Positions 1 to 64,000 of a DNA stretch of 64,000 nucleotides are shown here, in pieces. Both the position numbers and the translations under genes were made by a program. Location of the stretch: NCBI RefSeq assembly GCF_000379765.1, contig NZ_KB903454.1:248001-312000 (forward strand), given 5' to 3'. The notes under the pieces were generated by a model that was not told where the DNA came from, made no database searches, and worked only from the letters and a program-made list of their open reading frames with translations. This DNA is from Flexithrix dorotheae DSM 6795. GTDB taxonomy: Bacteria > Bacteroidota > Bacteroidia > Cytophagales > Flammeovirgaceae. Numbering within the stretch: position 1 is the first letter of the stretch; each line of letters opens with the position of its first letter.

Positions 1-171
1 GGATTTGCTCCGGAAATGGTTCTGAATTGCCTTGAAGTAATTATTCAATCAGGGAAATTAAACCTGTTGGATTTAGCTGAATTAAACCCGGATTTTGATA
101 TTGATAACAAAACCGCAAAACTGGCTGCTGCTTTAACTTTTAAAATCATAGATCATCTGGCGGGAATTTAA
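1..171 (+). CDS. Formimidoylglutamase/arginase-family enzyme, C-terminal fragment
   Basis: The frame is open from the first base and ends at TAA 169-171, giving 56 residues of a gene that starts outside the window. The segment DLAELNPDFDIDNKTAKLAA resembles the C-terminus of ureohydrolases (arginase, agmatinase, formimidoylglutamase), where a V/A-E-x-NP-x-x-D-x-D stretch is followed by T-A-x-L-A. In Bacteroidota a HutG-type formimidoylglutamase of histidine breakdown is the likeliest member, but the fragment cannot separate the family members. The metal-binding core is outside the window. Confidence 0.65.
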   Translation, partial: GFAPEMVLNCLEVIIQSGKLNLLDLAELNPDFDIDNKTAKLAAALTFKIIDHLAGI

Positions 172-279
172 GAAGGAAAATTTCACTTTTTACCAGCGAA
201 AAACTATTTCAATTAGTTTTGGAGGAAAATAAGATAAATTAAACTCTTGCGTATTAAAGTTTGTTAAAAACTTTTAAAG

Positions 280-287
280 TATTTTTG
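280..287 (+). promoter_or_regulatory. Bacteroidota-type -7 box upstream of the first LptF/G-like gene
   Basis: TATTTTTG matches the TAnnTTTG -7 consensus exactly. A TTTG lies at 260-263, but the 16-base spacing is shorter than the usual 19 or so. It would give a leader of about 150 bases before the gene at 441. This is a motif match only. Confidence 0.35.
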
Positions 288-440
288 CCTCCGTTTATTT
301 TGAAGTAATGTCCGGGAAATGTTCCTGGCGATTTTTTAAATGAGTGAGCATACTCATTTTCAGTGAATTGCAGCAAATTTGGGTAATATTTACTTTTGCT
401 CAGGCAATTACTTTTTAAATTAAGAAGGAATTTGTAGCTA

Positions 441-2189
441 ATGCTAAAGAAATTAGATAAACTTATTTTCAAGGTATTTTATGGTCCTTTTTTCCTGACC
501 TTTGCCGTAGTGCTCTTTATTTTCCTTTCCCAAACAATGATTAAAAACTTTAAGCATTTTGTGGGAAAAGGTCTGGGATTTGAGGTTTATGCCGAACTGT
601 TTTTCTATTTTGCACTGGTGCTTACACCGGTTGCCCTGCCGTTAGCGGTACTTTTAGCTTCACTAATGACTTTTGGAAGTTTGGGCGAACATTCCGAGCT
701 AACCGCCATTAAAAGTGCAGGAATTTCTCTTCCAAGGATTTTAAGACCGGTTTCCATTTATATTGTTTTTGTAACTATTGCAGCTTTTTACTTTAATGAT
801 CAGGTAGCTCCCTATGCCAATTTAAAAGCCTATAGTCTGCTTTATGATGTTAAACAGAAAAAACCAACCCTTGAGTTTAAACCCAAAATTTTCTATTACG
901 ATCTTCCAGGTTACAGGATAAAAATTGACAGAAAACTACCTCCCAATGACGAATTGCTTGAAGGGATTATGATTTACAATCATACCGATAGAAAAGGGAA
1001 TATTCAGGTAATTATGGCGGAAAGAGGGACCATGAAAATGGTGGGTAATTTTCTGGAACTCGATTTGGAAAATGGCAATATCTATTCAGAGGAATCGGCT
1101 AAGAAAAGGAAAATAAAGACCGATGAATATTTCCGGCAAACCTTTAAAACAGCACGGTTCAGGTTTAGTATGGATTCCTATGGTTTTAAGGAAACAAAAG
1201 AAGATTTCTTTAAAGGCCATAACCTGATGAAAACTACCTCACAGCTACTTTCGGAGCGGGATTCTGTCAATGACATGTATTGGAAGTATATGAATAATTT
1301 CCAAACCGCCATTTTCTCCTATTATTCTTATTGGGAGAAAGACGAAGACGGCAAAAATATTCATAGAATCCAACCCAAAGAAGAAGATCTGGAGAAAGAT
1401 GAAGAGGGAAATGTGATTAAAGACAAGCCCAATGCTACACCGAAGCTAAATAAACCCAAGGATAAGGATGTCAAAAAACCCAACGACAAAAAACTCCTTA
1501 AACCCAAAAAACTTGAAAATAAAAAAATCCCTGCAGTAAAGGCCAATTATATAGCTGTAGCCGATTCTTCGAAGAATAAGCCAAATATCAAAAAGGCAAA
1601 AGAAACACCACCAATTGTCATTTCTCAGGCTGATAAAGAAAAGTATTTAAACAAGAAAACTACAGCACAACTGGTAGTAAGTGCAAAATCAAAAGCACAA
1701 AGTATTTTAAATGTTTTCAATACCAATTCGGAAAAAGATGAAAGGCAAAAGAAAATTATGAATGGATATCAGATTGATATTTACAGAAATTTCACTAAAT
1801 CTTTTGCAGTTTTTGCCATGTTCCTGATTGGTGCTCCATTAGGCGCCATTATTAAAAAGGGAGGCCTGGGCGTTCCCGTTTTGATATCGATTGTCTTTTT
1901 CGTGATCTTTTATATTTCTACCATTATGGGAGAGAAATACGCAAAGGAAATGCTTCTGAGCCCACTAGTTGGTTGCTGGGCGGCTAACACTATTCTCCTT
2001 TGTTTTGGTTTGTTTTTCCTCAGGCAAGCCAGACGTGATGCCAGACTTTTCGATACAGATTTCTACTATGTGGTTTATACAAACCTTTCCGATAAGATTA
2101 AGTCTATGATCTCCAAAAAAGATGAGAATAAGGGATCTGGAGAGGTGAAAATCCCTCAAAAAGAATCGGATGCAAGTCTTGTAAATTAG
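441..2189 (+). CDS. LptF/LptG (YjgP/YjgQ) family permease, copy 1, with Lys/Pro-rich insert
   Basis: This 582-residue inner-membrane protein belongs to the LptF/LptG family, the permeases that with LptB extract lipopolysaccharide from the inner membrane. It has the family layout: three N-terminal membrane segments (about 14-34, 52-80, 100-121), a long periplasmic domain, and three C-terminal segments (about 450-540) that include GAPLGAIIKKGGLG. It is clearly longer than the neighbouring copy because residues about 305-400 form a low-complexity Lys/Pro/Asp-rich stretch inside the periplasmic domain. The next gene is a close paralogue in the same orientation, and a strong hairpin terminator separates the two. 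LptF versus LptG cannot be decided here. The similarity of the two copies suggests duplication of one subunit rather than an LptF-LptG pair. Confidence 0.88.
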   Translation: MLKKLDKLIFKVFYGPFFLTFAVVLFIFLSQTMIKNFKHFVGKGLGFEVYAELFFYFALVLTPVALPLAVLLASLMTFGSLGEHSELTAIKSAGISLPRILRPVSIYIVFVTIAAFYFNDQVAPYANLKAYSLLYDVKQKKPTLEFKPKIFYYDLPGYRIKIDRKLPPNDELLEGIMIYNHTDRKGNIQVIMAERGTMKMVGNFLELDLENGNIYSEESAKKRKIKTDEYFRQTFKTARFRFSMDSYGFKETKEDFFKGHNLMKTTSQLLSERDSVNDMYWKYMNNFQTAIFSYYSYWEKDEDGKNIHRIQPKEEDLEKDEEGNVIKDKPNATPKLNKPKDKDVKKPNDKKLLKPKKLENKKIPAVKANYIAVADSSKNKPNIKKAKETPPIVISQADKEKYLNKKTTAQLVVSAKSKAQSILNVFNTNSEKDERQKKIMNGYQIDIYRNFTKSFAVFAMFLIGAPLGAIIKKGGLGVPVLISIVFFVIFYISTIMGEKYAKEMLLSPLVGCWAANTILLCFGLFFLRQARRDARLFDTDFYYVVYTNLSDKIKSMISKKDENKGSGEVKIPQKESDASLVN

Positions 2190-2215
2190 TACAATTTTAG
2201 CCGCTAAAACTTTCC

Positions 2216-2257
2216 AAAAATGGTTCTCTTATTTTTAGAATTGGAGAACCATTTTTT
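2216..2257 (+). terminator. Rho-independent terminator after LptF/G copy 1
   Basis: A perfect 13-bp stem (2216-2228 with 2244-2256, core TGGTTCTC/GAGAACCA) has a 15-base loop and runs into a T-tract. It lies 27 bases after the stop, so the second copy probably has its own promoter. Confidence 0.75.
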
Positions 2258-2426
2258 ATTTATAAGAAAGGAATATTCTATACTTTTATGAGATAACAAA
2301 TTTTATATCCATTTAACACTACTTCTCTGTTTTTAACTTCTTCTTACTAAAGTCTGTTAAATACTACTTTGGCCTGAACATTTGCAGTTACCTTGTGGAA
2401 AATATTAATTCTGGATTAGGTGGCAT

Positions 2427-3848
2427 ATGTTTAAAACGTTAGACAAATTTCTATTGAAAAAATTCGCAGGTCCTTTCGTCCTTACCTTTGCGGTATTATT
2501 GTTTATTTTCCTTTCCCATTCCATGATCCTCAATTTTAAACACCTCATGGGAAAAGGACTGGGTTTTGAAATTTACCTGGAATTGTTCTTTTATTTCTCT
2601 TTGGTACTGACTCCCCTAACTTTACCCTTATCCGTTCTTTTAGCTTCTCTTATGGCCTTTGGAGGTTTAGGAGAACATGGAGAATTAAACGCTATAAAAA
2701 GTGCAGGAATTTCACTTCCAAGAATTCTGATGCCCATATCTCTTATCATCATTTCAATCACTGTGGCGGCCTTTTTTTTCAATGATCAAATTGCACCCTG
2801 GGCCAATTTAAAAACCTATAATCTCTTGTACGATGTGAGGCATAAAAAGCCAACACTGGAATTTAAACCCAATACTTTTTATTACGATTTACCCAGGTAC
2901 CGAATTAAAGTAGAAAATAAATCCGGGCCTGGTAATGAAGTTCTGGAAGGAATCATGATCTATGATCATACCCAAAAAAAGGGCAATTCTCAATTGATTA
3001 TGGCCAAACATGGCACCATGAAAATAACAGGTAATTTCCTTGAACTGATACTGGAAAGCGGAAATATTTATGCAGAAAAACCTGATCAACAACTAAACAC
3101 TTCCGAATATTTCTGCCAGAATTTTGAAACTGCCAACTTTAGGTTTAGTCTGGATTCCTACGGATTTAAAGAAACACAAGAAGAACTTTTTAAATATAAC
3201 AACAACACAAAAACAACTCGCAAACTTATTGCTGAAAAAGATTCTATAAGCATGGCCAATCAATCTTATAGCGCCAACTTAAAAGATTCAATTCTTCCTA
3301 TTTTCGTATCAAAAGAAAAGAGGGAAGACAGCCATAAGCAGATTGCTTTCCAACAGCTCGGAAAAGCAAAAATTAATTCCCAAGTCAGGTTAAACAAATT
3401 AAATGAGTTTGTAGAAATTGATAAAAAACAGGTCCAGCTCCTCAACAACTATAAAATTGATATTTATAAAAAATTCACCAAATCAGTGGCTGTTTTTGTG
3501 ATGTTTCTGATTGGAGCCCCCTTAGGAGCTATCATCAAAAAAGGAGGATTGGGACTGCCTGTACTCATTTCCATTATCTTTTTTGTCATCTTTTATATTT
3601 CTACCATTATTGGAGAAAAATATGCCAAAGAAATGATTCTGAGTCCTGAAACAGGATGCTGGCTGGGGAATGTAATCTTATTAGGTTTTGGGCTATTTTT
3701 CCTCCGACAAGCCAAAAGAGATGCCCGGCTTTTTGATACAGATTTTTATTTGGTGGTTTTCAGTAATTTTTGGGAGAAGGGGAAGATTGTTTTATCCAGC
3801 TTATCCAAGTGGCACAAGATTACAAAGAAAGGGAAATCTGCGACTTGA
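2427..3848 (+). CDS. LptF/LptG (YjgP/YjgQ) family permease, copy 2
   Basis: This 473-residue permease has the same six-segment LptF/LptG layout as the preceding gene and is very similar to it. Long blocks are nearly identical, for example GKGLGFE, IKSAGISLPRIL, KKPTLEFKP and LIGAPLGAIIKKGGLG. It lacks the roughly 100-residue Lys/Pro-rich insert of copy 1, so its periplasmic domain has a more usual length. By family it should partner LptB in lipid or LPS export. Neither LptB nor LptC is in the window. A long hairpin follows the gene. The start ATG at 2427 aligns with the start of copy 1. Confidence 0.88.
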   Translation: MFKTLDKFLLKKFAGPFVLTFAVLLFIFLSHSMILNFKHLMGKGLGFEIYLELFFYFSLVLTPLTLPLSVLLASLMAFGGLGEHGELNAIKSAGISLPRILMPISLIIISITVAAFFFNDQIAPWANLKTYNLLYDVRHKKPTLEFKPNTFYYDLPRYRIKVENKSGPGNEVLEGIMIYDHTQKKGNSQLIMAKHGTMKITGNFLELILESGNIYAEKPDQQLNTSEYFCQNFETANFRFSLDSYGFKETQEELFKYNNNTKTTRKLIAEKDSISMANQSYSANLKDSILPIFVSKEKREDSHKQIAFQQLGKAKINSQVRLNKLNEFVEIDKKQVQLLNNYKIDIYKKFTKSVAVFVMFLIGAPLGAIIKKGGLGLPVLISIIFFVIFYISTIIGEKYAKEMILSPETGCWLGNVILLGFGLFFLRQAKRDARLFDTDFYLVVFSNFWEKGKIVLSSLSKWHKITKKGKSAT

Positions 3849-3909
3849 ATTCAATGCAAGAATACCAATGGAAGTCTGAAATTAGGCAAATTATAGAAGA
3901 TAATAGAAT

Positions 3910-3959
3910 AAAAAATGAAGCAAAACTGGCATATGTGTGCCACTTTTACTTCATTTTTT
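3910..3959. terminator. Long bidirectional hairpin terminator between convergent genes
   Basis: Arms 3910-3931 and 3938-3959 pair over 22 bp with two mismatches around a 6-base loop. The outer part is A-rich on the left and T-rich on the right, so it can terminate transcripts from both sides: the LptF/G-like gene on plus and the oxidase cluster on minus. Confidence 0.75.
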
Positions 3960-4035
3960 TATTTAAAATGTAGTATTATTTAATCAATACAAAAATTTCC
4001 CAAACCTTGGGTTGAAATAAACACAGTGGTAATCT

Positions 4036-4320
4036 TCAACTCCCCAATTTAGCTTTCAGAATATTGGATATTTTATCTCTACTGGCACTTTCCTGTCGGC
4101 TTTTTTTGTACCAGGCGTAGCCTACAAACATGAGGATTAGATAAGGCATTACCATTAGATATAGAATCCCTGTGTTCAAACCTGCAGCAAAGGAATTTTC
4201 TCCTGCACTGACATTGTTCTCTACTCCTACTCTACACATGGCGCATTGGGCGAACAAATTAAAAGAACTACAATAAATAATTAAGAAAACCGGGATTACT
4301 TTTTTAATTAATTTACTCAT
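4036..4320 (-). CDS. Small membrane protein with CxxC motif, cytochrome oxidase cluster
   Basis: The protein has 94 residues with an N-terminal signal or membrane segment (about 7-24), then QCAMCR at about 25-30, then one hydrophobic segment (about 50-68) and a basic tail. Small CxxC proteins of this kind are seen at the end of Bacteroidota caa3-type oxidase clusters, but I know of no assigned function. The CxxC would face the periplasm, so a role in copper or heme handling during oxidase assembly is an inference from position. It is the last gene of the minus-strand cluster, 57 bases after the DUF420 gene, and is followed by the hairpin at 3910-3959. Confidence 0.75.
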   Translation of the reverse strand: MSKLIKKVIPVFLIIYCSSFNLFAQCAMCRVGVENNVSAGENSFAAGLNTGILYLMVMPYLILMFVGYAWYKKSRQESASRDKISNILKAKLGS

Positions 4321-4377
4321 TTTTTACCTCCTTTTTACTTCTACAAAAGAAAACAATTAAGGTCAATTTTTGATGAA

Positions 4378-4926
4378 TCAGTATGGAAAATAGGGGCTAA
4401 TCATAAGATAAACAATCACTCCAGTTATCGAAACATAGAGCCAGATAGGGAACGTGAACTTCACGATTTTCCTGTGCCTTTTAAAGTTTTCAGTCCAGGC
4501 AAAATAAAATGCAAGTAAAACAAATGGCACTACTACTGCAGCAAGAATAATATGGCTGATAAGCAGGGCAAAATAAACGGTTTTAATAAGCCCTTCCCCA
4601 CCAAATGAGGTTGGTTCCGATGATGCATGATAAACCACATAAGATACTAAGAATATTGAACCTAGAATAAAGGAAATATTCATACATAGTTTATGCAGAC
4701 TTTCATTTCTATTTTTGATAAAATACACCCCTAACACCAAAAATACGGCTGTGGCAGAATTAATCATTCCATTTAGGTGAGGGAGAAAATATACCCATGG
4801 TTTATCCACCACCAACATACCAGAAGGCTTAAACAACAATAAGGCGACTACCACCGGGATAGCCACCGATAATATTCCAATTAACCAATAATATTTTCCT
4901 TGAGAATTAGCTGATGAAATTTCCAT
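4378..4926 (-). CDS. DUF420 family membrane protein (oxidase-associated)
   Basis: The protein has 182 residues with about five hydrophobic segments. Conserved-looking histidines sit at membrane borders in PHLNG (about 50), VYHASS (about 104) and ISHIIL (about 125). This is the pattern of DUF420/YozB-like proteins, which accompany heme-copper oxidase genes and are thought to help assembly; related CtaM proteins are needed for heme-copper oxidase function in some Firmicutes. It lies 20 bases after the SCO-like gene and 57 bases before the small CxxC gene, in one transcription unit. Confidence 0.85.
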   Translation of the reverse strand: MEISSANSQGKYYWLIGILSVAIPVVVALLLFKPSGMLVVDKPWVYFLPHLNGMINSATAVFLVLGVYFIKNRNESLHKLCMNISFILGSIFLVSYVVYHASSEPTSFGGEGLIKTVYFALLISHIILAAVVVPFVLLAFYFAWTENFKRHRKIVKFTFPIWLYVSITGVIVYLMISPYFPY

Positions 4927-4946
4927 TTTTTATACAATATATTCAA

Positions 4947-5579
4947 TTACTTATATTCAAATTCCAATACTTGTAGTTCGGTAATCAGACGATCTATTTC
5001 CTCACGTTCATTTCCATTATAATAACCCCTGATTCTTTTCTGCTTATCCACCAATACAATATTTGCTTCTATGGCTTCGCCCTGACCCACTCCCACCAAA
5101 CACTTGGATAACTGTTCCACATCTGGTTTTGTCAAAATATATAAGCCCCATGGAGAACTACTTTCCCGATTGAATGATTCCAGTTTTTGGGTATATATTT
5201 GACTTTCTTCATTTTGCTCATTACCATAAATTGTAAACAAGCTTATCTCCTCTTTGTTTGCAATTACTGACTGTACTCTTTCCAACTCATTCATTTGGGT
5301 CAAACCTTTTTTCAGGTCCGGGTTCTCAAGAATATGAAGAATTGAAATGTTACCCTCAAATTGATTATATGAAAATGATTGATCCTGATTTGAAGCAAAG
5401 GAAAAATCAGTTAATTGATAATTAGAATCTACTTCAGCAGTAACATTTTCACAATTTTCGCTCAAAACGGGAACCATCACTTCCAATTGGAAATGGTTTT
5501 TCCCTTGAAATTTTAAAAATAAAAAGAGGCAGGCCGGAATGATTAACATTAAAGCCAGAACAATATATTTTTTAAGCAT
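4947..5579 (-). CDS. SCO1/SenC-like protein lacking the CxxxC copper motif
   Basis: This 210-residue protein has an N-terminal membrane anchor (about 4-22) and a thioredoxin-like periplasmic domain. It sits between cox IV and DUF420, the place normally held by a SCO copper chaperone. The later part fits the SCO fold: WGLYILTKPD, then ANIVLVDKQKRIRGYYNG as the late strand-turn-strand, then a closing helix. Where SCO proteins carry CPxxC this one reads ILHILENPDLKKG, with no cysteine. The only cysteines are near residues 17, 43 and 167, so it probably cannot bind copper in the standard way. It may keep a structural role, or copper may be delivered by another protein. The SCO assignment rests partly on context. 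Confidence 0.65.
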   Translation of the reverse strand: MLKKYIVLALMLIIPACLFLFLKFQGKNHFQLEVMVPVLSENCENVTAEVDSNYQLTDFSFASNQDQSFSYNQFEGNISILHILENPDLKKGLTQMNELERVQSVIANKEEISLFTIYGNEQNEESQIYTQKLESFNRESSSPWGLYILTKPDVEQLSKCLVGVGQGEAIEANIVLVDKQKRIRGYYNGNEREEIDRLITELQVLEFEYK

Positions 5580-5677
5580 AATTACCGGGACAAAAATAAA
5601 TCAATAAAGGTGAAAAACACCTGTAAATCACCTCTGAATAAACCAAAATATATTGAAATGGTTTAGCTTAAGAACTT

Positions 5678-5720
5678 AAAAAAAATAGACTTGGGCAAAA
5701 CTAATCACCCAAGTCTATTT
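5678..5720 (-). terminator. Internal terminator between cox IV and the SCO-like gene
   Basis: A perfect 13-bp stem (5683-5695 with 5708-5720, core AGACTTGGG/CCCAAGTCT) is followed on the minus strand by a run of T. It lies just after the cox IV stop and should reduce transcription into the SCO-like, DUF420 and CxxC genes. Confidence 0.75.
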
Positions 5721-5742
5721 CTATCCTAAAAAGACTAATCTT

Positions 5743-6075
5743 TTAAAAGAAACTGTTGAAAATTGCCGAACCTTCATTCATTAAAGCAATTACCAACCAT
5801 ACAATAAATACCAATGGAAGCACAATTGAATAAATCAATACCGGAACTTCATGTCCTAAGTGCATAAACTCTGATACAATGTAAAATGCTTTAACAATTG
5901 TAAGTACAAGGAACAGGATATTCAATAAAGTTCTATCAGAACCATCAGGCCAGATAAAAGCCAATGCAAATTCGATTGCTGTAACTACAGCAAGAATTAA
6001 AGCAACTCTTACTATTTTTCTGATATTTGCCTTTTTAATTTCCTCCTGTGAAAGAGATGGATCGTGTGAAGCCAT
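5743..6075 (-). CDS. Cytochrome c oxidase subunit IV (CyoD/caa3 type)
   Basis: The protein has 110 residues with three membrane segments (about 25-45, 52-70, 80-100) after a short charged N-terminus. The pattern A-x-E-F-x-LAFIWP in segment 1 and FYIVSEFMHLGHE after segment 2 is typical of the small subunit IV of bacterial heme-copper oxidases. It stabilises the complex and has no redox centre. It lies 62 bases after the larger subunit III gene and ends just before the internal terminator. Confidence 0.88.
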   Translation of the reverse strand: MASHDPSLSQEEIKKANIRKIVRVALILAVVTAIEFALAFIWPDGSDRTLLNILFLVLTIVKAFYIVSEFMHLGHEVPVLIYSIVLPLVFIVWLVIALMNEGSAIFNSFF

Positions 6076-6137
6076 AATTTAATTTATATAAAATCTATGT
6101 TCTAAATCTTTAAAAATTTTCTTGAGCAGTTTATCGA

Positions 6138-6887
6138 TTAGATCAGGTAAAATAAGGTAAATACAAATACCCAAACCAAATCTACAAAGTGCCAGTATAA
6201 ACCAACTTTTTCCACCATTTCATAATGTCCCCTTCTTTCATAAACTCCCATTACCACATTATAAAAAATCACAATATTAAGGATTACTCCACTGGTTACG
6301 TGCATACCGTGAAACCCTGTAATGAAGAAGAAGAAATCGGCAAACAATGGTGGTCCATATTGATTGGCATGCAAATTGGCTCCAAAGAACATGGTGCCAT
6401 CACTTAGCTTAGTAGCTACATCAGTTCCACTGATAAAGTGAGACCATTCCCAAGCCTGGCAACCTAAAAATGTCATTCCACCAATAATGGTCCAGATCAT
6501 CCACTTTTCTACTTCCTTTTGATCCATTCTGTTTCCGGCTTCTACAGCCAAAACCATTGTCACACTACTAAGGATAAGGATAAACGTCATGATACCCACA
6601 AAGATCAAAGGCATTTCTATACCATGAAAAAATGGCATGGCATTATAAACCTTTTCGGGTATGGGCCAGTGCTGATCTGAAAAATAAAATTCAGAATAAG
6701 GTTGGGTAAACTGCGGATGCATAAACCTAACCATCAAGTAGGAAATTAAAAGCGCAGAAAATGAAAATGCATCTGATAGTAGGAAAAACCACATCATTAA
6801 TTTACCATAGCTCGCCTTCATTGGGGCATTTCCGCCACTCCATACGTTTTCCTTCGGATTCTTAACTACCGCTGTTGATGATGACAT
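6138..6887 (-). CDS. Cytochrome c oxidase subunit III (long form)
   Basis: This 249-residue inner-membrane protein has about five to six hydrophobic segments. Subunit III hallmarks are FFFFITGFHGMHVTSGV and the C-terminal YWHFVDLVWVFVF. The N-terminal part has a long loop (about 75-105) between the first segments, absent from the second subunit III gene upstream. Subunit III surrounds the catalytic subunit and supports proton uptake. The gene follows a shorter subunit III gene after 175 bases and precedes subunit IV. Paired subunit III genes are a common feature of Bacteroidota oxidase clusters. Confidence 0.9.
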   Translation of the reverse strand: MSSSTAVVKNPKENVWSGGNAPMKASYGKLMMWFFLLSDAFSFSALLISYLMVRFMHPQFTQPYSEFYFSDQHWPIPEKVYNAMPFFHGIEMPLIFVGIMTFILILSSVTMVLAVEAGNRMDQKEVEKWMIWTIIGGMTFLGCQAWEWSHFISGTDVATKLSDGTMFFGANLHANQYGPPLFADFFFFITGFHGMHVTSGVILNIVIFYNVVMGVYERRGHYEMVEKVGLYWHFVDLVWVFVFTLFYLI

Positions 6888-7062
6888 AAAGTGTAATTGT
6901 TTTTTAAATAATTTGTCTAATGTTTAATTAATTAAGTACCAACCTATCTTTAATATTGAGGATTTTCATCTCTCAATATCAAATAATTGTGGCAATTCAA
7001 AAGGTTTACATTTCTGTCCAACCTCCTAACTCATAAACTGCTAACGCAGCGCGAAAATACAA

Positions 7063-7650
7063 TTATCTGTTCAATAGTAAAAAAACAAATAAATATATCC
7101 AAAGTACATCCAGAAAATGCCAGTAGGAAACACACATTTCCATGGTATTTAAATTCTTGGAATGTACCTTAAATTTATAAGTCTTTACCAGAACTACCAG
7201 TAAAAAAATTACCGCAGACACAATGTGCAGGCCATGCAACCCGGTAATCACATAAACAAATGATCCTGAAGGGTTTACTGTATCAGAAAAAAATGCACCC
7301 AGATCAACCATTTGTCCCCAGCCAAAAAATTGTAGTACTAAAAAAGCCACACCCAAAATGGCAGTGATACTCATAGCTGTTTTTAATACTTCTAAATTAT
7401 CCTTTTTTGCTGAAATATATGCCCAATGCATGGTCACACTACTTAAAAGTATGGTAATGGTGCTGTAAGTAAATAATTCCGGTAATTCAAAAACATACCA
7501 GTTGCCTTCTGCCTGTCTTACTATGTAAGCACTGGTTAAGGCTGCAAATAACATCACTACACTCACCATAAACAACCATAAGCCAAATTTTTTGGCATTC
7601 ATGGCAATAGGTTTTTTCACGTTTTCTATATTTTGAGTTCCGCTATTCAT
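7063..7650 (-). CDS. Cytochrome c oxidase subunit III (short form)
   Basis: This 195-residue protein has five membrane segments and the subunit III signatures YVITGLHGLHIVSAV and YWHFLDVLWIYLFVFL. It is shorter than the next gene's product and differs clearly in sequence, so the two are old paralogues rather than a recent copy. Its start codon is 11 bases after the stop of ctaB, so the two are surely co-transcribed. Subunits I and II are not in the window. Confidence 0.9.
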   Translation of the reverse strand: MNSGTQNIENVKKPIAMNAKKFGLWLFMVSVVMLFAALTSAYIVRQAEGNWYVFELPELFTYSTITILLSSVTMHWAYISAKKDNLEVLKTAMSITAILGVAFLVLQFFGWGQMVDLGAFFSDTVNPSGSFVYVITGLHGLHIVSAVIFLLVVLVKTYKFKVHSKNLNTMEMCVSYWHFLDVLWIYLFVFLLLNR

Positions 7651-7661
7651 AACTAATTCGT

Positions 7662-8564
7662 TTAAATTTTATCAATCAAAAATGCAATCTGAATAATGGG
7701 AAGATAAAAAAAGGAGCCAAACATGATTTTTTTAGCGGCTTCCTTCGATCCCGATTTTAGAAGCTTGAATGCAAGAAAGATAAAAAACACCCCACTGATA
7801 ATGGCGACCATCGCAGATACCATTCCGGTCATTCCGTATTGGGCGGGTAAAATTCCCAAGGGAATTAAAAACAGGGTGTATAAAAAAATCTGAAGTGCCG
7901 ATTTGAAATTTTTACCTCCTGCAGAAGGCAACATTTTAAACCCGGCTTTATCGTAATCATCGAAACCAATCCAGGCAATAGACCAAAAATGAGGAAATTG
8001 CCAGATAAACTGAATACTAAAAATAATAAAAGCTTCTGTGGAAAATGATCCGGTGCAGGCTACCCAGCCTATAAGCGGAGGGAAAGCCCCTGGAAAAGCC
8101 CCTACAAAAACAGAAATGGGCGAAATTTGCTTTAATGGCGTATATACAAATGCATATAATATTAAAGAGAATAATGAAAGCCCTGCCACCAAAGGACTTA
8201 CAAACCAGACTAATAAAGCACTTCCCAAAGCTGCAAGCACCATTGAATAAATGATGGCTTCAGAAACGGATAACCTTCCGGTGGGTAATGGACGATCTTT
8301 GGTACGGGCCATTAATTTATCCAAATCCTTTTCGATTATCTGGTTGATGGTATTGGCAGATCCAGTGATAAAAAAGCTACCTAATAGAAACATACCAAGC
8401 CTGGTCCAGTCAAATGCTCCCTGCTGAGCTAAACCATATCCAAACATTCCCGAAAACACCACAAGGGCCGAAAGCCTGAATTTCAATAATTGAAAATACT
8501 GTTTAGCTTTCCAACTTATTCCTTCAATTGCCAATTCCTTTATTTCTGAATTTTCTGTTATCAT
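7662..8564 (-). CDS. ctaB: Protoheme IX farnesyltransferase (heme O synthase)
   Basis: This 300-residue UbiA-family prenyltransferase has eight or nine membrane segments. It attaches farnesyl to heme B to form heme O, the precursor of heme A for the oxidase. The first aspartate-rich motif is seen in ANTINQIIEKDLDKLMARTK (about 95-115), followed by RPLPTGR. The second site is FDDYDKAGFKMLP (about 205-217). It is the first gene of the minus-strand oxidase cluster, and a TATCTTTG -7 box lies about 150 bases upstream. Confidence 0.93.
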   Translation of the reverse strand: MITENSEIKELAIEGISWKAKQYFQLLKFRLSALVVFSGMFGYGLAQQGAFDWTRLGMFLLGSFFITGSANTINQIIEKDLDKLMARTKDRPLPTGRLSVSEAIIYSMVLAALGSALLVWFVSPLVAGLSLFSLILYAFVYTPLKQISPISVFVGAFPGAFPPLIGWVACTGSFSTEAFIIFSIQFIWQFPHFWSIAWIGFDDYDKAGFKMLPSAGGKNFKSALQIFLYTLFLIPLGILPAQYGMTGMVSAMVAIISGVFFIFLAFKLLKSGSKEAAKKIMFGSFFYLPIIQIAFLIDKI

Positions 8565-8963
8565 AAATGATGCTTTTTCGAAAGAGAATTTTAGCCAGCT
8601 TATGGATTAAAATCAAGGACGTTGATTTTGAACAATTTATGGTTTTTAATTTCAATTCAATCCAAAAAAAATGGTGGATAAAATATCACCTTCGTTGTGC
8701 AAAAATTTCCGCAAAGATAGTACTTATAGATTTTTATACCCAACAAAATTGCTTGTGACCTTACATTATTTTTAAATTAAAATTTCTCTCTAAAAATTAA
8801 GCTAATGATTATGTGGTTTCGATTATGGTAATAACACTTAAATCCAGTTTCTGTTTAGGATTAATATCTAATTTCAACCACTTACTTTTTTAAATTTTCA
8901 AAAATGAAATCTACCTGTAATTCTTTTGTTAATTTTCCAGCATAATCTGTAACATTGTCATTC
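8565..8963. other. Intergenic region between ctaB and the hydrolase gene (divergent)
   Basis: This 399-base AT-rich stretch should hold promoters for both flanking genes. The only element I can support is the minus-strand -7 box at 8712-8719. A 27-codon minus-strand frame at 8882-8965 starts on top of the hydrolase start and is not credible on present evidence. Confidence 0.6.
8712..8719 (-). promoter_or_regulatory. -7 box for the ctaB-cox cluster
   Basis: TATCTTTG on the minus strand matches TAnnTTTG exactly. It predicts a leader of about 140 bases before ctaB. A TTTG lies further upstream (8744-8747), but the spacing of 24 is long. Confidence 0.45.
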
Positions 8964-9908
8964 ATGAAAAAGAAAATCTTAATCATCATTACAGTTCTAT
9001 TTATTTCCCTGAATTTTGTCGCTTACCAACACGCCTATCATTTTACCCATTTTTCTGATACTGTTCGCACGAAAACAAAAATCACTTCAGCAACACCATT
9101 CTCCACAAAACTAATGGTTCTTTTAAATGGCATTGAAAATCCCCGACCGGAAAATAAGGAACAACCAGTCAGACCATTCCAAACAATAGAAATAGCCAGT
9201 AATAATAAACTGGAAGCCTGGGTAATGGAATCAGATAAGCCTACCGGAACGGTTATTTTATTCCATGGATATACCGGACATAAATCGAAATTACTGGAGG
9301 AAGCTTATGCTTTTATGGATATGGGACTGAATACTGTAATGGTGGATTTTCCCGGATCTGGAGGTTCGGAAGGAAATACTACTGCTATTGGCTATCATGA
9401 AGCAGCGGATGTTTTAGCCAGTTTTCAAGCCGTTGAACAGTTATTTCCCAATCAACCCATTTATTTATATGGTGTTTCTATGGGTGCTGCCGCCATTTTA
9501 AGAGCAGAAGCTATTCACCAACTAAAACCTGCAGGTATCATTCTGGAATGCCCCTTTGCCAGCTTATTGGAAACCACCAAAAATCGTTTTAGAATCATGA
9601 AAGTTCCTACCTTCCCATTTTCCCAAATGCTGGTTTTCTGGGGAGGAACACAATTAGGTTTCTGGGGATTTTCCCACAACCCGGCCGATTATGCCAAATC
9701 GGTAGAAGTCCCCACCTTATTAATGTATGGACTGGAAGATGACAGGGTTTCCCTGGAAGCTACAAAATCTATTTATGGAAATCTTTCCGGGATAAAAAAA
9801 TTGAGAACTTTCGAAGGTATTGGGCACAAACTTTATTATGAACAATACCCTGTAGAGTGGATGGGTGAAATTAGGGAATTCATAAAAGCATCTACAGCAA
9901 TACAATAG
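8964..9908 (+). CDS. Alpha/beta hydrolase, exported or membrane-anchored
   Basis: The protein has 314 residues from the ATG at 8964. A TTG nine bases upstream would add three residues, but the ATG gives a clean signal or anchor sequence MKKKILIIITVLFISLN. The fold is the alpha/beta hydrolase type: oxyanion region FHGYTGHKSK, nucleophile elbow YGVSMGAAA with Ser near residue 172, acid in MYGLEDDRV, and histidine in GIGHKLYY near the C-terminus. It resembles the BEM46/YfhR-like serine hydrolases of unknown substrate. It stands alone, with ruvC starting 48 bases after it. Confidence 0.8.
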   Translation: MKKKILIIITVLFISLNFVAYQHAYHFTHFSDTVRTKTKITSATPFSTKLMVLLNGIENPRPENKEQPVRPFQTIEIASNNKLEAWVMESDKPTGTVILFHGYTGHKSKLLEEAYAFMDMGLNTVMVDFPGSGGSEGNTTAIGYHEAADVLASFQAVEQLFPNQPIYLYGVSMGAAAILRAEAIHQLKPAGIILECPFASLLETTKNRFRIMKVPTFPFSQMLVFWGGTQLGFWGFSHNPADYAKSVEVPTLLMYGLEDDRVSLEATKSIYGNLSGIKKLRTFEGIGHKLYYEQYPVEWMGEIREFIKASTAIQ

Positions 9909-9924
9909 GTTTTCTTTAAATCAT

Positions 9925-9932
9925 TAACTTTG
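9925..9932 (+). promoter_or_regulatory. -7 box upstream of ruvC
   Basis: TAACTTTG matches TAnnTTTG exactly and lies 24 bases before the ruvC ATG. No clear TTTG -33 box was seen. Confidence 0.4.
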
Positions 9933-9956
9933 CCTTCAACCAAAATTTAAAATATC

Positions 9957-10520
9957 ATGCCTACCCAAAAAGTCATCCAGGAGAAAATAATATTAGGAGT
10001 CGATCCGGGAACCAATGTGATGGGTTATGGGGTGATATTAATTAAAAAAAACAAACCAAGTTTGTTGCAATATGGCGTAATTCATTTGAGTAAGTATGAA
10101 ACACATGCCCTGAAGCTCAAAAAGATTTATGAAAGAATATTGCAACTCATCAAAGATTACAGCCCGGATGAAATGGCACTTGAGGCACCTTTTTATGGTA
10201 AAAATGTACAGTCCATGCTAAAACTGGGAAGGGCTCAGGGAGTAGCGATGGCTGCCGCACTTTCACTGGAAATTCCCATTGTAGAGTATGCCCCCAAGAA
10301 AGTAAAACAATCGGTAACGGGAAATGGAAATGCCTCTAAAGAACAGGTAGCCAGCATGATTATGAGCATACTGAATTTTAAGATTGAGGAAAACAGCATG
10401 CTTGATGCCACCGATGCCCTTGGAGTGGCTTTATGCCATTTTTACCAAAGGGGAAACAACACCCCAAAATCCAAATCATGGAAAGCCTTTTTATCGGAAA
10501 ATCCCGGGAGAGTGAAGTAA
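9957..10520 (+). CDS. ruvC: Crossover junction endodeoxyribonuclease RuvC
   Basis: This 187-residue RuvC resolvase cuts Holliday junctions at the end of homologous recombination. The acidic catalytic residues are all present: D16 in GVDPGTNVMGYGV, E76 in ALEAPFYGKNVQS, and D150 and D153 in LDATDALGVALCH. The length is normal for RuvC. RuvA and RuvB are not adjacent, which is common in Bacteroidota. The gene is followed by an array of small hairpins (10546-10668). Confidence 0.95.
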   Translation: MPTQKVIQEKIILGVDPGTNVMGYGVILIKKNKPSLLQYGVIHLSKYETHALKLKKIYERILQLIKDYSPDEMALEAPFYGKNVQSMLKLGRAQGVAMAAALSLEIPIVEYAPKKVKQSVTGNGNASKEQVASMIMSILNFKIEENSMLDATDALGVALCHFYQRGNNTPKSKSWKAFLSENPGRVK

Positions 10521-10545
10521 ACCTGCTTTTGTCCCACTCATATCT

Positions 10546-10668
10546 GGCTAAAGTTTACAACTTTAGCCTAAAAATAAAATCCAGATTGTATCTGGATTAA
10601 AAGTACGGAAGTTACAAACTTCCAAATATTAGTTGGGCTTAAGTAGTCGCTAAGCTTATACTTAAGCC
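10546..10668. repeat. REP-like array of four small hairpins
   Basis: Four successive inverted repeats lie between two convergent genes. They are 10546-10568 (10-bp stem, GGCTAAAGTT with AACTTTAGCC), 10578-10598 (9-bp stem, AATCCAGAT with ATCTGGATT), 10607-10623 (7-bp stem, GGAAGTT with AACTTCC) and 10636-10668 (10-bp stem, GGCTTAAGTA with TACTTAAGCC, 13-base loop). All stems are perfect. None has a proper T-tract, so this looks like a REP/BIME-type repeat cluster more than a standard terminator, though it may also protect or end transcripts. Confidence 0.6.
10640..10668 (+). repeat. Direct repeat, left copy, flanking the HExxH/SpoU gene pair
   Basis: A 29-base sequence beginning TAAGTAGTCGCTA is matched at 12012-12040 in the same orientation. 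The first 13 bases are identical and about 23 of 29 agree overall. The two copies bracket the two minus-strand genes 10684-11982. Confidence 0.55.
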
Positions 10669-10683
10669 AGTGGAGGAAAAACA

Positions 10684-11433
10684 TTAAAATGGTATTAAAC
10701 CATATTCTTTTAAACTTTCCCTCAAATTTTCGGCATATTGATTTGCAAAGGTTTCTTTTTCTTTCGAAGGCAATGAAAAGTAATAATTATACCTTTTATC
10801 CCATTCCTCAATTTCTTCCTCATCCAAACCTGGTTTTTCTACTATATTCATATAATGTACATAGTGCCCAAATTCATGAAATATAGTTCTAAATAACTGG
10901 GTAGATCTGACATTTTGCAAACTCAATTCTATAGTAAAATGTCTTTTATCCTCCACAAACAAATGACCATCTTCCTTTAATCTTTCAACCTCTAATCTGG
11001 AATCAGGAGAAAGCTTTTTAGGCCATTTTAATGGTTTAGTGTAATTTTGGGATTCTAAAATAATTGCAGGAAAAAATTCATTTTCAAATTCATAAGAATA
11101 CATTAACTTCCCCCAAACTGGCGAAAGCAAATTTTCTTTATGTTTTGGCTGTCTTAAAATTATGTATTTAAGTTCTCCATAATCTTCTTTAGGGACTAAA
11201 TTAATTAGTCTAACAATATCCTCCAGTGAACAAGCATGGGAATACTTCTTATTCGTTTCTTCCTCAATTATGATAAACTCATGATTATTAATTACCCTCT
11301 TAGTTTTTTTATAATTCCCCAATCGTTCACAAAAATGTCTGACATCCGGATCGGGAATAACAAGTTTATTACTTTTCCCAACACCTTGTTTTCCCGTTCC
11401 GATATTTTTATTTCTTCTGATTGGGTTCAACAT
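10684..11433 (-). CDS. Hypothetical protein with HExxH zincin-like motif
   Basis: I do not recognise a named family for this 249-residue protein. It has no signal peptide and should be cytoplasmic. Residues 183-194 read TIFHEFGHYVHY, a metal-binding HExxH (H186, E187, H190), and a later KETFANQYAENL (about 226-237) could supply a third acidic ligand, as in gluzincin peptidases. The N-terminus is basic (about 1-23), and a middle segment of strands and charged residues (about 85-170) precedes the motif. The gene follows a SpoU methyltransferase after 24 bases on the same strand, so they may be co-transcribed. Peptidase activity is inferred from the motif only. Confidence 0.7.
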   Translation of the reverse strand: MLNPIRRNKNIGTGKQGVGKSNKLVIPDPDVRHFCERLGNYKKTKRVINNHEFIIIEEETNKKYSHACSLEDIVRLINLVPKEDYGELKYIILRQPKHKENLLSPVWGKLMYSYEFENEFFPAIILESQNYTKPLKWPKKLSPDSRLEVERLKEDGHLFVEDKRHFTIELSLQNVRSTQLFRTIFHEFGHYVHYMNIVEKPGLDEEEIEEWDKRYNYYFSLPSKEKETFANQYAENLRESLKEYGLIPF

Positions 11434-11457
11434 TTTTTCCGATGTAAAATATTCTTA

Positions 11458-11982
11458 TTAAGAATTTGGTGAAGATGCTTGATTTTCAACTTTAAAGGTT
11501 GATCCACTTATTGAATTTACAGGATAATTTTGATGCCTACAAAATTCAAACTGTGCAATAGAAGCAGAAATGGAAACATTTAAACATTCCACAGTGCCAA
11601 ATTGAGGAATGAACAATACATCATCACATTTTTGCAAGAATTCCTTTTCGATTCCTTTTCCCTCACTTCCCAATATCAAATTGCAATTGTGCTGAAATTC
11701 ATATTCTGTAATGTTTGTAGCACTCTCATCAATTTCAATTGCCAGATTTAATAATTCATTTTTCTTGGACCATTCAAAAAACTCACTCTCTTCCTTAAAA
11801 TTTAAGATATCACATTTTGATTCCAATTTTCTGGAAAATGCCTGAGAACCATGCTTAAAATTCCAAGGTTTGTCATAACCAACAAATACAATTTTATTCC
11901 CATTAAAAGCTACATGAGATCGAATTATCATTCCTACATTTTTAGGACTTTGCACATTTAATAAAACCGTATTAAAGATCAT
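11458..11982 (-). CDS. SpoU/TrmH-family RNA 2'-O-methyltransferase
   Basis: This 174-residue protein has the size of a SPOUT domain alone. SpoU motifs appear in order: NVQSPKNVGMIIRS (motif 1, about 8-21), LILGSEGKGIEKEF (motif 2, about 101-114) and the C-terminal ECLNVSISASIAQFEF (motif 3). Together they form the trefoil-knot S-adenosylmethionine site. It should methylate ribose in tRNA or rRNA; the target cannot be read from sequence. A second SpoU-family gene lies at 40191-40943. It is the upstream member of the pair with the HExxH gene. Confidence 0.85.
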   Translation of the reverse strand: MIFNTVLLNVQSPKNVGMIIRSHVAFNGNKIVFVGYDKPWNFKHGSQAFSRKLESKCDILNFKEESEFFEWSKKNELLNLAIEIDESATNITEYEFQHNCNLILGSEGKGIEKEFLQKCDDVLFIPQFGTVECLNVSISASIAQFEFCRHQNYPVNSISGSTFKVENQASSPNS

Positions 11983-12011
11983 GAATTAAATTTTTAGAAG
12001 AAACTCAGTTC

Positions 12012-12040
12012 TAAGTAGTCGCTAGGTAAATATTTAAGCT
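12012..12040 (+). repeat. Direct repeat, right copy, flanking the HExxH/SpoU gene pair
   Basis: Partner of 10640-10668. It shares TAAGTAGTCGCTA exactly and the ending TTAAGC, but it has lost the inverted-repeat pairing of the left copy. Confidence 0.55.
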
Positions 12041-12056
12041 AACTACAAAGATAAAT

Positions 12057-13526
12057 TCACCCAGTAGTTTTCATCGAATAGAAAAACACATTCCCAAAGC
12101 CAATGGCCAGCATAATGTGGAAAATGATTAATCCAAAATCATTAAAATAAAACCCAATTCCTATTCCAGCCAGAAAATATAAAACCAGCAGACCTTCCAG
12201 GATATTTAGCCAACTAAAGTTTTGCTTAATGTAAATATTTCCTTTCCAGCTATCGGAAACCTGTTGGATATTGAATTTAGGAGTTCTAACAAAAGGGGAT
12301 TTGAAGCCTAAAAAACCTTCTAGCACTGCAATTGAATTGTGAAGAGAAAGTCCCATAGAAATCATGAGAAACATGGGAAAAACTTTAATATAATAGCCAA
12401 ATGTATTTTGGGGCACAAATTCTTTGGTGGCTACCCAATAGAAAAAACTAATGGAAAAGAACCCCACTAAAAGTATCCCTCCAATATTGATCAACCAGTT
12501 CAATTCCGGATGAGCATATTTTACAAAAAGCATAGGAATGCTGAACAATGCGGCTATAAGTAAAAACAAAAAGACCGAACTATTCAACAAATGAAAAAAC
12601 GCATGCACCTTGCTGGGAAACGAAATCCCGGACTTTAAAACTGTACCCAAATGCTTTTTGGCAGATTCTGCTGCACCTTTATTCCACCGAAATTGCTGAG
12701 ATTTTATGGCAGGCATGTAAACCGGCAATTCGGCAGGAGATTCAACCTTTTCCAAATATTTAAATCTCCAGCCCTTCATTTGTGCCCTATAGCTCAAATC
12801 TAAATCTTCGGTAAGTGTATCGGGTTGCCAGTTTCCCGCATCATAAATACATTTTTTTCGCCACACCCCACCGGTACCATTAAAATTAATAAAACTTCCG
12901 GCAGCACTCCTCCCGACTTGTTCTATAGTAAAATGCGCATCCAAACCGAAAGCCTGCAATTTGGTTAAAATGGAATAATCTTTATTTACATGCCCCCAGC
13001 GGGTTTGGACCACTCCTATATTTTCATCTTCCAAAAAATAGGGCACTGTAAGTTTCAAAAAGTCTGGTCTGGGAAGAAAATCAGCATCAAAAATGGCTAT
13101 AAACTCTCCTTTGGCGATATCCAATCCATATTCCAAAGCTCCTGCCTTAAACCCTACCCTGTCCGGTCTTCTGATATGTTGAATATCAATTCCTTTTTCC
13201 TGATAATACTGTACCTTTTTGGCAATTAGGTCAACCGTTTCATCAGTAGAATCATCTAAAATCTGAATTTCCATTTTATCCAATGGATATTCGAAACAGG
13301 CTATGGTGTCGATCAGCCTTTCCACCACATATTTTTCATTGTAAATGGGTAACTGCACTGTTACTGCGGGTAATTTATCCTCCTGTATTCCGTCTTCAAC
13401 GAGGCTTAATTCCCTGCTTTTTTTCTTGCTTTTCAGGTACTGGAGTGTCAGGTGCAACTGACCCAGGCTGAAAAGGAAGATAAATAATAAACTAGATGAA
13501 TATATGATCAGAATTAAATATTCCAT
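12057..13526 (-). CDS. Membrane GT2 glycosyltransferase, cellulose-synthase-like
   Basis: This 489-residue processive family-2 glycosyltransferase has one N-terminal membrane segment (about 4-26), a cytoplasmic GT-A domain, and four or five C-terminal segments (about 310-485). Catalytic motifs are complete: DDSTDET with D91-D92, DAD 147-149, TED 239-241 and QQFRW 277-281 (QxxRW). It should polymerise or transfer a UDP-sugar across the inner membrane. Bacteroidota homologues are annotated as cellulose-synthase-like or glucosyltransferase proteins. No c-di-GMP PilZ domain or partner subunit is adjacent, so the product is unknown. Confidence 0.87.
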   Translation of the reverse strand: MEYLILIIYSSSLLFIFLFSLGQLHLTLQYLKSKKKSRELSLVEDGIQEDKLPAVTVQLPIYNEKYVVERLIDTIACFEYPLDKMEIQILDDSTDETVDLIAKKVQYYQEKGIDIQHIRRPDRVGFKAGALEYGLDIAKGEFIAIFDADFLPRPDFLKLTVPYFLEDENIGVVQTRWGHVNKDYSILTKLQAFGLDAHFTIEQVGRSAAGSFINFNGTGGVWRKKCIYDAGNWQPDTLTEDLDLSYRAQMKGWRFKYLEKVESPAELPVYMPAIKSQQFRWNKGAAESAKKHLGTVLKSGISFPSKVHAFFHLLNSSVFLFLLIAALFSIPMLFVKYAHPELNWLINIGGILLVGFFSISFFYWVATKEFVPQNTFGYYIKVFPMFLMISMGLSLHNSIAVLEGFLGFKSPFVRTPKFNIQQVSDSWKGNIYIKQNFSWLNILEGLLVLYFLAGIGIGFYFNDFGLIIFHIMLAIGFGNVFFYSMKTTG

Positions 13527-13845
13527 ATGGATGATTACCTACACTTTTCCTCAATAATTAATAAGAGTTACTGGTACAAACTTACTAAGACTTATTCATC
13601 ATTTTTAGTCCTCTTGTTGACATTTCATGAATTTAAAGTGAATCCGGATAAAAATAATTCCAAATGAGCTGAATTTTTGGAGTCAATTGAATTTTGCACC
13701 AGTACTCATCTACACAAAGAACTACCATCTCATTATCAATCAGATATAGCAATTAAAAGGCAGTTTTTTCTGACAAGCCGATTACATATTTCAAACAACC
13801 TGTGTATATTTAGCACTTGGGTTTAATTTTAATTTTGGCTTAAAA
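13527..13845. other. Divergent promoter region, GT2 / response regulator
   Basis: These 319 bases lie between divergent genes. Apart from the minus-strand -7 box at 13577-13584 I see no RNA gene, repeat or frame of note. A TATATTTA at 13805-13812 is a near match to the plus-strand -7 consensus. Confidence 0.5.
13577..13584 (-). promoter_or_regulatory. -7 box upstream of the GT2 gene
   Basis: TAAGTTTG on the minus strand fits TAnnTTTG exactly, about 50 bases before the GT2 start. No -33 TTTG is visible. Confidence 0.35.
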
Positions 13846-15219
13846 ATGAGTAAGACGGAAGGAAAAATATTGGTGGTGGATGATGATGTGGATGTGTTAA
13901 GCACTGCAAAAATGTTTTTAAAGCAACATTTTTCCGTAGTACAAGTGGACCAACATCCTGAAAACATTCCCAAACTTCTTGCTCAGGATAATTTCGATCT
14001 CATCCTTCTGGACATGAATTTTAGCAAGGGAGATAATGATGGTGAAGAAGGACTATTTTGGCTAAATAAAATACTGGAGATCAATCCCGGAGCAGTAGTA
14101 ATTTTAATCACTGCCTATGGGGAAGTAGATTTGGCGGTAAAAGCCATTAAAAATGGCGCAGTCGATTTTGTGTTAAAACCATGGAAAAATGAAAAATTAC
14201 TGGCTACTATAAATTCATCTTTAAAGTTAAGCCGATCGAAAAAAGAAGTAGAACAATTAAAAAATACCCAAAAGAAATTGACCGAGGAGGGCAATCGTCC
14301 TTACCAGGAGTTTGTAGGGAATTCCCCGGCTATTCAGCGGGTATTTGATTTAATAGATAAGGTAGCTGCCACAGATGCTAATGTATTGATTTTAGGCGAA
14401 AACGGAACAGGTAAAGAGCTAGTAGCTAGAGCATTACACAGAAAATCACTAAGAAAAAATAATATATTTATCAGTGTGGATTTAGGTGCCATTAGCGAAA
14501 CCTTATTCGAAACTGAGTTATTTGGTCATGTGAAAGGGGCCTTTACAGATGCCAAAGAAAACAGACCGGGAAGTTTTGAACTGGCTTCCGGAGGTTCTAT
14601 ATTTTTGGATGAAATTGGTAATCTCTCTCTTCCGCTTCAGGCCAAATTGCTTACTGTTATTCAAAACAGGGAAGTTAAACGAGTTGGAGCTAACCGAAAA
14701 ACTTCCGTGGATATCCGTTTGATTTGTGCTACTAATCTCCCGCTTTACGAAATGGTAGAAACTGATGAATTCAGACAGGATTTGTTGTATAGAATTAATA
14801 CAGTGGAAATCAGGCTGCCCTCATTAAGAGAAAGAAAAGAAGATATACCGCTGCTCATCCAGCACTTTTTGGATATTTACAGTAAAAAATACAAGAAAAA
14901 CAACCTGAGAATTGATCAGGGAAGTATATCCAAATTAAAGAAATACCAATGGCCGGGAAATGTCCGGGAATTGCAGCATGCGGTAGAAAGGGCGGTGATT
15001 TTATCTACTGGAAATCAAATAAGTGCAGGAGATTTTCCTCTGGGGCCGACTCAACCTGTAAAAAATGTAGCACAGGAAATTATGACACTGGAAGACATGG
15101 AACAAAAGTTTATCAGAGAGGCGCTGGAAAGAAACTTGGGAAATGTATCCAAAACAGCAAAAGAGTTAGGCTTGACCAGAACTGCACTTTACAGAAGATT
15201 AAATAAACATGGATTGTAG
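13846..15219 (+). CDS. NtrC-family sigma-54-dependent response regulator
   Basis: The protein has 457 residues in three domains. The receiver is 8-125, with the acidic pocket at D12-D14, phospho-acceptor D56 in LILLDMNF and K111. The AAA+ sigma-54 activation domain is about 155-390, with Walker A GENGTGKE 184-191, GAFTDA 231-236 (a natural variant of GAFTGA) and Walker B IFLDEIG. The Fis-type helix-turn-helix is about 415-457, ending SKTAKELGLTRTALYRRL. It should activate sigma-54 promoters when phosphorylated. The likely partner kinase lies just downstream on the opposite strand, 10 bases away tail to tail. Confidence 0.93.
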   Translation: MSKTEGKILVVDDDVDVLSTAKMFLKQHFSVVQVDQHPENIPKLLAQDNFDLILLDMNFSKGDNDGEEGLFWLNKILEINPGAVVILITAYGEVDLAVKAIKNGAVDFVLKPWKNEKLLATINSSLKLSRSKKEVEQLKNTQKKLTEEGNRPYQEFVGNSPAIQRVFDLIDKVAATDANVLILGENGTGKELVARALHRKSLRKNNIFISVDLGAISETLFETELFGHVKGAFTDAKENRPGSFELASGGSIFLDEIGNLSLPLQAKLLTVIQNREVKRVGANRKTSVDIRLICATNLPLYEMVETDEFRQDLLYRINTVEIRLPSLRERKEDIPLLIQHFLDIYSKKYKKNNLRIDQGSISKLKKYQWPGNVRELQHAVERAVILSTGNQISAGDFPLGPTQPVKNVAQEIMTLEDMEQKFIREALERNLGNVSKTAKELGLTRTALYRRLNKHGL

Positions 15220-15229
15220 GATTTTTTTA

Positions 15230-17437
15230 TCAATTCTGATTAACTGGCAGAGAAATTAAAAACTCGCATCCTTCGTCTTTTTTACTGATTACCTCAATTT
15301 GTCCATGGTGTCTTTCAATTACTCCAAAGGCAATAGAAAGCCCCAGACCAGTGCCCTCTCCCACTTCTTTAGTTGTAAAAAACGGATCAAATATTTTACT
15401 TTTTATTTCATCAGGAATTCCATTTCCATTATCCTTTATAGAGATTTTTACCACTTCATTTTCAATTTTTGTGGATATAATAATGGCCTTATCCACATTT
15501 CCATTTAAGCCATTCTCCTTCGATTTGGATTCTATGGCCTGAACAGCATTGGTTAGAATATTCATAAATACCTGATTGAGCGCACCGGGGTAACAATCAA
15601 TTTCTGGTAAGGCAACATCATATTCCTTTTTCACCTGAATCCCATTCTTCAAATTGTTTTTCATAAGCAACAAAGTGGTATCAAGTCCTTCATGGATATT
15701 GATGCGCTTTAGGGTATCCTCATCCAGCCGGACAAATTGTTTTAATCCGTTTACTAACTCTGCAATTCTGTTGGAACCCTCGTCTATTCCCTCCAGTAAA
15801 ACTTTAATTTCCTCCCAGATAAAATCAAAATCCAATGCTTCCTTTTCTTTATCCAGGCGATTTAAAAAGCTTTTTAAATCATCTGCTGTTTTCCATTCCG
15901 CATATTGACCAAAGAGTTTCTTTAAATCTGCAATATTTAACTTTAGCGGGTAAATATTGGAAGAAATAAAATTGAGGGGATTATTAAACTCATGGGAAAT
16001 GCCAGCGGTTAACTGGCCCAGAGAGGCCATTTTTTCCGATTCCACCAATTTAGTCTGAGTGGACTTTAATTTCTGGTGTGCTTCATCCAATTGTACTAAA
16101 GTTTGAACTACCTGCTTGTGGGACTTTCGCTTAGAGGTAAACAACCAATAAAATAGAATGACAAGGCCTATGGTGACTACAAGTCCGACTAAAAGTATAT
16201 TTTTGAGTAAGGCTGCTTTACTTATTTCTGCTTTTTGGCTTTCAATCTCCAATTCCTGCTTTTCTTTTTGAACTTTTAGTTTTTCAATTAAATCTGCATT
16301 GGCTTCAATTTTAAATGTAGTCCGTAATGAATCGAAATAAGCCTTTTTCTCCATCATATGAAGTTTTTCCCTCGCTTGAATATAAAGCTTATAATACTTG
16401 GCAGCAGTGGCAAATTCCCCTTTATCGGATAAGGTTTCTGCCAAATTTTTATACTCTTCAGTTTTTATTTCAAGTGCCTTTTTTTCTTCTTTCTCCAGTT
16501 CCATATTTTTCATTTCTGTAAGCAACTCTTCTTCAAGTTTTAAGGCATCCATTAAAGCGGAAGATTCTTGTTTTGGCTTATCTTTCGGGTCAATTTTTAA
16601 TGGTTCTGGAGTGGCTGGTTTCAGGGTAATTACGGTATCGGTAATAATCTCTTTTTTGCTGGGAAGTATACCTACTTCTTTGGGCTTTATGGTTGGAGAC
16701 GAATTTTCGATTTTTTCCGCATAACTTAAGGCAGATTCCGCGGCTTCGGTGTTTCCCATAGCCAGAAACAGCTCGGCTATATGCTTATAAGTTTCCAGAA
16801 CTTTTATGGTATCCTGAGCTTCCTCATAATATTTGATGGTTTTCAAATAAAAAATGGTGGCCTGCTCGTAATTTTCCTCAGTTTCATATTTCTGAGCAGT
16901 TTTTTCATAATGATTTAAAATTACATGCTTTTTTTTCTCATTGAATTTTTTGCTCAGCTCCCAGGAATTCATTTCCCCTTTTATGGTTTCCCACCATTTT
17001 GGGGTATTGTTCTCAGGTTCGGTCTGTTCCATTTCTTCCAAAAATGAAATAGCCTCCTCTGCCCCCTCATTATATCCAATCTTTTCGCATGTTTCAAGCG
17101 CTTCTGAAAAATAAGCCAAAGCCTTATCCCTTATATTCTGGATAAAATATGCCCGTCCAAATTGTATCTGAATATCCGCTTTTCCCCTTTCCAGTAAAGT
17201 TTTATCTGTATTTTTCCTTAATGTTTTGGCATAATCCAGTCCGCTTTCTCCCTGCTCAATAGCTTTTTTAGGTTTTTTCTCATTATTATAGGCTTCCATT
17301 AAACTGGCAATAGTACTGAGCCTTTCCAACCCAAGGGAAGAATTCAGTTTTTTTTCCAATTCTCTGGAACTTTCCTGTCCTTTAAGTAAAAAAGGGCATA
17401 AGAAAAAAATTAATATAGAAAAATATAAAGTCCTCAT
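15230..17437 (-). CDS. Sensor histidine kinase with TPR sensor region
   Basis: The protein has 735 residues. A signal sequence (1-20) leads to a long helical TPR-like region (about 25-380) with Pro/Lys-rich linkers, then a membrane segment (about 405-427), a coiled-coil linker, a HisKA domain with SHEFNNPLNF and the phosphorylated His near residue 482, and a HATPase_c domain at the C-terminus with NAVQAIES (N box), DNGNGIPD, and GEGTGLGLSIAFG. The TPR region should be periplasmic. It converges on the NtrC-type regulator gene with only 10 bases between stops, so the two probably form a two-component pair although not in one operon. Confidence 0.9.
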   Translation of the reverse strand: MRTLYFSILIFFLCPFLLKGQESSRELEKKLNSSLGLERLSTIASLMEAYNNEKKPKKAIEQGESGLDYAKTLRKNTDKTLLERGKADIQIQFGRAYFIQNIRDKALAYFSEALETCEKIGYNEGAEEAISFLEEMEQTEPENNTPKWWETIKGEMNSWELSKKFNEKKKHVILNHYEKTAQKYETEENYEQATIFYLKTIKYYEEAQDTIKVLETYKHIAELFLAMGNTEAAESALSYAEKIENSSPTIKPKEVGILPSKKEIITDTVITLKPATPEPLKIDPKDKPKQESSALMDALKLEEELLTEMKNMELEKEEKKALEIKTEEYKNLAETLSDKGEFATAAKYYKLYIQAREKLHMMEKKAYFDSLRTTFKIEANADLIEKLKVQKEKQELEIESQKAEISKAALLKNILLVGLVVTIGLVILFYWLFTSKRKSHKQVVQTLVQLDEAHQKLKSTQTKLVESEKMASLGQLTAGISHEFNNPLNFISSNIYPLKLNIADLKKLFGQYAEWKTADDLKSFLNRLDKEKEALDFDFIWEEIKVLLEGIDEGSNRIAELVNGLKQFVRLDEDTLKRINIHEGLDTTLLLMKNNLKNGIQVKKEYDVALPEIDCYPGALNQVFMNILTNAVQAIESKSKENGLNGNVDKAIIISTKIENEVVKISIKDNGNGIPDEIKSKIFDPFFTTKEVGEGTGLGLSIAFGVIERHHGQIEVISKKDEGCEFLISLPVNQN

Positions 17438-17886
17438 TTCGATTCCACCAAAGCAGAAAAAATTGCGTTTTGGCGGGAAAAAATTTCCGATTAAAAATTG
17501 GATAAAGTTGGATAGAAATCTACCGATTTACAATTACAATTCAACGAAAAATTTAAAAAATGGATTTTATAGTTGATTACTTTGTTTTCCAAATGAGGAG
17601 AATTCATCTTTTTGTTTCTTTGTGAAAATTACATATTATAAGATTCTAAAACGGCAAATTGCAGCCAAAAGAAATAAGTTTAAATCACTTCAAAGTATAT
17701 ATTCATTGGGATAAAAAGATATTAGTCATAAATTTAGAGCCTGTTTAAGTTTTGTTTTTCCCTCAATATAGCACCAGACCCAAAATGATCATTTTAAGGT
17801 GGGTAAACCAGGCAGGAAAAGTTGCGATCAATTGAAGTCGAAAGGAAAAATTTAAACTTGCTCAACTAAACATAAAAAAAGAAAAA
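17438..17886. other. Intergenic region carrying a palindromic repeat element
   Basis: These 449 bases lie between divergent genes. The right half (17737-17863) is an imperfect palindromic element, listed separately. The left half is plain AT-rich sequence that should carry the kinase promoter; no clear box was found. Confidence 0.5.
17737..17863. repeat. Palindromic repeat element A (127 bp)
   Basis: The ends are complementary: GAGCCTGTTTAAGTTTT at the left pairs with the right end AAAATTTAAACTTGCTC with three mismatches. The centre holds a perfect 14-bp palindrome, AAAATGATCATTTT, at 17782-17795. The terminal motif GAGCnnGTTTAA also ends the element at 60507-60670, so the two look like members of one dispersed family. 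Confidence 0.5.
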
Positions 17887-18387
17887 ATGATAATGGAAGA
17901 TGCGATACAACCATTTTTACTTGGTTTGGGAATTGGCTTATTGATTTGTCTGATTATTTTAATGCGGGAATCCTTCAAAAGAAGTGCACTCAAAAAACAA
18001 ATTAAAGATTTAAAAAACCATCTTCATCAAAAGATGGAAATAGATGCAGAAGCTACACATTTCAAAAAAACGGAAATAGAGGAGCTAAAAAAGGAAAATG
18101 AAAACCTTAGAATCACCAATCAGACCCTTGCCCAAAAACCTGGGAGAAGAGAATTAATCAACCTGCATATTTACCAGCGGGCTATTGATATTATGTCGGA
18201 AAGTGCCCATGGTTTTGCACCTATGTGGCAGAAAGCGGTAAAGGAATCTGAAAAAGATATTGAACAGTTTGTGGAGGGAAAAACCTCTTTCGTAAAAAAA
18301 ATAATTTCGCCAATTTCATTTTTTAGCAATTCATCCGGAATGGAAACCAAAAACATTGGACCGGGAGATACCGATAAACCCTCTTAA
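17887..18387 (+). CDS. Hypothetical membrane-anchored coiled-coil protein
   Basis: I do not recognise this 166-residue protein. Residues about 8-27 form one membrane segment. Residues about 33-85 are rich in Lys/Glu with heptad-like spacing and are likely a coiled coil. A second helical part (about 92-140) reads INLHIYQRAIDIMSESAHGF, and the tail is Ser/Gly/Asp-rich and probably disordered. It has its own terminator at 18427-18453 and stands upstream of the topoisomerase gene without being in its operon. Function unknown. Confidence 0.75.
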   Translation: MIMEDAIQPFLLGLGIGLLICLIILMRESFKRSALKKQIKDLKNHLHQKMEIDAEATHFKKTEIEELKKENENLRITNQTLAQKPGRRELINLHIYQRAIDIMSESAHGFAPMWQKAVKESEKDIEQFVEGKTSFVKKIISPISFFSNSSGMETKNIGPGDTDKPS

Positions 18388-18426
18388 GTTTATTTCCCTG
18401 CAAATAAGTACATTTTTCTCAAAATG

Positions 18427-18453
18427 AAGGAGTTACAATCAACTCCTTTTTTT
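18427..18453 (+). terminator. Rho-independent terminator
   Basis: A perfect 8-bp stem AAGGAGTT/AACTCCTT with a 6-base loop is followed by a T-tract, 40 bases after the preceding stop. Confidence 0.8.
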
Positions 18454-18558
18454 ATGATCCAAAAGCAGATTTTTAAAAGATTTAAAAAGTGCTTTATTTA
18501 AACATTAAATTGCTTAGTAATAAAGCATTGATATTTTTTTATAGCTTAAAATAATCGC

Positions 18559-18566
18559 TATTTTTG
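18559..18566 (+). promoter_or_regulatory. -7 box upstream of parC
   Basis: TATTTTTG fits TAnnTTTG exactly. It lies 28 bases before the GTG start at 18595, which supports that start. Confidence 0.45.
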
Positions 18567-18594
18567 CCGGGTTATGAATTAAATAGAAGGAAAA

Positions 18595-21171
18595 GTGGAA
18601 AACGGAGAAGCTAAAGAAAATCACAGCTTACACACAGTCATTCCTGTAAAAGGGATGTATGAGAACTGGTTTTTAGATTATGCCTCATATGTAATATTAG
18701 AAAGGGCTGTACCTGCCATAAATGATGGCCTTAAACCTGTGCAAAGAAGGATTCTTCATGCCATGAAGGAACTTGATGATGGCAGGTTCAATAAAGTTGC
18801 TAATATTATTGGCAGCACGATGCAATATCATCCTCATGGAGATGCCTCTATTGGAGATGCAATTGTGAATATCGGTCAAAAAGATATCCTGATTGACACA
18901 CAGGGGAACTGGGGAGATATTCGAACCGGAGACAGAGCGGCCGCAGCCAGATATATAGAAGCCAGATTATCCAAATTTGCACTGGATGTGGTTTATAATC
19001 CGCAAACTACCGAATGGCAGGCCTCCTATGATGGTAGAAAAAAAGAGCCTGTTACGCTTCCGGTAAAATTTCCACTTTTATTAGCCCAGGGAGCAGAAGG
19101 TATAGCAGTTGGTTTGGCCACTAAAATAATGCCTCACAATTTCTGTGAACTGATTCAGGCATCTATCAAAATATTAAAAGGTAAAAGTGTAAGCATTGTA
19201 CCTGATTTTCCAACCGGAGGACAGGCTGATTTTTCAAACTATAATGAAGGTTTGAGAGGAGGAAAAATCAGGGTTCGTGCAAAAATTGAAACAGTAGATA
19301 ATAAAACGCTTCTAATCAAGGAAATTCCATATACTACTACCACCCAGAGTCTCATCGATTCGATTATTAAAGCCAATGATCAGGGAAAAATTAAGATTAA
19401 AAAGGTTGTAGACAATACGGCTAAAGATGTAGAAATTGAAGTGCAATTGGCTTCAGGGCAATCTCCGGATGTAACTATAGCAGCCCTTTATGCTTTTACA
19501 GACTGTGAAGTTTCCATCTCCCCAAATGCCTGTATTATCATTGAAGATAAACCAAGGTTTATTTCGGTAAATGAAATGCTGAAAATCTGCACCGACCAGA
19601 CGGTGGAATTACTTAAAAAGGAACTGGAAATAAGAAAGGGAGAATTGATGGAAAAACTCCTTTTCTCTTCTTTGGAAAAGATTTTCATCGAAAACAGAAT
19701 CTACCGGGATATAGAAGAATGTGAAACTTGGGAAGATGTGCTTAAAACAATTGACAAGGGATTAGACCCTTTCAAGAAGGATTTTTACAGGGAAATAACC
19801 GAAGAAGATTTAATTCGATTAACCGAAATTAAAATAAAAAGAATCTCCAAATTCGATTCATTTAAAGCAGATGAGTTGATGAAAAAATATGGAGATGAAC
19901 TGGATACGGTTAATTACAACCTTGAAAACCTCATTGAATTTTCGATTGAATACTATTCCAACCTTTTAAAGAAATACGGCAAAGGCAGGGAAAGAAAAAC
20001 GGAAATCAGCACATTCGATACCATTACCGCTACTAAAGTAGCCGCTAATAATGCCAAATTGTACGTCAATCGAAAGGAAGGTTTTATTGGCTATGGACTG
20101 AAGAAGGATGAGTATGTTTCCGAATGTTCTGATATTGACGATATTATCGTTTTCAGGGCCGATGGAATATGTGTGGTCACCAAGATTTCAGATAAGGTAT
20201 TTGTAGGGAAAAATATCATCCATACAGAAGTTTTTGTAAAAGGAGATGAAAGGAAGGTATATAACCTGATTTACAAAGACGGGAAAACCGGAATTTCCAG
20301 AGCTAAGCGGTTTCAGGTACTTGCCGTTACCAGAGATCGGGAATATGATTTAACAAAAGGCACAAAAGGATCGAAAGTACTTTATTTTACAGCAAATCCA
20401 AACGGAGAAGCTGAGCTGGTAAGTGTTTCCCTTACAAGTGGATCTACTGCCAGAAATAAAGTGTTTGATTATGATTTTGCAGAGCTTGATATCAAAGGAA
20501 GAGGAAGCCAGGGAAATATTCTCTCCAAATATCCGGTGAGGAAAGTTACGCTTAAAAAAGAGGGCGTGTCCACGCTTGGTGCGGTAGATTTATGGTACGA
20601 TGATTCCATTGGTACACTCAACAAGGATGAAACAGGGACTTATCTGGGCAAATTCAGGAGTGAGGATTCCATAATTGTTTTTTACAAGAGTGGGGAATAT
20701 GAAATCACCAATTTTGAATTGACTAATAGGTATGATGCCAAGAACGTAGCCATATTAGAAAAATATGATCCTCAAAAGATTGTTTCTGCCATCCACTATG
20801 AAGGCAAAAACAAAACTTATTATGTGAAAAGATTCCAGATTGAAGCCACTACTCCTAATAAAAAATATCTTTTTATAAGTGATTCCCCAGCCTCTAAATT
20901 AACTGTAGTAGCCACTTTTCAACAACCTGAAGTGGAAGTGCAAACTAAAAACAGCCAAAAGCAGGTGGAATGGCAAAAAATTAAACTGGATGAATTTATT
21001 GATGTGAAAGGCTGGAGAGCTATTGGCAATAAACTTTCCTACGATAAGGTAATCAAAATTAAGATGACTACGCCAGTGGCTGAAGAGGTTAAAACAAAAG
21101 AGGAAAAGCCAAAGGATGCGGATAGCCAGCCAAAAGATAAGGATGACAAAGATCAATTAAAGTTATTTTAA
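18595..21171 (+). CDS. parC: DNA topoisomerase IV subunit A (ParC)
   Basis: This 858-residue type IIA topoisomerase A subunit starts at GTG. With ParE it unlinks daughter chromosomes by passing one duplex through another. The breakage-reunion domain is about 25-470, with HPHGDASIGDAI (about 79-90) and catalytic Y120 in RAAAARYIEARL. The C-terminal region (about 500-800) is the DNA-wrapping beta-pinwheel, and the tail is Lys/Asp/Glu-rich. The C-terminal region and the HPHGDASIGDA loop point to the Bacteroidota ParC group rather than GyrA. The position equivalent to the usual quinolone hot-spot Ser is Ala (A84), as is common in this group. parE is not adjacent. Confidence 0.92.
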   Translation: MENGEAKENHSLHTVIPVKGMYENWFLDYASYVILERAVPAINDGLKPVQRRILHAMKELDDGRFNKVANIIGSTMQYHPHGDASIGDAIVNIGQKDILIDTQGNWGDIRTGDRAAAARYIEARLSKFALDVVYNPQTTEWQASYDGRKKEPVTLPVKFPLLLAQGAEGIAVGLATKIMPHNFCELIQASIKILKGKSVSIVPDFPTGGQADFSNYNEGLRGGKIRVRAKIETVDNKTLLIKEIPYTTTTQSLIDSIIKANDQGKIKIKKVVDNTAKDVEIEVQLASGQSPDVTIAALYAFTDCEVSISPNACIIIEDKPRFISVNEMLKICTDQTVELLKKELEIRKGELMEKLLFSSLEKIFIENRIYRDIEECETWEDVLKTIDKGLDPFKKDFYREITEEDLIRLTEIKIKRISKFDSFKADELMKKYGDELDTVNYNLENLIEFSIEYYSNLLKKYGKGRERKTEISTFDTITATKVAANNAKLYVNRKEGFIGYGLKKDEYVSECSDIDDIIVFRADGICVVTKISDKVFVGKNIIHTEVFVKGDERKVYNLIYKDGKTGISRAKRFQVLAVTRDREYDLTKGTKGSKVLYFTANPNGEAELVSVSLTSGSTARNKVFDYDFAELDIKGRGSQGNILSKYPVRKVTLKKEGVSTLGAVDLWYDDSIGTLNKDETGTYLGKFRSEDSIIVFYKSGEYEITNFELTNRYDAKNVAILEKYDPQKIVSAIHYEGKNKTYYVKRFQIEATTPNKKYLFISDSPASKLTVVATFQQPEVEVQTKNSQKQVEWQKIKLDEFIDVKGWRAIGNKLSYDKVIKIKMTTPVAEEVKTKEEKPKDADSQPKDKDDKDQLKLF

Positions 21172-21247
21172 AACAATTTACTTGAAGGAAAGTGAAGTCC
21201 AAGAGCTTTGCTTTCCTTTTCCCTCCAATTTCATAAAAAATTCTCCT

Positions 21248-21763
21248 ATGAAGCCAATTGTAGTAAACGCCAGAATTAATCCGCAGGATTTCTTCAAACT
21301 GGGATTTAAACAATTTTATACCAAACCAATGATCATTATCCCACACGTGATCATTTTCATTTCTGTAATTGCAAATCTTATGCTTTTGAGTGATGGTCAG
21401 GGTTCGGAAAATTCTCTCAGAAATATGTTTATTGTTTTTTCAATAATTGTAGTTTTACTTCCTTTCTCCATTTACAGACAAATGTCAAAAAAGTTAAAAA
21501 CTAACCATATGTTGAAGGAAATGGTGAAGTACGAATTTTCTACTACTAAAATAAAATTGAAAGGAGAGACATTTGATTCAGTAATCAGTTGGGAAAAGTT
21601 GCATAAAGTTAAAGAAACCAAAAGCTGGTTTTTGTTCTATGTGGATAAAATCACCGCTTCTTACGTCCCAAAAGCCTGTTTTTCATCCGAAGCAGATATG
21701 CAAAATCTCCTCAAATTAATAAAAAGTAAACCAGGGCTTAAAGCAGAACTGATGAAAGGATAA
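21248..21763 (+). CDS. YcxB-like family membrane protein
   Basis: The protein has 171 residues from the ATG at 21248; a TTG-initiated frame from 21182 would add 22 unlikely residues. Two membrane segments (about 26-46 and 60-78) are followed by a cytoplasmic domain with YEFSTTKIKLKGE and the pattern SWEKLHKVKETKSWFLFYVD. These are typical of YcxB-like (PF14317-type) proteins, whose function is unknown. It lies 76 bases after parC and may be read from the same transcript. Confidence 0.75.
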   Translation: MKPIVVNARINPQDFFKLGFKQFYTKPMIIIPHVIIFISVIANLMLLSDGQGSENSLRNMFIVFSIIVVLLPFSIYRQMSKKLKTNHMLKEMVKYEFSTTKIKLKGETFDSVISWEKLHKVKETKSWFLFYVDKITASYVPKACFSSEADMQNLLKLIKSKPGLKAELMKG

Positions 21764-21769
21764 ATGAAA

Positions 21770-22171
21770 TTACTTATTAAAAATAATTTCATTTACCTCA
21801 TTCAAGGAATTAAACCTAATCTGAATATTTTCTCCTGCCTTATCAAAAGTTTCAGCATTGCACTGACTTCCGGGCTTCAGGTGATAAACATAGAATTTCT
21901 GGCTTCGGATATATAATTCTACCTTATCCGGCTTACCTAATAATTTATTCACCTGCAATTCACTAAGGCCAATTATTTTATCCTGAACCCCTTTAAACTG
22001 GTCAAGCATTGTTAATCTTTCAGAATTACATCCATTTGGATCATTCTTCCAGGTTTGGGTATCAAAAGCCTCCTCGGGTATACCCGATCCGGTACAACTC
22101 CCTAAAACAAACAAAACCCAAAGAGAAGAAGTGAGGAATTTTAATATTGTCAATTTAATCGTTTTTTCCAA
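21770..22171 (-). CDS. Hypothetical lipoprotein
   Basis: The protein has 133 residues. The N-terminus is a lipoprotein signal with lipobox VLGSC (Cys26). The middle reads LSELQVNKLLGKPDKVELY, reminiscent of the BamE/SmpA-type small lipoprotein fold (a helix ending in an LLGKPD turn before the strands), but that is a weak resemblance. Its start overlaps the 3' end of the biotin carboxylase gene by 22 bases, so it is read from the same mRNA. Function unknown. Confidence 0.75.
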   Translation of the reverse strand: MEKTIKLTILKFLTSSLWVLFVLGSCTGSGIPEEAFDTQTWKNDPNGCNSERLTMLDQFKGVQDKIIGLSELQVNKLLGKPDKVELYIRSQKFYVYHLKPGSQCNAETFDKAGENIQIRFNSLNEVNEIIFNK

Positions 22172-23649
22172 TTCGAAATTTTTAATGTTTTTCCAACTTC
22201 CGAGGCCTGGCTATTTTGGCCACTATCACTTTCTAATAGCTGATGAACTAAAATAGAAGCGATTTTGGCTTCCTCAGTGGCTTCATCGGAATTTAAATAT
22301 TCGGGTTTAAAAAACCTTTCCACAAATTTGGTATCAAACCTTCCACTTACAAATTCATCGTGTTTTAAAACAAAACTACAAAACTCAAGAGTGGTTTTAA
22401 TTCCGGTAATATTATATTCATCAATTGCCCTGATCATCCGCTGTATAGCTTCTTGTCTATCGTGCCCGTAAGTAATTAATTTGGCAATCATTGGATCGTA
22501 GAAAATGGGTATTTCCATTCCTTCTTCAAAGCCATCATCTACCCTCACTCCTATCCCCTGAGGTCTTTCATAAGTCGCTAACTGGCCAATATCAGGCAGA
22601 AAATTATTGGTTGGGTCTTCGGCATACACACGAACTTCTACCGCATGTCCACGAATGGATAAATCTTCCTGAGTAAAGCTAAGGTTTCCCCCCTGAGCCA
22701 CATTTATCTGCTCTTTCACCAGATCGATATTGGTGATCATTTCAGTTACAGGATGCTCCACCTGTAATCTTGTATTCATCTCCAGAAAGAAAAAATCATG
22801 ATTTTGATCCAGGATAAATTCCACCGTTCCGGCTCCATAATAATTACAGGCTCTTGCCACATCCACCGCACACTTTCCCATTTTTTCTCTTAACTCTGGA
22901 CTTAAAACTGCTGAAGGAGCCTCTTCTATCACCTTCTGATGCCTTCTTTGAATGGAACATTCTCTTTCAAAAAGATGAACAATATTCCCATGCTGGTCTC
23001 CCATTATCTGAAATTCGATATGCTTGGGCGAGGTGATATACTTTTCAATAAAAACAGAAGAATCGCCAAAAGCAGAATTTGCTTCGCTCATAGCTCTTTC
23101 TATTTGTTCCTTGAAATCTTCCGACTTTTCCACAATTCTCATCCCTTTTCCACCTCCTCCTGCACTGGCTTTAATCAAAATCGGATAACCTATTTCAACA
23201 GCCAGCTCCATGGCTTTATCCACATCGGAAATGGCTTTATCTGTACCCGGAATGAGTGGAATATTATACTTTTTTACCGCATCCTTTGCGGCCAGCTTAC
23301 TACCCATTATTTCGATAGCCGAAGGCGAAGGGCCTATAAAAACAATACCCGCTTCTGTAACACTTTTGGAAAATGAGGCATTTTCGGAAAGAAAACCATA
23401 ACCAGGATGTATGGCATCAACATTTAAATCTTTTGCCACTTTGATTATCCTATTCCCATCCAGATAGGAAGCTTTGGAGGGAGACTCTCCAATATACACT
23501 GCTTCATCAGCCATTTTGGTGTGCAAAGCCAGTCTATCGGCATCACTAAAAACCGCTACAGTTTTTATTCCTAATTCTTTTGCTGAACGAATTACCCTTA
23601 AGGCGATTTCTCCTCTATTGGCAATTAAAATTTTTTTAAACTTTTTCAA
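22150..23649 (-). CDS. accC: Biotin carboxylase (acetyl-CoA carboxylase-type)
   Basis: This 499-residue biotin carboxylase carboxylates biotin on a carrier protein using ATP and bicarbonate. The domains are in the usual order: N-terminal Rossmann part with KILIANRGEIALRVIRSA (5-22), ATP-grasp with KASAGGGGKGMRIV (about 160-173), catalytic region EMNTRLQVEHPVTEMI (about 290-305), and the C-terminal domain. It has no biotinyl domain of its own. The length is about 50 residues above E. coli AccC owing to a C-terminal tail. No biotin carrier or carboxyltransferase gene is adjacent, so acetyl-, propionyl- or methylcrotonyl-CoA carboxylase cannot be told apart. A possible regulated leader lies upstream. 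Confidence 0.9.
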   Translation of the reverse strand: MKKFKKILIANRGEIALRVIRSAKELGIKTVAVFSDADRLALHTKMADEAVYIGESPSKASYLDGNRIIKVAKDLNVDAIHPGYGFLSENASFSKSVTEAGIVFIGPSPSAIEIMGSKLAAKDAVKKYNIPLIPGTDKAISDVDKAMELAVEIGYPILIKASAGGGGKGMRIVEKSEDFKEQIERAMSEANSAFGDSSVFIEKYITSPKHIEFQIMGDQHGNIVHLFERECSIQRRHQKVIEEAPSAVLSPELREKMGKCAVDVARACNYYGAGTVEFILDQNHDFFFLEMNTRLQVEHPVTEMITNIDLVKEQINVAQGGNLSFTQEDLSIRGHAVEVRVYAEDPTNNFLPDIGQLATYERPQGIGVRVDDGFEEGMEIPIFYDPMIAKLITYGHDRQEAIQRMIRAIDEYNITGIKTTLEFCSFVLKHDEFVSGRFDTKFVERFFKPEYLNSDEATEEAKIASILVHQLLESDSGQNSQASEVGKTLKISNWKKRLN

Positions 23650-23752
23650 ATTGAAAAGTTAAAGGTGATCAAAAAATAAGAAGTGGAAAGTTAAAAAAAA
23701 GAGAGGAAAAAGGAAGGAAAATTTTGAAGTAAAAAAAGAAATCTAAGTCTTA

Positions 23753-23789
23753 GAAAAACACAAGGGTAGAACTTAATCTACCCCTTGTG
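23753..23789 (-). terminator. Leader terminator/attenuator ahead of accC
   Basis: On the minus strand a 12-bp stem with one bulge (23777-23789 with 23759-23770, core CACAAGG/CCTTGTG) has a 6-base loop and is followed by TTTTTC. It lies about 60 bases after the predicted transcription start and about 105 before the accC ATG, so it could end a short RNA or attenuate accC. Confidence 0.55.
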
Positions 23790-23856
23790 ATTCTTTCAAC
23801 CAGCTATGAAAAAGAAATATCTAACACAGAGCGTTAAATATTTACTACTTTGATTA

Positions 23857-23886
23857 CAAATGTACAAAAATTATTGAATTTGCAAA
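23857..23886 (-). promoter_or_regulatory. Promoter reading toward accC
   Basis: On the minus strand TACATTTG (23857-23864) is an exact -7 match, with TTTG (23883-23886) 18 bases upstream, close to the Bacteroidota -33/-7 arrangement. Transcription would begin near 23850. Confidence 0.5.
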
Positions 23887-24301
23887 TTCCTAATGTGTAA
23901 AATACCTCATTTTTTTTAACTTTTTTTTAACAATTGTTAATATACAGCGTTTTTTTGTACAATTTGGGAACTTTATTGTACTATTTCATGCTTTCAAAAG
24001 CATATTTCAGCAAAATGGTATAGGTGATTTTTTACTGATTTATTAAACTTTTTTCCAGAACACAAATTTGGTAATTACAAGTTTATCATTTCAAGCCAAA
24101 AAAAAGACTAATTTGGTTCACCCATCCCGTATTTTAATGAAGTAAAAATAATCCTAATAAAACATCTTGTTTGCTCTCCTTTTTTTCTTCTGCAATTTTC
24201 CATTTCGTGTTCAAGAAAAAAATAATCAGGGAATTAAATAAAATACCAGAGAAAACCTCGTTTTGAATAGAGTTGATTTTTTAACATAACACTCATTAAG
24301 A

Positions 24302-25447
24302 ATGAGGTTTTTTTTATATCTGGTAATTATTTTTTTATCTGGCCTTCAGCTTTTCGCTCAGAAATTAGATTTATCTGAGGCTGATTTCATCGGACCAAAT
24401 AAAATTCGAATAGGGAAAAATGTTTTTGACTTGAATCAATTGGATCAAAATCAATTGAAAGAAGTTGAAAAGCTAAAGGTTGAAAAAGCGAAAGAAGCTT
24501 ACAAATACAGTCTTTCCCATTATGCTAATAACCAGCTGGATAAAGCTGTGAATCAATTGAATAAGGCTTTAGCCCTAAACAAGGACTTTCCCGATGCCTA
24601 TTTGCTCAGAGGAAGTTTAAAATCTGAATTGGGATATCAGGAAGAAGCCATTAAAGATTTTGACAAAGTATTGGAACTCAATCCTGAAGATGAAACCCCT
24701 TATATGGCCAAAGCCATTATCCATCAAAAAAACAGTGAATTTGACCTAGCTCAAAAAAGCCTGACAAAAGCCATTAAATTAGACTCCACTAACCAGGAGC
24801 TACAATCTTTGCTATTTCAGATTTACCTGCAAAATAAGGATTTTGAAAGTGCCAGTAAATTTTTAGAAAAGCAGGCCGAAAAAGATCCATTAAATCCAGA
24901 AATCTATCTATCATCCGGAAATATATGGCTTACCACAAAACAGTGGAAAAAAGCGGAACAATCTTATACAAAAGCTATTCTGTTAAACGATACCTCAAGT
25001 ACAGCATACACAGCCAGAGCCATTTCCCATTATTTTAATGATAAAAAGGCAGAGGCCAAAAAAGATTTTGAGAAAGCCATTGTACTAAATCAATCAGCCG
25101 ATATTGCTTTCAATAACAAAGGGAAAACCCTTTATGATATGGGAGAATTATCACATGCCATGGAAGCCTTCACCCAAGCCATAGCAATTAATCCGACAAA
25201 CACAATTGCCCTTCAAAACAGAGCCGTGATTTACCTTAAGTACCAGGAATTTGAAAAGGCTAAAGCGGATTGTCAAAAAGCCCTGGAACTTGATCGTGAG
25301 TATGCCAATGCATGGCTGACTTTAGGGAATATTAATGAAATGCTAAGATTGCCTGAAGAAGCCTGCGAAGCCTGGGAAAAAGCCGAAAAACTAGGTGTAG
25401 AAATCGCAGGAGAATATATTAAAACCAACTGTGGCAATAAAGAATAA
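24302..25447 (+). CDS. Periplasmic TPR-repeat protein
   Basis: The protein has 381 residues. A signal peptide (1-20, ending LQLFAQ) is followed by a short linker and then about eight TPR units from about residue 65 to 370. They repeat the A-x-x-x-Y/F-x-x-A-I-x-L-x-P pattern, for example AIKDFDKVLELNPED and AMEAFTQAIAINPTN. TPR arrays bind partner proteins. The next gene starts 2 bases after this stop, so the two proteins are co-expressed and may work together at the outer membrane. Confidence 0.88.
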   Translation: MRFFLYLVIIFLSGLQLFAQKLDLSEADFIGPNKIRIGKNVFDLNQLDQNQLKEVEKLKVEKAKEAYKYSLSHYANNQLDKAVNQLNKALALNKDFPDAYLLRGSLKSELGYQEEAIKDFDKVLELNPEDETPYMAKAIIHQKNSEFDLAQKSLTKAIKLDSTNQELQSLLFQIYLQNKDFESASKFLEKQAEKDPLNPEIYLSSGNIWLTTKQWKKAEQSYTKAILLNDTSSTAYTARAISHYFNDKKAEAKKDFEKAIVLNQSADIAFNNKGKTLYDMGELSHAMEAFTQAIAINPTNTIALQNRAVIYLKYQEFEKAKADCQKALELDREYANAWLTLGNINEMLRLPEEACEAWEKAEKLGVEIAGEYIKTNCGNKE

Positions 25448-25449
25448 AA

Positions 25450-27504
25450 ATGAATATGAGATTTTTTTCAATTTATATATTTTGGTTTTGCCTGATTTTG
25501 GGTTGCTCCCATGGCTTTGCTCAAAATAAACCGCTGGCCAAGGAGAGCTTTAAATCGAAGGATACTTTCCAAAAAACTAAAAAGGCAATTTACGAAGGTG
25601 ATGAGTGGGTAGAATTAGATCAGGATTATGACAAAGCTTTAAAACATTACCTGATTGCCTATAAATATTTACCTTCCAATGCCGAATTGAATTTTAAAAT
25701 TGGAAATGCCTATTTAAATGCTGATTTACAGGATAAAACCAATGCCATTTCTTATTTGGAAAAAGCAAAAAAACTGGACAAAGGTATTGATTATAAAATC
25801 GATTTTCTCATTGGCCAAGCTTACCATCTTTCCGGAAACTGGAACAAAGCTATAGAACACTTTGATAAATTTCTAAAGCATAAAAACTTATCTGAAGAGG
25901 ATAAAAAGGCTACAAAGAAAAGGTTGGAGGAATGCGAAAATGGAAAGGCCATTAGCAAAAATCCAGTCAGGGTATTTATTGATAATTTGGGTAAAAAAAT
26001 AAATTCCCCTTATCCTGAATTTGGGATGGTGATTAAAGAGGATGGTTCGAAATTGTATTTTACCGCCAGAAAACCCAAAGCCGTAGGAAATGAAATTGAT
26101 CAGGACAGCTATTACTTTGAAGATATTTATGAGGCCAGTACATTAAATGGAGACTGGAGCAGAGTGAAAAATTTAGGGAAACCCATCAATACTGCCGGGC
26201 ATGAGGCTGTAATTGGTTTTTCCCCTGAGGAGGATAAATTATTGATTTACAGAGGTAGTAATAATGGGGATATTTATTTCTCTCAACGAAAAGGAAAATC
26301 ATGGCAGGAACCACAAAAAGTGTCAGGTGCAGTAAATTCTAAATACAGGGAAACTTCAGCAAGCCTTTCCCCCGATGGAAACACCCTTTATTTCACCAGT
26401 AACCGACCTGAAAATAATAAAGGAGGACTGGATATTTATGTAAGTAAAAGGAATTCCAGAACCGGATGGACCACCCCCAAAAATCTGGGTAAAACCATCA
26501 ATTCCCCTTATGATGAGGAAGCGGTTTTTATGCATTCGGATGGCAAAACACTTTATTTCTGTTCCAAAGGTCACAATTCCATTGGAGGATATGATGTATT
26601 CAAAAGTACATTAGATGACGGAAAATGGAGTAATCCGGAAAACCTTGGCATTCCCATCAATACCCCCGGAGACGATTTATTCATGGTGGTTACCGCAGAT
26701 CATCAAACAGGTTATTATGCTACTTTCAGGAAGGATGGTTTTGGAGAGAAAGATTTGTACAAGGTCTCATTTCTTGGTCCGGAAAAACACACCGAAACCG
26801 ATATTGCCTTTTTTAATTTTAAAGAAAAAACCGAATCTTTAGATTTAAAGTCCCTGATTGTTAACCATTTAATGGAAAAGGGGAAATCCAAGCTTATCCC
26901 TTTTGAAGGATTAATTGTAGAAGGAAAAGATGGAAATCCGGTAAAAGCCAAATTGATACTAACTGACCTGAAAAAGAATGAAATTGTGGAAGAAATTTAT
27001 TCCAATGAAACCAATGGTGGTTTTTCAGTAACCCTTACCACAGGCAGAAATTATGGCATCACTGTATCAGCAGAAGGTTTTCTTTTTCATTCGGAAAACA
27101 TTTTTATTCCCAAAAAAGAAGAAGATAAAATCCACAAAAAAATTGTGCTGAGCAAACTGGAAAGCGGCAGTAAAATAGTGCTCAACAATGTGTTTTTTGA
27201 TTCCGATAAATATGATCTAAAACCCACTTCGGAAGCTGAGTTGGAAAACATTGTAAAATTGCTCAAGGAAAACCCCGAACTAAAGGTGGAAATATCCGGG
27301 CATACCGATAATGTGGGAAATGAGGATTATAACCTCAAACTTTCCCGAAAAAGAGCCATTTCTGTGGTAAAAAAATTAGCAGAAGCAGGAATTGAGAAAA
27401 ACCGATTAAAACCTGTGGGATACGGTTCAAAATCCCCGGTAGCCTCCAATGAAACAGAAACGGGCAGGCAACAAAACAGAAGAACTGAATTTAAGATTCT
27501 TTAG
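25450..27504 (+). CDS. PorE-like OmpA-family protein (TPR-PD40-CRD-OmpA)
   Basis: The protein has 684 residues. The N-terminus has a signal with a lipobox-like LILGC (Cys19). The order is TPR (about 50-160), PD40/WD40-like propeller (about 175-430) with repeated SPDGNTLYFTSNR and HSDGKTLYFCSKG blades, a carboxypeptidase-regulatory-like domain (about 490-560), and an OmpA peptidoglycan-binding domain (about 570-684) with SGHTDNVGNEDYNLKLSRKRA. This is the architecture of PorE, a type IX secretion component that ties the machine to peptidoglycan, but Bacteroidota often have several paralogues with it. No PorP/SprF gene is adjacent. It is co-transcribed with the upstream TPR gene. Confidence 0.85.
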   Translation: MNMRFFSIYIFWFCLILGCSHGFAQNKPLAKESFKSKDTFQKTKKAIYEGDEWVELDQDYDKALKHYLIAYKYLPSNAELNFKIGNAYLNADLQDKTNAISYLEKAKKLDKGIDYKIDFLIGQAYHLSGNWNKAIEHFDKFLKHKNLSEEDKKATKKRLEECENGKAISKNPVRVFIDNLGKKINSPYPEFGMVIKEDGSKLYFTARKPKAVGNEIDQDSYYFEDIYEASTLNGDWSRVKNLGKPINTAGHEAVIGFSPEEDKLLIYRGSNNGDIYFSQRKGKSWQEPQKVSGAVNSKYRETSASLSPDGNTLYFTSNRPENNKGGLDIYVSKRNSRTGWTTPKNLGKTINSPYDEEAVFMHSDGKTLYFCSKGHNSIGGYDVFKSTLDDGKWSNPENLGIPINTPGDDLFMVVTADHQTGYYATFRKDGFGEKDLYKVSFLGPEKHTETDIAFFNFKEKTESLDLKSLIVNHLMEKGKSKLIPFEGLIVEGKDGNPVKAKLILTDLKKNEIVEEIYSNETNGGFSVTLTTGRNYGITVSAEGFLFHSENIFIPKKEEDKIHKKIVLSKLESGSKIVLNNVFFDSDKYDLKPTSEAELENIVKLLKENPELKVEISGHTDNVGNEDYNLKLSRKRAISVVKKLAEAGIEKNRLKPVGYGSKSPVASNETETGRQQNRRTEFKIL

Positions 27505-27556
27505 TTGGATTAAAAAAAACCTGCGATATCGATTAGGAATTTTGAATCGCATAAAA

Positions 27557-28477
27557 TTATTCCAGCCCTAGCTCTTTTCTTAAACCAGCATGTTCATTAT
27601 TATGCTTGGTCCAATAATCTGTTTTTAAAGTTTCAATTTTGGTGGCTTTTGTGGTCAAGGTTGGAGCATTTTCCCCAAAGCCATCTTTGTAGCTTTCCTC
27701 CCAGGAAATAATTTCATGAGGAAATTCCTTTCTGAAAAGAATTGTTAAATCCCTTTCCGGCTGTTCAAAATGGACATGATACTGCATTAAACCTGATTCT
27801 TCTGGCCCTTCTTCCAGTTTGGCAGAAGCTTTTACAATATCAAACTCAAGGTGTTTCAATCGCTGAAACAATGTCCCGGGAATGATTTTGAAATCTCCCG
27901 TAGGCAATGATTGAGGATGGAGCCTAATGATATTCCAGATTTCATCTTCCAGAAAAGTTTTATTTAAAGTTAATTCCTGATCGCCTTCGCTTTCAAAATA
28001 AGATTTCAGAGAACCCTTATATTGATTTCCCTTCAAATTTAATTGGGTAAATGTATGTCCGCACCATTCCTGTGCTGAGGCAGTTACTTTCAAGGTATTG
28101 GAATATTTATTTCTTTCTACCGGGGTAAATACCGATGCCATTAAGGAATATGGATAAATTCCGGTATCAAATTTTTTGGTAAAATTCAATTTCATCACCG
28201 TGACATGATCATCACCTGCTGTTTCCGGATTATCCAGCTTTACCTGCTTCTTTTTAGAAAATCCCTCCGTCACGAAAATCAGTACAGCTTTCCCCTCATG
28301 GATTTCCCCATACCTGGCCTGTTCCAATTTATAACTGGTCAGTTCCGCTTCTCCCTGGTACCAGTAATCTCCAAACTTTTCATTTAAACTAAAATCACTT
28401 TCCTCTGGTGGAATGGGTACACAACCCAAAGTGATGAATAAAATAAGTAATAAAGTTTTTTCTATTCTAAAATTCAT
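27557..28477 (-). CDS. Hypothetical lipoprotein (septum-formation-inhibitor-like length, unknown role)
   Basis: The protein has 306 residues from the ATG at 28477; a start 14 codons upstream would put basic residues before the signal. The lipobox is FITLGC (near Cys19). The mature part starts PIPPEESDF and is a mixed domain with many strands and no motif I recognise, including QARYGEIHEGKAVLIFVTEG and SAQEWCGHTF, which recur in Bacteroidota conserved lipoproteins. It has no catalytic signature that I can name. It is transcribed away from the GHL10-MuiA fusion gene and converges on the PorE-like gene. Confidence 0.75.
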   Translation of the reverse strand: MNFRIEKTLLLILFITLGCVPIPPEESDFSLNEKFGDYWYQGEAELTSYKLEQARYGEIHEGKAVLIFVTEGFSKKKQVKLDNPETAGDDHVTVMKLNFTKKFDTGIYPYSLMASVFTPVERNKYSNTLKVTASAQEWCGHTFTQLNLKGNQYKGSLKSYFESEGDQELTLNKTFLEDEIWNIIRLHPQSLPTGDFKIIPGTLFQRLKHLEFDIVKASAKLEEGPEESGLMQYHVHFEQPERDLTILFRKEFPHEIISWEESYKDGFGENAPTLTTKATKIETLKTDYWTKHNNEHAGLRKELGLE

Positions 28478-28555
28478 AATGATTTTCCAGATAATTTTTC
28501 TAATTTGAAAAAGTGACAATGAAATTAAAAATATCTATTGGATGACTAAAAATAT

Positions 28556-31549
28556 ATGAGTAAAATCAACCCGGCACAAATAAACAATTATTTCAGTCTA
28601 ATCAGTGGGAAAACACCTTTCATTTCCCTGACTTATACACTAACCAATTTCATCCTTTTTCTGTTCTGTTTATTTTCTACAGCAAACGGGTTTGCCCAAA
28701 ATCAGTCCAAAAAAAGAGAATTCCGGGGCGTTTGGGTAGCTTCTGTTGCCAATATCGACTGGCCTTCTGCTAAAAATCTATCCAGTGAAACACAACAAAA
28801 AGAGTTTATAGAAATTCTGGATAATCTTACCGCAAGCAAAATGAATGCGATAGTGGTTCAGATAAGACCTGCAGCCGATGCCTTTTTTCCCAGTAAACTG
28901 GAACCCTGGTCCTACTGGCTTACCGGAGCACAGGGGAAAGCACCTGACCCCTACTACGATCCCTTAAAATTCATGATTGAAGAATGCCACAAAAGAAACC
29001 TTGAATTTCATGCCTGGATTAATCCCTTTCGTGTAGCCACTCCTGCACATTACAAATTTGCAGAAAATCATATTTCTCAAAAAAAACCGGAATGGATTGT
29101 GGAATATGGCAGTTTAAAAATGCTCAATCCGGGACTCCCGGAAGTAAGAGCTTACCTTTTGGATGTGATTGCAGAAATTCTGACAAAATACAAAGTAGAC
29201 GCCCTTCACTTTGATGATTATTTTTATCCTTATCCCGAAAGAGGAATTATTTTTAAAGATGAGGAGGCCTTCAAGGAGAATAATCCCAATCAATTAGTAA
29301 AAGGAGACTGGCGAAGAGAAAACATCAATACCTTGATTCGTGAAACGCATCAATTAATTACTCAAATTAACCCCAGAATAAAGTTTGGAATTGGCCCATC
29401 TGGCATTTGGAGAAACAAAAGAAATCATCCTGATGGTTCGGATACCAATGGGCTTTCTGCTTATGATGAACTTTTTGCAGATACGAAAAAATGGATAAAT
29501 GAAGGCTGGATAGATTACATTGCCCCACAGTTGTACTGGACCAAAAATTACAAGCCAGCCTCCTATGATAAGCTTGTAAAGTGGTGGTCGGAAAACATAG
29601 GAGACAAGCACCTTTACGTGGGACATGCTGTGTTTAATATTCACTACGGCAATGGGAAACAGTGGAAAAAAAATGGTGAAATTCCCGGCCAGATCAGGTA
29701 CAACAGACAATTTGATCATGTACATGGCAGCTTGTTTTTTAGTGCCAGCCACTTGCAGAAAAACCCTGGTTATTTTACCGATAGCCTTCGACAAAATTTA
29801 TTTACTACTACTGCCCTATTACCCACCATGTCCTGGAAGGATTCTATTCCTCCCAGAAGCCCTAAAAACTTCCAGGTTCAACAAGGAAAAGATGGAAATT
29901 TAATTCGTTGGGAAAGTGCTTCCACGGCAAGCGATGGAGATAATGCTTATCAGTATCTGGTTTATAAATTTCCCGATTCCTTAAATTTTGATGAAGTTGA
30001 TGGGCAATTCATTCAGGAAATTTTGCCCGGAGATAAAAAAGAATTTTTCGATAAAACTGAAATGCCTACAAAGTCTTTTAAATATGCCATTACCGCCCTG
30101 GATTCTTTGCAAAATGAATCTGATTTACCATTTCAGATGAAGGAAACTTCTGCAGTTTCAGAAATCACAAACATAGCGATATTTCCAGGCATGGCTCAGG
30201 TAGACAGAGCCACTCATGTACTGGTTGACAAAGGGTTTAACCGTATTTACATTCCTGAACTAAGCCCCAAGTTAATCCCGGAAAGTCTGGTTGTTACTAC
30301 TTCAGCGGATGTAAAAGTTTCGGAAATCAGGCACCATATAGCATTTAATGATCTTGAAAAATATAACAGTTTAATTTCCCAGTTATATGATTCCATAAAT
30401 GCTATTCAGTTTAAACTGAAAGCCATTACCGATTCCATGGAAGTACTTCAACTTACCGAAAAAGTGATGATGGCTAATCAGAAGCTGGAAGGAACAAATT
30501 ATACAGTCTCCACTGAGGAAGTCAGAAAATTTACCGCATTCTTTCAGGAAAAGCTCAATGAATTCCGGAACAAACAAAGACTACTCACTCAGGAAGAAGA
30601 AATACAAGCTAAAATTTTAAATGAGGTAAGGAGGAAGGTAAAGGAATATGAAAATTGGGCGGGTAAAGAATCTGGCAAAATTGAATTAATTGTTGAATCA
30701 AAAGAAAAATTAACGATTCCAATTGAGATTAGCTTTCTGGTTAAAAATACTGATTGGAAACCCATTTATAATTTTAAAATAGATAAAACTAAAAATGATG
30801 TTTGGTTAGGCTACCAGGCAAAAATTTCCCAGCGTACGGAAAAAGACTGGGAACAGGTAAATATTGGGTTATTCTCCAAACAAAATAACTGGAATGGTAA
30901 TTTAAAAGATTCGGTCAGTACAGATTTTAAAAATAATTTCGACCCAATTGTTAATATTAAACTTCCTAACCCTGTCTCCATCCCATCGGACTCTATTGCA
31001 CATCTCATTCACGTGATTGACCAAAAAATAAAAGCTGATTTCATCTATCAAATAATAGCGGAAAAATCAAATTACAGCTTTTTAAAACTGGAACTACCAG
31101 AATGGAGAAAATTGAATTTATCCTCAGGGAAAGCCAAAATATTTGTGGATAATTTATTTTATGCCAATTCCTATTTGGAAACGAATAATTCCCTAGACAC
31201 CCTTCCTTTTATTGTGGGGAAAGATAAAACGGTAATTGTGGAAAAATCAGTTCACTCCGAAAAAATCGAAAAGCCACATTTTGTGTTTTTTAAAAAAGAT
31301 ATCAGACATTTTAAAATCACGATCAAAAACTTAAAGGAAAAAGAGGTGACTGTAGAGTTAAAAGAAACAATTCCCTACCGGGATAAAAAATGGCATCATA
31401 CCAAAATTTTTACTGAAAGTGAATACACAGAAAAGGAAAATGGAAATTTGGAATGGGAATTCGAACTTAAGCCTGGTGAATCTAAAATAATTGAATATGG
31501 ATATAAATACAGCTACCCCAAACCTAAACAAAAATCGAAGGAGGAGTGA
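28556..31549 (+). CDS. GHL10 glycosyl hydrolase-like / Fn3 / MuiA-like (DUF4140-DUF4139) fusion
   Basis: This is a large 997-residue exported protein. The signal segment is about 28-47, ending NGFAQ. Residues about 55-405 are a GHL10 (family 10-like glycosyl hydrolase) TIM barrel: REFRGVWVASVANIDWPS, VVQIRPAADAFFPS, FHAWINPFRVATP, DALHFDDYFYPYP, IDYIAPQLYWT. Residues about 430-530 look like an Fn3 module (PPRSPKNFQVQQ...IRWES). From about 540 to the end is a MuiA-type region: a short DUF4140-like N-part, a coiled coil (about 590-710), then DUF4139 hallmarks TDWKPIYNFKI, QAKISQRTEKDWEQVNIGL and a C-terminal GNLEWEFELKPGESK. GHL10 proteins are tied to peptidoglycan or glycan cutting in Bacteroidota. 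Joining one to a MuiA-like protein is unusual. Confidence 0.8.
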   Translation: MSKINPAQINNYFSLISGKTPFISLTYTLTNFILFLFCLFSTANGFAQNQSKKREFRGVWVASVANIDWPSAKNLSSETQQKEFIEILDNLTASKMNAIVVQIRPAADAFFPSKLEPWSYWLTGAQGKAPDPYYDPLKFMIEECHKRNLEFHAWINPFRVATPAHYKFAENHISQKKPEWIVEYGSLKMLNPGLPEVRAYLLDVIAEILTKYKVDALHFDDYFYPYPERGIIFKDEEAFKENNPNQLVKGDWRRENINTLIRETHQLITQINPRIKFGIGPSGIWRNKRNHPDGSDTNGLSAYDELFADTKKWINEGWIDYIAPQLYWTKNYKPASYDKLVKWWSENIGDKHLYVGHAVFNIHYGNGKQWKKNGEIPGQIRYNRQFDHVHGSLFFSASHLQKNPGYFTDSLRQNLFTTTALLPTMSWKDSIPPRSPKNFQVQQGKDGNLIRWESASTASDGDNAYQYLVYKFPDSLNFDEVDGQFIQEILPGDKKEFFDKTEMPTKSFKYAITALDSLQNESDLPFQMKETSAVSEITNIAIFPGMAQVDRATHVLVDKGFNRIYIPELSPKLIPESLVVTTSADVKVSEIRHHIAFNDLEKYNSLISQLYDSINAIQFKLKAITDSMEVLQLTEKVMMANQKLEGTNYTVSTEEVRKFTAFFQEKLNEFRNKQRLLTQEEEIQAKILNEVRRKVKEYENWAGKESGKIELIVESKEKLTIPIEISFLVKNTDWKPIYNFKIDKTKNDVWLGYQAKISQRTEKDWEQVNIGLFSKQNNWNGNLKDSVSTDFKNNFDPIVNIKLPNPVSIPSDSIAHLIHVIDQKIKADFIYQIIAEKSNYSFLKLELPEWRKLNLSSGKAKIFVDNLFYANSYLETNNSLDTLPFIVGKDKTVIVEKSVHSEKIEKPHFVFFKKDIRHFKITIKNLKEKEVTVELKETIPYRDKKWHHTKIFTESEYTEKENGNLEWEFELKPGESKIIEYGYKYSYPKPKQKSKEE

Positions 31550-31671
31550 TATTTTGATGGCTTAATTTCCCGTTCAATTATTCCTTTTTCCCTCCTTATA
31601 TCAAATAAATTTCAACTCTTATGCAAACAATTAACTTTAAAACTAATTCCAAAACTTCTACTTATTTGAGA

Positions 31672-33297
31672 ATGAAAATTACCACCCCAATTCTATTTTT
31701 GGCAAGTCTGTTTTTCTTTCAGGCTTGCCAAAATAAAGAAACTCCAACAACAGAAACTCCAGTAAAAAGACCAAATATTCTAATTGCGATAAGTGATGAC
31801 CAGTCTTATCCATACACCAGTATTTACGGTGACAAAACTACACAGACACCTGCTTTCGATAAAATAGCCAATGAGGGTATTTTATTTCACAATGCTTTTG
31901 TGGCTTCTCCTGGTTGCGCTCCTTCCAGAGCCTCAATATTTACCGGAAGGTACCCATGGCAAAACAGAAATGCAGGTACGCATAGCAGTGAATTTCCATC
32001 GGATTTAATCATTTTTACCGATTTACTCAATCGGGAGGGATATAAAGTCGGGTATACAGGAAAAGGCTGGGGACCTGGTTCCTGGGAAAAGGGAGGTAGG
32101 GATAAAAACCCGGCTGGGGATTACTATCAGGATACTACACATACTTATGATGAATACTACCCGGAAAAAAAATACTCTAAAAAAATCTCTTCAAAAAATT
32201 ACGCCAAAAATTTTGAGCATTTCCTCAGCCAGAAAAAAGAAGGAGAATCATTTTGCTTTTGGTTTGGCGCACATGAACCTCACCGAAGATTTGAAGAAGG
32301 AATTGGCCTGAAAAGAGGGAAAAAACCAGAAGATGTTAACGTCCCGCCATTTCTACCAGATGCTCCCGAAATTCGTAGTGATATTCTTGATTATTCCGTT
32401 CATATCGAATGGTTCGATTTACACCTGAGCAGGATAATCCAAAAGCTGGAAGAAATTGGTGAACTTGACAATACCATCATTATCGTGACTTCGGATAACG
32501 GCATGGCTTTTCCAAGAGCAAAGGCAACCTGCTTCGAATATGGTGCCCATGTTCCGATGGCAATCAGGTGGGGCAACCAGATCAAGAATCCTGGAAGAGT
32601 CAATGAAGATTTAATTTCCTCTACTGACATTTTCCCTACGATTGTTGAAGCCACCGGAATCCAGCCTCCTGATACCATAAACCTTTCAGGGAAAAGTCTG
32701 CTAAATATTTTTGAATCTGAAAGTGAAGGTATTGTAGATCAGGAGAGAAAAGCAGTATACTTTGCCAGAGAAAGGCATTCTTCTTCCCGGTATAATAATG
32801 CCGGCTATCCGCAGCGGGCAATGAGAACCAAAGATTTTTTATTCATTAGAAACTTCCATCCGGAAAGATACCCTGCAGGTTCTCCACAACAAATATTTGA
32901 TAATGGGGTGACTTCCAAATTACATGGAGAACCAGATCCGAAAACCGGAGAATATATTGGTGCCTATACAGATATTGATGCCTGCCCATCCAAAGACTTT
33001 TTAATTGCCAACCGGGAAAATCCGGAGGTCGCGCACTTCTTTCATCTTACAGTAGACCTCTGGCCTGAGGAAATGTTATTTGATATTAGGACTGATCCCG
33101 GATGTTTGACTAATCTGGCAAACAACCCGGAATATAAGGGCATTAAAGCCAATCTAAGGAATCAACTGGACAATTACCTTATCGAAACTAAAGATCCCAG
33201 AATGGTGGGTGATAACCCCGAAGTTTGGGAAGGTTACAAACGCTATGCACACATACGTCAGTTTGTGAAACCAGATTGGGCAAAAGAAGCAAATTAA
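31672..33297 (+). CDS. Sulfatase, lipoprotein
   Basis: The protein has 541 residues from the ATG at 31672, which gives a compact lipoprotein signal with Cys19 in FFQAC; an ATG 17 codons upstream is possible. The type I sulfatase signature is complete: metal site ISDDQ (D42, D43), then CAPSRASIFTG with C82 as the residue converted to formylglycine, and a later TSDNGMAFPRAK that supplies metal and catalytic residues. The substrate is unknown. A formylglycine-generating enzyme or anSME gene is not in the window and must be elsewhere. It is not in a polysaccharide-utilisation locus. OsmC follows 66 bases later. Confidence 0.88.
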   Translation: MKITTPILFLASLFFFQACQNKETPTTETPVKRPNILIAISDDQSYPYTSIYGDKTTQTPAFDKIANEGILFHNAFVASPGCAPSRASIFTGRYPWQNRNAGTHSSEFPSDLIIFTDLLNREGYKVGYTGKGWGPGSWEKGGRDKNPAGDYYQDTTHTYDEYYPEKKYSKKISSKNYAKNFEHFLSQKKEGESFCFWFGAHEPHRRFEEGIGLKRGKKPEDVNVPPFLPDAPEIRSDILDYSVHIEWFDLHLSRIIQKLEEIGELDNTIIIVTSDNGMAFPRAKATCFEYGAHVPMAIRWGNQIKNPGRVNEDLISSTDIFPTIVEATGIQPPDTINLSGKSLLNIFESESEGIVDQERKAVYFARERHSSSRYNNAGYPQRAMRTKDFLFIRNFHPERYPAGSPQQIFDNGVTSKLHGEPDPKTGEYIGAYTDIDACPSKDFLIANRENPEVAHFFHLTVDLWPEEMLFDIRTDPGCLTNLANNPEYKGIKANLRNQLDNYLIETKDPRMVGDNPEVWEGYKRYAHIRQFVKPDWAKEAN

Positions 33298-33363
33298 TAA
33301 AATAGAAGCCTTTCTCCATCGGGATATTTATCTTTAGTCCATTAAAACTAAACATTTAGAAAA

Positions 33364-33834
33364 ATGGGCAAAATTCATCATTATTCTCAAAAAGTAAAAT
33401 GGACAGGAAACCTGGGTAAGGGTACTTCATCATACAGAGATTATGACCGGGAATATGAAGTAGAAGTACCTGGGAAACCGACTATTCAAGGTTCATCAGA
33501 TCCCAGCTTTCTTGGCGACCCTGGCAAATACAATCCGGAAGATTTATTGGTTGCTTCACTTTCATCCTGCCATCTGTTATGGTATTTACATTTGTGTGCG
33601 GTAAATAAAATTACTGTCACCAGTTATGAAGATTTTCCAGAGGGAATAATGGAAGAAAACGAAGATGGAAGCGGGCAATTTGCTGAAGTAACCCTGAAAC
33701 CCAAAGTCATTATATTAGAAGAAACCAAACTAGACCTTGCCCGTCAACTTCATCAAAAAGCCAATAATATGTGCTTTATCGCCAGGTCAGTCAATTTTAA
33801 GGTTATGCATAAGCCAGAGATAATCGTTAATTAA
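33364..33834 (+). CDS. OsmC-family peroxiredoxin-like protein
   Basis: This 156-residue cytoplasmic protein belongs to the OsmC/Ohr family, thiol peroxidases for organic hydroperoxides. The two conserved cysteines are present: C69 in ASLSSCHLLWYLH and C137 in NNMCFIARSV, with the preceding GKYNPEDLLVA. Cytoplasmic localisation follows from the absence of any signal. A terminator follows, shared with the tRNA genes. Confidence 0.87.
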   Translation: MGKIHHYSQKVKWTGNLGKGTSSYRDYDREYEVEVPGKPTIQGSSDPSFLGDPGKYNPEDLLVASLSSCHLLWYLHLCAVNKITVTSYEDFPEGIMEENEDGSGQFAEVTLKPKVIILEETKLDLARQLHQKANNMCFIARSVNFKVMHKPEIIVN

Positions 33835-33852
33835 TTTTAGAGCAAAAAAAAA

Positions 33853-33877
33853 GCCGGTTGAATCAACCGACTTTTTT
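33853..33877. terminator. Bidirectional terminator between osmC and tRNA-Glu
   Basis: Stem 33853-33860 with 33864-33871 (GCCGGTTG/CAACCGAC, one G-T-type mismatch), loop AAT, with A-run before and T-run after. It can end OsmC on plus and the tRNA transcript on minus. Confidence 0.75.
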
Positions 33878-33878
33878 G

Positions 33879-33950
33879 TACTCCGTAGGGGAATCGAACC
33901 CCTGCTACCAGGATGAAAACCTGGCGTCCTAACCCCTAGACGAACGGAGC
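33879..33950 (-). tRNA. tRNA-Glu (anticodon TTC), copy 2
   Basis: The 72-nt cloverleaf on the minus strand has acceptor GCTCCGT/ACGGAGT, anticodon stem CCAGG/CCTGG around loop TTTTCAT with anticodon TTC, T arm CAGGGGTTCGATTCCCCTA, and discriminator A. It lies 31 bases downstream of an identical copy. Confidence 0.97.
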
Positions 33951-33981
33951 TAAATGCTATGTTTATGTTCCAAAAAAAATG

Positions 33982-34053
33982 TACTCCGTAGGGGAATCGA
34001 ACCCCTGCTACCAGGATGAAAACCTGGCGTCCTAACCCCTAGACGAACGGAGC
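33982..34053 (-). tRNA. tRNA-Glu (anticodon TTC), copy 1
   Basis: Identical in all 72 bases to the tRNA at 33879-33950 and probably made on the same precursor from the promoter at 34068-34098. No CCA is encoded. Confidence 0.97.
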
Positions 34054-34067
34054 ATTTTTTGGAGATG

Positions 34068-34098
34068 CAAATGTAAAAACCCATTTCAATTTTACAAA
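34068..34098 (-). promoter_or_regulatory. Promoter of the tRNA-Glu pair
   Basis: On the minus strand TTTG (34095-34098) is followed after 19 bases by TACATTTG (34068-34075). This is the best -33/-7 match in the window, with the start predicted near 34061, just before the first tRNA. Confidence 0.65.
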
Positions 34099-34184
34099 GT
34101 ATTACCTCAAAAAAAGATAAAAAAAATTTAATTAAAGTAAAAAAACGCCCCTAAAACACAAATAAAGAGCGATTTACTACAGAT

Positions 34185-34730
34185 TTATTTTTCACCTTTT
34201 CCCCATCTCCACACGCTATCAATATCTATGTGCTCGCTAAATTCTGTTCCAAAAAATGATTCCACAATATTTTGGTTTTCATCAATCAAAAAATCAGCAG
34301 GTAAAAGGGACTCTCTTGGCATGGAATCAAAACTAAAAAAGCCACTGCCCATCATTTTCATCATCATCTTCATGTTCCCCATAGTTTTCAGCATTCCCTT
34401 AGTAGAGCTTTTAATCATATAATCTTTGTAGATATCTCTACCGGCATCAGGAATAATAGGAAATGGAGGGTTTTGTTTACCTGCATACTTTTTTATTTGT
34501 TGGGCTGAAGAGGCAAAAAGCACTAAAATCTCTACACCACTTTTTTTAAGTTTTTCAGCATTCCTAATCAATAACTGCATTCTCATATTACAGAAAGGAC
34601 ATGAAGCATATCGAAAAAAAGTTAACAAGACCTTTTTTCCTTTATAGTCTGCAAGTGAAATAGCATTCCCTAAATAATCCTGAGTTTCAAAAGGGATGGC
34701 CTTTTGATTTTTAAAAGTGATCGTTTCCAT
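34185..34730 (-). CDS. Peroxiredoxin-like thioredoxin-fold protein
   Basis: This 181-residue AhpC/TSA-type thioredoxin-fold protein belongs to the peroxiredoxin-like group. The active site is FFRYASCPFCNMRMQL, with C44 and C47 as a CxxC rather than the TxxC of classical peroxiredoxins. There is no signal peptide, so it should be cytoplasmic. A methionine-rich stretch (about 115-130, KTMGNMKMMMKMMGSG) is unusual. It lies 106 bases after the AraC gene on the same strand and could be part of that transcript or its target. Confidence 0.82.
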   Translation of the reverse strand: METITFKNQKAIPFETQDYLGNAISLADYKGKKVLLTFFRYASCPFCNMRMQLLIRNAEKLKKSGVEILVLFASSAQQIKKYAGKQNPPFPIIPDAGRDIYKDYMIKSSTKGMLKTMGNMKMMMKMMGSGFFSFDSMPRESLLPADFLIDENQNIVESFFGTEFSEHIDIDSVWRWGKGEK

Positions 34731-34836
34731 TTTTTCATTTTTGATGATTACTCAAAATTATTTGGAAAGGGAAATCGAAGATAGGACAAGAGGTTCAATT
34801 TTTTGAACATTAAGTTCAGAGTGGCTGGCTGAAAGT

Positions 34837-35673
34837 TTATTTCGTTCTGTATTCGGAAGGAGAAATTTTAAAGTGGGACTTGAATAATCTGGAAAAGTGA
34901 GCAGAATCCTGAAATCCCACTTTATAGGCAATGTCTCCTATGGAAAGAGGGGAAATTTTCAGGAGTTCAGCAGCTCTTTCCAATTTTCTTTTTTTGAAAT
35001 AATTGGCCGGAGTATCATTATAGACTTTTTTAAATGTTCTTTTGAATGAAGATTCACTTAAGTGGGAAAGCATTGCCAGTTTTTCTATGGTAAAAGGCCC
35101 GTAAAGGTGGCTCTCTATCACAGTTTTGAAGTTCACCTCCAAGGGAGAAAACATAGTAGCTATCAATGCCTTTATTGAATCAGCATATTGGGTTTGAATA
35201 AGCAACAGAACCAGTTCCTTTATTTTTAATTTTAGCAGTTCCTGATTAACCAAATGGGGATTTTCAAAATAAAACTCAAGGCTTTCTATAAATTTTTGAA
35301 TTACCGAGTGGGAAGCCAGTTTTTGAATTCGACTGGCCCCTACCCCATTCTGATTAATAAATTCCGGAATTTCATTTTGATAAAGTTGTTTGAGGATTTC
35401 CGGATAAAAATGGATGGCATAAATTTTACAATACCCTGCTTCCTTAAATTTCAACCACTCTACGAAATAACTTCCGCACTTTAAAAGCACAGATTCTTTT
35501 GAGTTTACATTTTCCCGTTCATGAGCTGCATTAAAGTGCGTTTTTCCATTTTCCACATACACAAAACAAGCCTCTTCCTCAAAAAAGGCCTGATAGACAA
35601 AGGGCGGTTCAATGATTAATTTTTCAATCAGGCATTTTTCTCCAATGTCAAATTTTTGCCTACTTACAATCAT
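34837..35673 (-). CDS. AraC-family transcriptional regulator
   Basis: The protein has 278 residues. The C-terminal about 100 residues hold the two helix-turn-helix motifs of AraC/XylS regulators: FTIEKLAMLSHLSESSFKR (about 195-213) and ISPLSIGDIAYKVGFQDSAH followed by FSRLFKSHFKISPSEYR. The N-terminal 170 residues are a sensor domain of no recognised type, without a clear cupin motif. The gene starts 13 bases after the transglutaminase stop, which suggests co-transcription and a role in regulating the ATP-grasp/transglutaminase unit. Confidence 0.87.
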   Translation of the reverse strand: MIVSRQKFDIGEKCLIEKLIIEPPFVYQAFFEEEACFVYVENGKTHFNAAHERENVNSKESVLLKCGSYFVEWLKFKEAGYCKIYAIHFYPEILKQLYQNEIPEFINQNGVGASRIQKLASHSVIQKFIESLEFYFENPHLVNQELLKLKIKELVLLLIQTQYADSIKALIATMFSPLEVNFKTVIESHLYGPFTIEKLAMLSHLSESSFKRTFKKVYNDTPANYFKKRKLERAAELLKISPLSIGDIAYKVGFQDSAHFSRLFKSHFKISPSEYRTK

Positions 35674-35686
35674 TTTAATCAGCTTT

Positions 35687-36559
35687 CTAGATCCTTTTCA
35701 TATCTACCTCCACATTCATCTTATGTTTTCCACTGCTGTAAATTACACCCTTAAATGGCGTGATATCAAGGTAATCTCTCCCATAGGCTACCGTCACATG
35801 TTGTTCTTTGGGAATTTGATTATTTGTTGGGTCAAAATCCAGCCAGCCAAAACCAGGACTAAAAACCGAAAGCCAGGCATGAGAGGCATCAGCCCCTTCG
35901 AGTTTTTCCTCCCCTTCCGGAGGAATAGTTTCAATATAGCCACTTACGTATCTGGCTGCTAAACCCATGGAGCGGACACAGGCTATGGCAAACTGTGCAT
36001 AATCCTGGCAGACACCTTTTTTATGTCTGGCGACTTCATGCAAGGGCGTAGTGACAGAGGTAAACCCGGGTACAAATTTGAAATCCTTAAAAATTCTCTG
36101 GGTTAGCTCAAAGGCAGCTTCTAAAACCGGCCTTTCATCCCAAAAAGATACTGCTGCATATTCTTGTATTTCCTGAAAAGGGTGAATTAAGGGAGAGGCA
36201 AACACGTATTGTTTGGCATCGATTACTGCATCCTCCTTTGAAGATACCAAAATTTTCCGAACCTCCTGGCAATTTGGACTCTCACTTAAATTTACCGGAA
36301 GATTCGGGATTATTTCCACTTCACTTTTTGTAACTACTTTCAGTTCTTTATGTGGCTCCTGTATACTGAAATAAGCCGTTCTATTTCCAAAAAAATCTAT
36401 TCTTTCATCAAAATCCATGGGATTGGGTTCCACTGAAAGTTCGTATTTCAAACAATTTTGATTAGGCAGATTTCTCGGAATCATCTTCGCTTCATTATAA
36501 CAAAGATTGACAATTCCACCATACTGGTAAATTGTTTTGTGCGTAACTTGAAATTTCAT
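35687..36559 (-). CDS. Transglutaminase-like protein with bacterial N-terminal domain
   Basis: The protein has 290 residues. The N-terminal part (about 1-90, starting MKFQVTHKTIYQYGGIV) is the bacterial transglutaminase N-domain. The core (about 145-250) has the Cys-His-Asp triad: C184 in KKGVCQDYAQFA, H227 in DASHAWLSVF and D243 in WLDFDPTNN. These proteins may act as proteases or amide-exchange enzymes. The start overlaps the end of the ATP-grasp/alpha-E gene by 4 bases, so they are translated together. This gene pair recurs in many bacteria and is predicted to make or modify a peptide, but no product is known to me. Confidence 0.88.
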   Translation of the reverse strand: MKFQVTHKTIYQYGGIVNLCYNEAKMIPRNLPNQNCLKYELSVEPNPMDFDERIDFFGNRTAYFSIQEPHKELKVVTKSEVEIIPNLPVNLSESPNCQEVRKILVSSKEDAVIDAKQYVFASPLIHPFQEIQEYAAVSFWDERPVLEAAFELTQRIFKDFKFVPGFTSVTTPLHEVARHKKGVCQDYAQFAIACVRSMGLAARYVSGYIETIPPEGEEKLEGADASHAWLSVFSPGFGWLDFDPTNNQIPKEQHVTVAYGRDYLDITPFKGVIYSSGKHKMNVEVDMKRI

Positions 36560-39135
36560 ATTTCAGGATCTATTGTTAGGCCAGTTAACTGTTGTTGGAT
36601 TTGTGTATGACTGAAATAATTTTGGATAATGACCATAGCAGTTTCATTTAACAAATCTCCTGAATGGCCCAAAAGTGTGTCTAATTTTTCCCTTACAAAA
36701 GTTTCCTTTTCATATTCTGCGAGCTTCTCAGGCTCTGCCAACCGAATATTGGTAAAACCTTCTAACACCAGCTTTTCCTGTTTATCCAATACAGGTCCGG
36801 AGGTAATTTCGGGAAGCCTTGCCGTGTATATTTGCAATTTTTCAAATTGAAAAGCAAGTGATTTTGGATAATGTTTATCCATTAAAAGTAACTCAAGAAC
36901 AAATGGCAGATAAAACTTTGATTTATATCTTGACCTGTAATTGTCCAATCCCTCATGCAGATTCAATAATGATTCCTGTAAGGTAGATTCTACCTGTTCA
37001 TCAAAGCAGGGGACCAGCATGGTTCTCATAGTAGAGACAATGGATAATCCCTGTTCTATTCGCCTACCTATTTGCAAAAGAAACCATCCCATTTCCCTTT
37101 GCATATTTTCTGCATTTAAACCTACAAAAGCCACCAGGTTAGTAATAATATGATCTAATAATATCTGAACTTTACGTAACCTGATTTGTTTATTGCCAAT
37201 GGCAGACTCCCAATGCAATTCCACATTTTCAATCAACCGCCAGGTATCTTTTGCCCACTGATCTCTCACAGCAAAAATGTTATTTTTAAGAAAGATCAGA
37301 TTCGAAGCAAGTGATCCAATTCGTTTGGTACTTAGTGCCACCGATAACAATTCCCTTTCCGGATATTTAAACTTCCCTTCAGCCCCTTTACCTACAAAAC
37401 CGGGATAAGTCATGGTGAGATGGGTTAAAGACCTGAGCAGACATTTTAATTCTTCTGATTCAATAGCATCTTTACCAGATATTTTATTTTCATTAAAATT
37501 CTGTAAAACAATACGCAATATCCTGGCAGTATACAGGCTCCTTTCTAAATACCGACCTACCCAAAAGAGGTTCTCTGCTGTTCTACTGGATAGGGCATTA
37601 TTTTCCCTGGCAAACACTACAGGAGTCTTCTTTTTCTTATTTGGAGAGGATAATTTTATACCTTCATTTTTTATATCTTCCATTACCCAGGTATCCTTAC
37701 TTACACCTCCCAACTGGTTGGAAACAAATGAATCCTCCATGGAAGATGCACTTCGGGTAAGTCCACCGGGCATCACTGAATAGCCCTCCGAAGAAGCAAA
37801 AGAAAAGGTTCTTAAAACAGTATACCTAGGTTCAAGAATCCCCTTAACAAAAGATGGAGAGGTAGAAAAACTTACCTGCTGTTGTCCTATGTATAGTTTA
37901 GGGTTCGCCAGTATTTTCTGTTTTAAATTTTCGATTTCCACTTCATTCAATTTTGAACCAATTACCGACTGCATATTCATTCCCCTGTCAATTGCCTTAA
38001 TAATAAACTTGGGAATGTTTTCCAGTACATAATTTAATTCCTTTTCCTGTCCACACCACCAAGTAGCCGCTGACGGTAAAATCAGCTCTTCATCCAGAAA
38101 AAACTTGCAAATTCCAGGAAGAAAAGCCATTAATCCGGGATTTTCCAAGACACTACTTCCCAAAGGGTTCACTACAGCCACATTTTTCTGCCGGATTACA
38201 GATAGCAGCCCAGTAATACCCAAATGAGAATCAGGACGCAGCTCCAGTGGGTCACAGTAAGTATCATCTACCCTTCTCAGGATAATATCTACTTTCTCCA
38301 AACCTCCAAGTGTTTTTAACCAGACGTAGTTATTTTTTACCATTAAATCACTTCCCTGCACCAGCCTAAACCCAAGCTTTGAAGCCAAATATGCATGTTC
38401 AAAATAAGTTTCATTATGATAGCCGGGAGTCAAAACAACGGTTCTTGGATTTTCCCGGGAATTATAAACCAGATTACTGAGGTTTTCCGGAATATTTCTG
38501 AAGTAATTAGACAACTTCTGGACATTAATTGGCCTGATAAAATCAGGGATCACCCTTAGCATTGCCGAGCGGTTCTCCAACGAGTACCCAGCTCCGGAAG
38601 GGGCCTGAGTGCGGTCGTTAATCACCCACATTCTTCCATCAGGTCCTCTGGCCAGGTCGCATCCATGTATAATCAGTTGCTGACTTCCCGGGAACCTGAT
38701 TCCATCACATTGCCGTAAAAATCCACTGTGGGTATAAATAAGGTCAAGGGGTAAAAGCTTTTCTTTAATTAAAAGTCTTTGCCCGTATAAATCGGATAAA
38801 ATAAGATTGAGTAATCTGGCCCTTTGCTGTAGACCTTTTTCAATAATTTGCCAGTCCTGATTTTGGATAATCAGGGGAATAAGATCCAGTTCCCAGGGCC
38901 TTTCCATGCCCTGGTTTTTATTGTAAACATTATAGGTTACTCCATTCTCTCTTAATACCGCATTTAACTCTCGTTGTCTTCCTGCCAATTCTTCCGCAGA
39001 AAGTGCTTTTAAAACATCATAGAAATGCATCCAATGAGGCCTTATTTCTCCCTTAGCGGTCATCATTTCATCATAAGAATATAATGATGATGCATAATTT
39101 TGTAAGACCTCTACATTCCTGGCTTCAACCTCCAT
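36556..39135 (-). CDS. Circularly permuted ATP-grasp / alpha-E domain fusion
   Basis: The protein has 859 residues. The N-terminal about 480 residues match circularly permuted type 2 ATP-grasp proteins (old DUF404/DUF407): CDGIRFPGSQQLIIHGCDLA, then GPDGRMWVINDRTQAPSGAG, LTPGYHNETYFEHAYLA and VNPLGSSVLENPG. From about 510 to 840 is the alpha-helical alpha-E domain (DUF403), beginning SSRTAENLFWVGRYLERS. In many genomes the two domains are separate genes; here they are fused. ATP-grasp enzymes of this class are predicted amide-bond ligases. With the transglutaminase it forms a compact cytoplasmic unit whose substrate is unknown. Confidence 0.88.
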   Translation of the reverse strand: MEVEARNVEVLQNYASSLYSYDEMMTAKGEIRPHWMHFYDVLKALSAEELAGRQRELNAVLRENGVTYNVYNKNQGMERPWELDLIPLIIQNQDWQIIEKGLQQRARLLNLILSDLYGQRLLIKEKLLPLDLIYTHSGFLRQCDGIRFPGSQQLIIHGCDLARGPDGRMWVINDRTQAPSGAGYSLENRSAMLRVIPDFIRPINVQKLSNYFRNIPENLSNLVYNSRENPRTVVLTPGYHNETYFEHAYLASKLGFRLVQGSDLMVKNNYVWLKTLGGLEKVDIILRRVDDTYCDPLELRPDSHLGITGLLSVIRQKNVAVVNPLGSSVLENPGLMAFLPGICKFFLDEELILPSAATWWCGQEKELNYVLENIPKFIIKAIDRGMNMQSVIGSKLNEVEIENLKQKILANPKLYIGQQQVSFSTSPSFVKGILEPRYTVLRTFSFASSEGYSVMPGGLTRSASSMEDSFVSNQLGGVSKDTWVMEDIKNEGIKLSSPNKKKKTPVVFARENNALSSRTAENLFWVGRYLERSLYTARILRIVLQNFNENKISGKDAIESEELKCLLRSLTHLTMTYPGFVGKGAEGKFKYPERELLSVALSTKRIGSLASNLIFLKNNIFAVRDQWAKDTWRLIENVELHWESAIGNKQIRLRKVQILLDHIITNLVAFVGLNAENMQREMGWFLLQIGRRIEQGLSIVSTMRTMLVPCFDEQVESTLQESLLNLHEGLDNYRSRYKSKFYLPFVLELLLMDKHYPKSLAFQFEKLQIYTARLPEITSGPVLDKQEKLVLEGFTNIRLAEPEKLAEYEKETFVREKLDTLLGHSGDLLNETAMVIIQNYFSHTQIQQQLTGLTIDPEI

Positions 39136-39547
39136 TTTTATAGTTATTTATTGTCGTAATAAAAGTTGTTTGTGTTCAGATTTTGACCTAAACAAACTGA
39201 TTTAAACTATCCATTACTGAAGTCTTAAATCAGAGACTAAATGCTAATATAATCAATAGCAGATTATGATTTATTTATATTCAGGAATTGTTTTAGAAGA
39301 ATTGCAATAATAATTTCTCCCAAACTCAGAGAAAACTATCCACATAAAAAAAAGAAAGGTAAAGTCTTAATTCTGAAATAATTACCACATTTGGAGAGTA
39401 GTAACCTCAATTCCCATTATATAAAAAAGATGCTCCGGGCAGGATGCCCCGGACAGCATTCACCAGCAGAGGCTGCGTTTTCGCGACCTTGCTTGGAAAA
39501 AGCGTTTTTGGGATACATTGGGAATTGCTGAAAAGTAAAACGAAAAC
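39136..39547. other. Intergenic region with GC-richer segment and terminator
   Basis: These 412 bases lie between two minus-strand genes. The part 39136-39415 is plain AT-rich and should hold the promoter of the ATP-grasp gene. The segment 39425-39540 is visibly richer in G and C, with GCAGAGGCTGC and GCGTTTTCGC inverted repeats, and includes the terminator at 39424-39456. It may be a degraded repeat. Confidence 0.5.
39424..39456 (-). terminator. Terminator downstream of the SprT-like gene
   Basis: On the minus strand TGCTGTCCGGGGCA pairs with TGCCCGGAGCA (small bulges, loop TCC) and is followed by TCTTTTTT. It is the most GC-rich hairpin in the window, about 90 bases after the stop codon. 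Confidence 0.7.
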
Positions 39548-40156
39548 TCAAACCACTACTTTTGCAATTGGGCTTACATAGTATAACCGCCCCGTAGTTA
39601 TTTCTTTGCAACGGTAATTTTTTCTCAGTTTTTCCAGCTTTTTGAAAACCCTGCCATCTTCCAGCCGAAATATACTATTATCGGGCAAATCTTCCAGATA
39701 AGTATAACCATTGTTTTCATCATAATTTTCCAGCACCTTGATTAGTTGAGGGTTAGAGCAACTGGAGGCCCCAGGGTTTCGCATGTATTCGCTCAAAGAA
39801 TCATAAATATCATTAGGGAAAAACCCTCCATTCAGCATAGGATAAATGAGTTCCTGGAAATTTCTTTTCCATTCTTTCCCATGAGGGGCTACTCTGTTTT
39901 TATGTTGCTCCCAGGTAAGCAAGTGAGCAACTTCATGTACAAAAGTAATGAGGAAACTATACTGATTCAGGTTATGATTAATGGTAATTTTATGCCCTCT
40001 GCCATTATGAGGAGCATAATAAGAACCTCTTTTTGTTTTCCTTTCTCTGGTAATCACTACCTGAATTCTATATTCAATAATCCAGTCTGCCAATATATCC
40101 ACAGCCTGCTCCGGTACCTTTCCTTTTATTAATTTTACTAGCTGGCTTTTTATCAC
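39548..40156 (-). CDS. SprT-like zinc metalloprotein
   Basis: This 202-residue SprT-like domain protein has TFVHEVAHLL (H74, E75, H78) and a third ligand, H92, in VAPHGKEWK. These form the zinc site shared with SPRTN/Wss1-type proteases. Bacterial SprT proteins have no settled role. A short C-terminal part (about 160-202) ends with strands and RYRC-type residues, but a full zinc ribbon is not visible. It lies 34 bases after the RNA methyltransferase gene and is probably co-transcribed with it. Confidence 0.85.
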   Translation of the reverse strand: MIKSQLVKLIKGKVPEQAVDILADWIIEYRIQVVITRERKTKRGSYYAPHNGRGHKITINHNLNQYSFLITFVHEVAHLLTWEQHKNRVAPHGKEWKRNFQELIYPMLNGGFFPNDIYDSLSEYMRNPGASSCSNPQLIKVLENYDENNGYTYLEDLPDNSIFRLEDGRVFKKLEKLRKNYRCKEITTGRLYYVSPIAKVVV

Positions 40157-40190
40157 TTAATAAAAATTTTATTCTATAATTTAAAAAAAC

Positions 40191-40943
40191 TCAAGGTTTA
40201 ATCTGCCTCCTGAAATGATCACAAAAAATGGCAGTGGCTACCCCAACATTAAGAGATTCCGCACCACCAAAGCTTGGAATGGATACGCGTTCATTTACAT
40301 ATTTTTCCAAATCAGGGTTTATGCCCCTTGATTCATTTCCTAAAACGATAACTGAAGGAGAATTAAAAGCGTAATCGTGGATATTTTTTCCTTCCATAAA
40401 TGCTCCTATAGTCTCGAACTTTTTGGGTAATTGATCGAAAAATAAATCCAAATGCTGATAAAAAAGTTTTACACGGGTAAAAGAACCCATTGAGGCTAAA
40501 ATTACTTTTGGATTATAAAAATCTGCAGTTTCCGGAGAACACACAATATTTTTTATTCCATACCAGTCTGCAATCCGGATTATGGTGCCTAAATTTCCTG
40601 GGTCACGGACATCGTCCAATACCAAAGTTACTTCCGTCAACCCGGGCAAATCCAATTGATTATCCCTGGTTTTCACCACTGCAATCACTTGATTATTAGA
40701 TTTTAGACTTCCATTTCTTTCCAAATTTGTAATGGAAGTTTCCTCCTGCATACATTTGAGGAAGGAAAGCCTTTTGGGGTTTTCTTCTGCAAATTCTTTG
40801 GTATAGAATAAAGCTTCGGTTTGAAAATCAGAATTTAATAGTTCTAAAACATTCTTCCGTCCTTCCACTATAAAAAGGCCTTCCTTTTTCCTAAACTTTT
40901 TTAATTGAAGTGACCTGATTAATTTCTGCCAGTTTTTGTTCAA
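40191..40943 (-). CDS. TrmH/SpoU-family RNA 2'-O-methyltransferase (RlmB/TsnR type)
   Basis: The protein has 250 residues. An N-terminal substrate-binding domain (about 1-95, LQLKKFRKKEGLFIVEGRK) precedes the SPOUT domain with motif 1 VRDPGNLGTIIRIADWYG, motif 2 VLGNESRGI (about 210) and motif 3 IPSFGGAESLNVGVATAI. This two-domain layout is typical of RlmB/TsnR-like enzymes that methylate 23S rRNA ribose. The exact nucleotide cannot be inferred. It is upstream of the SprT-like gene and divergent from the TamL-type gene, a neighbour often seen in Bacteroidota. Confidence 0.88.
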   Translation of the reverse strand: MNKNWQKLIRSLQLKKFRKKEGLFIVEGRKNVLELLNSDFQTEALFYTKEFAEENPKRLSFLKCMQEETSITNLERNGSLKSNNQVIAVVKTRDNQLDLPGLTEVTLVLDDVRDPGNLGTIIRIADWYGIKNIVCSPETADFYNPKVILASMGSFTRVKLFYQHLDLFFDQLPKKFETIGAFMEGKNIHDYAFNSPSVIVLGNESRGINPDLEKYVNERVSIPSFGGAESLNVGVATAIFCDHFRRQIKP

Positions 40944-41509
40944 TTTTGAATCCTTTAATTGAATTGATGGTTTTTAAATATTCGGTCAATTTAATATCAA
41001 TCTCATTTTGCCTCCCCAAGTGTGGGGCTCAACGAATTGATTATGAGATACAATTACTAATTAAATCAGAGTTTATACTTATGATTTCAGAATTTAATAA
41101 AGCCAGTAGCACAAAAAGAAAAAATCGATCGCTTTATATGTACCTCAAAACGATTAATACCGAAACCGTAAAATTAATTTATTATCCCTAATGCGAAGGA
41201 CGAAATGAATTGATTTTCATTTTTTTTTATCAGGTTTGCAGAAACTACCTAAAGTTTCATAATTAACTAAATGAGTTTAAGTTATTTTCAAATATTGAAT
41301 TTGAATAATTAAACTTAACTCCCAGTACATATTTTCCGTAAAGATTAAACTTTACATACTGGAACTCCAGATGAATAGAATCTATTTATTACAACTAACC
41401 AAACATAAATTAACAACTCATTATCAGTTACTTACATTTTTTAAATTGTAATAGAATTGTTTTTTTATCTAAAATTCTTAGCCACCATAAAATATTTTTT
41501 CACCAGGAT
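40944..41509. other. Divergent intergenic region upstream of the TamL-type gene
   Basis: These 566 AT-rich bases have no credible coding frame. Two hairpins stand out: an imperfect one at about 41273-41321 (GAGTTTAAGTT... with ...AACTTAACTC) and a nested one at 41322-41362 (CCAGTA/TACTGG outside, GTAAAG/CTTTAC inside). They may form part of a long leader or a repeat. No clear -7 box was found. Confidence 0.5.
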
Positions 41510-44002
41510 TTGATCAGAAAGGCATTTATATTTATTCTTTTGCTTTCCCCATTTTACCAGAGTTGTGTTCCCACAAGCAACCTTGGAGAAAATGAATACC
41601 TTCTGTACAGTCAGAAAATCAAAAAAAATAAAGCTATTGAAAATGAAGAACTGGAAGTCTTTTACCGGCAAAAACCGAATAGAAAATTAATTTACCTTCC
41701 TATTATGCCCTATTTATACGCCTATTATGTGGGGAAGAGAAATTATGAAAACCAGGTGGAAAAGGATAGAAAAAAAATCCTGAAAACTACTGAAAAATAT
41801 GAGGACAGAATTGCCAAATTAAAAAATAAAATAGGAGAACTTGCTGAAGATTCCTCTAATTATTTACACCCAAAAAAACTAAATCGGGATACACTAAAAA
41901 TTCAGACCAGGGTAAGAAAACTTAGGCAGAAACTTAGTGAAAAAGTGGAAAAGATTAATAACCGGATTGACAATGGAAATTTTTTAATGCGAACTGTCGG
42001 GGAACCACCCAGTATTTATGATTCCACAGCCACTAAGATCACCCTTTCCCAAATGAATCGCTATATGAAATACAGAGGGTATTTCGATGGATATGTTACT
42101 ACAAAACTGGACACTGCCGAAAAACTCATTACCCTAAACTATATAGTGAAAGAAAACGAACCTTACCGAATAAAGGAAAAAGTTTATGACATTTCTGACA
42201 GTACAATCCATTCAATTGTAAAAAATGATTCCCCTAATTCATTAATTCAAAAAAAGGATATTTTCAATGAAGGAAAACTTGAAGAAGAGAGAAAAAGGCT
42301 TTCCAGGCTTTTGCGAGATAAGGGATATTTTGAATTTAATCCTTCTTACATATTTTTTAAGGTTAATGATACAATTCGGGAGAAAAAGGTAATCCTTAAT
42401 TTAATTATCAGGAATCCGCCCAAAAATAAAAAACATACGATTTATGATATTGCTGAAGTCACTTTTGAAAGTGATGTAGATGTAACAACTAGTATAATAA
42501 AAAAAGAGAGTTCATATAAAGGGATAAGGTATTTACAGGGTGAAAATCAATATTCCCAAAAAGTGTTAGACAATAAAATTCTGGTCAGACCTGAAAACGA
42601 GGTGTTTAGACAGAGCGACACCGAAAACACACAAATTTCCCTTGCCAATATGGATATTTTCAAATTTGTCAATATCCATTACGATACAGTGGGTAGTTCT
42701 CTGAATGCACACATTTTCACAAGTCCTTTAAAAAAGTATCAGTATTCCTTTGAAGGAGGATTAAATGTAAGTCAGGCTTTACCTGGACCATTTGTCAGCT
42801 TCTCATTTAAGGATCGTAATATTTTTGGAGGGTTGGATATTTTCGAGTTCAATGCCAGAGCTGCCCTGGATGTGCAGGCAGGCGCGACCAGCCAGCAAAA
42901 TATCAGTAGTCAGGAATTTGGAGCCAACTTTGTTTTCACTTTCCCCCAAATTCTTTTCCCTTCTAAAAAAATCCATAATAATAGAAATCTTCTTGCTCCA
43001 AAAACCAAATTGCAATCTGGGTTTGGTTATGTAAACCGTCCTGAATACACCAGAGCAAATGTTCAGGGAATTTGGGCTTACAATTGGCTGAATAAGAAAA
43101 AATCCTTATTTAACCTAAGTTTGGTAAATGTAAGTATAATCAATACCATCCGAATAGATTCTGTATTTAAACAACAACTAGACTCTTTATTCAACAGGGG
43201 AAGTACTTTAATAAATAGTTTCGATAGTTCCTTTGTCTCCAGTATAGATGCCAGCTATGTAAAATCGGTGGATGCATTTAACATCCAATCCAGGAAAACC
43301 AAATACTTTAAGGCATTTATTGAGTTTGGAGGTACTTTAATGAACCTTTTTGATAATGCTAATTTTATTGATCAGGAAAAAATATTTGGTCTGAGGTATT
43401 TTAAATTTGTAAAAGGATTAGTGGATTTCCGGCAAGGCTATCCGGTTGGGAAAAATGGGCAGGTGGCAGCAAGATTAAGTATGGGGTTTGCTAAACCTTA
43501 TGGTTCTACAGATGCCTTGCCTTATGAAAAATACTTCTTTTCAGGAGGAAGTAACAGTAACAGGGCATGGCCAGCCAGACGAATTGGGCCAGGTTCTTTC
43601 ACTCCAACCACTTTACCAGATGGCCAGTTTGACTATAGTTTTGAGCAACCCGGAGAAATTATTCTGGAATCTAATTTTGAAGTCCGAAGGCCTTTGTTTG
43701 GTTTTTTTGATGGGGCTTTATTTGTAGATGCATCCAATGTATGGACTTTTAAAGATGAACCCAACCGACCTGGAGGCCAATTTACTCTAAGAGAATTTTG
43801 GAAAGAAATAGCTATTGGTGCGGGAGGAGGAATACGTTTGAACTTCGATTTCCTTTTGATCAGATTTGATTTAGGCATAAAAATGTATGATCCTGCCCGG
43901 GAAAAAGGAGACAGGTTAATTATCAATAAACTATCTTTCAAAAATCCGCTTGGGGAACCAGGGCAATACACCTTTAACCTGGGGATTGGATATCCTTTCT
44001 AA
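41510..44002 (+). CDS. TamL-type lipidated BamA/TamA-family outer-membrane protein
   Basis: The protein has 830 residues starting at TTG 41510. No upstream ATG is in frame, and the next ATG would remove the signal, so TTG is preferred. The lipobox is FYQSC (Cys19). Periplasmic POTRA-like domains span about 150-400 (for example YRIKEKVYDISDSTIHSIV). The Omp85 barrel runs from about 430 to the end, with SFKDRNIFGG, RSPYEKYFF-like YEKYFFSGGSNSNRAWPARR and a C-terminal aromatic strand ending GIGYPF. Lipidated TamA homologues (TamL) are characteristic of Bacteroidota and work with TamB. No TamB/DUF490 gene follows. Confidence 0.87.
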   Translation: MIRKAFIFILLLSPFYQSCVPTSNLGENEYLLYSQKIKKNKAIENEELEVFYRQKPNRKLIYLPIMPYLYAYYVGKRNYENQVEKDRKKILKTTEKYEDRIAKLKNKIGELAEDSSNYLHPKKLNRDTLKIQTRVRKLRQKLSEKVEKINNRIDNGNFLMRTVGEPPSIYDSTATKITLSQMNRYMKYRGYFDGYVTTKLDTAEKLITLNYIVKENEPYRIKEKVYDISDSTIHSIVKNDSPNSLIQKKDIFNEGKLEEERKRLSRLLRDKGYFEFNPSYIFFKVNDTIREKKVILNLIIRNPPKNKKHTIYDIAEVTFESDVDVTTSIIKKESSYKGIRYLQGENQYSQKVLDNKILVRPENEVFRQSDTENTQISLANMDIFKFVNIHYDTVGSSLNAHIFTSPLKKYQYSFEGGLNVSQALPGPFVSFSFKDRNIFGGLDIFEFNARAALDVQAGATSQQNISSQEFGANFVFTFPQILFPSKKIHNNRNLLAPKTKLQSGFGYVNRPEYTRANVQGIWAYNWLNKKKSLFNLSLVNVSIINTIRIDSVFKQQLDSLFNRGSTLINSFDSSFVSSIDASYVKSVDAFNIQSRKTKYFKAFIEFGGTLMNLFDNANFIDQEKIFGLRYFKFVKGLVDFRQGYPVGKNGQVAARLSMGFAKPYGSTDALPYEKYFFSGGSNSNRAWPARRIGPGSFTPTTLPDGQFDYSFEQPGEIILESNFEVRRPLFGFFDGALFVDASNVWTFKDEPNRPGGQFTLREFWKEIAIGAGGGIRLNFDFLLIRFDLGIKMYDPAREKGDRLIINKLSFKNPLGEPGQYTFNLGIGYPF

Positions 44003-44050
44003 ACTATTTTTATATGAGAATTTGTTTTTTTTGTGGCAGGAAGAAGATGG

Positions 44051-44938
44051 TTACAAATATTTTTTTATAATAGAAAGTGCCTGATTTCCATATCCACCAC
44101 CAAAAAGGAAAAAATGATTTAAATAATGGTAAAGCATATAAATTTCATTTCTGGTTTTCCATTCCGGAAGTAATGGGTAAGCCTCCTGATATGCTCCCCA
44201 AAAATGCTCGGAAAAGCCACCAAACATGGTCGCCAAACTTAAATCGAATTCCCGATCGGCATAATATGAAGCAGGATCAATAAGAGCAGGCCCCGACATG
44301 GTGTATAAATAATTTCCTGACCACAAATCTCCATGAGTTAAAGATGGTGCGGGCCTATGGCTTACAAGTTTTTCAACCCTTAATAAAAACTGATCTATTA
44401 ATTTTAATTCCGAAACTCCCCAGCTTCCCTTTTTATAAATCAGATTTGTAAGGTATCGAATTTTTTGGTCTGAGTAAAAATCTACCCAATCCATATTCCA
44501 AGAATTATTTTGTAAAGTTACTCCACAATAATTATTGGTATAAAATCCAAATTTCTCATTTTCAAATTGATGGATTTCGGCTAATCCTCTACCTAATTTT
44601 TCATCCTGGATAATTCTGGATTCATTTGATTGATTTATATATTCAGTGATTAAAAAAGCGGGGTAATTATCCTGAGGCCCTGAATAAGCAATCACTTTGG
44701 GGATTTTTAAAGAGGAATTTGCCTTTTTCAATTCGCTAAGGGATTCTGCTTCTCTGATAAATAAATCCGCTGGACCCTGGTGATTCCATTTTGCAAAAAA
44801 ATCACCACAGTTGGTTTTAATTCTGGAAGCACTATTAATGCATCCTCCTCCTAATAATTTAATACTAGATATTTTTACATCATTTCCTGTTTCTTTCTTT
44901 AAAACCTTTTCGAAAAGAGAAATAATTAAGTCACTCAT
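44051..44938 (-). CDS. Fructosamine kinase-family protein
   Basis: This 295-residue protein is an aminoglycoside-phosphotransferase-fold kinase of the fructosamine/ketosamine 3-kinase family, which phosphorylates sugar adducts on proteins so they can be removed. The catalytic loop is LTHGDLWSGNY (D204), with metal ligand D221 in ALIDPASYY. The N-terminal lobe has GGCINSASRI and FFAKWN (ATP lysine). The length is normal. It converges on the TamL-type gene and has a -7 box about 28 bases upstream. Confidence 0.88.
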   Translation of the reverse strand: MSDLIISLFEKVLKKETGNDVKISSIKLLGGGCINSASRIKTNCGDFFAKWNHQGPADLFIREAESLSELKKANSSLKIPKVIAYSGPQDNYPAFLITEYINQSNESRIIQDEKLGRGLAEIHQFENEKFGFYTNNYCGVTLQNNSWNMDWVDFYSDQKIRYLTNLIYKKGSWGVSELKLIDQFLLRVEKLVSHRPAPSLTHGDLWSGNYLYTMSGPALIDPASYYADREFDLSLATMFGGFSEHFWGAYQEAYPLLPEWKTRNEIYMLYHYLNHFFLFGGGYGNQALSIIKKYL

Positions 44939-44965
44939 AGCATCTTATTAATGGACGAATAAACT

Positions 44966-44973
44966 CAAAGCTA
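44966..44973 (-). promoter_or_regulatory. -7 box upstream of the fructosamine kinase gene
   Basis: TAGCTTTG on the minus strand matches TAnnTTTG exactly. It lies 28 bases before the ATG. Confidence 0.35.
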
Positions 44974-45007
44974 AAGAATAAAAAACAGGGAGGGAGGTGA
45001 AGCTAAC

Positions 45008-45035
45008 AAAAAAGCCCGGAAAAATTTCCAGGCTC
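45008..45035 (-). terminator. Terminator after the YqiA-like hydrolase gene
   Basis: On the minus strand AGCCTGGA pairs with TCCGGGCT (one mismatch) and runs into six T, 40 bases after the stop. Confidence 0.7.
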
Positions 45036-45074
45036 AAAAAATATCTTATCAGGTTTAATTTTCTAATTCAAAGG

Positions 45075-45548
45075 CTATAACCCTGCCCATCCCATCATTT
45101 CATCAAAAGTTTCCAGGTCTACCTGATGGCCAAGCCATTCGCAAGTTATCAATTTCACATTTTCTTTTGTTGAAAAATAATCAATATTCAGGTTAGTAGG
45201 GATAGTTTCATCATTAGCACCAAGTACCACCTTACTACTTATGATAGGACTTTCACTAATATTATGACTCATTACTTTTACAGATCGGAAAGGCATTGCA
45301 GGATTAAAGAGTAATTGATCAATTCCTAACTCATGTCCGAGCCAATATCCATAATATCCTCCTACAGAAGCTCCAATAATGAAATCAATGTTGGAACTAT
45401 CTGCATAATCATGAATGTGATCGTAAGCATCCGCCTTTTTTCTATAATCAATTTCCAAAGCAAAGGGCTTATGACCTTTTTCTCGAATAACCTCCAATTT
45501 ACTTTCGTCCAGACCTCCGTCCAGGCCGTGTAGATAAAGTATATTCAT
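45075..45548 (-). CDS. YqiA/YcfP-like alpha/beta hydrolase
   Basis: This short 157-residue alpha/beta-fold hydrolase resembles YqiA/YcfP esterases. It has the N-terminal NILYLHGLDGG, nucleophile elbow IIGASVGGYYG (S61), an acid in VVLGANDETIP, and a histidine in CEWLGHQVD. There is no signal peptide. The natural substrate is unknown. It is a single-gene unit with its own terminator. Confidence 0.82.
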   Translation of the reverse strand: MNILYLHGLDGGLDESKLEVIREKGHKPFALEIDYRKKADAYDHIHDYADSSNIDFIIGASVGGYYGYWLGHELGIDQLLFNPAMPFRSVKVMSHNISESPIISSKVVLGANDETIPTNLNIDYFSTKENVKLITCEWLGHQVDLETFDEMMGWAGL

Positions 45549-45711
45549 TGTTTGTCTAGTTTAGTTTTTTAACAAATCAAGAACGGCAGGCCCTTTGAAT
45601 AATTATAATTCGATATTGGATTTAGAAGGATTTGTTAACGAATTAGTTCATTCAAACCTTTGCTCACTTCCCAGACAAACTGAATAAAAAACTGATAATT
45701 TTAATATAAAA

Positions 45712-46938
45712 TCAAATCACTTTTACGGCAATTCTATGGCAGGCATTGTTTAAATATCCTCTTGGATTCCATCCTGGAACTACCATTGGTTGCATTTTTC
45801 CATTAGAATCTGTGGCTTTTGCCCAAACTTCATAATAACCTTTTTTAGGAAAACTCACCTCTGCATTCCAATGCTGCCATGCCAATCTGTTTACAGGTTT
45901 TGATAGGGCACATTTCACCCAGGAAGCTCCAAAATCAATAGATACATGCATTTCAGATACTTCTAAATCACCAGCCCAGGCGTGTCCTCTCAAACTCAAA
46001 CTTGTCTGCCCTTCAGAAAGTACAGCTCCAGATTTTGGATAAGTTATAATTGATTTGACAGGCATAGATTCAATTATACACATATCTTCTTCTAATACAT
46101 CCGTTCCAGGAGCTACTGTTTCGCAGGGCACTTTATAGGAAAAACCAGTCATTTTGGGTCCATCATGTACTTTGTTTCTAACAACAATTTTAGACAGCCA
46201 TTTTCCTGAAGTTGATGCAGGCCAGCCTCCAAAAATCAAACGCAAAGGATATCCATTCATTAATGGAAGATCTTCATCATTTAAAGCCCAGGCAATAAGA
46301 GCTTCATCTTCCATAGCCTTGCTTATAGGAACTCCTCTTGAAATCACCACTTTTGAAGGATCCCCACTTAGGTGGACGTCTTTTCCATAATATCCAATAT
46401 ACACCGCATCACTTTTCAACCCGACATCTGTCAAAACATCCTTCAGCCGAATACCTGTCCATTTAGGGCAACCTACCGCTCCGGTAGTCCACTGATTTCC
46501 TTTTGCAGGTGGATTAAATTCACTCCTTCCATTTCCTCCGCACTCTAAAGTTAGTTGATAGGAATAATGCTTAAATTTTTGTTTCAATTCATTTAAAGTA
46601 TACGTTTTTACATTTTTTACAGACTCACCTCCTATCTCCAAAGTCCAAGAGTTTTTATCAATATCTTCAGGAACCTTACCATTATTTCTAACAAATAATT
46701 TATCTGCCGGAGTTACCTTTTCGTCCAACAAATGTGCAGGAGTTTCCGCATTCCATGGTTTATCATTTAATATGGATAATCCTGGATGCTTACCAGGTAT
46801 TGGCTCTTCAGAAAAAACGACAGGCCATACTCCTTTTGGCAAATTATGACCAAATACAATGGGTGCACCAATAGCGATGCCCATTGAAGTTAAGGTTGTT
46901 TTCTTTATAAATTGCCTTCTCGTTTTTTTTATTTTCAT
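45712..46938 (-). CDS. Molybdopterin-dependent sulfite-oxidase-family protein, Tat-exported
   Basis: This 408-residue periplasmic protein has a twin-arginine signal TRRQFIKK at 6-13. The molybdopterin domain has the Mo-ligand C133 in LTLECGGNGRSEF, then PKWTGIRLKDVL and GYPLRLIFGGWPASTSGKWL. The C-terminal domain (about 290-408) is the Mo-co oxidoreductase dimerisation type. The family includes sulfite oxidases and SoxC/SorA-like enzymes; the donor cannot be told from sequence. No cytochrome partner gene is adjacent. A -7 box lies about 80 bases upstream. Confidence 0.88.
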   Translation of the reverse strand: MKIKKTRRQFIKKTTLTSMGIAIGAPIVFGHNLPKGVWPVVFSEEPIPGKHPGLSILNDKPWNAETPAHLLDEKVTPADKLFVRNNGKVPEDIDKNSWTLEIGGESVKNVKTYTLNELKQKFKHYSYQLTLECGGNGRSEFNPPAKGNQWTTGAVGCPKWTGIRLKDVLTDVGLKSDAVYIGYYGKDVHLSGDPSKVVISRGVPISKAMEDEALIAWALNDEDLPLMNGYPLRLIFGGWPASTSGKWLSKIVVRNKVHDGPKMTGFSYKVPCETVAPGTDVLEEDMCIIESMPVKSIITYPKSGAVLSEGQTSLSLRGHAWAGDLEVSEMHVSIDFGASWVKCALSKPVNRLAWQHWNAEVSFPKKGYYEVWAKATDSNGKMQPMVVPGWNPRGYLNNACHRIAVKVI

Positions 46939-47018
46939 TTTTCCTGATGAAGTTTGTGTTGTTTAATTTTTCTGGAAACAAACAGCCTGAAATTAAGATC
47001 AGGTTGCTTATTCCCAGT

Positions 47019-47026
47019 CAAAGTTA
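47019..47026 (-). promoter_or_regulatory. -7 box upstream of the sulfite-oxidase-like gene
   Basis: TAACTTTG on the minus strand matches TAnnTTTG exactly. The predicted leader is about 75 bases. Confidence 0.35.
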
Positions 47027-47042
47027 GTTTTTCTATTATTGA

Positions 47043-47852
47043 TTAATACTTATCCTTATACTTATTGTAAATCTCTGTGGCTTCCGGTAATAAAGCATTT
47101 AAATCCTTTATTCTGGTATCGCTGGAAGGGTGGGTAGATAAAAATTCAGGAGGAGCAGCACCACCTGCTGAATCTTTCATTCTTTGCCAAAACTTTGGTG
47201 CTTCTGACGGATCGTATCCCGCCATTGAAGAAAAAATCAAACCGATATGGTCAGCTTCAGATTCATGTTGACGAGAAAAAGCCAAAATACCCAGTTGAGA
47301 CCCCATGCCTACTGAGGCACCAAATATATTTCGAATTTGTGGTGAAGATTCCATTGTGGCCACATCCAGGCCAGTAGCCACTCCCTGAGCCACCATTTGC
47401 TGAGACATTCTTTCCGCCCCATGTTCGGCAATAGCATGAGCCACTTCATGCCCCATTACAATCGCTACACCTTTTTCATCCTGACAGGTTGGAAGAATGC
47501 CGGTATAAAAAACTACTTTTCCTCCAGGCATACACCAGGCATTAAGCACGTCTTCCTCCACTAAGTTAAACTCCCACTTAAAACCATTTAATTTTGAGGA
47601 CAAACCCTTTTCAGCCATATAAATTTCCACTGCTTTTTGGATTCTTGCTCCAACCCGTTTTATCATTTCAGCATCCTTTGTGCCTGTTACTACCTTATTC
47701 TCCTTTAAAAACTGATCATATTGGGAAAAACTCATAGCCTGCACTTCAGCTGGTGATACAAGCATTACCTGTTTTCTACCTGTTACCGGAACAGTAGAAC
47801 AACTAAAAACTAATGCACATACAAGCGTCAGGGAAAAAATTATCTTTAACAT
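47043..47852 (-). CDS. M48-family metallopeptidase, lipoprotein
   Basis: The protein has 269 residues. The lipobox is LVFSC (Cys18), so it is anchored to a membrane. The zinc site is VMGHEVAHAIAEHGAERM (H135, E136, H139), with the third ligand in RQHESEADHIGL (about E199). The whole follows the BepA/LoiP-like group of M48 proteases that act in envelope quality control. The family's GGKVVFYTGIL is also present. It is not clearly in an operon. Confidence 0.9.
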   Translation of the reverse strand: MLKIIFSLTLVCALVFSCSTVPVTGRKQVMLVSPAEVQAMSFSQYDQFLKENKVVTGTKDAEMIKRVGARIQKAVEIYMAEKGLSSKLNGFKWEFNLVEEDVLNAWCMPGGKVVFYTGILPTCQDEKGVAIVMGHEVAHAIAEHGAERMSQQMVAQGVATGLDVATMESSPQIRNIFGASVGMGSQLGILAFSRQHESEADHIGLIFSSMAGYDPSEAPKFWQRMKDSAGGAAPPEFLSTHPSSDTRIKDLNALLPEATEIYNKYKDKY

Positions 47853-48077
47853 AATTGAAAGGATTTTCTTTTTAAGATGTAAAAATTAAAGCGAAAAAAT
47901 GAATTGAAGCCAGTTTTTCAATTCCATCCAAAAAATATTTTTGGCAAGGCAAATATAAAATTAATAATTTTTGAGATTCAATCTAAACTGTGAAATTTAT
48001 TATTTTCTCGTCAGATAAATTCGCAATTGATTTGAGCCAATCTTACCTAATAAGATTAATTTCAATTCAGCCCAAAC

Positions 48078-48099
48078 AAAAAAAGCTCCCTAAAGGAGC
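48078..48099 (-). terminator. Terminator after the thioredoxin-like gene
   Basis: The stem GCTCC/GGAGC with a 5-base loop is followed on the minus strand by seven T, 25 bases after the stop. Confidence 0.75.
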
Positions 48100-48124
48100 C
48101 TTATTTTTTCAATGGCTTTATTTT

Positions 48125-48664
48125 CTAGAAAGGGGATTGATAAGTTTTTGAAAATTGTTCCCAGGTAACTTCTTTAGAAGTTCCTTCCGCCATATATTTC
48201 AATATGGGATGAAGGTTTTCAGGTTTTTGGTACCCGGGAATTGGATATACCCATTCCAACTCTTCCTGAATAAAAACCACAGTTGGGTAACTTAATTTCT
48301 GATTTAATAAAGCTACCGCCAATTCATGATATCCTCTTCTTCCTGAAGCTACATATTTAAATACCTGGCCTTTGAATTCAACATCCTCCTTTTGTTCCGC
48401 ATTAAACTTTACTGCGTAATAATTTTCTGATATATACTTGGCAATTACTGGATTGTTAAAAGTATTCGCATCCATTTTTTTACACCAACCGCACCAATCG
48501 GTATAAACATCCACAAATATTTTTCTTGGCTCCTTTTTAGATCTTTCTACCGCTTCTTCAATGGTCAGCCACTCAATTTCCACAGGATCCTCCATGGGAG
48601 GTTGGGGAAAAGAAAAGGATAAAGAAATAAATATTACCAGTATTCCCAAAAGATTTTTTTTCAT
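48125..48664 (-). CDS. Thioredoxin-family protein (DUF255-like), exported
   Basis: The protein has 179 residues. A signal peptide (1-20) precedes a thioredoxin-like domain with VYTDWCGWCKKMD (C58, C61) and the later LSYPTVVFIQEE. The layout is that of the periplasmic thioredoxin-like or SoxW/DUF255-type proteins, which reduce or form disulfides. Its partner is unknown. It has its own terminator. Confidence 0.85.
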   Translation of the reverse strand: MKKNLLGILVIFISLSFSFPQPPMEDPVEIEWLTIEEAVERSKKEPRKIFVDVYTDWCGWCKKMDANTFNNPVIAKYISENYYAVKFNAEQKEDVEFKGQVFKYVASGRRGYHELAVALLNQKLSYPTVVFIQEELEWVYPIPGYQKPENLHPILKYMAEGTSKEVTWEQFSKTYQSPF

Positions 48665-48774
48665 AACAAGTGTTCAAAAAAATTAATAGATTAATTTCGT
48701 AAGGAAGTTTAGAGTAAAATCCAATTTTGAATAACTTAATAAACTTTCCATTTAATTAAAAAAACAATTAACTA

Positions 48775-49281
48775 ATGAATTTATTACCCTCATCAAGTTG
48801 GATAACAATTGGTAAAATATTTATAGTTCCATTTGTTATCCTGACTCTGGCTACTTCCTGTTTCAATTATGAAGATCCCGAATTCAAATATGTGAAAAAT
48901 ATTGTGCTTACAAAATTTGATGGTGATGAAATTGAAATACAGGCGGATGCCGTACTATACAATCCCAATAAAGTTGCTATTACTTTAACAGAAATTGACC
49001 TTGCGGTGGAGGTTAATGAAATAAAGGTAAACAGAGTGCACCAACTGAAGAAAACTAAAGTAAAAGGGAAAAAAGATTTTGTGGTCCCTATCTCTATTTC
49101 CTTTCCCACAGAGAAATTATTCAGCAATTTTTTAACTGCCATTACTTATGCCACCAGCAACAAAAAAGTAGAGGTAAAGTATAACGGAATGATAAAATTT
49201 AAAACAGCAGGATTAACATTTAAAGTACCGGTGGATTATGTAGGAGCCTTACAATTGACAAGTGGAAGTAGTAAAGATTAG
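48775..49281 (+). CDS. LEA type-2-like lipoprotein
   Basis: The protein has 168 residues. The lipobox is LATSC (Cys29). The mature part is one beta-sandwich of the LEA14/WHy type, seen from DAVLYNPNKVAITLTEIDLAV, with the N-P-N turn typical of the family, to the closing TFKVPVDYVG. LEA2 proteins are structural or stress-linked; the bacterial role is unknown. The terminator at 49273-49307 overlaps its stop codon. Confidence 0.8.
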   Translation: MNLLPSSSWITIGKIFIVPFVILTLATSCFNYEDPEFKYVKNIVLTKFDGDEIEIQADAVLYNPNKVAITLTEIDLAVEVNEIKVNRVHQLKKTKVKGKKDFVVPISISFPTEKLFSNFLTAITYATSNKKVEVKYNGMIKFKTAGLTFKVPVDYVGALQLTSGSSKD

Positions 49282-49307
49282 GGAAAACATCCACCCTAAT
49301 CTTTTTT
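49273..49307. terminator. Bidirectional terminator between convergent genes
   Basis: The perfect 11-bp stem 49273-49283 with 49294-49304 (AAAGATTAGGG/CCCTAATCTTT) with T-run serves the LEA-like gene (its stop codon is in the stem). It may also serve the Wzz-like gene, which ends at 49312. Confidence 0.75.
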
Positions 49308-49311
49308 ATTA

Positions 49312-50346
49312 TCAATAAATTTCCTCATCCTTCCTTTTGATATATCCATTAAAATGTACTATCAAATAAAATACACAAACAATGGAAAAACCTAAAATTG
49401 CATTGTATGTTACATTATCTAAAAGAAAAGCTCTCCTATTCACTTTGACCTCGCTAAAGCTATTAATAAATTCGAATTTTTCAATTAAATCCAAAGATCT
49501 ACTCACTTCTTCTAATTGCATATAATACTGATAATCAGTAGAATATACACCTAAAGGATTATTAACCACATCTTTTTTTTCCGTATTTAAAGAAACCTCC
49601 AATGTTGATTTATTAGGTAATATTGCATCATTTACCAACTTATCTTTAATAATTGATTTCAGACTATCAATGCTTGCTAATTGATTTTCAATTTTACTTT
49701 TTCTTTCCAGCATTAAATTTTTTTCTACCTTAAATTTTTTCTCAATTATAGGGTTATTGGAAAAATAATATTTTAAACCTTGCTCCAATATTTTAAGATC
49801 AAAGTTTTCTGCCTTTGTTGCACTTTTCCCCCCTTTTATAGAAGCGGTTAACACAAATGTATCAGAATATTTTTCAGAGGCGACCTTTAGTGAATCCAAC
49901 TTTTTTATATCTCCATATCTTTCAAAAGTCTGATAATAGGTATCAAAAGTAGAAATAGAAAAACCATTTAAGGGTTTTACAACCTCAATATCCACATTTA
50001 ATAAATTAGCCAACAATTCATAATTATTTTCCTTGCAATAATTGGAAAGTCTGTCAATTTCATTGATAAAAAAATATCCTTTTAAATATTTTGACTCTAC
50101 CACCGCAGTAGTTTCATAAGTTGGTTTGGAAGAATAAAACAGGTACAAACCATAGGCTCCACCAATAATTGTCCCTATCAATAAAAACTTAAACCGTAAT
50201 AGGATAAATCGTCTAAGATGAATTATTGCTTTTAAAAAAAAGTTTATTAAACCATTAAAAAGATTTGAAATTCCCTTACCTATACTTTGAAATAATTCGG
50301 AAATACTTATTTCATCCTCAGGGTATTTTTGCGAATTGGAGTCCAT
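49312..50346 (-). CDS. Wzz-like chain-length-determinant-type membrane protein
   Basis: The protein has 344 residues. The layout is like polysaccharide co-polymerases: cytoplasmic N-terminus, membrane segment (about 50-70), a long periplasmic domain with coiled-coil tendency (about 190-240, EKNLMLERKSKIENQLASID), and a second membrane segment (about 308-330) with a short basic tail. The N-terminal YETTAVVESKYLKGYF resembles the Wzz motif region, but the Pro-rich second-segment motif is not evident. No polysaccharide synthesis genes are adjacent. Assignment is by shape. Confidence 0.6.
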   Translation of the reverse strand: MDSNSQKYPEDEISISELFQSIGKGISNLFNGLINFFLKAIIHLRRFILLRFKFLLIGTIIGGAYGLYLFYSSKPTYETTAVVESKYLKGYFFINEIDRLSNYCKENNYELLANLLNVDIEVVKPLNGFSISTFDTYYQTFERYGDIKKLDSLKVASEKYSDTFVLTASIKGGKSATKAENFDLKILEQGLKYYFSNNPIIEKKFKVEKNLMLERKSKIENQLASIDSLKSIIKDKLVNDAILPNKSTLEVSLNTEKKDVVNNPLGVYSTDYQYYMQLEEVSRSLDLIEKFEFINSFSEVKVNRRAFLLDNVTYNAILGFSIVCVFYLIVHFNGYIKRKDEEIY

Positions 50347-50550
50347 TGATATAAATTAAAAAATTGAGGCTGCAATAATACTACAATCTTTTATTTTATG
50401 GTAACACGACTGGTTTTTTAGGTATAAAATTTCATTTTTTCCTGCAATGAAAGTCATTTGACAAAAGCATCTTAATAGCATTTTAATTAAAATATTGTAA
50501 TTTAAGCCTTGACGGTATTTTGCTAAAATTAATCCTAAATTGATCTAAAT

Positions 50551-51660
50551 ATGAAATGGAAATTCCAACCTATCAATATTTTATTATTCAGCTTTTTCTG
50601 TTTTCCATCGATGGGGCAATTAAAACTTGTAGATACTAAGGCTACTAAACAAACCAAAGCGCTTTACACCAATTTACATTATCTTTCAAAAAAGGCAGTT
50701 TTGTTTGGTCATCAGGATGATTTGGCTTATGGAATTGGATGGAAAAATGAACCCGGCCGATCGGATATTAAAGAAGTCTGTGGTGATTATCCGGCAGTGT
50801 ATGGGTGGGAATTAAGCAAAATAGGAGCTCCTATGAATATTGACTCGGTTGATTTTAAAAATATGATTGAGTGGATAAAAGAAAGTTACCAAAGAGGTGG
50901 AATCAATACCATAAGCTGGCATTTGGATAATTTGAAAACTGGGGGGAATTCCTGGGACAATACCCCTTCCGTGAAGGAAATTCTTCCTGGAGGATCTGCA
51001 CACCAGCTTTATTTAGATAAGCTAGACTTATTTGTTGATTTTATCAAAAAATTAAAAGTACGGGGCCAGAAGATACCCATATTATTTCGTCCTTTTCATG
51101 AACATACAGGGAACTGGTTTTGGTGGGGTGCTAAACATTGTTCACCGGAGGAATATATTGCCCTTTGGCAATTTACTGTAAAATATTTACGAGACGAAAA
51201 TAAGCTGCACAACCTTATTTATGTCTATGCTACGGATGTATTTAAAAACAAGGAACACTACCTTGAGCGTTATCCCGGTGATGATTTTGTAGATGTTCTT
51301 GCTTATGATGATTACCACCATATTAAATCAAAAAAAGGGACAGACAAATTAGCCGAAAGATTAACCATGCTTGTGGAAATGGCAGAGGAAAGAGGAAAGT
51401 TTGCAGCACTTTCAGAAACCGGCCTTGAAACAGTTTCTATTGAAAACTGGTGGACTGATATTTTACTAGACGGAATCCAAAAAAGCGAAACAGGGAGCCA
51501 AATTGCCTATGTGATGGTATGGAGAAATGGCTATCCTGGCCACTATTATGCTCCTTACCCTGGCCATAAATGTGCACCAGATTTTGTAAAATTTAAACAA
51601 AGTCCTTTTACACTATTCGAAAGTGATTTACCCAACATGTATAAAATGCCTAAATTATAA
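50551..51660 (+). CDS. GH26 beta-mannanase
   Basis: This 369-residue protein has an N-terminal signal (about 7-22). The GH26 fold is clear: LFGHQDDLAYG near the start, acid/base E184 in LFRPFHEHTGNWFWWG and nucleophile E289 in ALSETGLE. GH26 enzymes hydrolyse beta-1,4-mannan, often releasing mannobiose. It is the first gene of a four-gene plus-strand cluster with symporter, GH130 and epimerase, matching the B. fragilis mannan catabolic locus. No lipobox is seen, so it is likely periplasmic or secreted. Confidence 0.92.
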   Translation: MKWKFQPINILLFSFFCFPSMGQLKLVDTKATKQTKALYTNLHYLSKKAVLFGHQDDLAYGIGWKNEPGRSDIKEVCGDYPAVYGWELSKIGAPMNIDSVDFKNMIEWIKESYQRGGINTISWHLDNLKTGGNSWDNTPSVKEILPGGSAHQLYLDKLDLFVDFIKKLKVRGQKIPILFRPFHEHTGNWFWWGAKHCSPEEYIALWQFTVKYLRDENKLHNLIYVYATDVFKNKEHYLERYPGDDFVDVLAYDDYHHIKSKKGTDKLAERLTMLVEMAEERGKFAALSETGLETVSIENWWTDILLDGIQKSETGSQIAYVMVWRNGYPGHYYAPYPGHKCAPDFVKFKQSPFTLFESDLPNMYKMPKL

Positions 51661-51767
51661 GGTTTTTAATTCATTACTTTTTGAGGGTTCTTAGCAAAAC
51701 CAGTGTTCTATTATAGAAGACACTTCAATTACCAACTATCTAATTAACTGAACTAATAAATAGGAAA

Positions 51768-53633
51768 ATGAAATTAAATTTAATTGATGCATTAATTATC
51801 CTGGGGTATTTATCCCTTACCATTATCATAGGCCTCCTGCTAAAAAAGCGTGCCCAGCTTAACAAAAAATCTTATTTACTTGGTGGAAATAACCTCCCTT
51901 GGTATTTACTCGGGCTATCAAATGCCTCAGGAATGTTTGATATTTCTGGAACAATGTGGCTGGTGACCATTCTTTTTGTATATGGAATTAAAAGTGTGTG
52001 GCTTCCATGGCTTTGGCCCGTTTTCAATCAGATTTTTTTGATGGTTTTCCTTTCAAAATGGTTGAGAAGATCTAATGTAACAACCGGTGCAGAGTGGATT
52101 GGAACAAGGTTTGGGTTTGGCTTAGGAGCAAAATTATCCCATACAATTGTAGTAGTTTTTGCATTAATTTTAGGACTTGGCTACCTGGCATACGGATTCA
52201 TTGGATTAGGTAAATTTGTAGAAATATTTATTCCCTGGGAAGTAGTTTCTCCGTATTTTCCCTTTGAAGTCCAACCAGAGTATGTGGCTCATGTTTACGG
52301 AATCGTATTTACCTGCTTTGCTATCTTTTATTCCCTTCTTGGTGGTATGTTAAGTATTGTCTGGGCAGATGTTGTACAATACATCATTATGACCATTTCC
52401 GCTTTAGTTATTGGAATTATTGCCATGAATGCCATGGCCACGCACGAGCTTCAGGTTCCTGAAGGCTGGCTTACACCATTTTTCGGCTGGGAGCTCAATA
52501 TGGACTGGACCGGAATTATCTCAGAGGTAAATACCAAAATTGAAAGCGATGGCTTTTCTCTTTTCTCAGTATTGATGATGATGATGATCTTAAAAGGTGT
52601 ATTGGTAAGCTTGGCAGGCCCTGCTCCTACTTATGATATGCAAAAGATTTTATCCTCTAAATCGTCAAGAGAAGCAGCATTGATGAGTGGCTCTGTATCA
52701 TTTATACTTATGCCAATCAGATATTTCATGATTGCAGGATTTGGCATACTAGGTCTGCTATTTTACGATCAATTGGATTTAATGGTGGGTGGACAAGTGG
52801 ATTTTGAACAAATTTTACCCTCTGCAATAAGTCAGTTTGTACCTGTTGGCTTTCTCGGACTTTTACTAGCCGGGCTTCTTGCTGCTTTTATGTCCACATT
52901 TGCCGGAACTTTGAATGCTACCCAGGCCTACATCGTAAATGATATTTATTTGAAATACATCAATAAAGAAGCCTCCAATACCAAAATTCGGTCAATTAAT
53001 TATACCGCGGGTTTGGTAATGGTAGTCATTAGTATTGTTTTTGGATTTTTTGCCAAAGATGTCAATAGTGTTTTACAATGGATAGTTTCCGGTTTATACG
53101 GAAGTTATGTAGCCGCTAATGTGCTCAAATGGTATTGGTGGCGATTTAATGGCTATGGTTTTTTCTGGGGAATGGTAGGAGGGCTCATCCCTGCACTTTC
53201 ATTTAGTTATATTTTCCCAAATACATTAGAACTTTATTTGTTCCCACTTATGCTTTTAATTTCCACCATTGGCTGTATAGCAGGTACTTATTCAGCCCCT
53301 GCAGTAAAAGAGGAAATCCTTATGAAATTTTACAAAAACGTAAAGCCCTGGGGCTTTTGGGGACCTATTCATAAAAAAGTCGTTGCGCAAGATCCTGCAT
53401 TTGAAAGAAATAAAGAATTCAAAATGGATATGTTTAATGTGGTAATTGGAATAATATGGCAAACATCTCTTGTCATCCTGCCAATTTACATAGTATTATT
53501 GGAAATTATTCCTGCCTTGATTTCCCTTTCCATTGCAGTAATTACCTCATTTATTTTAAAGAAAACCTGGTATGATCAGCTGCCTAAGGATGAAACTAAA
53601 AATGTCAATTCAATGGAGACAGTAACTACCTAA
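51768..53633 (+). CDS. Sodium:solute symporter (mannobiose uptake inferred)
   Basis: This 621-residue SSS/SLC5-family symporter has about 13-14 membrane segments. The start is LIDALIILGYLSLTIIIGLL, and family-type motifs follow, including GLSNASGMFDISGTMWLV and LGLLLAGLLAAFMSTFAGTL. The C-terminal extension after about 530 has two more hydrophobic segments. Its place between the mannanase and the mannosylglucose phosphorylase implies mannobiose or manno-oligosaccharide import with Na+. It starts 107 bases after the GH26 stop. Confidence 0.9.
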   Translation: MKLNLIDALIILGYLSLTIIIGLLLKKRAQLNKKSYLLGGNNLPWYLLGLSNASGMFDISGTMWLVTILFVYGIKSVWLPWLWPVFNQIFLMVFLSKWLRRSNVTTGAEWIGTRFGFGLGAKLSHTIVVVFALILGLGYLAYGFIGLGKFVEIFIPWEVVSPYFPFEVQPEYVAHVYGIVFTCFAIFYSLLGGMLSIVWADVVQYIIMTISALVIGIIAMNAMATHELQVPEGWLTPFFGWELNMDWTGIISEVNTKIESDGFSLFSVLMMMMILKGVLVSLAGPAPTYDMQKILSSKSSREAALMSGSVSFILMPIRYFMIAGFGILGLLFYDQLDLMVGGQVDFEQILPSAISQFVPVGFLGLLLAGLLAAFMSTFAGTLNATQAYIVNDIYLKYINKEASNTKIRSINYTAGLVMVVISIVFGFFAKDVNSVLQWIVSGLYGSYVAANVLKWYWWRFNGYGFFWGMVGGLIPALSFSYIFPNTLELYLFPLMLLISTIGCIAGTYSAPAVKEEILMKFYKNVKPWGFWGPIHKKVVAQDPAFERNKEFKMDMFNVVIGIIWQTSLVILPIYIVLLEIIPALISLSIAVITSFILKKTWYDQLPKDETKNVNSMETVTT

Positions 53634-53702
53634 AATTTAAAAGGTAAAATATTTCAAACCATTTTAAATCTGAAAATTAAATTAATATATAATCAATAGA
53701 AG

Positions 53703-54896
53703 ATGACAAAGGAAGCTTTCGATAAAAATCTGAACCAATTATTAACAGATCATGAAGCATTTTTAGCCGTTAGAAACGAAAAGGTGGAAAAGGGAAATGG
53801 CATTTATGACAGGTATATAAATCCTATTTTAACGAATGATCATGCCCCTATTTTCTGGCGGTATGACCTCGATTATAACTCCAATCCATATTTAATGGAA
53901 AGAATCGGGGTAAACGCAACTTTTAATGCAGGTGCAATCGAATTAAATGGAAAGTTTTTATTGGTGGTCCGGGTGGAAGGAGTAGATAGAAAATCATTTT
54001 TTGCAGTGGCTGAAAGCGATAACGGTATTGATAATTTCCGATTCTGGGATTATCCCATTACCATGCCTGAAACTTCTGAACCAGACACTAATGTATATGA
54101 CATGCGGGTAGTAAAACACGAAGATGGATGGATATATGGTCTATTTTGCACTGAAAGAAAAGATCCAAATGCCAAACCAGGTGATACATCCTCTGCAGTG
54201 GCTCAATGCGGAATTGCCAGAACTAAAGACATGGTTAAATGGGATAGATTACCGGATTTGATTACTTATTCGGGGCAACAACGAAATGTGGTTTTGCACC
54301 CTGAGTTTATAAATGGAAAATATGCCCTTTATACCCGCCCTCAGGATGGTTTCATAGATACCGGTTCTGGGGGAGGAATAGGATTTGGATTTACCGATTC
54401 TATGGAAAAGGCTGAAGTAAAAGAAGAGGTGATTGTGGATAATAAGTTGTATCATACCATAAAAGAAGTAAAAAATGGACAGGGGCCTGCTCCAATCAAA
54501 ACCCAAAAAGGCTGGCTTCATCTGGCTCATGGAGTAAGAAATACGGCTGCTGGTTTGCGTTATGTTTTATACATGTTTATGACGAGCCTTGAAGATCCGG
54601 CAAAAGTAATTCATGCACCAGCCGGGCATTTTATTGCACCTAAAGGAATTGAAAGAATTGGTGATGTTTCAAATGTGGTTTTCGTGAATGGCTGGATTTC
54701 CAAAGAAAATGGAGATGTATTCATATATTACGCCTCATCAGATACCAGAATGCATGTGGTTACTACAACTGTTGATAAATTACTGGACTATGTAATGAAT
54801 ACCCCAGAAGATGAATTACGATCAGCAGCAAGTGTGGAAACACGAAATAAATTAATTGCTAAAAACCTGGAAATTCTGAATAAGGCCAAAAATTAA
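53703..54896 (+). CDS. GH130 4-O-beta-D-mannosyl-D-glucose phosphorylase
   Basis: This 397-residue GH130 subfamily-1 protein phosphorolyses mannosyl-glucose to alpha-mannose 1-phosphate and glucose. Hallmarks are [38 protein letters not shown] as [18 protein letters not shown], and [19 protein letters not shown], in which D133 is the likely general acid. There is no signal peptide, so it is cytoplasmic. It lies 69 bases after the symporter and 121 before the epimerase. Confidence 0.92.
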
Positions 54897-55017
54897 GGTT
54901 ATATTAAATCAGGAATTAAAATTAAAGTCATCATTTTTCTATGGTGGCTTTTTTCTTTGTTTTTAGGTGGTAACTTTATGAGCAAATGAATTTTGTCTAA
55001 AAAATTATAATCCATAA

Positions 55018-56199
55018 ATGGAAAGCCTGCTAACTCAAGCTAAAACCGAATTAACTGAAAAAATCCTGCCTTACTGGATGGATAAAATGACTGACTTTGA
55101 AAATGGTGGATTTTATGGAAGAATCACAGGTGAAAATGAATTGATTAAAGAAGCACCAAAGGCAATAATCCTTAATACCAGAATTCTTTGGACTTTTTCG
55201 GAGGCTTACAATATTTTGCAGGATGAAGCGTATTTTGCCACTGCCCAGCGCGCCTATGATTACTTATTAAAACATTTTATTGATCGGAAAAAGGGGGGAG
55301 TTTTCTGGAACCTGGATTATATGGGAAACCCTATCGATACAAAAAAACAAATCTATGCCCAGGCTTTTTCCATTTATGCACTGTCCGCATATTACAATGC
55401 AACTCAGGAAGACGAAGCGCTCTATTTAGCTCAGGAATTATTTGGATTGATTGAAAAATATAGCTTCGATCCCATTCAGAATGGATACCTGGAAGCTTTT
55501 GACAAAAACTGGAATTTATTAGAAGACTTAAGATTAAGCGACAAAGATGCCAATGAGAAGAAGACTATGAATACGCATCTTCATATTCTGGAAGCTTATA
55601 CAACGCTTCATCAGGTTTGGGATGACAGTAATTTGAAAATTAAGCTGGAAAATCTCATTGATTTATTCCTTAGTAAAATCCTGAACCAGGATTCCATGCA
55701 CTTTCAGTTATTTTTTGATGAATTCTGGAACTTAAAATCTGATACGATTTCTTTTGGTCATGACATTGAAGGCAGTTGGTTATTACATGAGGCTGCCGAA
55801 TCCCTTGGAAATGAAAAAATTCTCAAAGAGGTTAAACAAATTGCTTTAAAAATGACGGATAAAAACATCGCGGAAGGATTGGATGAGGACCATGGGTTAT
55901 TTAATGAACTGGATGGAACCGGACATTTAGATACAGACAAACACTGGTGGCCTCAGACTGAGGCAGTAGTTGGATATATCAATGCATATCAAATTTCGAA
56001 GGATAAATCTTATTTGAATTTGGCCACGCAAACCTGGGAATTCATTAGTAATAAGATCATTGATCAATCCAATGGAGAATGGCATTTTCGGGTAAATAAA
56101 GCAGGAAAACCTTATCTGGAGGAAGATAAAGCAGGCCCCTGGAAATGCCCTTATCACAATGGAAGGGCTTGTTTGGAAATTATAAAAAGACTAGGTTAG
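55018..56199 (+). CDS. Cellobiose 2-epimerase (AGE family)
   Basis: The protein has 393 residues with an (alpha/alpha)6 barrel. It epimerises the reducing-end sugar of beta-1,4 disaccharides, here mannobiose to mannosyl-glucose. Conserved AGE-family histidines are in NTHLHILEAY (H187/H189), SFGHDIEGSWLL (H248) and KCPYHNGRACLEI (H380). The N-terminal ILPYWMDKMTDFENGGFYGRI is typical of cellobiose 2-epimerases rather than GlcNAc epimerases. It is the last mannan-cluster gene, and its 3' end overlaps the convergent cNMP gene by 4 bases. Confidence 0.9.
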   Translation: MESLLTQAKTELTEKILPYWMDKMTDFENGGFYGRITGENELIKEAPKAIILNTRILWTFSEAYNILQDEAYFATAQRAYDYLLKHFIDRKKGGVFWNLDYMGNPIDTKKQIYAQAFSIYALSAYYNATQEDEALYLAQELFGLIEKYSFDPIQNGYLEAFDKNWNLLEDLRLSDKDANEKKTMNTHLHILEAYTTLHQVWDDSNLKIKLENLIDLFLSKILNQDSMHFQLFFDEFWNLKSDTISFGHDIEGSWLLHEAAESLGNEKILKEVKQIALKMTDKNIAEGLDEDHGLFNELDGTGHLDTDKHWWPQTEAVVGYINAYQISKDKSYLNLATQTWEFISNKIIDQSNGEWHFRVNKAGKPYLEEDKAGPWKCPYHNGRACLEIIKRLG

Positions 56200-56717
56200 A
56201 TATTTCTGTAGGCCCTACCCAAATCAAAGAAACCAAAAGACTCCTGATAGGCCCTGAAAAGATTAAGATTAAACTTATTGTAAAACTCCACCATGGCAGT
56301 CATCATTTTGGCTCTAATGATGATATGGCTGTCGAAAATTTCCAGTATATTATTGGTGGCGATCACATAAATATCAGCTGTATCTGAACTACAGACAGCA
56401 TTATTAATTCTTAAACTCCCTTCAATTAAAGCGTTATCCCCAAAGGATTCAGCTACACCCAGGGTGGTCAAATCCTCAAACTTATCTTCAATATCCAGAT
56501 TCAATGTTACTTCACCAGATTTAATGATGTATAAAGCCTGAGCCGGGTCATTTCTAAAAAAAATCACCTCATTACGTTTGTAAGTTCTTAAATGCATAAA
56601 TGGCAGAAACTCAGCCAATTCTCTTTCTTCAAGGCTTTCAAACAGGAAATTTTTTTGCAAAAACCTGAATAGAAGTTTGTCTGTATAGGAATATGTCTTT
56701 TTTAAAGGATTGAACAT
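56196..56717 (-). CDS. Cyclic-nucleotide-binding-domain protein without DNA-binding domain
   Basis: The protein has 173 residues from the ATG at 56717; a start 13 codons upstream would prepend an unneeded hydrophobic run. A Crp-type beta-roll covers about 20-130: FMHLRTYKRNEVIFFRNDP, LYIIKSGEVTLNL, and the phosphate-binding cassette-like ESFGDNALIEGSLRINNAV. The cassette lacks the usual R-[ST]-A, so cAMP binding is doubtful. The C-terminal about 45 residues are helical with no helix-turn-helix. It is not a standard Crp regulator and may control a partner protein. Confidence 0.78.
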   Translation of the reverse strand: MFNPLKKTYSYTDKLLFRFLQKNFLFESLEERELAEFLPFMHLRTYKRNEVIFFRNDPAQALYIIKSGEVTLNLDIEDKFEDLTTLGVAESFGDNALIEGSLRINNAVCSSDTADIYVIATNNILEIFDSHIIIRAKMMTAMVEFYNKFNLNLFRAYQESFGFFDLGRAYRNI

Positions 56718-56859
56718 ATAAAGTAATAGGTAAAAAATTAATGTATTGGAAATCACCTGGTTGATCAGGCTCTAAATCTAATCAATTATCTAAAAATACC
56801 TGATTTCTTCGATTTATTTTTATTGCGATTTGTATCCCAATATACATAAAGGGCTAAAA

Positions 56860-58194
56860 TTAGGAAACGGGCTTTAACCTGATTTGGGTTATCTGTTTTG
56901 TCTCTTCGGTAATTTTAAAACGATTATCCATTCTCTCTCCTAGAACCCAGATGATTTTTCCTTCCGATTCGATAACCATCACTTCATTTTTCCGGTGTAT
57001 GGGCATTTTTATATCAATCAGGAAATCACTTAATTTTTTCCTGTTTTTCATACCCAGTGGATAAAAATAATCCCCTGATTTCCAATAGCGAATCTTTAAA
57101 GGGAAGGCAAGTAATTCTGCATCAAATTGGGCTAAAAATTTATCCTTTGAAAAACTGGTGTTTTCAGATTTATCTGATCGGGTAAGGCTAAGTTCATACC
57201 CGGGAATGGAAATTTCAATGGAATTTTCAGAAATCAATTTTTCAAAACTATTCACTTCCTTTTTCTTCGCAAGTATAAAATACTTCCTATCCCTGATAAT
57301 CTGATGTGTGATGGAGGAAATAAATTTCCCAGCCTTTTCATGAATTAATTTTTCAATTTGAGTAATTTGCCTGAAATTAAAACTGTAGTTTTTCAAGAGG
57401 TAATATAACTTGATAGTTAAGTCAGGGTCTGATTTTAATTTACCTAAAGAAATCCATATTTCATCTCCTTTTTTTTCACATACTTCATTTTTCCAGTTTT
57501 CAATTGCCTTAAAAAAGACCGCTTCTACCCCACTCATTTTTTTTAGGGTTTCCTGAAAAGAAACTTCAAGTGAGGGATTTATTTTTTTCAGTTCCGGCAT
57601 TACTTTATGCCTGATCCTATTCCTTTTATATTTCACAGAAACGTTGGAGCTATCTTCCCGCCATTCAATATCATTCTCCTCTGCATATGCCTTAATTTCT
57701 TCCCGGGAAGCAAATAATAAGGGCCTGATCAGGTGATTTGATTTTGGTAAAATCCCATGCATTCCTTCAATCCCGGTTCCTCTGGTAAGATTTAATAAAA
57801 CAGTTTCCAGTCCGTCATTACAATGGTGGGCAGTCGCCAGAAATTTATAATTTTCCTTTTGCATGAGGTCAATAAACCACTCATACCTCAACTCCCTTGC
57901 AGCCATTTGCAGGGAAATGTTTTTTTCTTTTAAGTATACCTCTGTTTCAAATTTTACAGAATAAAAGGGCACCAATAAGTCTTCTGCTGTTTCTTTAACT
58001 AATTGCTCATCTCCATCAGAATCTGCTCCTCTGAGTTGAAAATTACAGTGTGCGATTCCAAATGAGACATCCAATTGGTTAAACAAATCAACCAAAACCA
58101 TGGAATCAATCCCTCCACTTACAGCCAACAAAACTTTATCTTCTGACTGGAATAAATTCTCTGATTGAATAAAATTTTTAAATCGTTCGATCAT
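56860..58194 (-). CDS. tilS: tRNA(Ile)-lysidine synthase
   Basis: This 444-residue protein modifies C34 of tRNA-Ile (CAU) to lysidine so that it reads AUA. The ATP-pyrophosphatase motif is LLAVSGGIDSMVL (SGGIDS 26-31). The family region ELRYEWF and ATAHHCNDGLETVLLNLTRGTG follow, then RNRIRHKVMPEL, and the C-terminal TilS domain near 370-440. The length is normal. It is divergent from the OstA-like gene and has a -7 box about 30 bases upstream. Confidence 0.94.
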   Translation of the reverse strand: MIERFKNFIQSENLFQSEDKVLLAVSGGIDSMVLVDLFNQLDVSFGIAHCNFQLRGADSDGDEQLVKETAEDLLVPFYSVKFETEVYLKEKNISLQMAARELRYEWFIDLMQKENYKFLATAHHCNDGLETVLLNLTRGTGIEGMHGILPKSNHLIRPLLFASREEIKAYAEENDIEWREDSSNVSVKYKRNRIRHKVMPELKKINPSLEVSFQETLKKMSGVEAVFFKAIENWKNEVCEKKGDEIWISLGKLKSDPDLTIKLYYLLKNYSFNFRQITQIEKLIHEKAGKFISSITHQIIRDRKYFILAKKKEVNSFEKLISENSIEISIPGYELSLTRSDKSENTSFSKDKFLAQFDAELLAFPLKIRYWKSGDYFYPLGMKNRKKLSDFLIDIKMPIHRKNEVMVIESEGKIIWVLGERMDNRFKITEETKQITQIRLKPVS

Positions 58195-58226
58195 TATTAT
58201 AACTTTGGCTGAATTTAAAACAAGGA

Positions 58227-58234
58227 CAAAGTTA
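58227..58234 (-). promoter_or_regulatory. -7 box upstream of tilS
   Basis: TAACTTTG on the minus strand matches TAnnTTTG exactly, 33 bases before the ATG. Confidence 0.4.
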
Positions 58235-58319
58235 AGTGTTTATTTTTTTGACATATTACAATCCTCCATTGTCTCATTTTAAATTTTGTTAAATTAAAAC
58301 CGCACAGCAGATTTAGGTT

Positions 58320-58327
58320 TATATTTG
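58320..58327 (+). promoter_or_regulatory. -7 box upstream of the OstA-like gene
   Basis: TATATTTG matches TAnnTTTG exactly. It overlaps the TTG at 58325 that could otherwise be read as an early start, so it favours the ATG at 58385. Confidence 0.4.
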
Positions 58328-58384
58328 AAAAACTTAATCAGACCTGGGAACCATAGAGGAGATTGGGTGTATATTAATAAGTAT

Positions 58385-60052
58385 ATGAAGTATTATCTTT
58401 TAATATTTTTATTATTTGGAATGGCAAACTTGTCTTTTTCCCAACAAAAAGTTGGAGAAGGGCAAATAGAACTCATTAAGGCGGAAAACCTGGAAGTAAA
58501 AAATGGGCTGCGGTACATAAAATCGGGCAAAAACACACCAAGAGTAGTTTTTAAAAGAGATAGCTCCTACCTCTATTGTGATGTGGCTATCCAAAACCCT
58601 GAAACAAAATCTGTAAATGCCTATGGTAAAGTGGTAATTGAGGAAGCGAGTGGTGCAGTGATTTCCGCAGATACTCTTCTATATAATAATACTACCAATG
58701 TGGCAGAATTTAGAAGTAATGTGGTACTGGTAGATAGTACAACAACCTTAACTACTTCCCAACTTTTTTACGATTTAAATGTAAGTAGCGGATATTACCT
58801 GGTGGGAGGAAAAGTACAGGATAATGGAAATGTGCTCACCAGTAAAAAAGGTTATTACCGATCTGCTAATCAATCTATTGCCTTCAAAGGTGATGTGGTT
58901 TTGGATGATACCCAAAATGCCAGGACCCTGGAAACAGATACTTTAACTTATTATACGGAAACAAAAGATGCCTTCTTCCATGCCGCCACAAAAATTACCA
59001 GTAAGGAAGGTGTTTTAAATGCAGGAAAGGGAAAGTATAATACAGAAACCACCGTCACCACTTTTGAAGAAAATGCCACAGCTGATTCAGAGGATTACAT
59101 CCTTAAAGGACAGCATATGTTCAGTGACAGGGATAGTGATCAGAATATTGTAAAAGGAGATGTAGAGCTTTACAGTAAAAAGGAATTTGCCACTGCCTAT
59201 GGAGATCAGTTAATTTATAAGGAGCAATCAGGATGGTCGAAAATTTTTGGAGGAGATGAAAAATACGCCCTCATGAAAAGACCCTTTGGGGAGGAAGACA
59301 CCCTTTTTCTGGCTGCAGATACCATTTTAACTATTAATGATACCATCAATAATATCAGGCAGCTTCATGCTTACTATGGTGTAAAATTACTTACAGGGCA
59401 AATGCAAGGCACTTGCGATTCCCTAGTTTATGATTATAATGATTCCACAATTACTCTGTTCCAGGACCCAATCATGTGGAGTGCTCAAAATCAAATTAAG
59501 GCGGAAAATATTAAGGCTTTTTTATCGAATAATAATATTGATTCTCTACATCTGACATCACAGTCATTTATTATTCAAAAAGACACTCTGGAAAATTACA
59601 ACCAGATAAAGGGACGAAATATGATTGCATATTTCAACAAATCTGACCTTTCGATGCTGGATGTAAACGGCAATTGCCAAACGCTCTATTTTATGCTTGA
59701 GGCAGATACAATTACAGTCGGGATGAATAAAGTAGATTGTGGAAAAATGCTCATGACTTTTGGTGATTCAAGCAGGCTGGAAAATATTTCTTTTAATAAA
59801 TCTGCTGAAGGAAAATTTATCCCTATGCATGAATTGCTCGAACCTGATACCAGATTAAAGGATTTTAGGCTCAGGTTTAATGAGAGGCCGGAAAAAGCAA
59901 TTATAGTCAGCAGGAAACGGGAGGTTGAAGTACCTGGAGAAGAAGAGGAAAAAAATAATGAGCCCCAAAAAGCCAAACCCTTAAAAGGAGATTTAAACCA
60001 GGAAAAAAATCCTAATCAAAACAGGGTTCTTAAAGCAGTAAAGCCAAAGTAG
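58385..60052 (+). CDS. OstA-like (LptA/LptD N-terminal-domain-like) periplasmic protein
   Basis: The protein has 555 residues from the ATG at 58385, which opens a clean signal peptide ending NLSFSQQK; a TTG frame 20 codons upstream overlaps the -7 box. The body is a long array of short beta-strand repeats of the OstA/LptA jellyroll type (for example NAYGKVVIEEASGAVISADT and FKGDVVLDDTQNARTLETDT), with no beta-barrel domain. LptA-type proteins bridge LPS from the inner to the outer membrane. The C-terminal tail is Lys/Glu/Pro-rich and likely disordered. It lies beside tilS. Confidence 0.85.
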   Translation: MKYYLLIFLLFGMANLSFSQQKVGEGQIELIKAENLEVKNGLRYIKSGKNTPRVVFKRDSSYLYCDVAIQNPETKSVNAYGKVVIEEASGAVISADTLLYNNTTNVAEFRSNVVLVDSTTTLTTSQLFYDLNVSSGYYLVGGKVQDNGNVLTSKKGYYRSANQSIAFKGDVVLDDTQNARTLETDTLTYYTETKDAFFHAATKITSKEGVLNAGKGKYNTETTVTTFEENATADSEDYILKGQHMFSDRDSDQNIVKGDVELYSKKEFATAYGDQLIYKEQSGWSKIFGGDEKYALMKRPFGEEDTLFLAADTILTINDTINNIRQLHAYYGVKLLTGQMQGTCDSLVYDYNDSTITLFQDPIMWSAQNQIKAENIKAFLSNNNIDSLHLTSQSFIIQKDTLENYNQIKGRNMIAYFNKSDLSMLDVNGNCQTLYFMLEADTITVGMNKVDCGKMLMTFGDSSRLENISFNKSAEGKFIPMHELLEPDTRLKDFRLRFNERPEKAIIVSRKREVEVPGEEEEKNNEPQKAKPLKGDLNQEKNPNQNRVLKAVKPK

Positions 60053-60080
60053 TAATAGGGTAGAATATTGAAAAATTATA

Positions 60081-60123
60081 AAAGTTGCTAAAACTTATCT
60101 TTGGAAGCTTTCGCAACTTTTTT
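60081..60123 (+). terminator. Terminator after the OstA-like gene
   Basis: The stem AAAGTTGC (60081-60088) with GCAACTTT (60113-60120) has a 24-base loop and a T-tract. It lies 29 bases after the stop. Confidence 0.6.
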
Positions 60124-60190
60124 GATTGTATTAATGACTTTTCACCCAAAACTTCAATACTAAAATATAAACAAAGTATGATGAGTTAGC

Positions 60191-60228
60191 TTTTGTCTAT
60201 TTTTCCAGTCGATGAAAAATAGACAAAA
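60191..60228. repeat. Perfect 15-bp hairpin of unknown role
   Basis: Left arm 60191-60205 (TTTTGTCTATTTTTC) is exactly complementary to 60214-60228 with an 8-base loop. No T-run follows on the plus side beyond the arm, so terminator function is doubtful. Confidence 0.6.
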
Positions 60229-60506
60229 AAATCTTGCCTTCAAAAAGATTTTCTGAGCAAGTAAGGAAGGTATTTACAATATTTTCCCACTTAGGACTTG
60301 AAAAAAAACACCAATATCTGGTAATCTTTCCCACACTAATTTTGAAGGTGGTCTTGCTTATTATAGCATTATCATAAAATGAGTTTTTAGTAATTGATTA
60401 GCTAAAAATGTTTCATCCTGCATTGAAGTAGTTTAGTGTGGAACCCATGCTTTTTATTAATTTTCAATATTCGGGGCTAATACTACTTTGGCTTTATTTA
60501 CCTGTT

Positions 60507-60670
60507 AGAGCGTGTTTAAAATTTAGGTTTTCAAGCGAAAACGTCCAGTTTTGGGTTCTCACGAAAAAAAGAAAATTTTCGAATAGCAGCGCTATTTGGA
60601 AATTTTCTTTTGAAGTGAGGTTTCATAAATGGACGTTTGCAGCGAAACAGTTAAAATTTAAACACGCTCT
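60507..60670. repeat. Palindromic repeat element B (164 bp)
   Basis: One long imperfect inverted repeat. The outer arms AGAGCGTGTTTAAAATTT and AAAATTTAAACACGCTCT pair with one mismatch. The inner blocks CGTCCA/TGGACG and GAAAATTTTCGAATAGC/GCTATTTGGAAATTTTC also pair. The tip is at about 60585-60595. It shares its terminal GAGCnnGTTTAA motif with element A at 17737-17863. It reads as a non-autonomous repeat unit (MITE- or REP-like), 13 bases past the lepA stop. Confidence 0.65.
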
Positions 60671-60682
60671 TGTGCTTTTTCT

Positions 60683-62470
60683 TTAATCCAATTTTAGCAC
60701 CGCCATAAATGCCTCTTGAGGTATTTCAACACTTCCCACCTGTTTCATTCGTTTTTTACCCTTTTTCTGTTTCTCCAGAAGTTTCCTTTTCCGGGTAATA
60801 TCACCACCGTAACATTTCGCCAATACGTTTTTCCGCAAGGCTTTCACAGTTTCTCTGGCAATTACTTTGGTACTAATAGCTGCCTGGATGGCAATTTCAA
60901 ACTGTTGTCTAGGAATCAGCTCTTTCAGTTTTTCACAAATTCGTTTTCCCCAATCATAAGCTTTATCCCGGTGTACAATTGCAGATAAGGCATCCACTAC
61001 TTCCCCATTTAGCATTATATCAAGTTTTACCAGTTTTGAAGTCTGGAAACCAGTCAATTCATAATCAAATGAGGCATACCCTCTGGAAATCGTTTTTAAC
61101 TTATCGTAAAAGTCAAAAACAATTTCAGCCAATGGCATATCAAATTTCAGTTCTACCCTGTCTGCAGTAAGGTAAACTTGGTTTTTTAAAAGCCCTCTTT
61201 TATCCATACACAAGGATATCACGGGCCCCACAAAATCCGCTTTAGTAATAATTGAAGCAGCAATAAAGGGTTCCTCCACATAATCCAATAGATTGGAGGC
61301 GGGCATTTCCGATGGAGCATTTACTATGATTTTTTCCTTTTTGGTCGTAAATGCCTGATATTGTACAGAAGGAACCGTAGTAACGACTGTCATATCAAAT
61401 TCTCTTTCCAGCCTTTCCTGTACAATTTCCATGTGTAACATTCCAAGGAATCCACATCTAAAACCAAAGCCCAATGCAGCAGATGTTTCAGGTTCCCAAA
61501 CCAGCGATGCATCATTTAACTGAAGCTTTTCCATGGAACTTCTCAATTCTTCAAACTCAGTACTGTCCACAGGATAGATCCCCGCAAATACCATTGGTTT
61601 TACATCCTCAAAACCTTTAATGGCTTCTTTACATGGTTTTTCTACATGAGTAATTGTATCCCCTACTTTTACCTCCTTGGCTACTTTAATTCCTGAAATC
61701 AGGTAACCCACATTTCCCGTAGAAATCGTTTCTAAAGGTTGTTGTTTCAACTTCAAAACCCCGATTTCATCCGCATCATATGTTTTTCGGGTAGCCACAA
61801 ATTTCACCTTGTCCCCTTTATTAATTTTGCCATTCAATACACGGAAGTAAACTTCAACTCCCCGATAAGGATTAAAAACAGAATCAAAAATCAGGGCTTG
61901 TAAGGGTTCCTCAGGGTTGCCTTCAGGAGCGGGAATTCTTTGTACTATTGCATTCAGTATTTCCTTAATTCCAATTCCCTCTTTTGCACTCGCCCGGATG
62001 ATATCGTCCTTGTCACAACCAATAAGATCCACTATCTGATCGGAAACTTCCTCTGGCATTGCGCTAGGCAAATCTATTTTGTTCATTACAGGGATTATTT
62101 CCAAATCCTGATCAATGGCCAGGTATAAATTGGAAATGGTTTGGGCTTCAATTCCTTGCGCGGCATCCACAATTAACAATGCTCCTTCACAAGCCGCAAT
62201 TGCCCTGGAAACTTCATAAGAAAAATCCACATGACCAGGGGTATCAATCAGGTTTAAAGTAAAAACCTCCCCTTCATACTCATAGTTCATCTGGATGGCA
62301 TGACTCTTAATAGTAATGCCCCTTTCCCTTTCCAAATCCATATTATCAAGTAACTGGGCCTGCATTTCCCTTTGACTTACAGTTTGCGTAGTCTCCAATA
62401 ACCGGTCTGCCAGTGTACTTTTCCCATGATCGATATGGGCGATAATACAAAAATTCCTAATGTTCTTCAT
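60683..62470 (-). CDS. lepA: Elongation factor 4 (LepA)
   Basis: This 595-residue translational GTPase back-translocates stalled ribosomes. The start [19 protein letters not shown] (ATG 62470) matches other LepA proteins; an ATG five codons upstream is less likely. G motifs: AHIDHGKST (P-loop), DTPGHVDF (G3), MNKIDLPSA (G4) and SAKEGIGI (G5). The C-terminal region has the LepA-specific [20 protein letters not shown]. The length is normal. Confidence 0.96.
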
Positions 62471-62646
62471 CCTGCAAATGTACAAATGATTAAGTTAATT
62501 TAAACAGATATTATGTCCAGATTTTTTTATTATTTCGTTAAAGATGCTACCAAAAGAAATCCCATGAATTAACATAAAACAAACATCAAATTTTATATTT
62601 AAAACAGGTTGAAATTTTTCATTTACTAGAATTTATAAGATGTGCC

Positions 62647-64000
62647 TTATTCCAGAAAGGAATTATTGTAAATAGTGAAATGTTCATCAGAATAAACTTT
62701 TTCCATTGGTAGTTGTTCTACCTCTGTACCAAAAGATTTTTTTAGAATAATAAAGAACCTGCACCCCTCACCTTTCAAACGCAGTAAATAGTCCTTGGAT
62801 TTTAAATGATTATTGGAAGTAATCCAACCTTTGCGATGTGCCATATAAAGCGGAGTTGGGTAATACCCACAATTAATAGCCACCAAATCTCCCCGAGTTC
62901 CCCAATCATCCAATTTAGTTTCCAAAAGCTCCAGTTTTGCCATTTCAGATTTAATTAAAAACTGATGCTGTTGGTTGATAATTCCCTCTAAAGCAATGAA
63001 AAACAAAATAATTACACTCACCTTTTTCCGTGGAATGGATGACAAACCATACCCTGCCATAAGAGCCATTACCGGAACAAAGGGAATAATATAATATTCG
63101 TGAAAGGCAAAGTTGTATCCTGTTTTTAGAATTATGGGCAAAAGGAATATTGAAACAGAAATATATATATAAATTAAAAGTTTTTCCTTTTTATAAAAAC
63201 ACCAAAACAGTCCGAATAAGAATGAAAAAAAGCCAATATATTTCAGGGCCGTATCATAAAACCGTTTGAAGAATAATCCTAAATTATCGACCAGATCGGA
63301 AATAGCCTGTGTAATTGGAACACCCATAAAAAAATGGGAAAATGCATATGTTTCAGTAAGATAGGGATTCCAGTAAAAATACCACCATCCTACCAGACTG
63401 GACAAAATAAACCCACCAAAAACCATTGTGATTTTTTTCCTTCTATTCACTTTTTTATCCAAAAAAGGAATTATACAAACTCCAAGTAAACAAATGGCTG
63501 AAATTTTTGATAGTACCCCAAGAGTAGCCAACAAAGTAAATAACCCGAAACTAAAAATATTTCCATTTTTATAGAAATATTTTAGACCAAAATATAGACC
63601 AATAATGACCAAGGAGGCCGCAAATGTTTCTGGAATAATTTTTCGGGAATAATAAAACCAAACAGAGTTTAGTAAAATAATCCCGGAAAAAAAGGCTGTT
63701 TTTTGATTGATATAAATTCTGATAATACGGAAAAAATAAAAAATCCCTAAACTTGAGACCACCAGATTGATGAACCTGCCTGCAAAATGGGAATACCCAA
63801 AAATTTTTGACCACAAAAAAATCAGGTAATTGTAGATTGGAAATTCCATCCCGACAATTCCCTCTTTATTTCCGTTAAAATCCAGTCTGGGGTAAAGAAT
63901 ATTAGCATCTATTTCTAAAAAATTTCTGGCAACCATTGTGCCTATACTTTCACGCCAATTGTGAGTAATTTCCAATGGAGGGTTTGTAATTCCAATTAAC
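62647..64000 (-). CDS. GT39/ArnT-like membrane glycosyltransferase or mannosyltransferase, partial
   Basis: The frame is open to the right edge, so the N-terminus is outside; an internal TTG at 63975 is not a likely start, since coding sequence continues upstream (ITNPPLEITHNW). About 450 residues are visible, with some nine or more hydrophobic segments, and a short C-terminal soluble part (about the last 100 residues) with GDLVAINCGYYPTPLYMAHR. The beginning NPPLEITHNWRESIGT followed by ARNFLEIDANILYPRLD is typical of ArnT/PMT-like glycosyltransferases that use a polyprenyl-phosphate sugar. The acceptor is unknown. Confidence 0.78.
   Translation of the reverse strand, partial: LIGITNPPLEITHNWRESIGTMVARNFLEIDANILYPRLDFNGNKEGIVGMEFPIYNYLIFLWSKIFGYSHFAGRFINLVVSSLGIFYFFRIIRIYINQKTAFFSGIILLNSVWFYYSRKIIPETFAASLVIIGLYFGLKYFYKNGNIFSFGLFTLLATLGVLSKISAICLLGVCIIPFLDKKVNRRKKITMVFGGFILSSLVGWWYFYWNPYLTETYAFSHFFMGVPITQAISDLVDNLGLFFKRFYDTALKYIGFFSFLFGLFWCFYKKEKLLIYIYISVSIFLLPIILKTGYNFAFHEYYIIPFVPVMALMAGYGLSSIPRKKVSVIILFFIALEGIINQQHQFLIKSEMAKLELLETKLDDWGTRGDLVAINCGYYPTPLYMAHRKGWITSNNHLKSKDYLLRLKGEGCRFFIILKKSFGTEVEQLPMEKVYSDEHFTIYNNSFLE

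Follow-up and report, generated by a model that had tools for sequence, protein, structure and literature searches.

A probable pseudo-ATP-grasp/Alpha-E fusion of Flexithrix dorotheae as a likely non-ligating part of an amidoligase system

The window analysed here, a stretch of 64,000 nucleotides from Flexithrix dorotheae DSM 6795, carries a protein in which a circularly permuted (CP) ATP-grasp domain is fused to an Alpha-E domain, followed by genes for a transglutaminase, an AraC-family regulator and a peroxiredoxin-like protein. Does this locus form amide bonds on its own, or does the ligating enzyme lie elsewhere? Identifying the catalytic subunit decides what to assay in a widespread system. 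We consider it fairly probable that the locus supplies that part of a five-protein amidoligase system which does no ligation, namely a pseudo-ATP-grasp/Alpha-E protein and a transglutaminase-fold enzyme with a Cys-His-Asp triad, and that its partners lie on another contig (C2).

Gene content of the locus

A sequence-only reading of the window had listed four genes, and both their layout and the union of ATP-grasp and Alpha-E in one polypeptide were confirmed by open reading frames and Pfam domains (Table 1). On a single ORF, residues 87-463 match CP_ATPgrasp_2 (1.7e-147) and residues 515-841 match Alpha-E (7.5e-56). The fusion and transglutaminase ORFs overlap by 4 bp, the AraC gene follows after 13 bp (35674-35686) and the peroxiredoxin-like gene, whose CxxC motif reads C-P-F-C, after a further 106 bp. 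The hairpin between the SprT-like gene and the putative operon is consistent with a separate transcription unit, hairpin counts as a whole being close to the shuffled expectation. Just downstream of the peroxiredoxin-like gene lie two tandem tRNA-Glu (TTC) genes (33878-34053, minus strand) with a terminator-like hairpin beside them (33877-33847), and an OsmC-like gene on the plus strand (33364-33834), convergent with the peroxiredoxin side, is a second thiol-peroxidase-type gene nearby.

Table 1. Features of the locus, in window positions; those of codons 173-175 and 386-389 were computed from codon numbers.
Feature	Position	Strand	Basis and remarks
CP-ATP-grasp/Alpha-E fusion	36556-39135	minus	859 aa; ORF and Pfam
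Codons 173-175 of the fusion	38611-38619	minus	N-D-R, E-D-N in split paralogues; alignment
Codons 386-389 of the fusion	37969-37980	minus	M-N-M-Q, Gly-rich loop G-G-Y-G in split paralogues; alignment
Small transglutaminase	35687-36559	minus	290 aa; Bact_transglu_N and Transglut_core (Pfam)
AraC-family regulator	34837-35673	minus	278 aa; ExsA_N and HTH_18 (Pfam)
AhpC/TSA peroxiredoxin-like protein	34185-34730	minus	181 aa; C-P-F-C; AhpC-TSA (Pfam)
Conserved 68-bp block, candidate regulatory region	39227-39294	minus	83.8% identity to same-genus relative
Terminator-like hairpin 3' of upstream SprT-like gene	39434-39453	minus	hairpin scan

The small transglutaminase has an intact Cys-His-Asp triad (C184/H227/D243), invariant in 24 homologues. 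In one paper, protease activity is reported for Rv2569c of M. tuberculosis. The Alpha-E domain repeats a G-R-x-x-E-R/Q motif (window 36556-37599). Its two halves matched each other in hhalign (E 3.4e-6 within the fused form, 2e-12 for the first half of split Alpha-E against the second half of the fused one, unrelated controls giving 0.003 to 0.44), which suggests an internal duplication. Modelled alone (pLDDT 89.6), Alpha-E had no counterpart in Foldseek at E<=0.001; its best VIA-align likeness (Z 10.2) was within the range expected of helical bundles, and a new fold is not supported by these searches.

Fold and residues of the ATP-grasp domain

The predicted model of the fusion (pLDDT 82.6), with a predicted pseudo-ATP-grasp part at about residues 20-487, is most like 3n6x (Z 40.2), followed by glutathione synthetases (Z 22-24) and Cp1B (Z 20.6). 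The matches to 3n6x and the glutathione synthetases mean that a glutathione-synthetase-like fold is kept. The residues within it are another matter. In an alignment of 84 fused rows from Bacteroidota with 33 rows of split paralogues, N173 of our protein stands for the Glu and R175 for the Asn of the E-x-N motif. The fused rows have N (86%), H or others at position 173, never the consensus Glu, and R at 175 throughout (100%), whereas the split forms invariably have E and N (100%) and G-G-Y-G (100%, 33/33). Two positions that never vary among split forms, D440 and N472, have become V/M/L and S, respectively, in the same 84 fused rows. A per-residue table of 51 fused rows gave N, H, G or S at 173. 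The same loss with other replacements was seen in fused proteins of Azospirillum, Granulicella, Caballeronia, Burkholderia, Sinorhizobium and Sphingomonas; those of Proteobacteria and Acidobacteriota carry S, A or H at 173 and in some cases H at 175. Every fused protein examined thus lacks the E-x-N motif and the Gly-rich loop. In contrast, 3n6x keeps E-D-N, G-G-Y-G and the split-form residues at 440 and 472, its alignment (33% identity) being ungapped there.

The structural relative Cp1B, whose residues were mapped to the fusion by motif and not by residue alignment, depends on its E-x-N pair: Ala substitution of R139, D141, E163 or N165 abolishes or reduces activity (PMC12568646). Release of phosphate from ATP has been reported for the split ATP-grasp encoded in the Anbu operon of Yersinia (PMC6376114). 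The correspondence with E. coli GspS is by motif only, its E-Y-N having landed some two columns away in the MAFFT alignment. A Pfam scan of the fusion found no N-terminal amidase domain like that of glutathionylspermidine synthetase, and the E-x-N expected of such an enzyme is lost from the fusion as well. In a tree of 43 ATP-grasp rows, in which GspS forms a very long branch, the split forms group together (support 99/99); the fused forms likewise require one change, with support of only 64/68. In the Pfam text for CP_ATPgrasp_1, fusion to Alpha-E is reportedly given as frequent among inactive forms.

The domain is not decaying. Against the same-genus locus L016, dN/dS was 0.018 for the ATP-grasp part, 0.022 for Alpha-E, 0.028 for the transglutaminase, 0.076 for AraC and 0.087 for the peroxiredoxin, ratios that are approximate because synonymous sites are near saturation; at about 0.02 the ATP-grasp domain is under strong purifying selection. 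The sequence thus shows a fusion that keeps its fold and is under strong selection but no longer has E-x-N, the Gly-rich loop or two other residues that are constant in split forms; it is probably a conserved pseudo-ATP-grasp. The sequence-only reading had named loss of the catalytic residues as what would speak against its fused ligase, and it is this loss that the sequence alignment revealed; the 859-residue polypeptide is thus probably not the ligase.

The loss of known residues could still be compatible with activity, and Arg175 and K/R380 could support another chemistry. On a rival reading, the fused protein would be a working ligase or phosphotransferase whose active site has been rebuilt, for instance with Arg175 and with a charged loop taking over from the Gly-rich one. 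This would agree with the low dN/dS, with the many pocket residues that are invariant or have been kept (D160 in most rows, P179-S180-G181, R442, G476-G477 and K480-D481) and with a fused-specific W-W-C-G-Q-E-K-E (359-366), invariant or nearly so. We nevertheless regard this reading as unlikely. Neither E-x-N position retains its residue, nor do the loop, D440 or N472, and the replacements differ in Proteobacteria and Acidobacteriota, a pattern more in keeping with a relaxed constraint on catalysis than with a single new chemistry. The literature yielded no biochemical work on any fused protein.

Distribution and partner genes

Fusion of CP-ATP-grasp to Alpha-E is known from Bacteroidota, Acidobacteriota and Proteobacteria. 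A scan of genome contigs yielded 80 loci, nearly all carrying full-length fusions, and at 72 of them a large transglutaminase (~1110 aa) lies directly 5' and a small one directly 3', so that the usual order is [transglutaminase-DUF2126]-[fusion]-[transglutaminase]. Six more have the small transglutaminase with upstream sequence that is too short, and at two (L017, L021) neither transglutaminase adjoins the fusion. The fusion, initially read as a special feature, is the ordinary state of its family and not peculiar to this genome, while the view that relatives of the cluster are widespread and predicted to perform amide ligation was borne out, as far as membership goes, by domains and by occurrence in several phyla.

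Two loci deserve mention on their own. At L183 (genome G412) the run of transglutaminase-DUF2126, fusion and transglutaminase genes is directly preceded by a glutaminase gene (2448-3383), which may hint at glutamine or nitrogen metabolism. L182 (3544-5829, genome G282) encodes a 761-aa protein with a C-terminal Alpha-E preceded by about 400 residues without Pfam match; a transglutaminase follows it, and by Pfam it is no ATP-grasp fusion. The 844-aa Alpha-E frame of G282 was rejected as an ATP-grasp fusion.

Where, then, is the large transglutaminase of F. dorotheae? The genome (9.5 Mb, 101 contigs, 99.3% complete) carries on contig C2, at 504-511 kb and not adjacent to the window genes, a split ATP-grasp (497 aa), a split Alpha-E (319 aa) and a transglutaminase-DUF2126 protein (1119 aa) composed of Bact_transglu_N, Transglut_core and the DUF2126 "putative amidoligase". 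Rv2566-type proteins have been placed in the carboxylate-amine ligase superfamily (PMC2588565). In genome G013 of the same family, all five genes (for split ATP-grasp, Alpha-E, transglutaminase-DUF2126, the fusion and the small transglutaminase) adjoin one another and point the same way, and the window operon therefore looks like a detached half of such a run.

Among 194 genomes sampled from the order, 28 have the fusion, and 27 of these also have DUF2126, on a different contig from the fusion in nine genomes; the same 27 have a second, split Alpha-E match, which in some drafts is a fragment. All fusion-bearing genomes of the phylum sample (9/9) have DUF2126. The Fisher tests of this co-occurrence ignore phylogeny and shared ancestry. 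Going by these domain matches, the fusion almost always occurs alongside a DUF2126 amidoligase and alongside ATP-grasp and Alpha-E in split form, and this near-obligate pairing of pseudo-ligase and amidoligase is a testable partner prediction. The sole exception, G012, is an incomplete MAG and the only other genome of the genus; it has neither DUF2126 nor split Alpha-E although it is 84% complete, which counts against the partner reading.

In the proposed system, amide bonds would be formed by the C2 proteins, through the split ATP-grasp, the DUF2126 domain or both. The fusion, having no catalytic role, may bind the substrate, present it or regulate its use, and the small transglutaminase may hydrolyse or transfer the amide-linked group. 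Rather tentatively, we suggest that the conserved pseudo-ligase may be an obligate non-catalytic partner or substrate platform of the DUF2126/split ATP-grasp machine, with its own AraC in this genus. Expressed by itself, the window operon would probably give no product, whereas one would be expected from the C2 proteins, whether or not the fusion is added. A likely setting would be nitrogen scavenging or remodelling of a peptide or protein modification. The split cluster is under NtrC/sigma-54 control in B. cenocepacia (PMC5491218) and more highly expressed on nitrate than on ammonium in P. putida (PMC8050072); by analogy this points to nitrogen limitation, the evidence coming from split clusters of Proteobacteria and not from the fused form. 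Against the proposal stands a pull-down in which Anbu served as bait and the proteins of the Yersinia Anbu operon formed no stable complexes (PMC6376114).

Regulation and relation to known systems

AraC and peroxiredoxin genes are linked to the fusion only here and in the same-genus relative (L016/G012), and the other 79 loci have no linked redox gene. Both the redox link and the idea of a dedicated regulator are therefore weak, and membership of the peroxiredoxin in the amidoligase system is not supported. It is possible, if somewhat doubtful, that AraC controls the peroxiredoxin downstream of it rather than the ATP-grasp and transglutaminase genes, the pair merely standing behind the operon in this genus. 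The two genes do stand side by side in each of the two genus members, and in no other genome; close AraC homologues elsewhere adjoin varied genes with no common target gene family, several having one small co-directional gene of varying type close behind. Against this, AraC lies much nearer to the transglutaminase, on the same strand, than to the peroxiredoxin, and the 68-bp block that precedes the fusion is better conserved than the saturated synonymous sites. As a check, AraC binding sites upstream of 39135 had been suggested; repeat and copy searches, whose outcome speaks for the peroxiredoxin reading, defined no operator there: the best direct repeat in the block was no better than in shuffles (P 0.86), the genome holds no further copy at up to 3 mismatches, including upstream of the C2 cluster, and nothing convincing was found as a motif common to the block and the C2 upstream region. 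On balance, AraC probably controls the detached half in this genus.

What remains of the original proposal of a self-contained, inducible, redox-linked operon whose peptide is made by the fused ATP-grasp? Gene order and the CPFC motif would fit, but with the ligase residues lost, the catalytic-type partners on C2, outside the window, and redox genes confined to the genus, we judge it very improbable. Its amide-ligation part stands as system membership and probably falls for the fused polypeptide as ligase. The stated absence of a proteasome-like protease held genome-wide: the only Proteasome-family match is HslV (NCBIfam), a whole-genome search with Klebsiella Anbu as query found nothing, and the Pfam Proteasome model does detect the real Klebsiella Anbu.

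Among solved structures, 3n6x, a putative glutathionylspermidine synthase of Methylobacillus flagellatus, shares the fold and 33% identity over residues 20-487, and differs from the fusion in its kept motifs and in having no Alpha-E. The Anbu operon (ATP-grasp, alphaE, transglutaminase, Anbu) has homologous ATP-grasp, Alpha-E and transglutaminase proteins; unlike it, F. dorotheae has no Anbu and a fused, residue-depleted ATP-grasp. The CP-ATP-grasp/Alpha-E/transglutaminase/DUF2126 system of Iyer et al. 2009, as far as it is cited in PMC5666114, comprises domain types that all occur in this genome, with the usual order of fusion and small transglutaminase; here, however, they are divided between two loci, with AraC and peroxiredoxin attached in the genus and no Anbu. 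Also close are the fused "circularly permuted type 2 ATP-grasp" proteins of Granulicella, Caballeronia, Sinorhizobium and Sphingomonas: while their operons have no AraC or peroxiredoxin, and those of Granulicella and Caballeronia have the large transglutaminase directly before the fusion, all share with F. dorotheae the fusion itself, its residue losses and the adjoining small transglutaminase.
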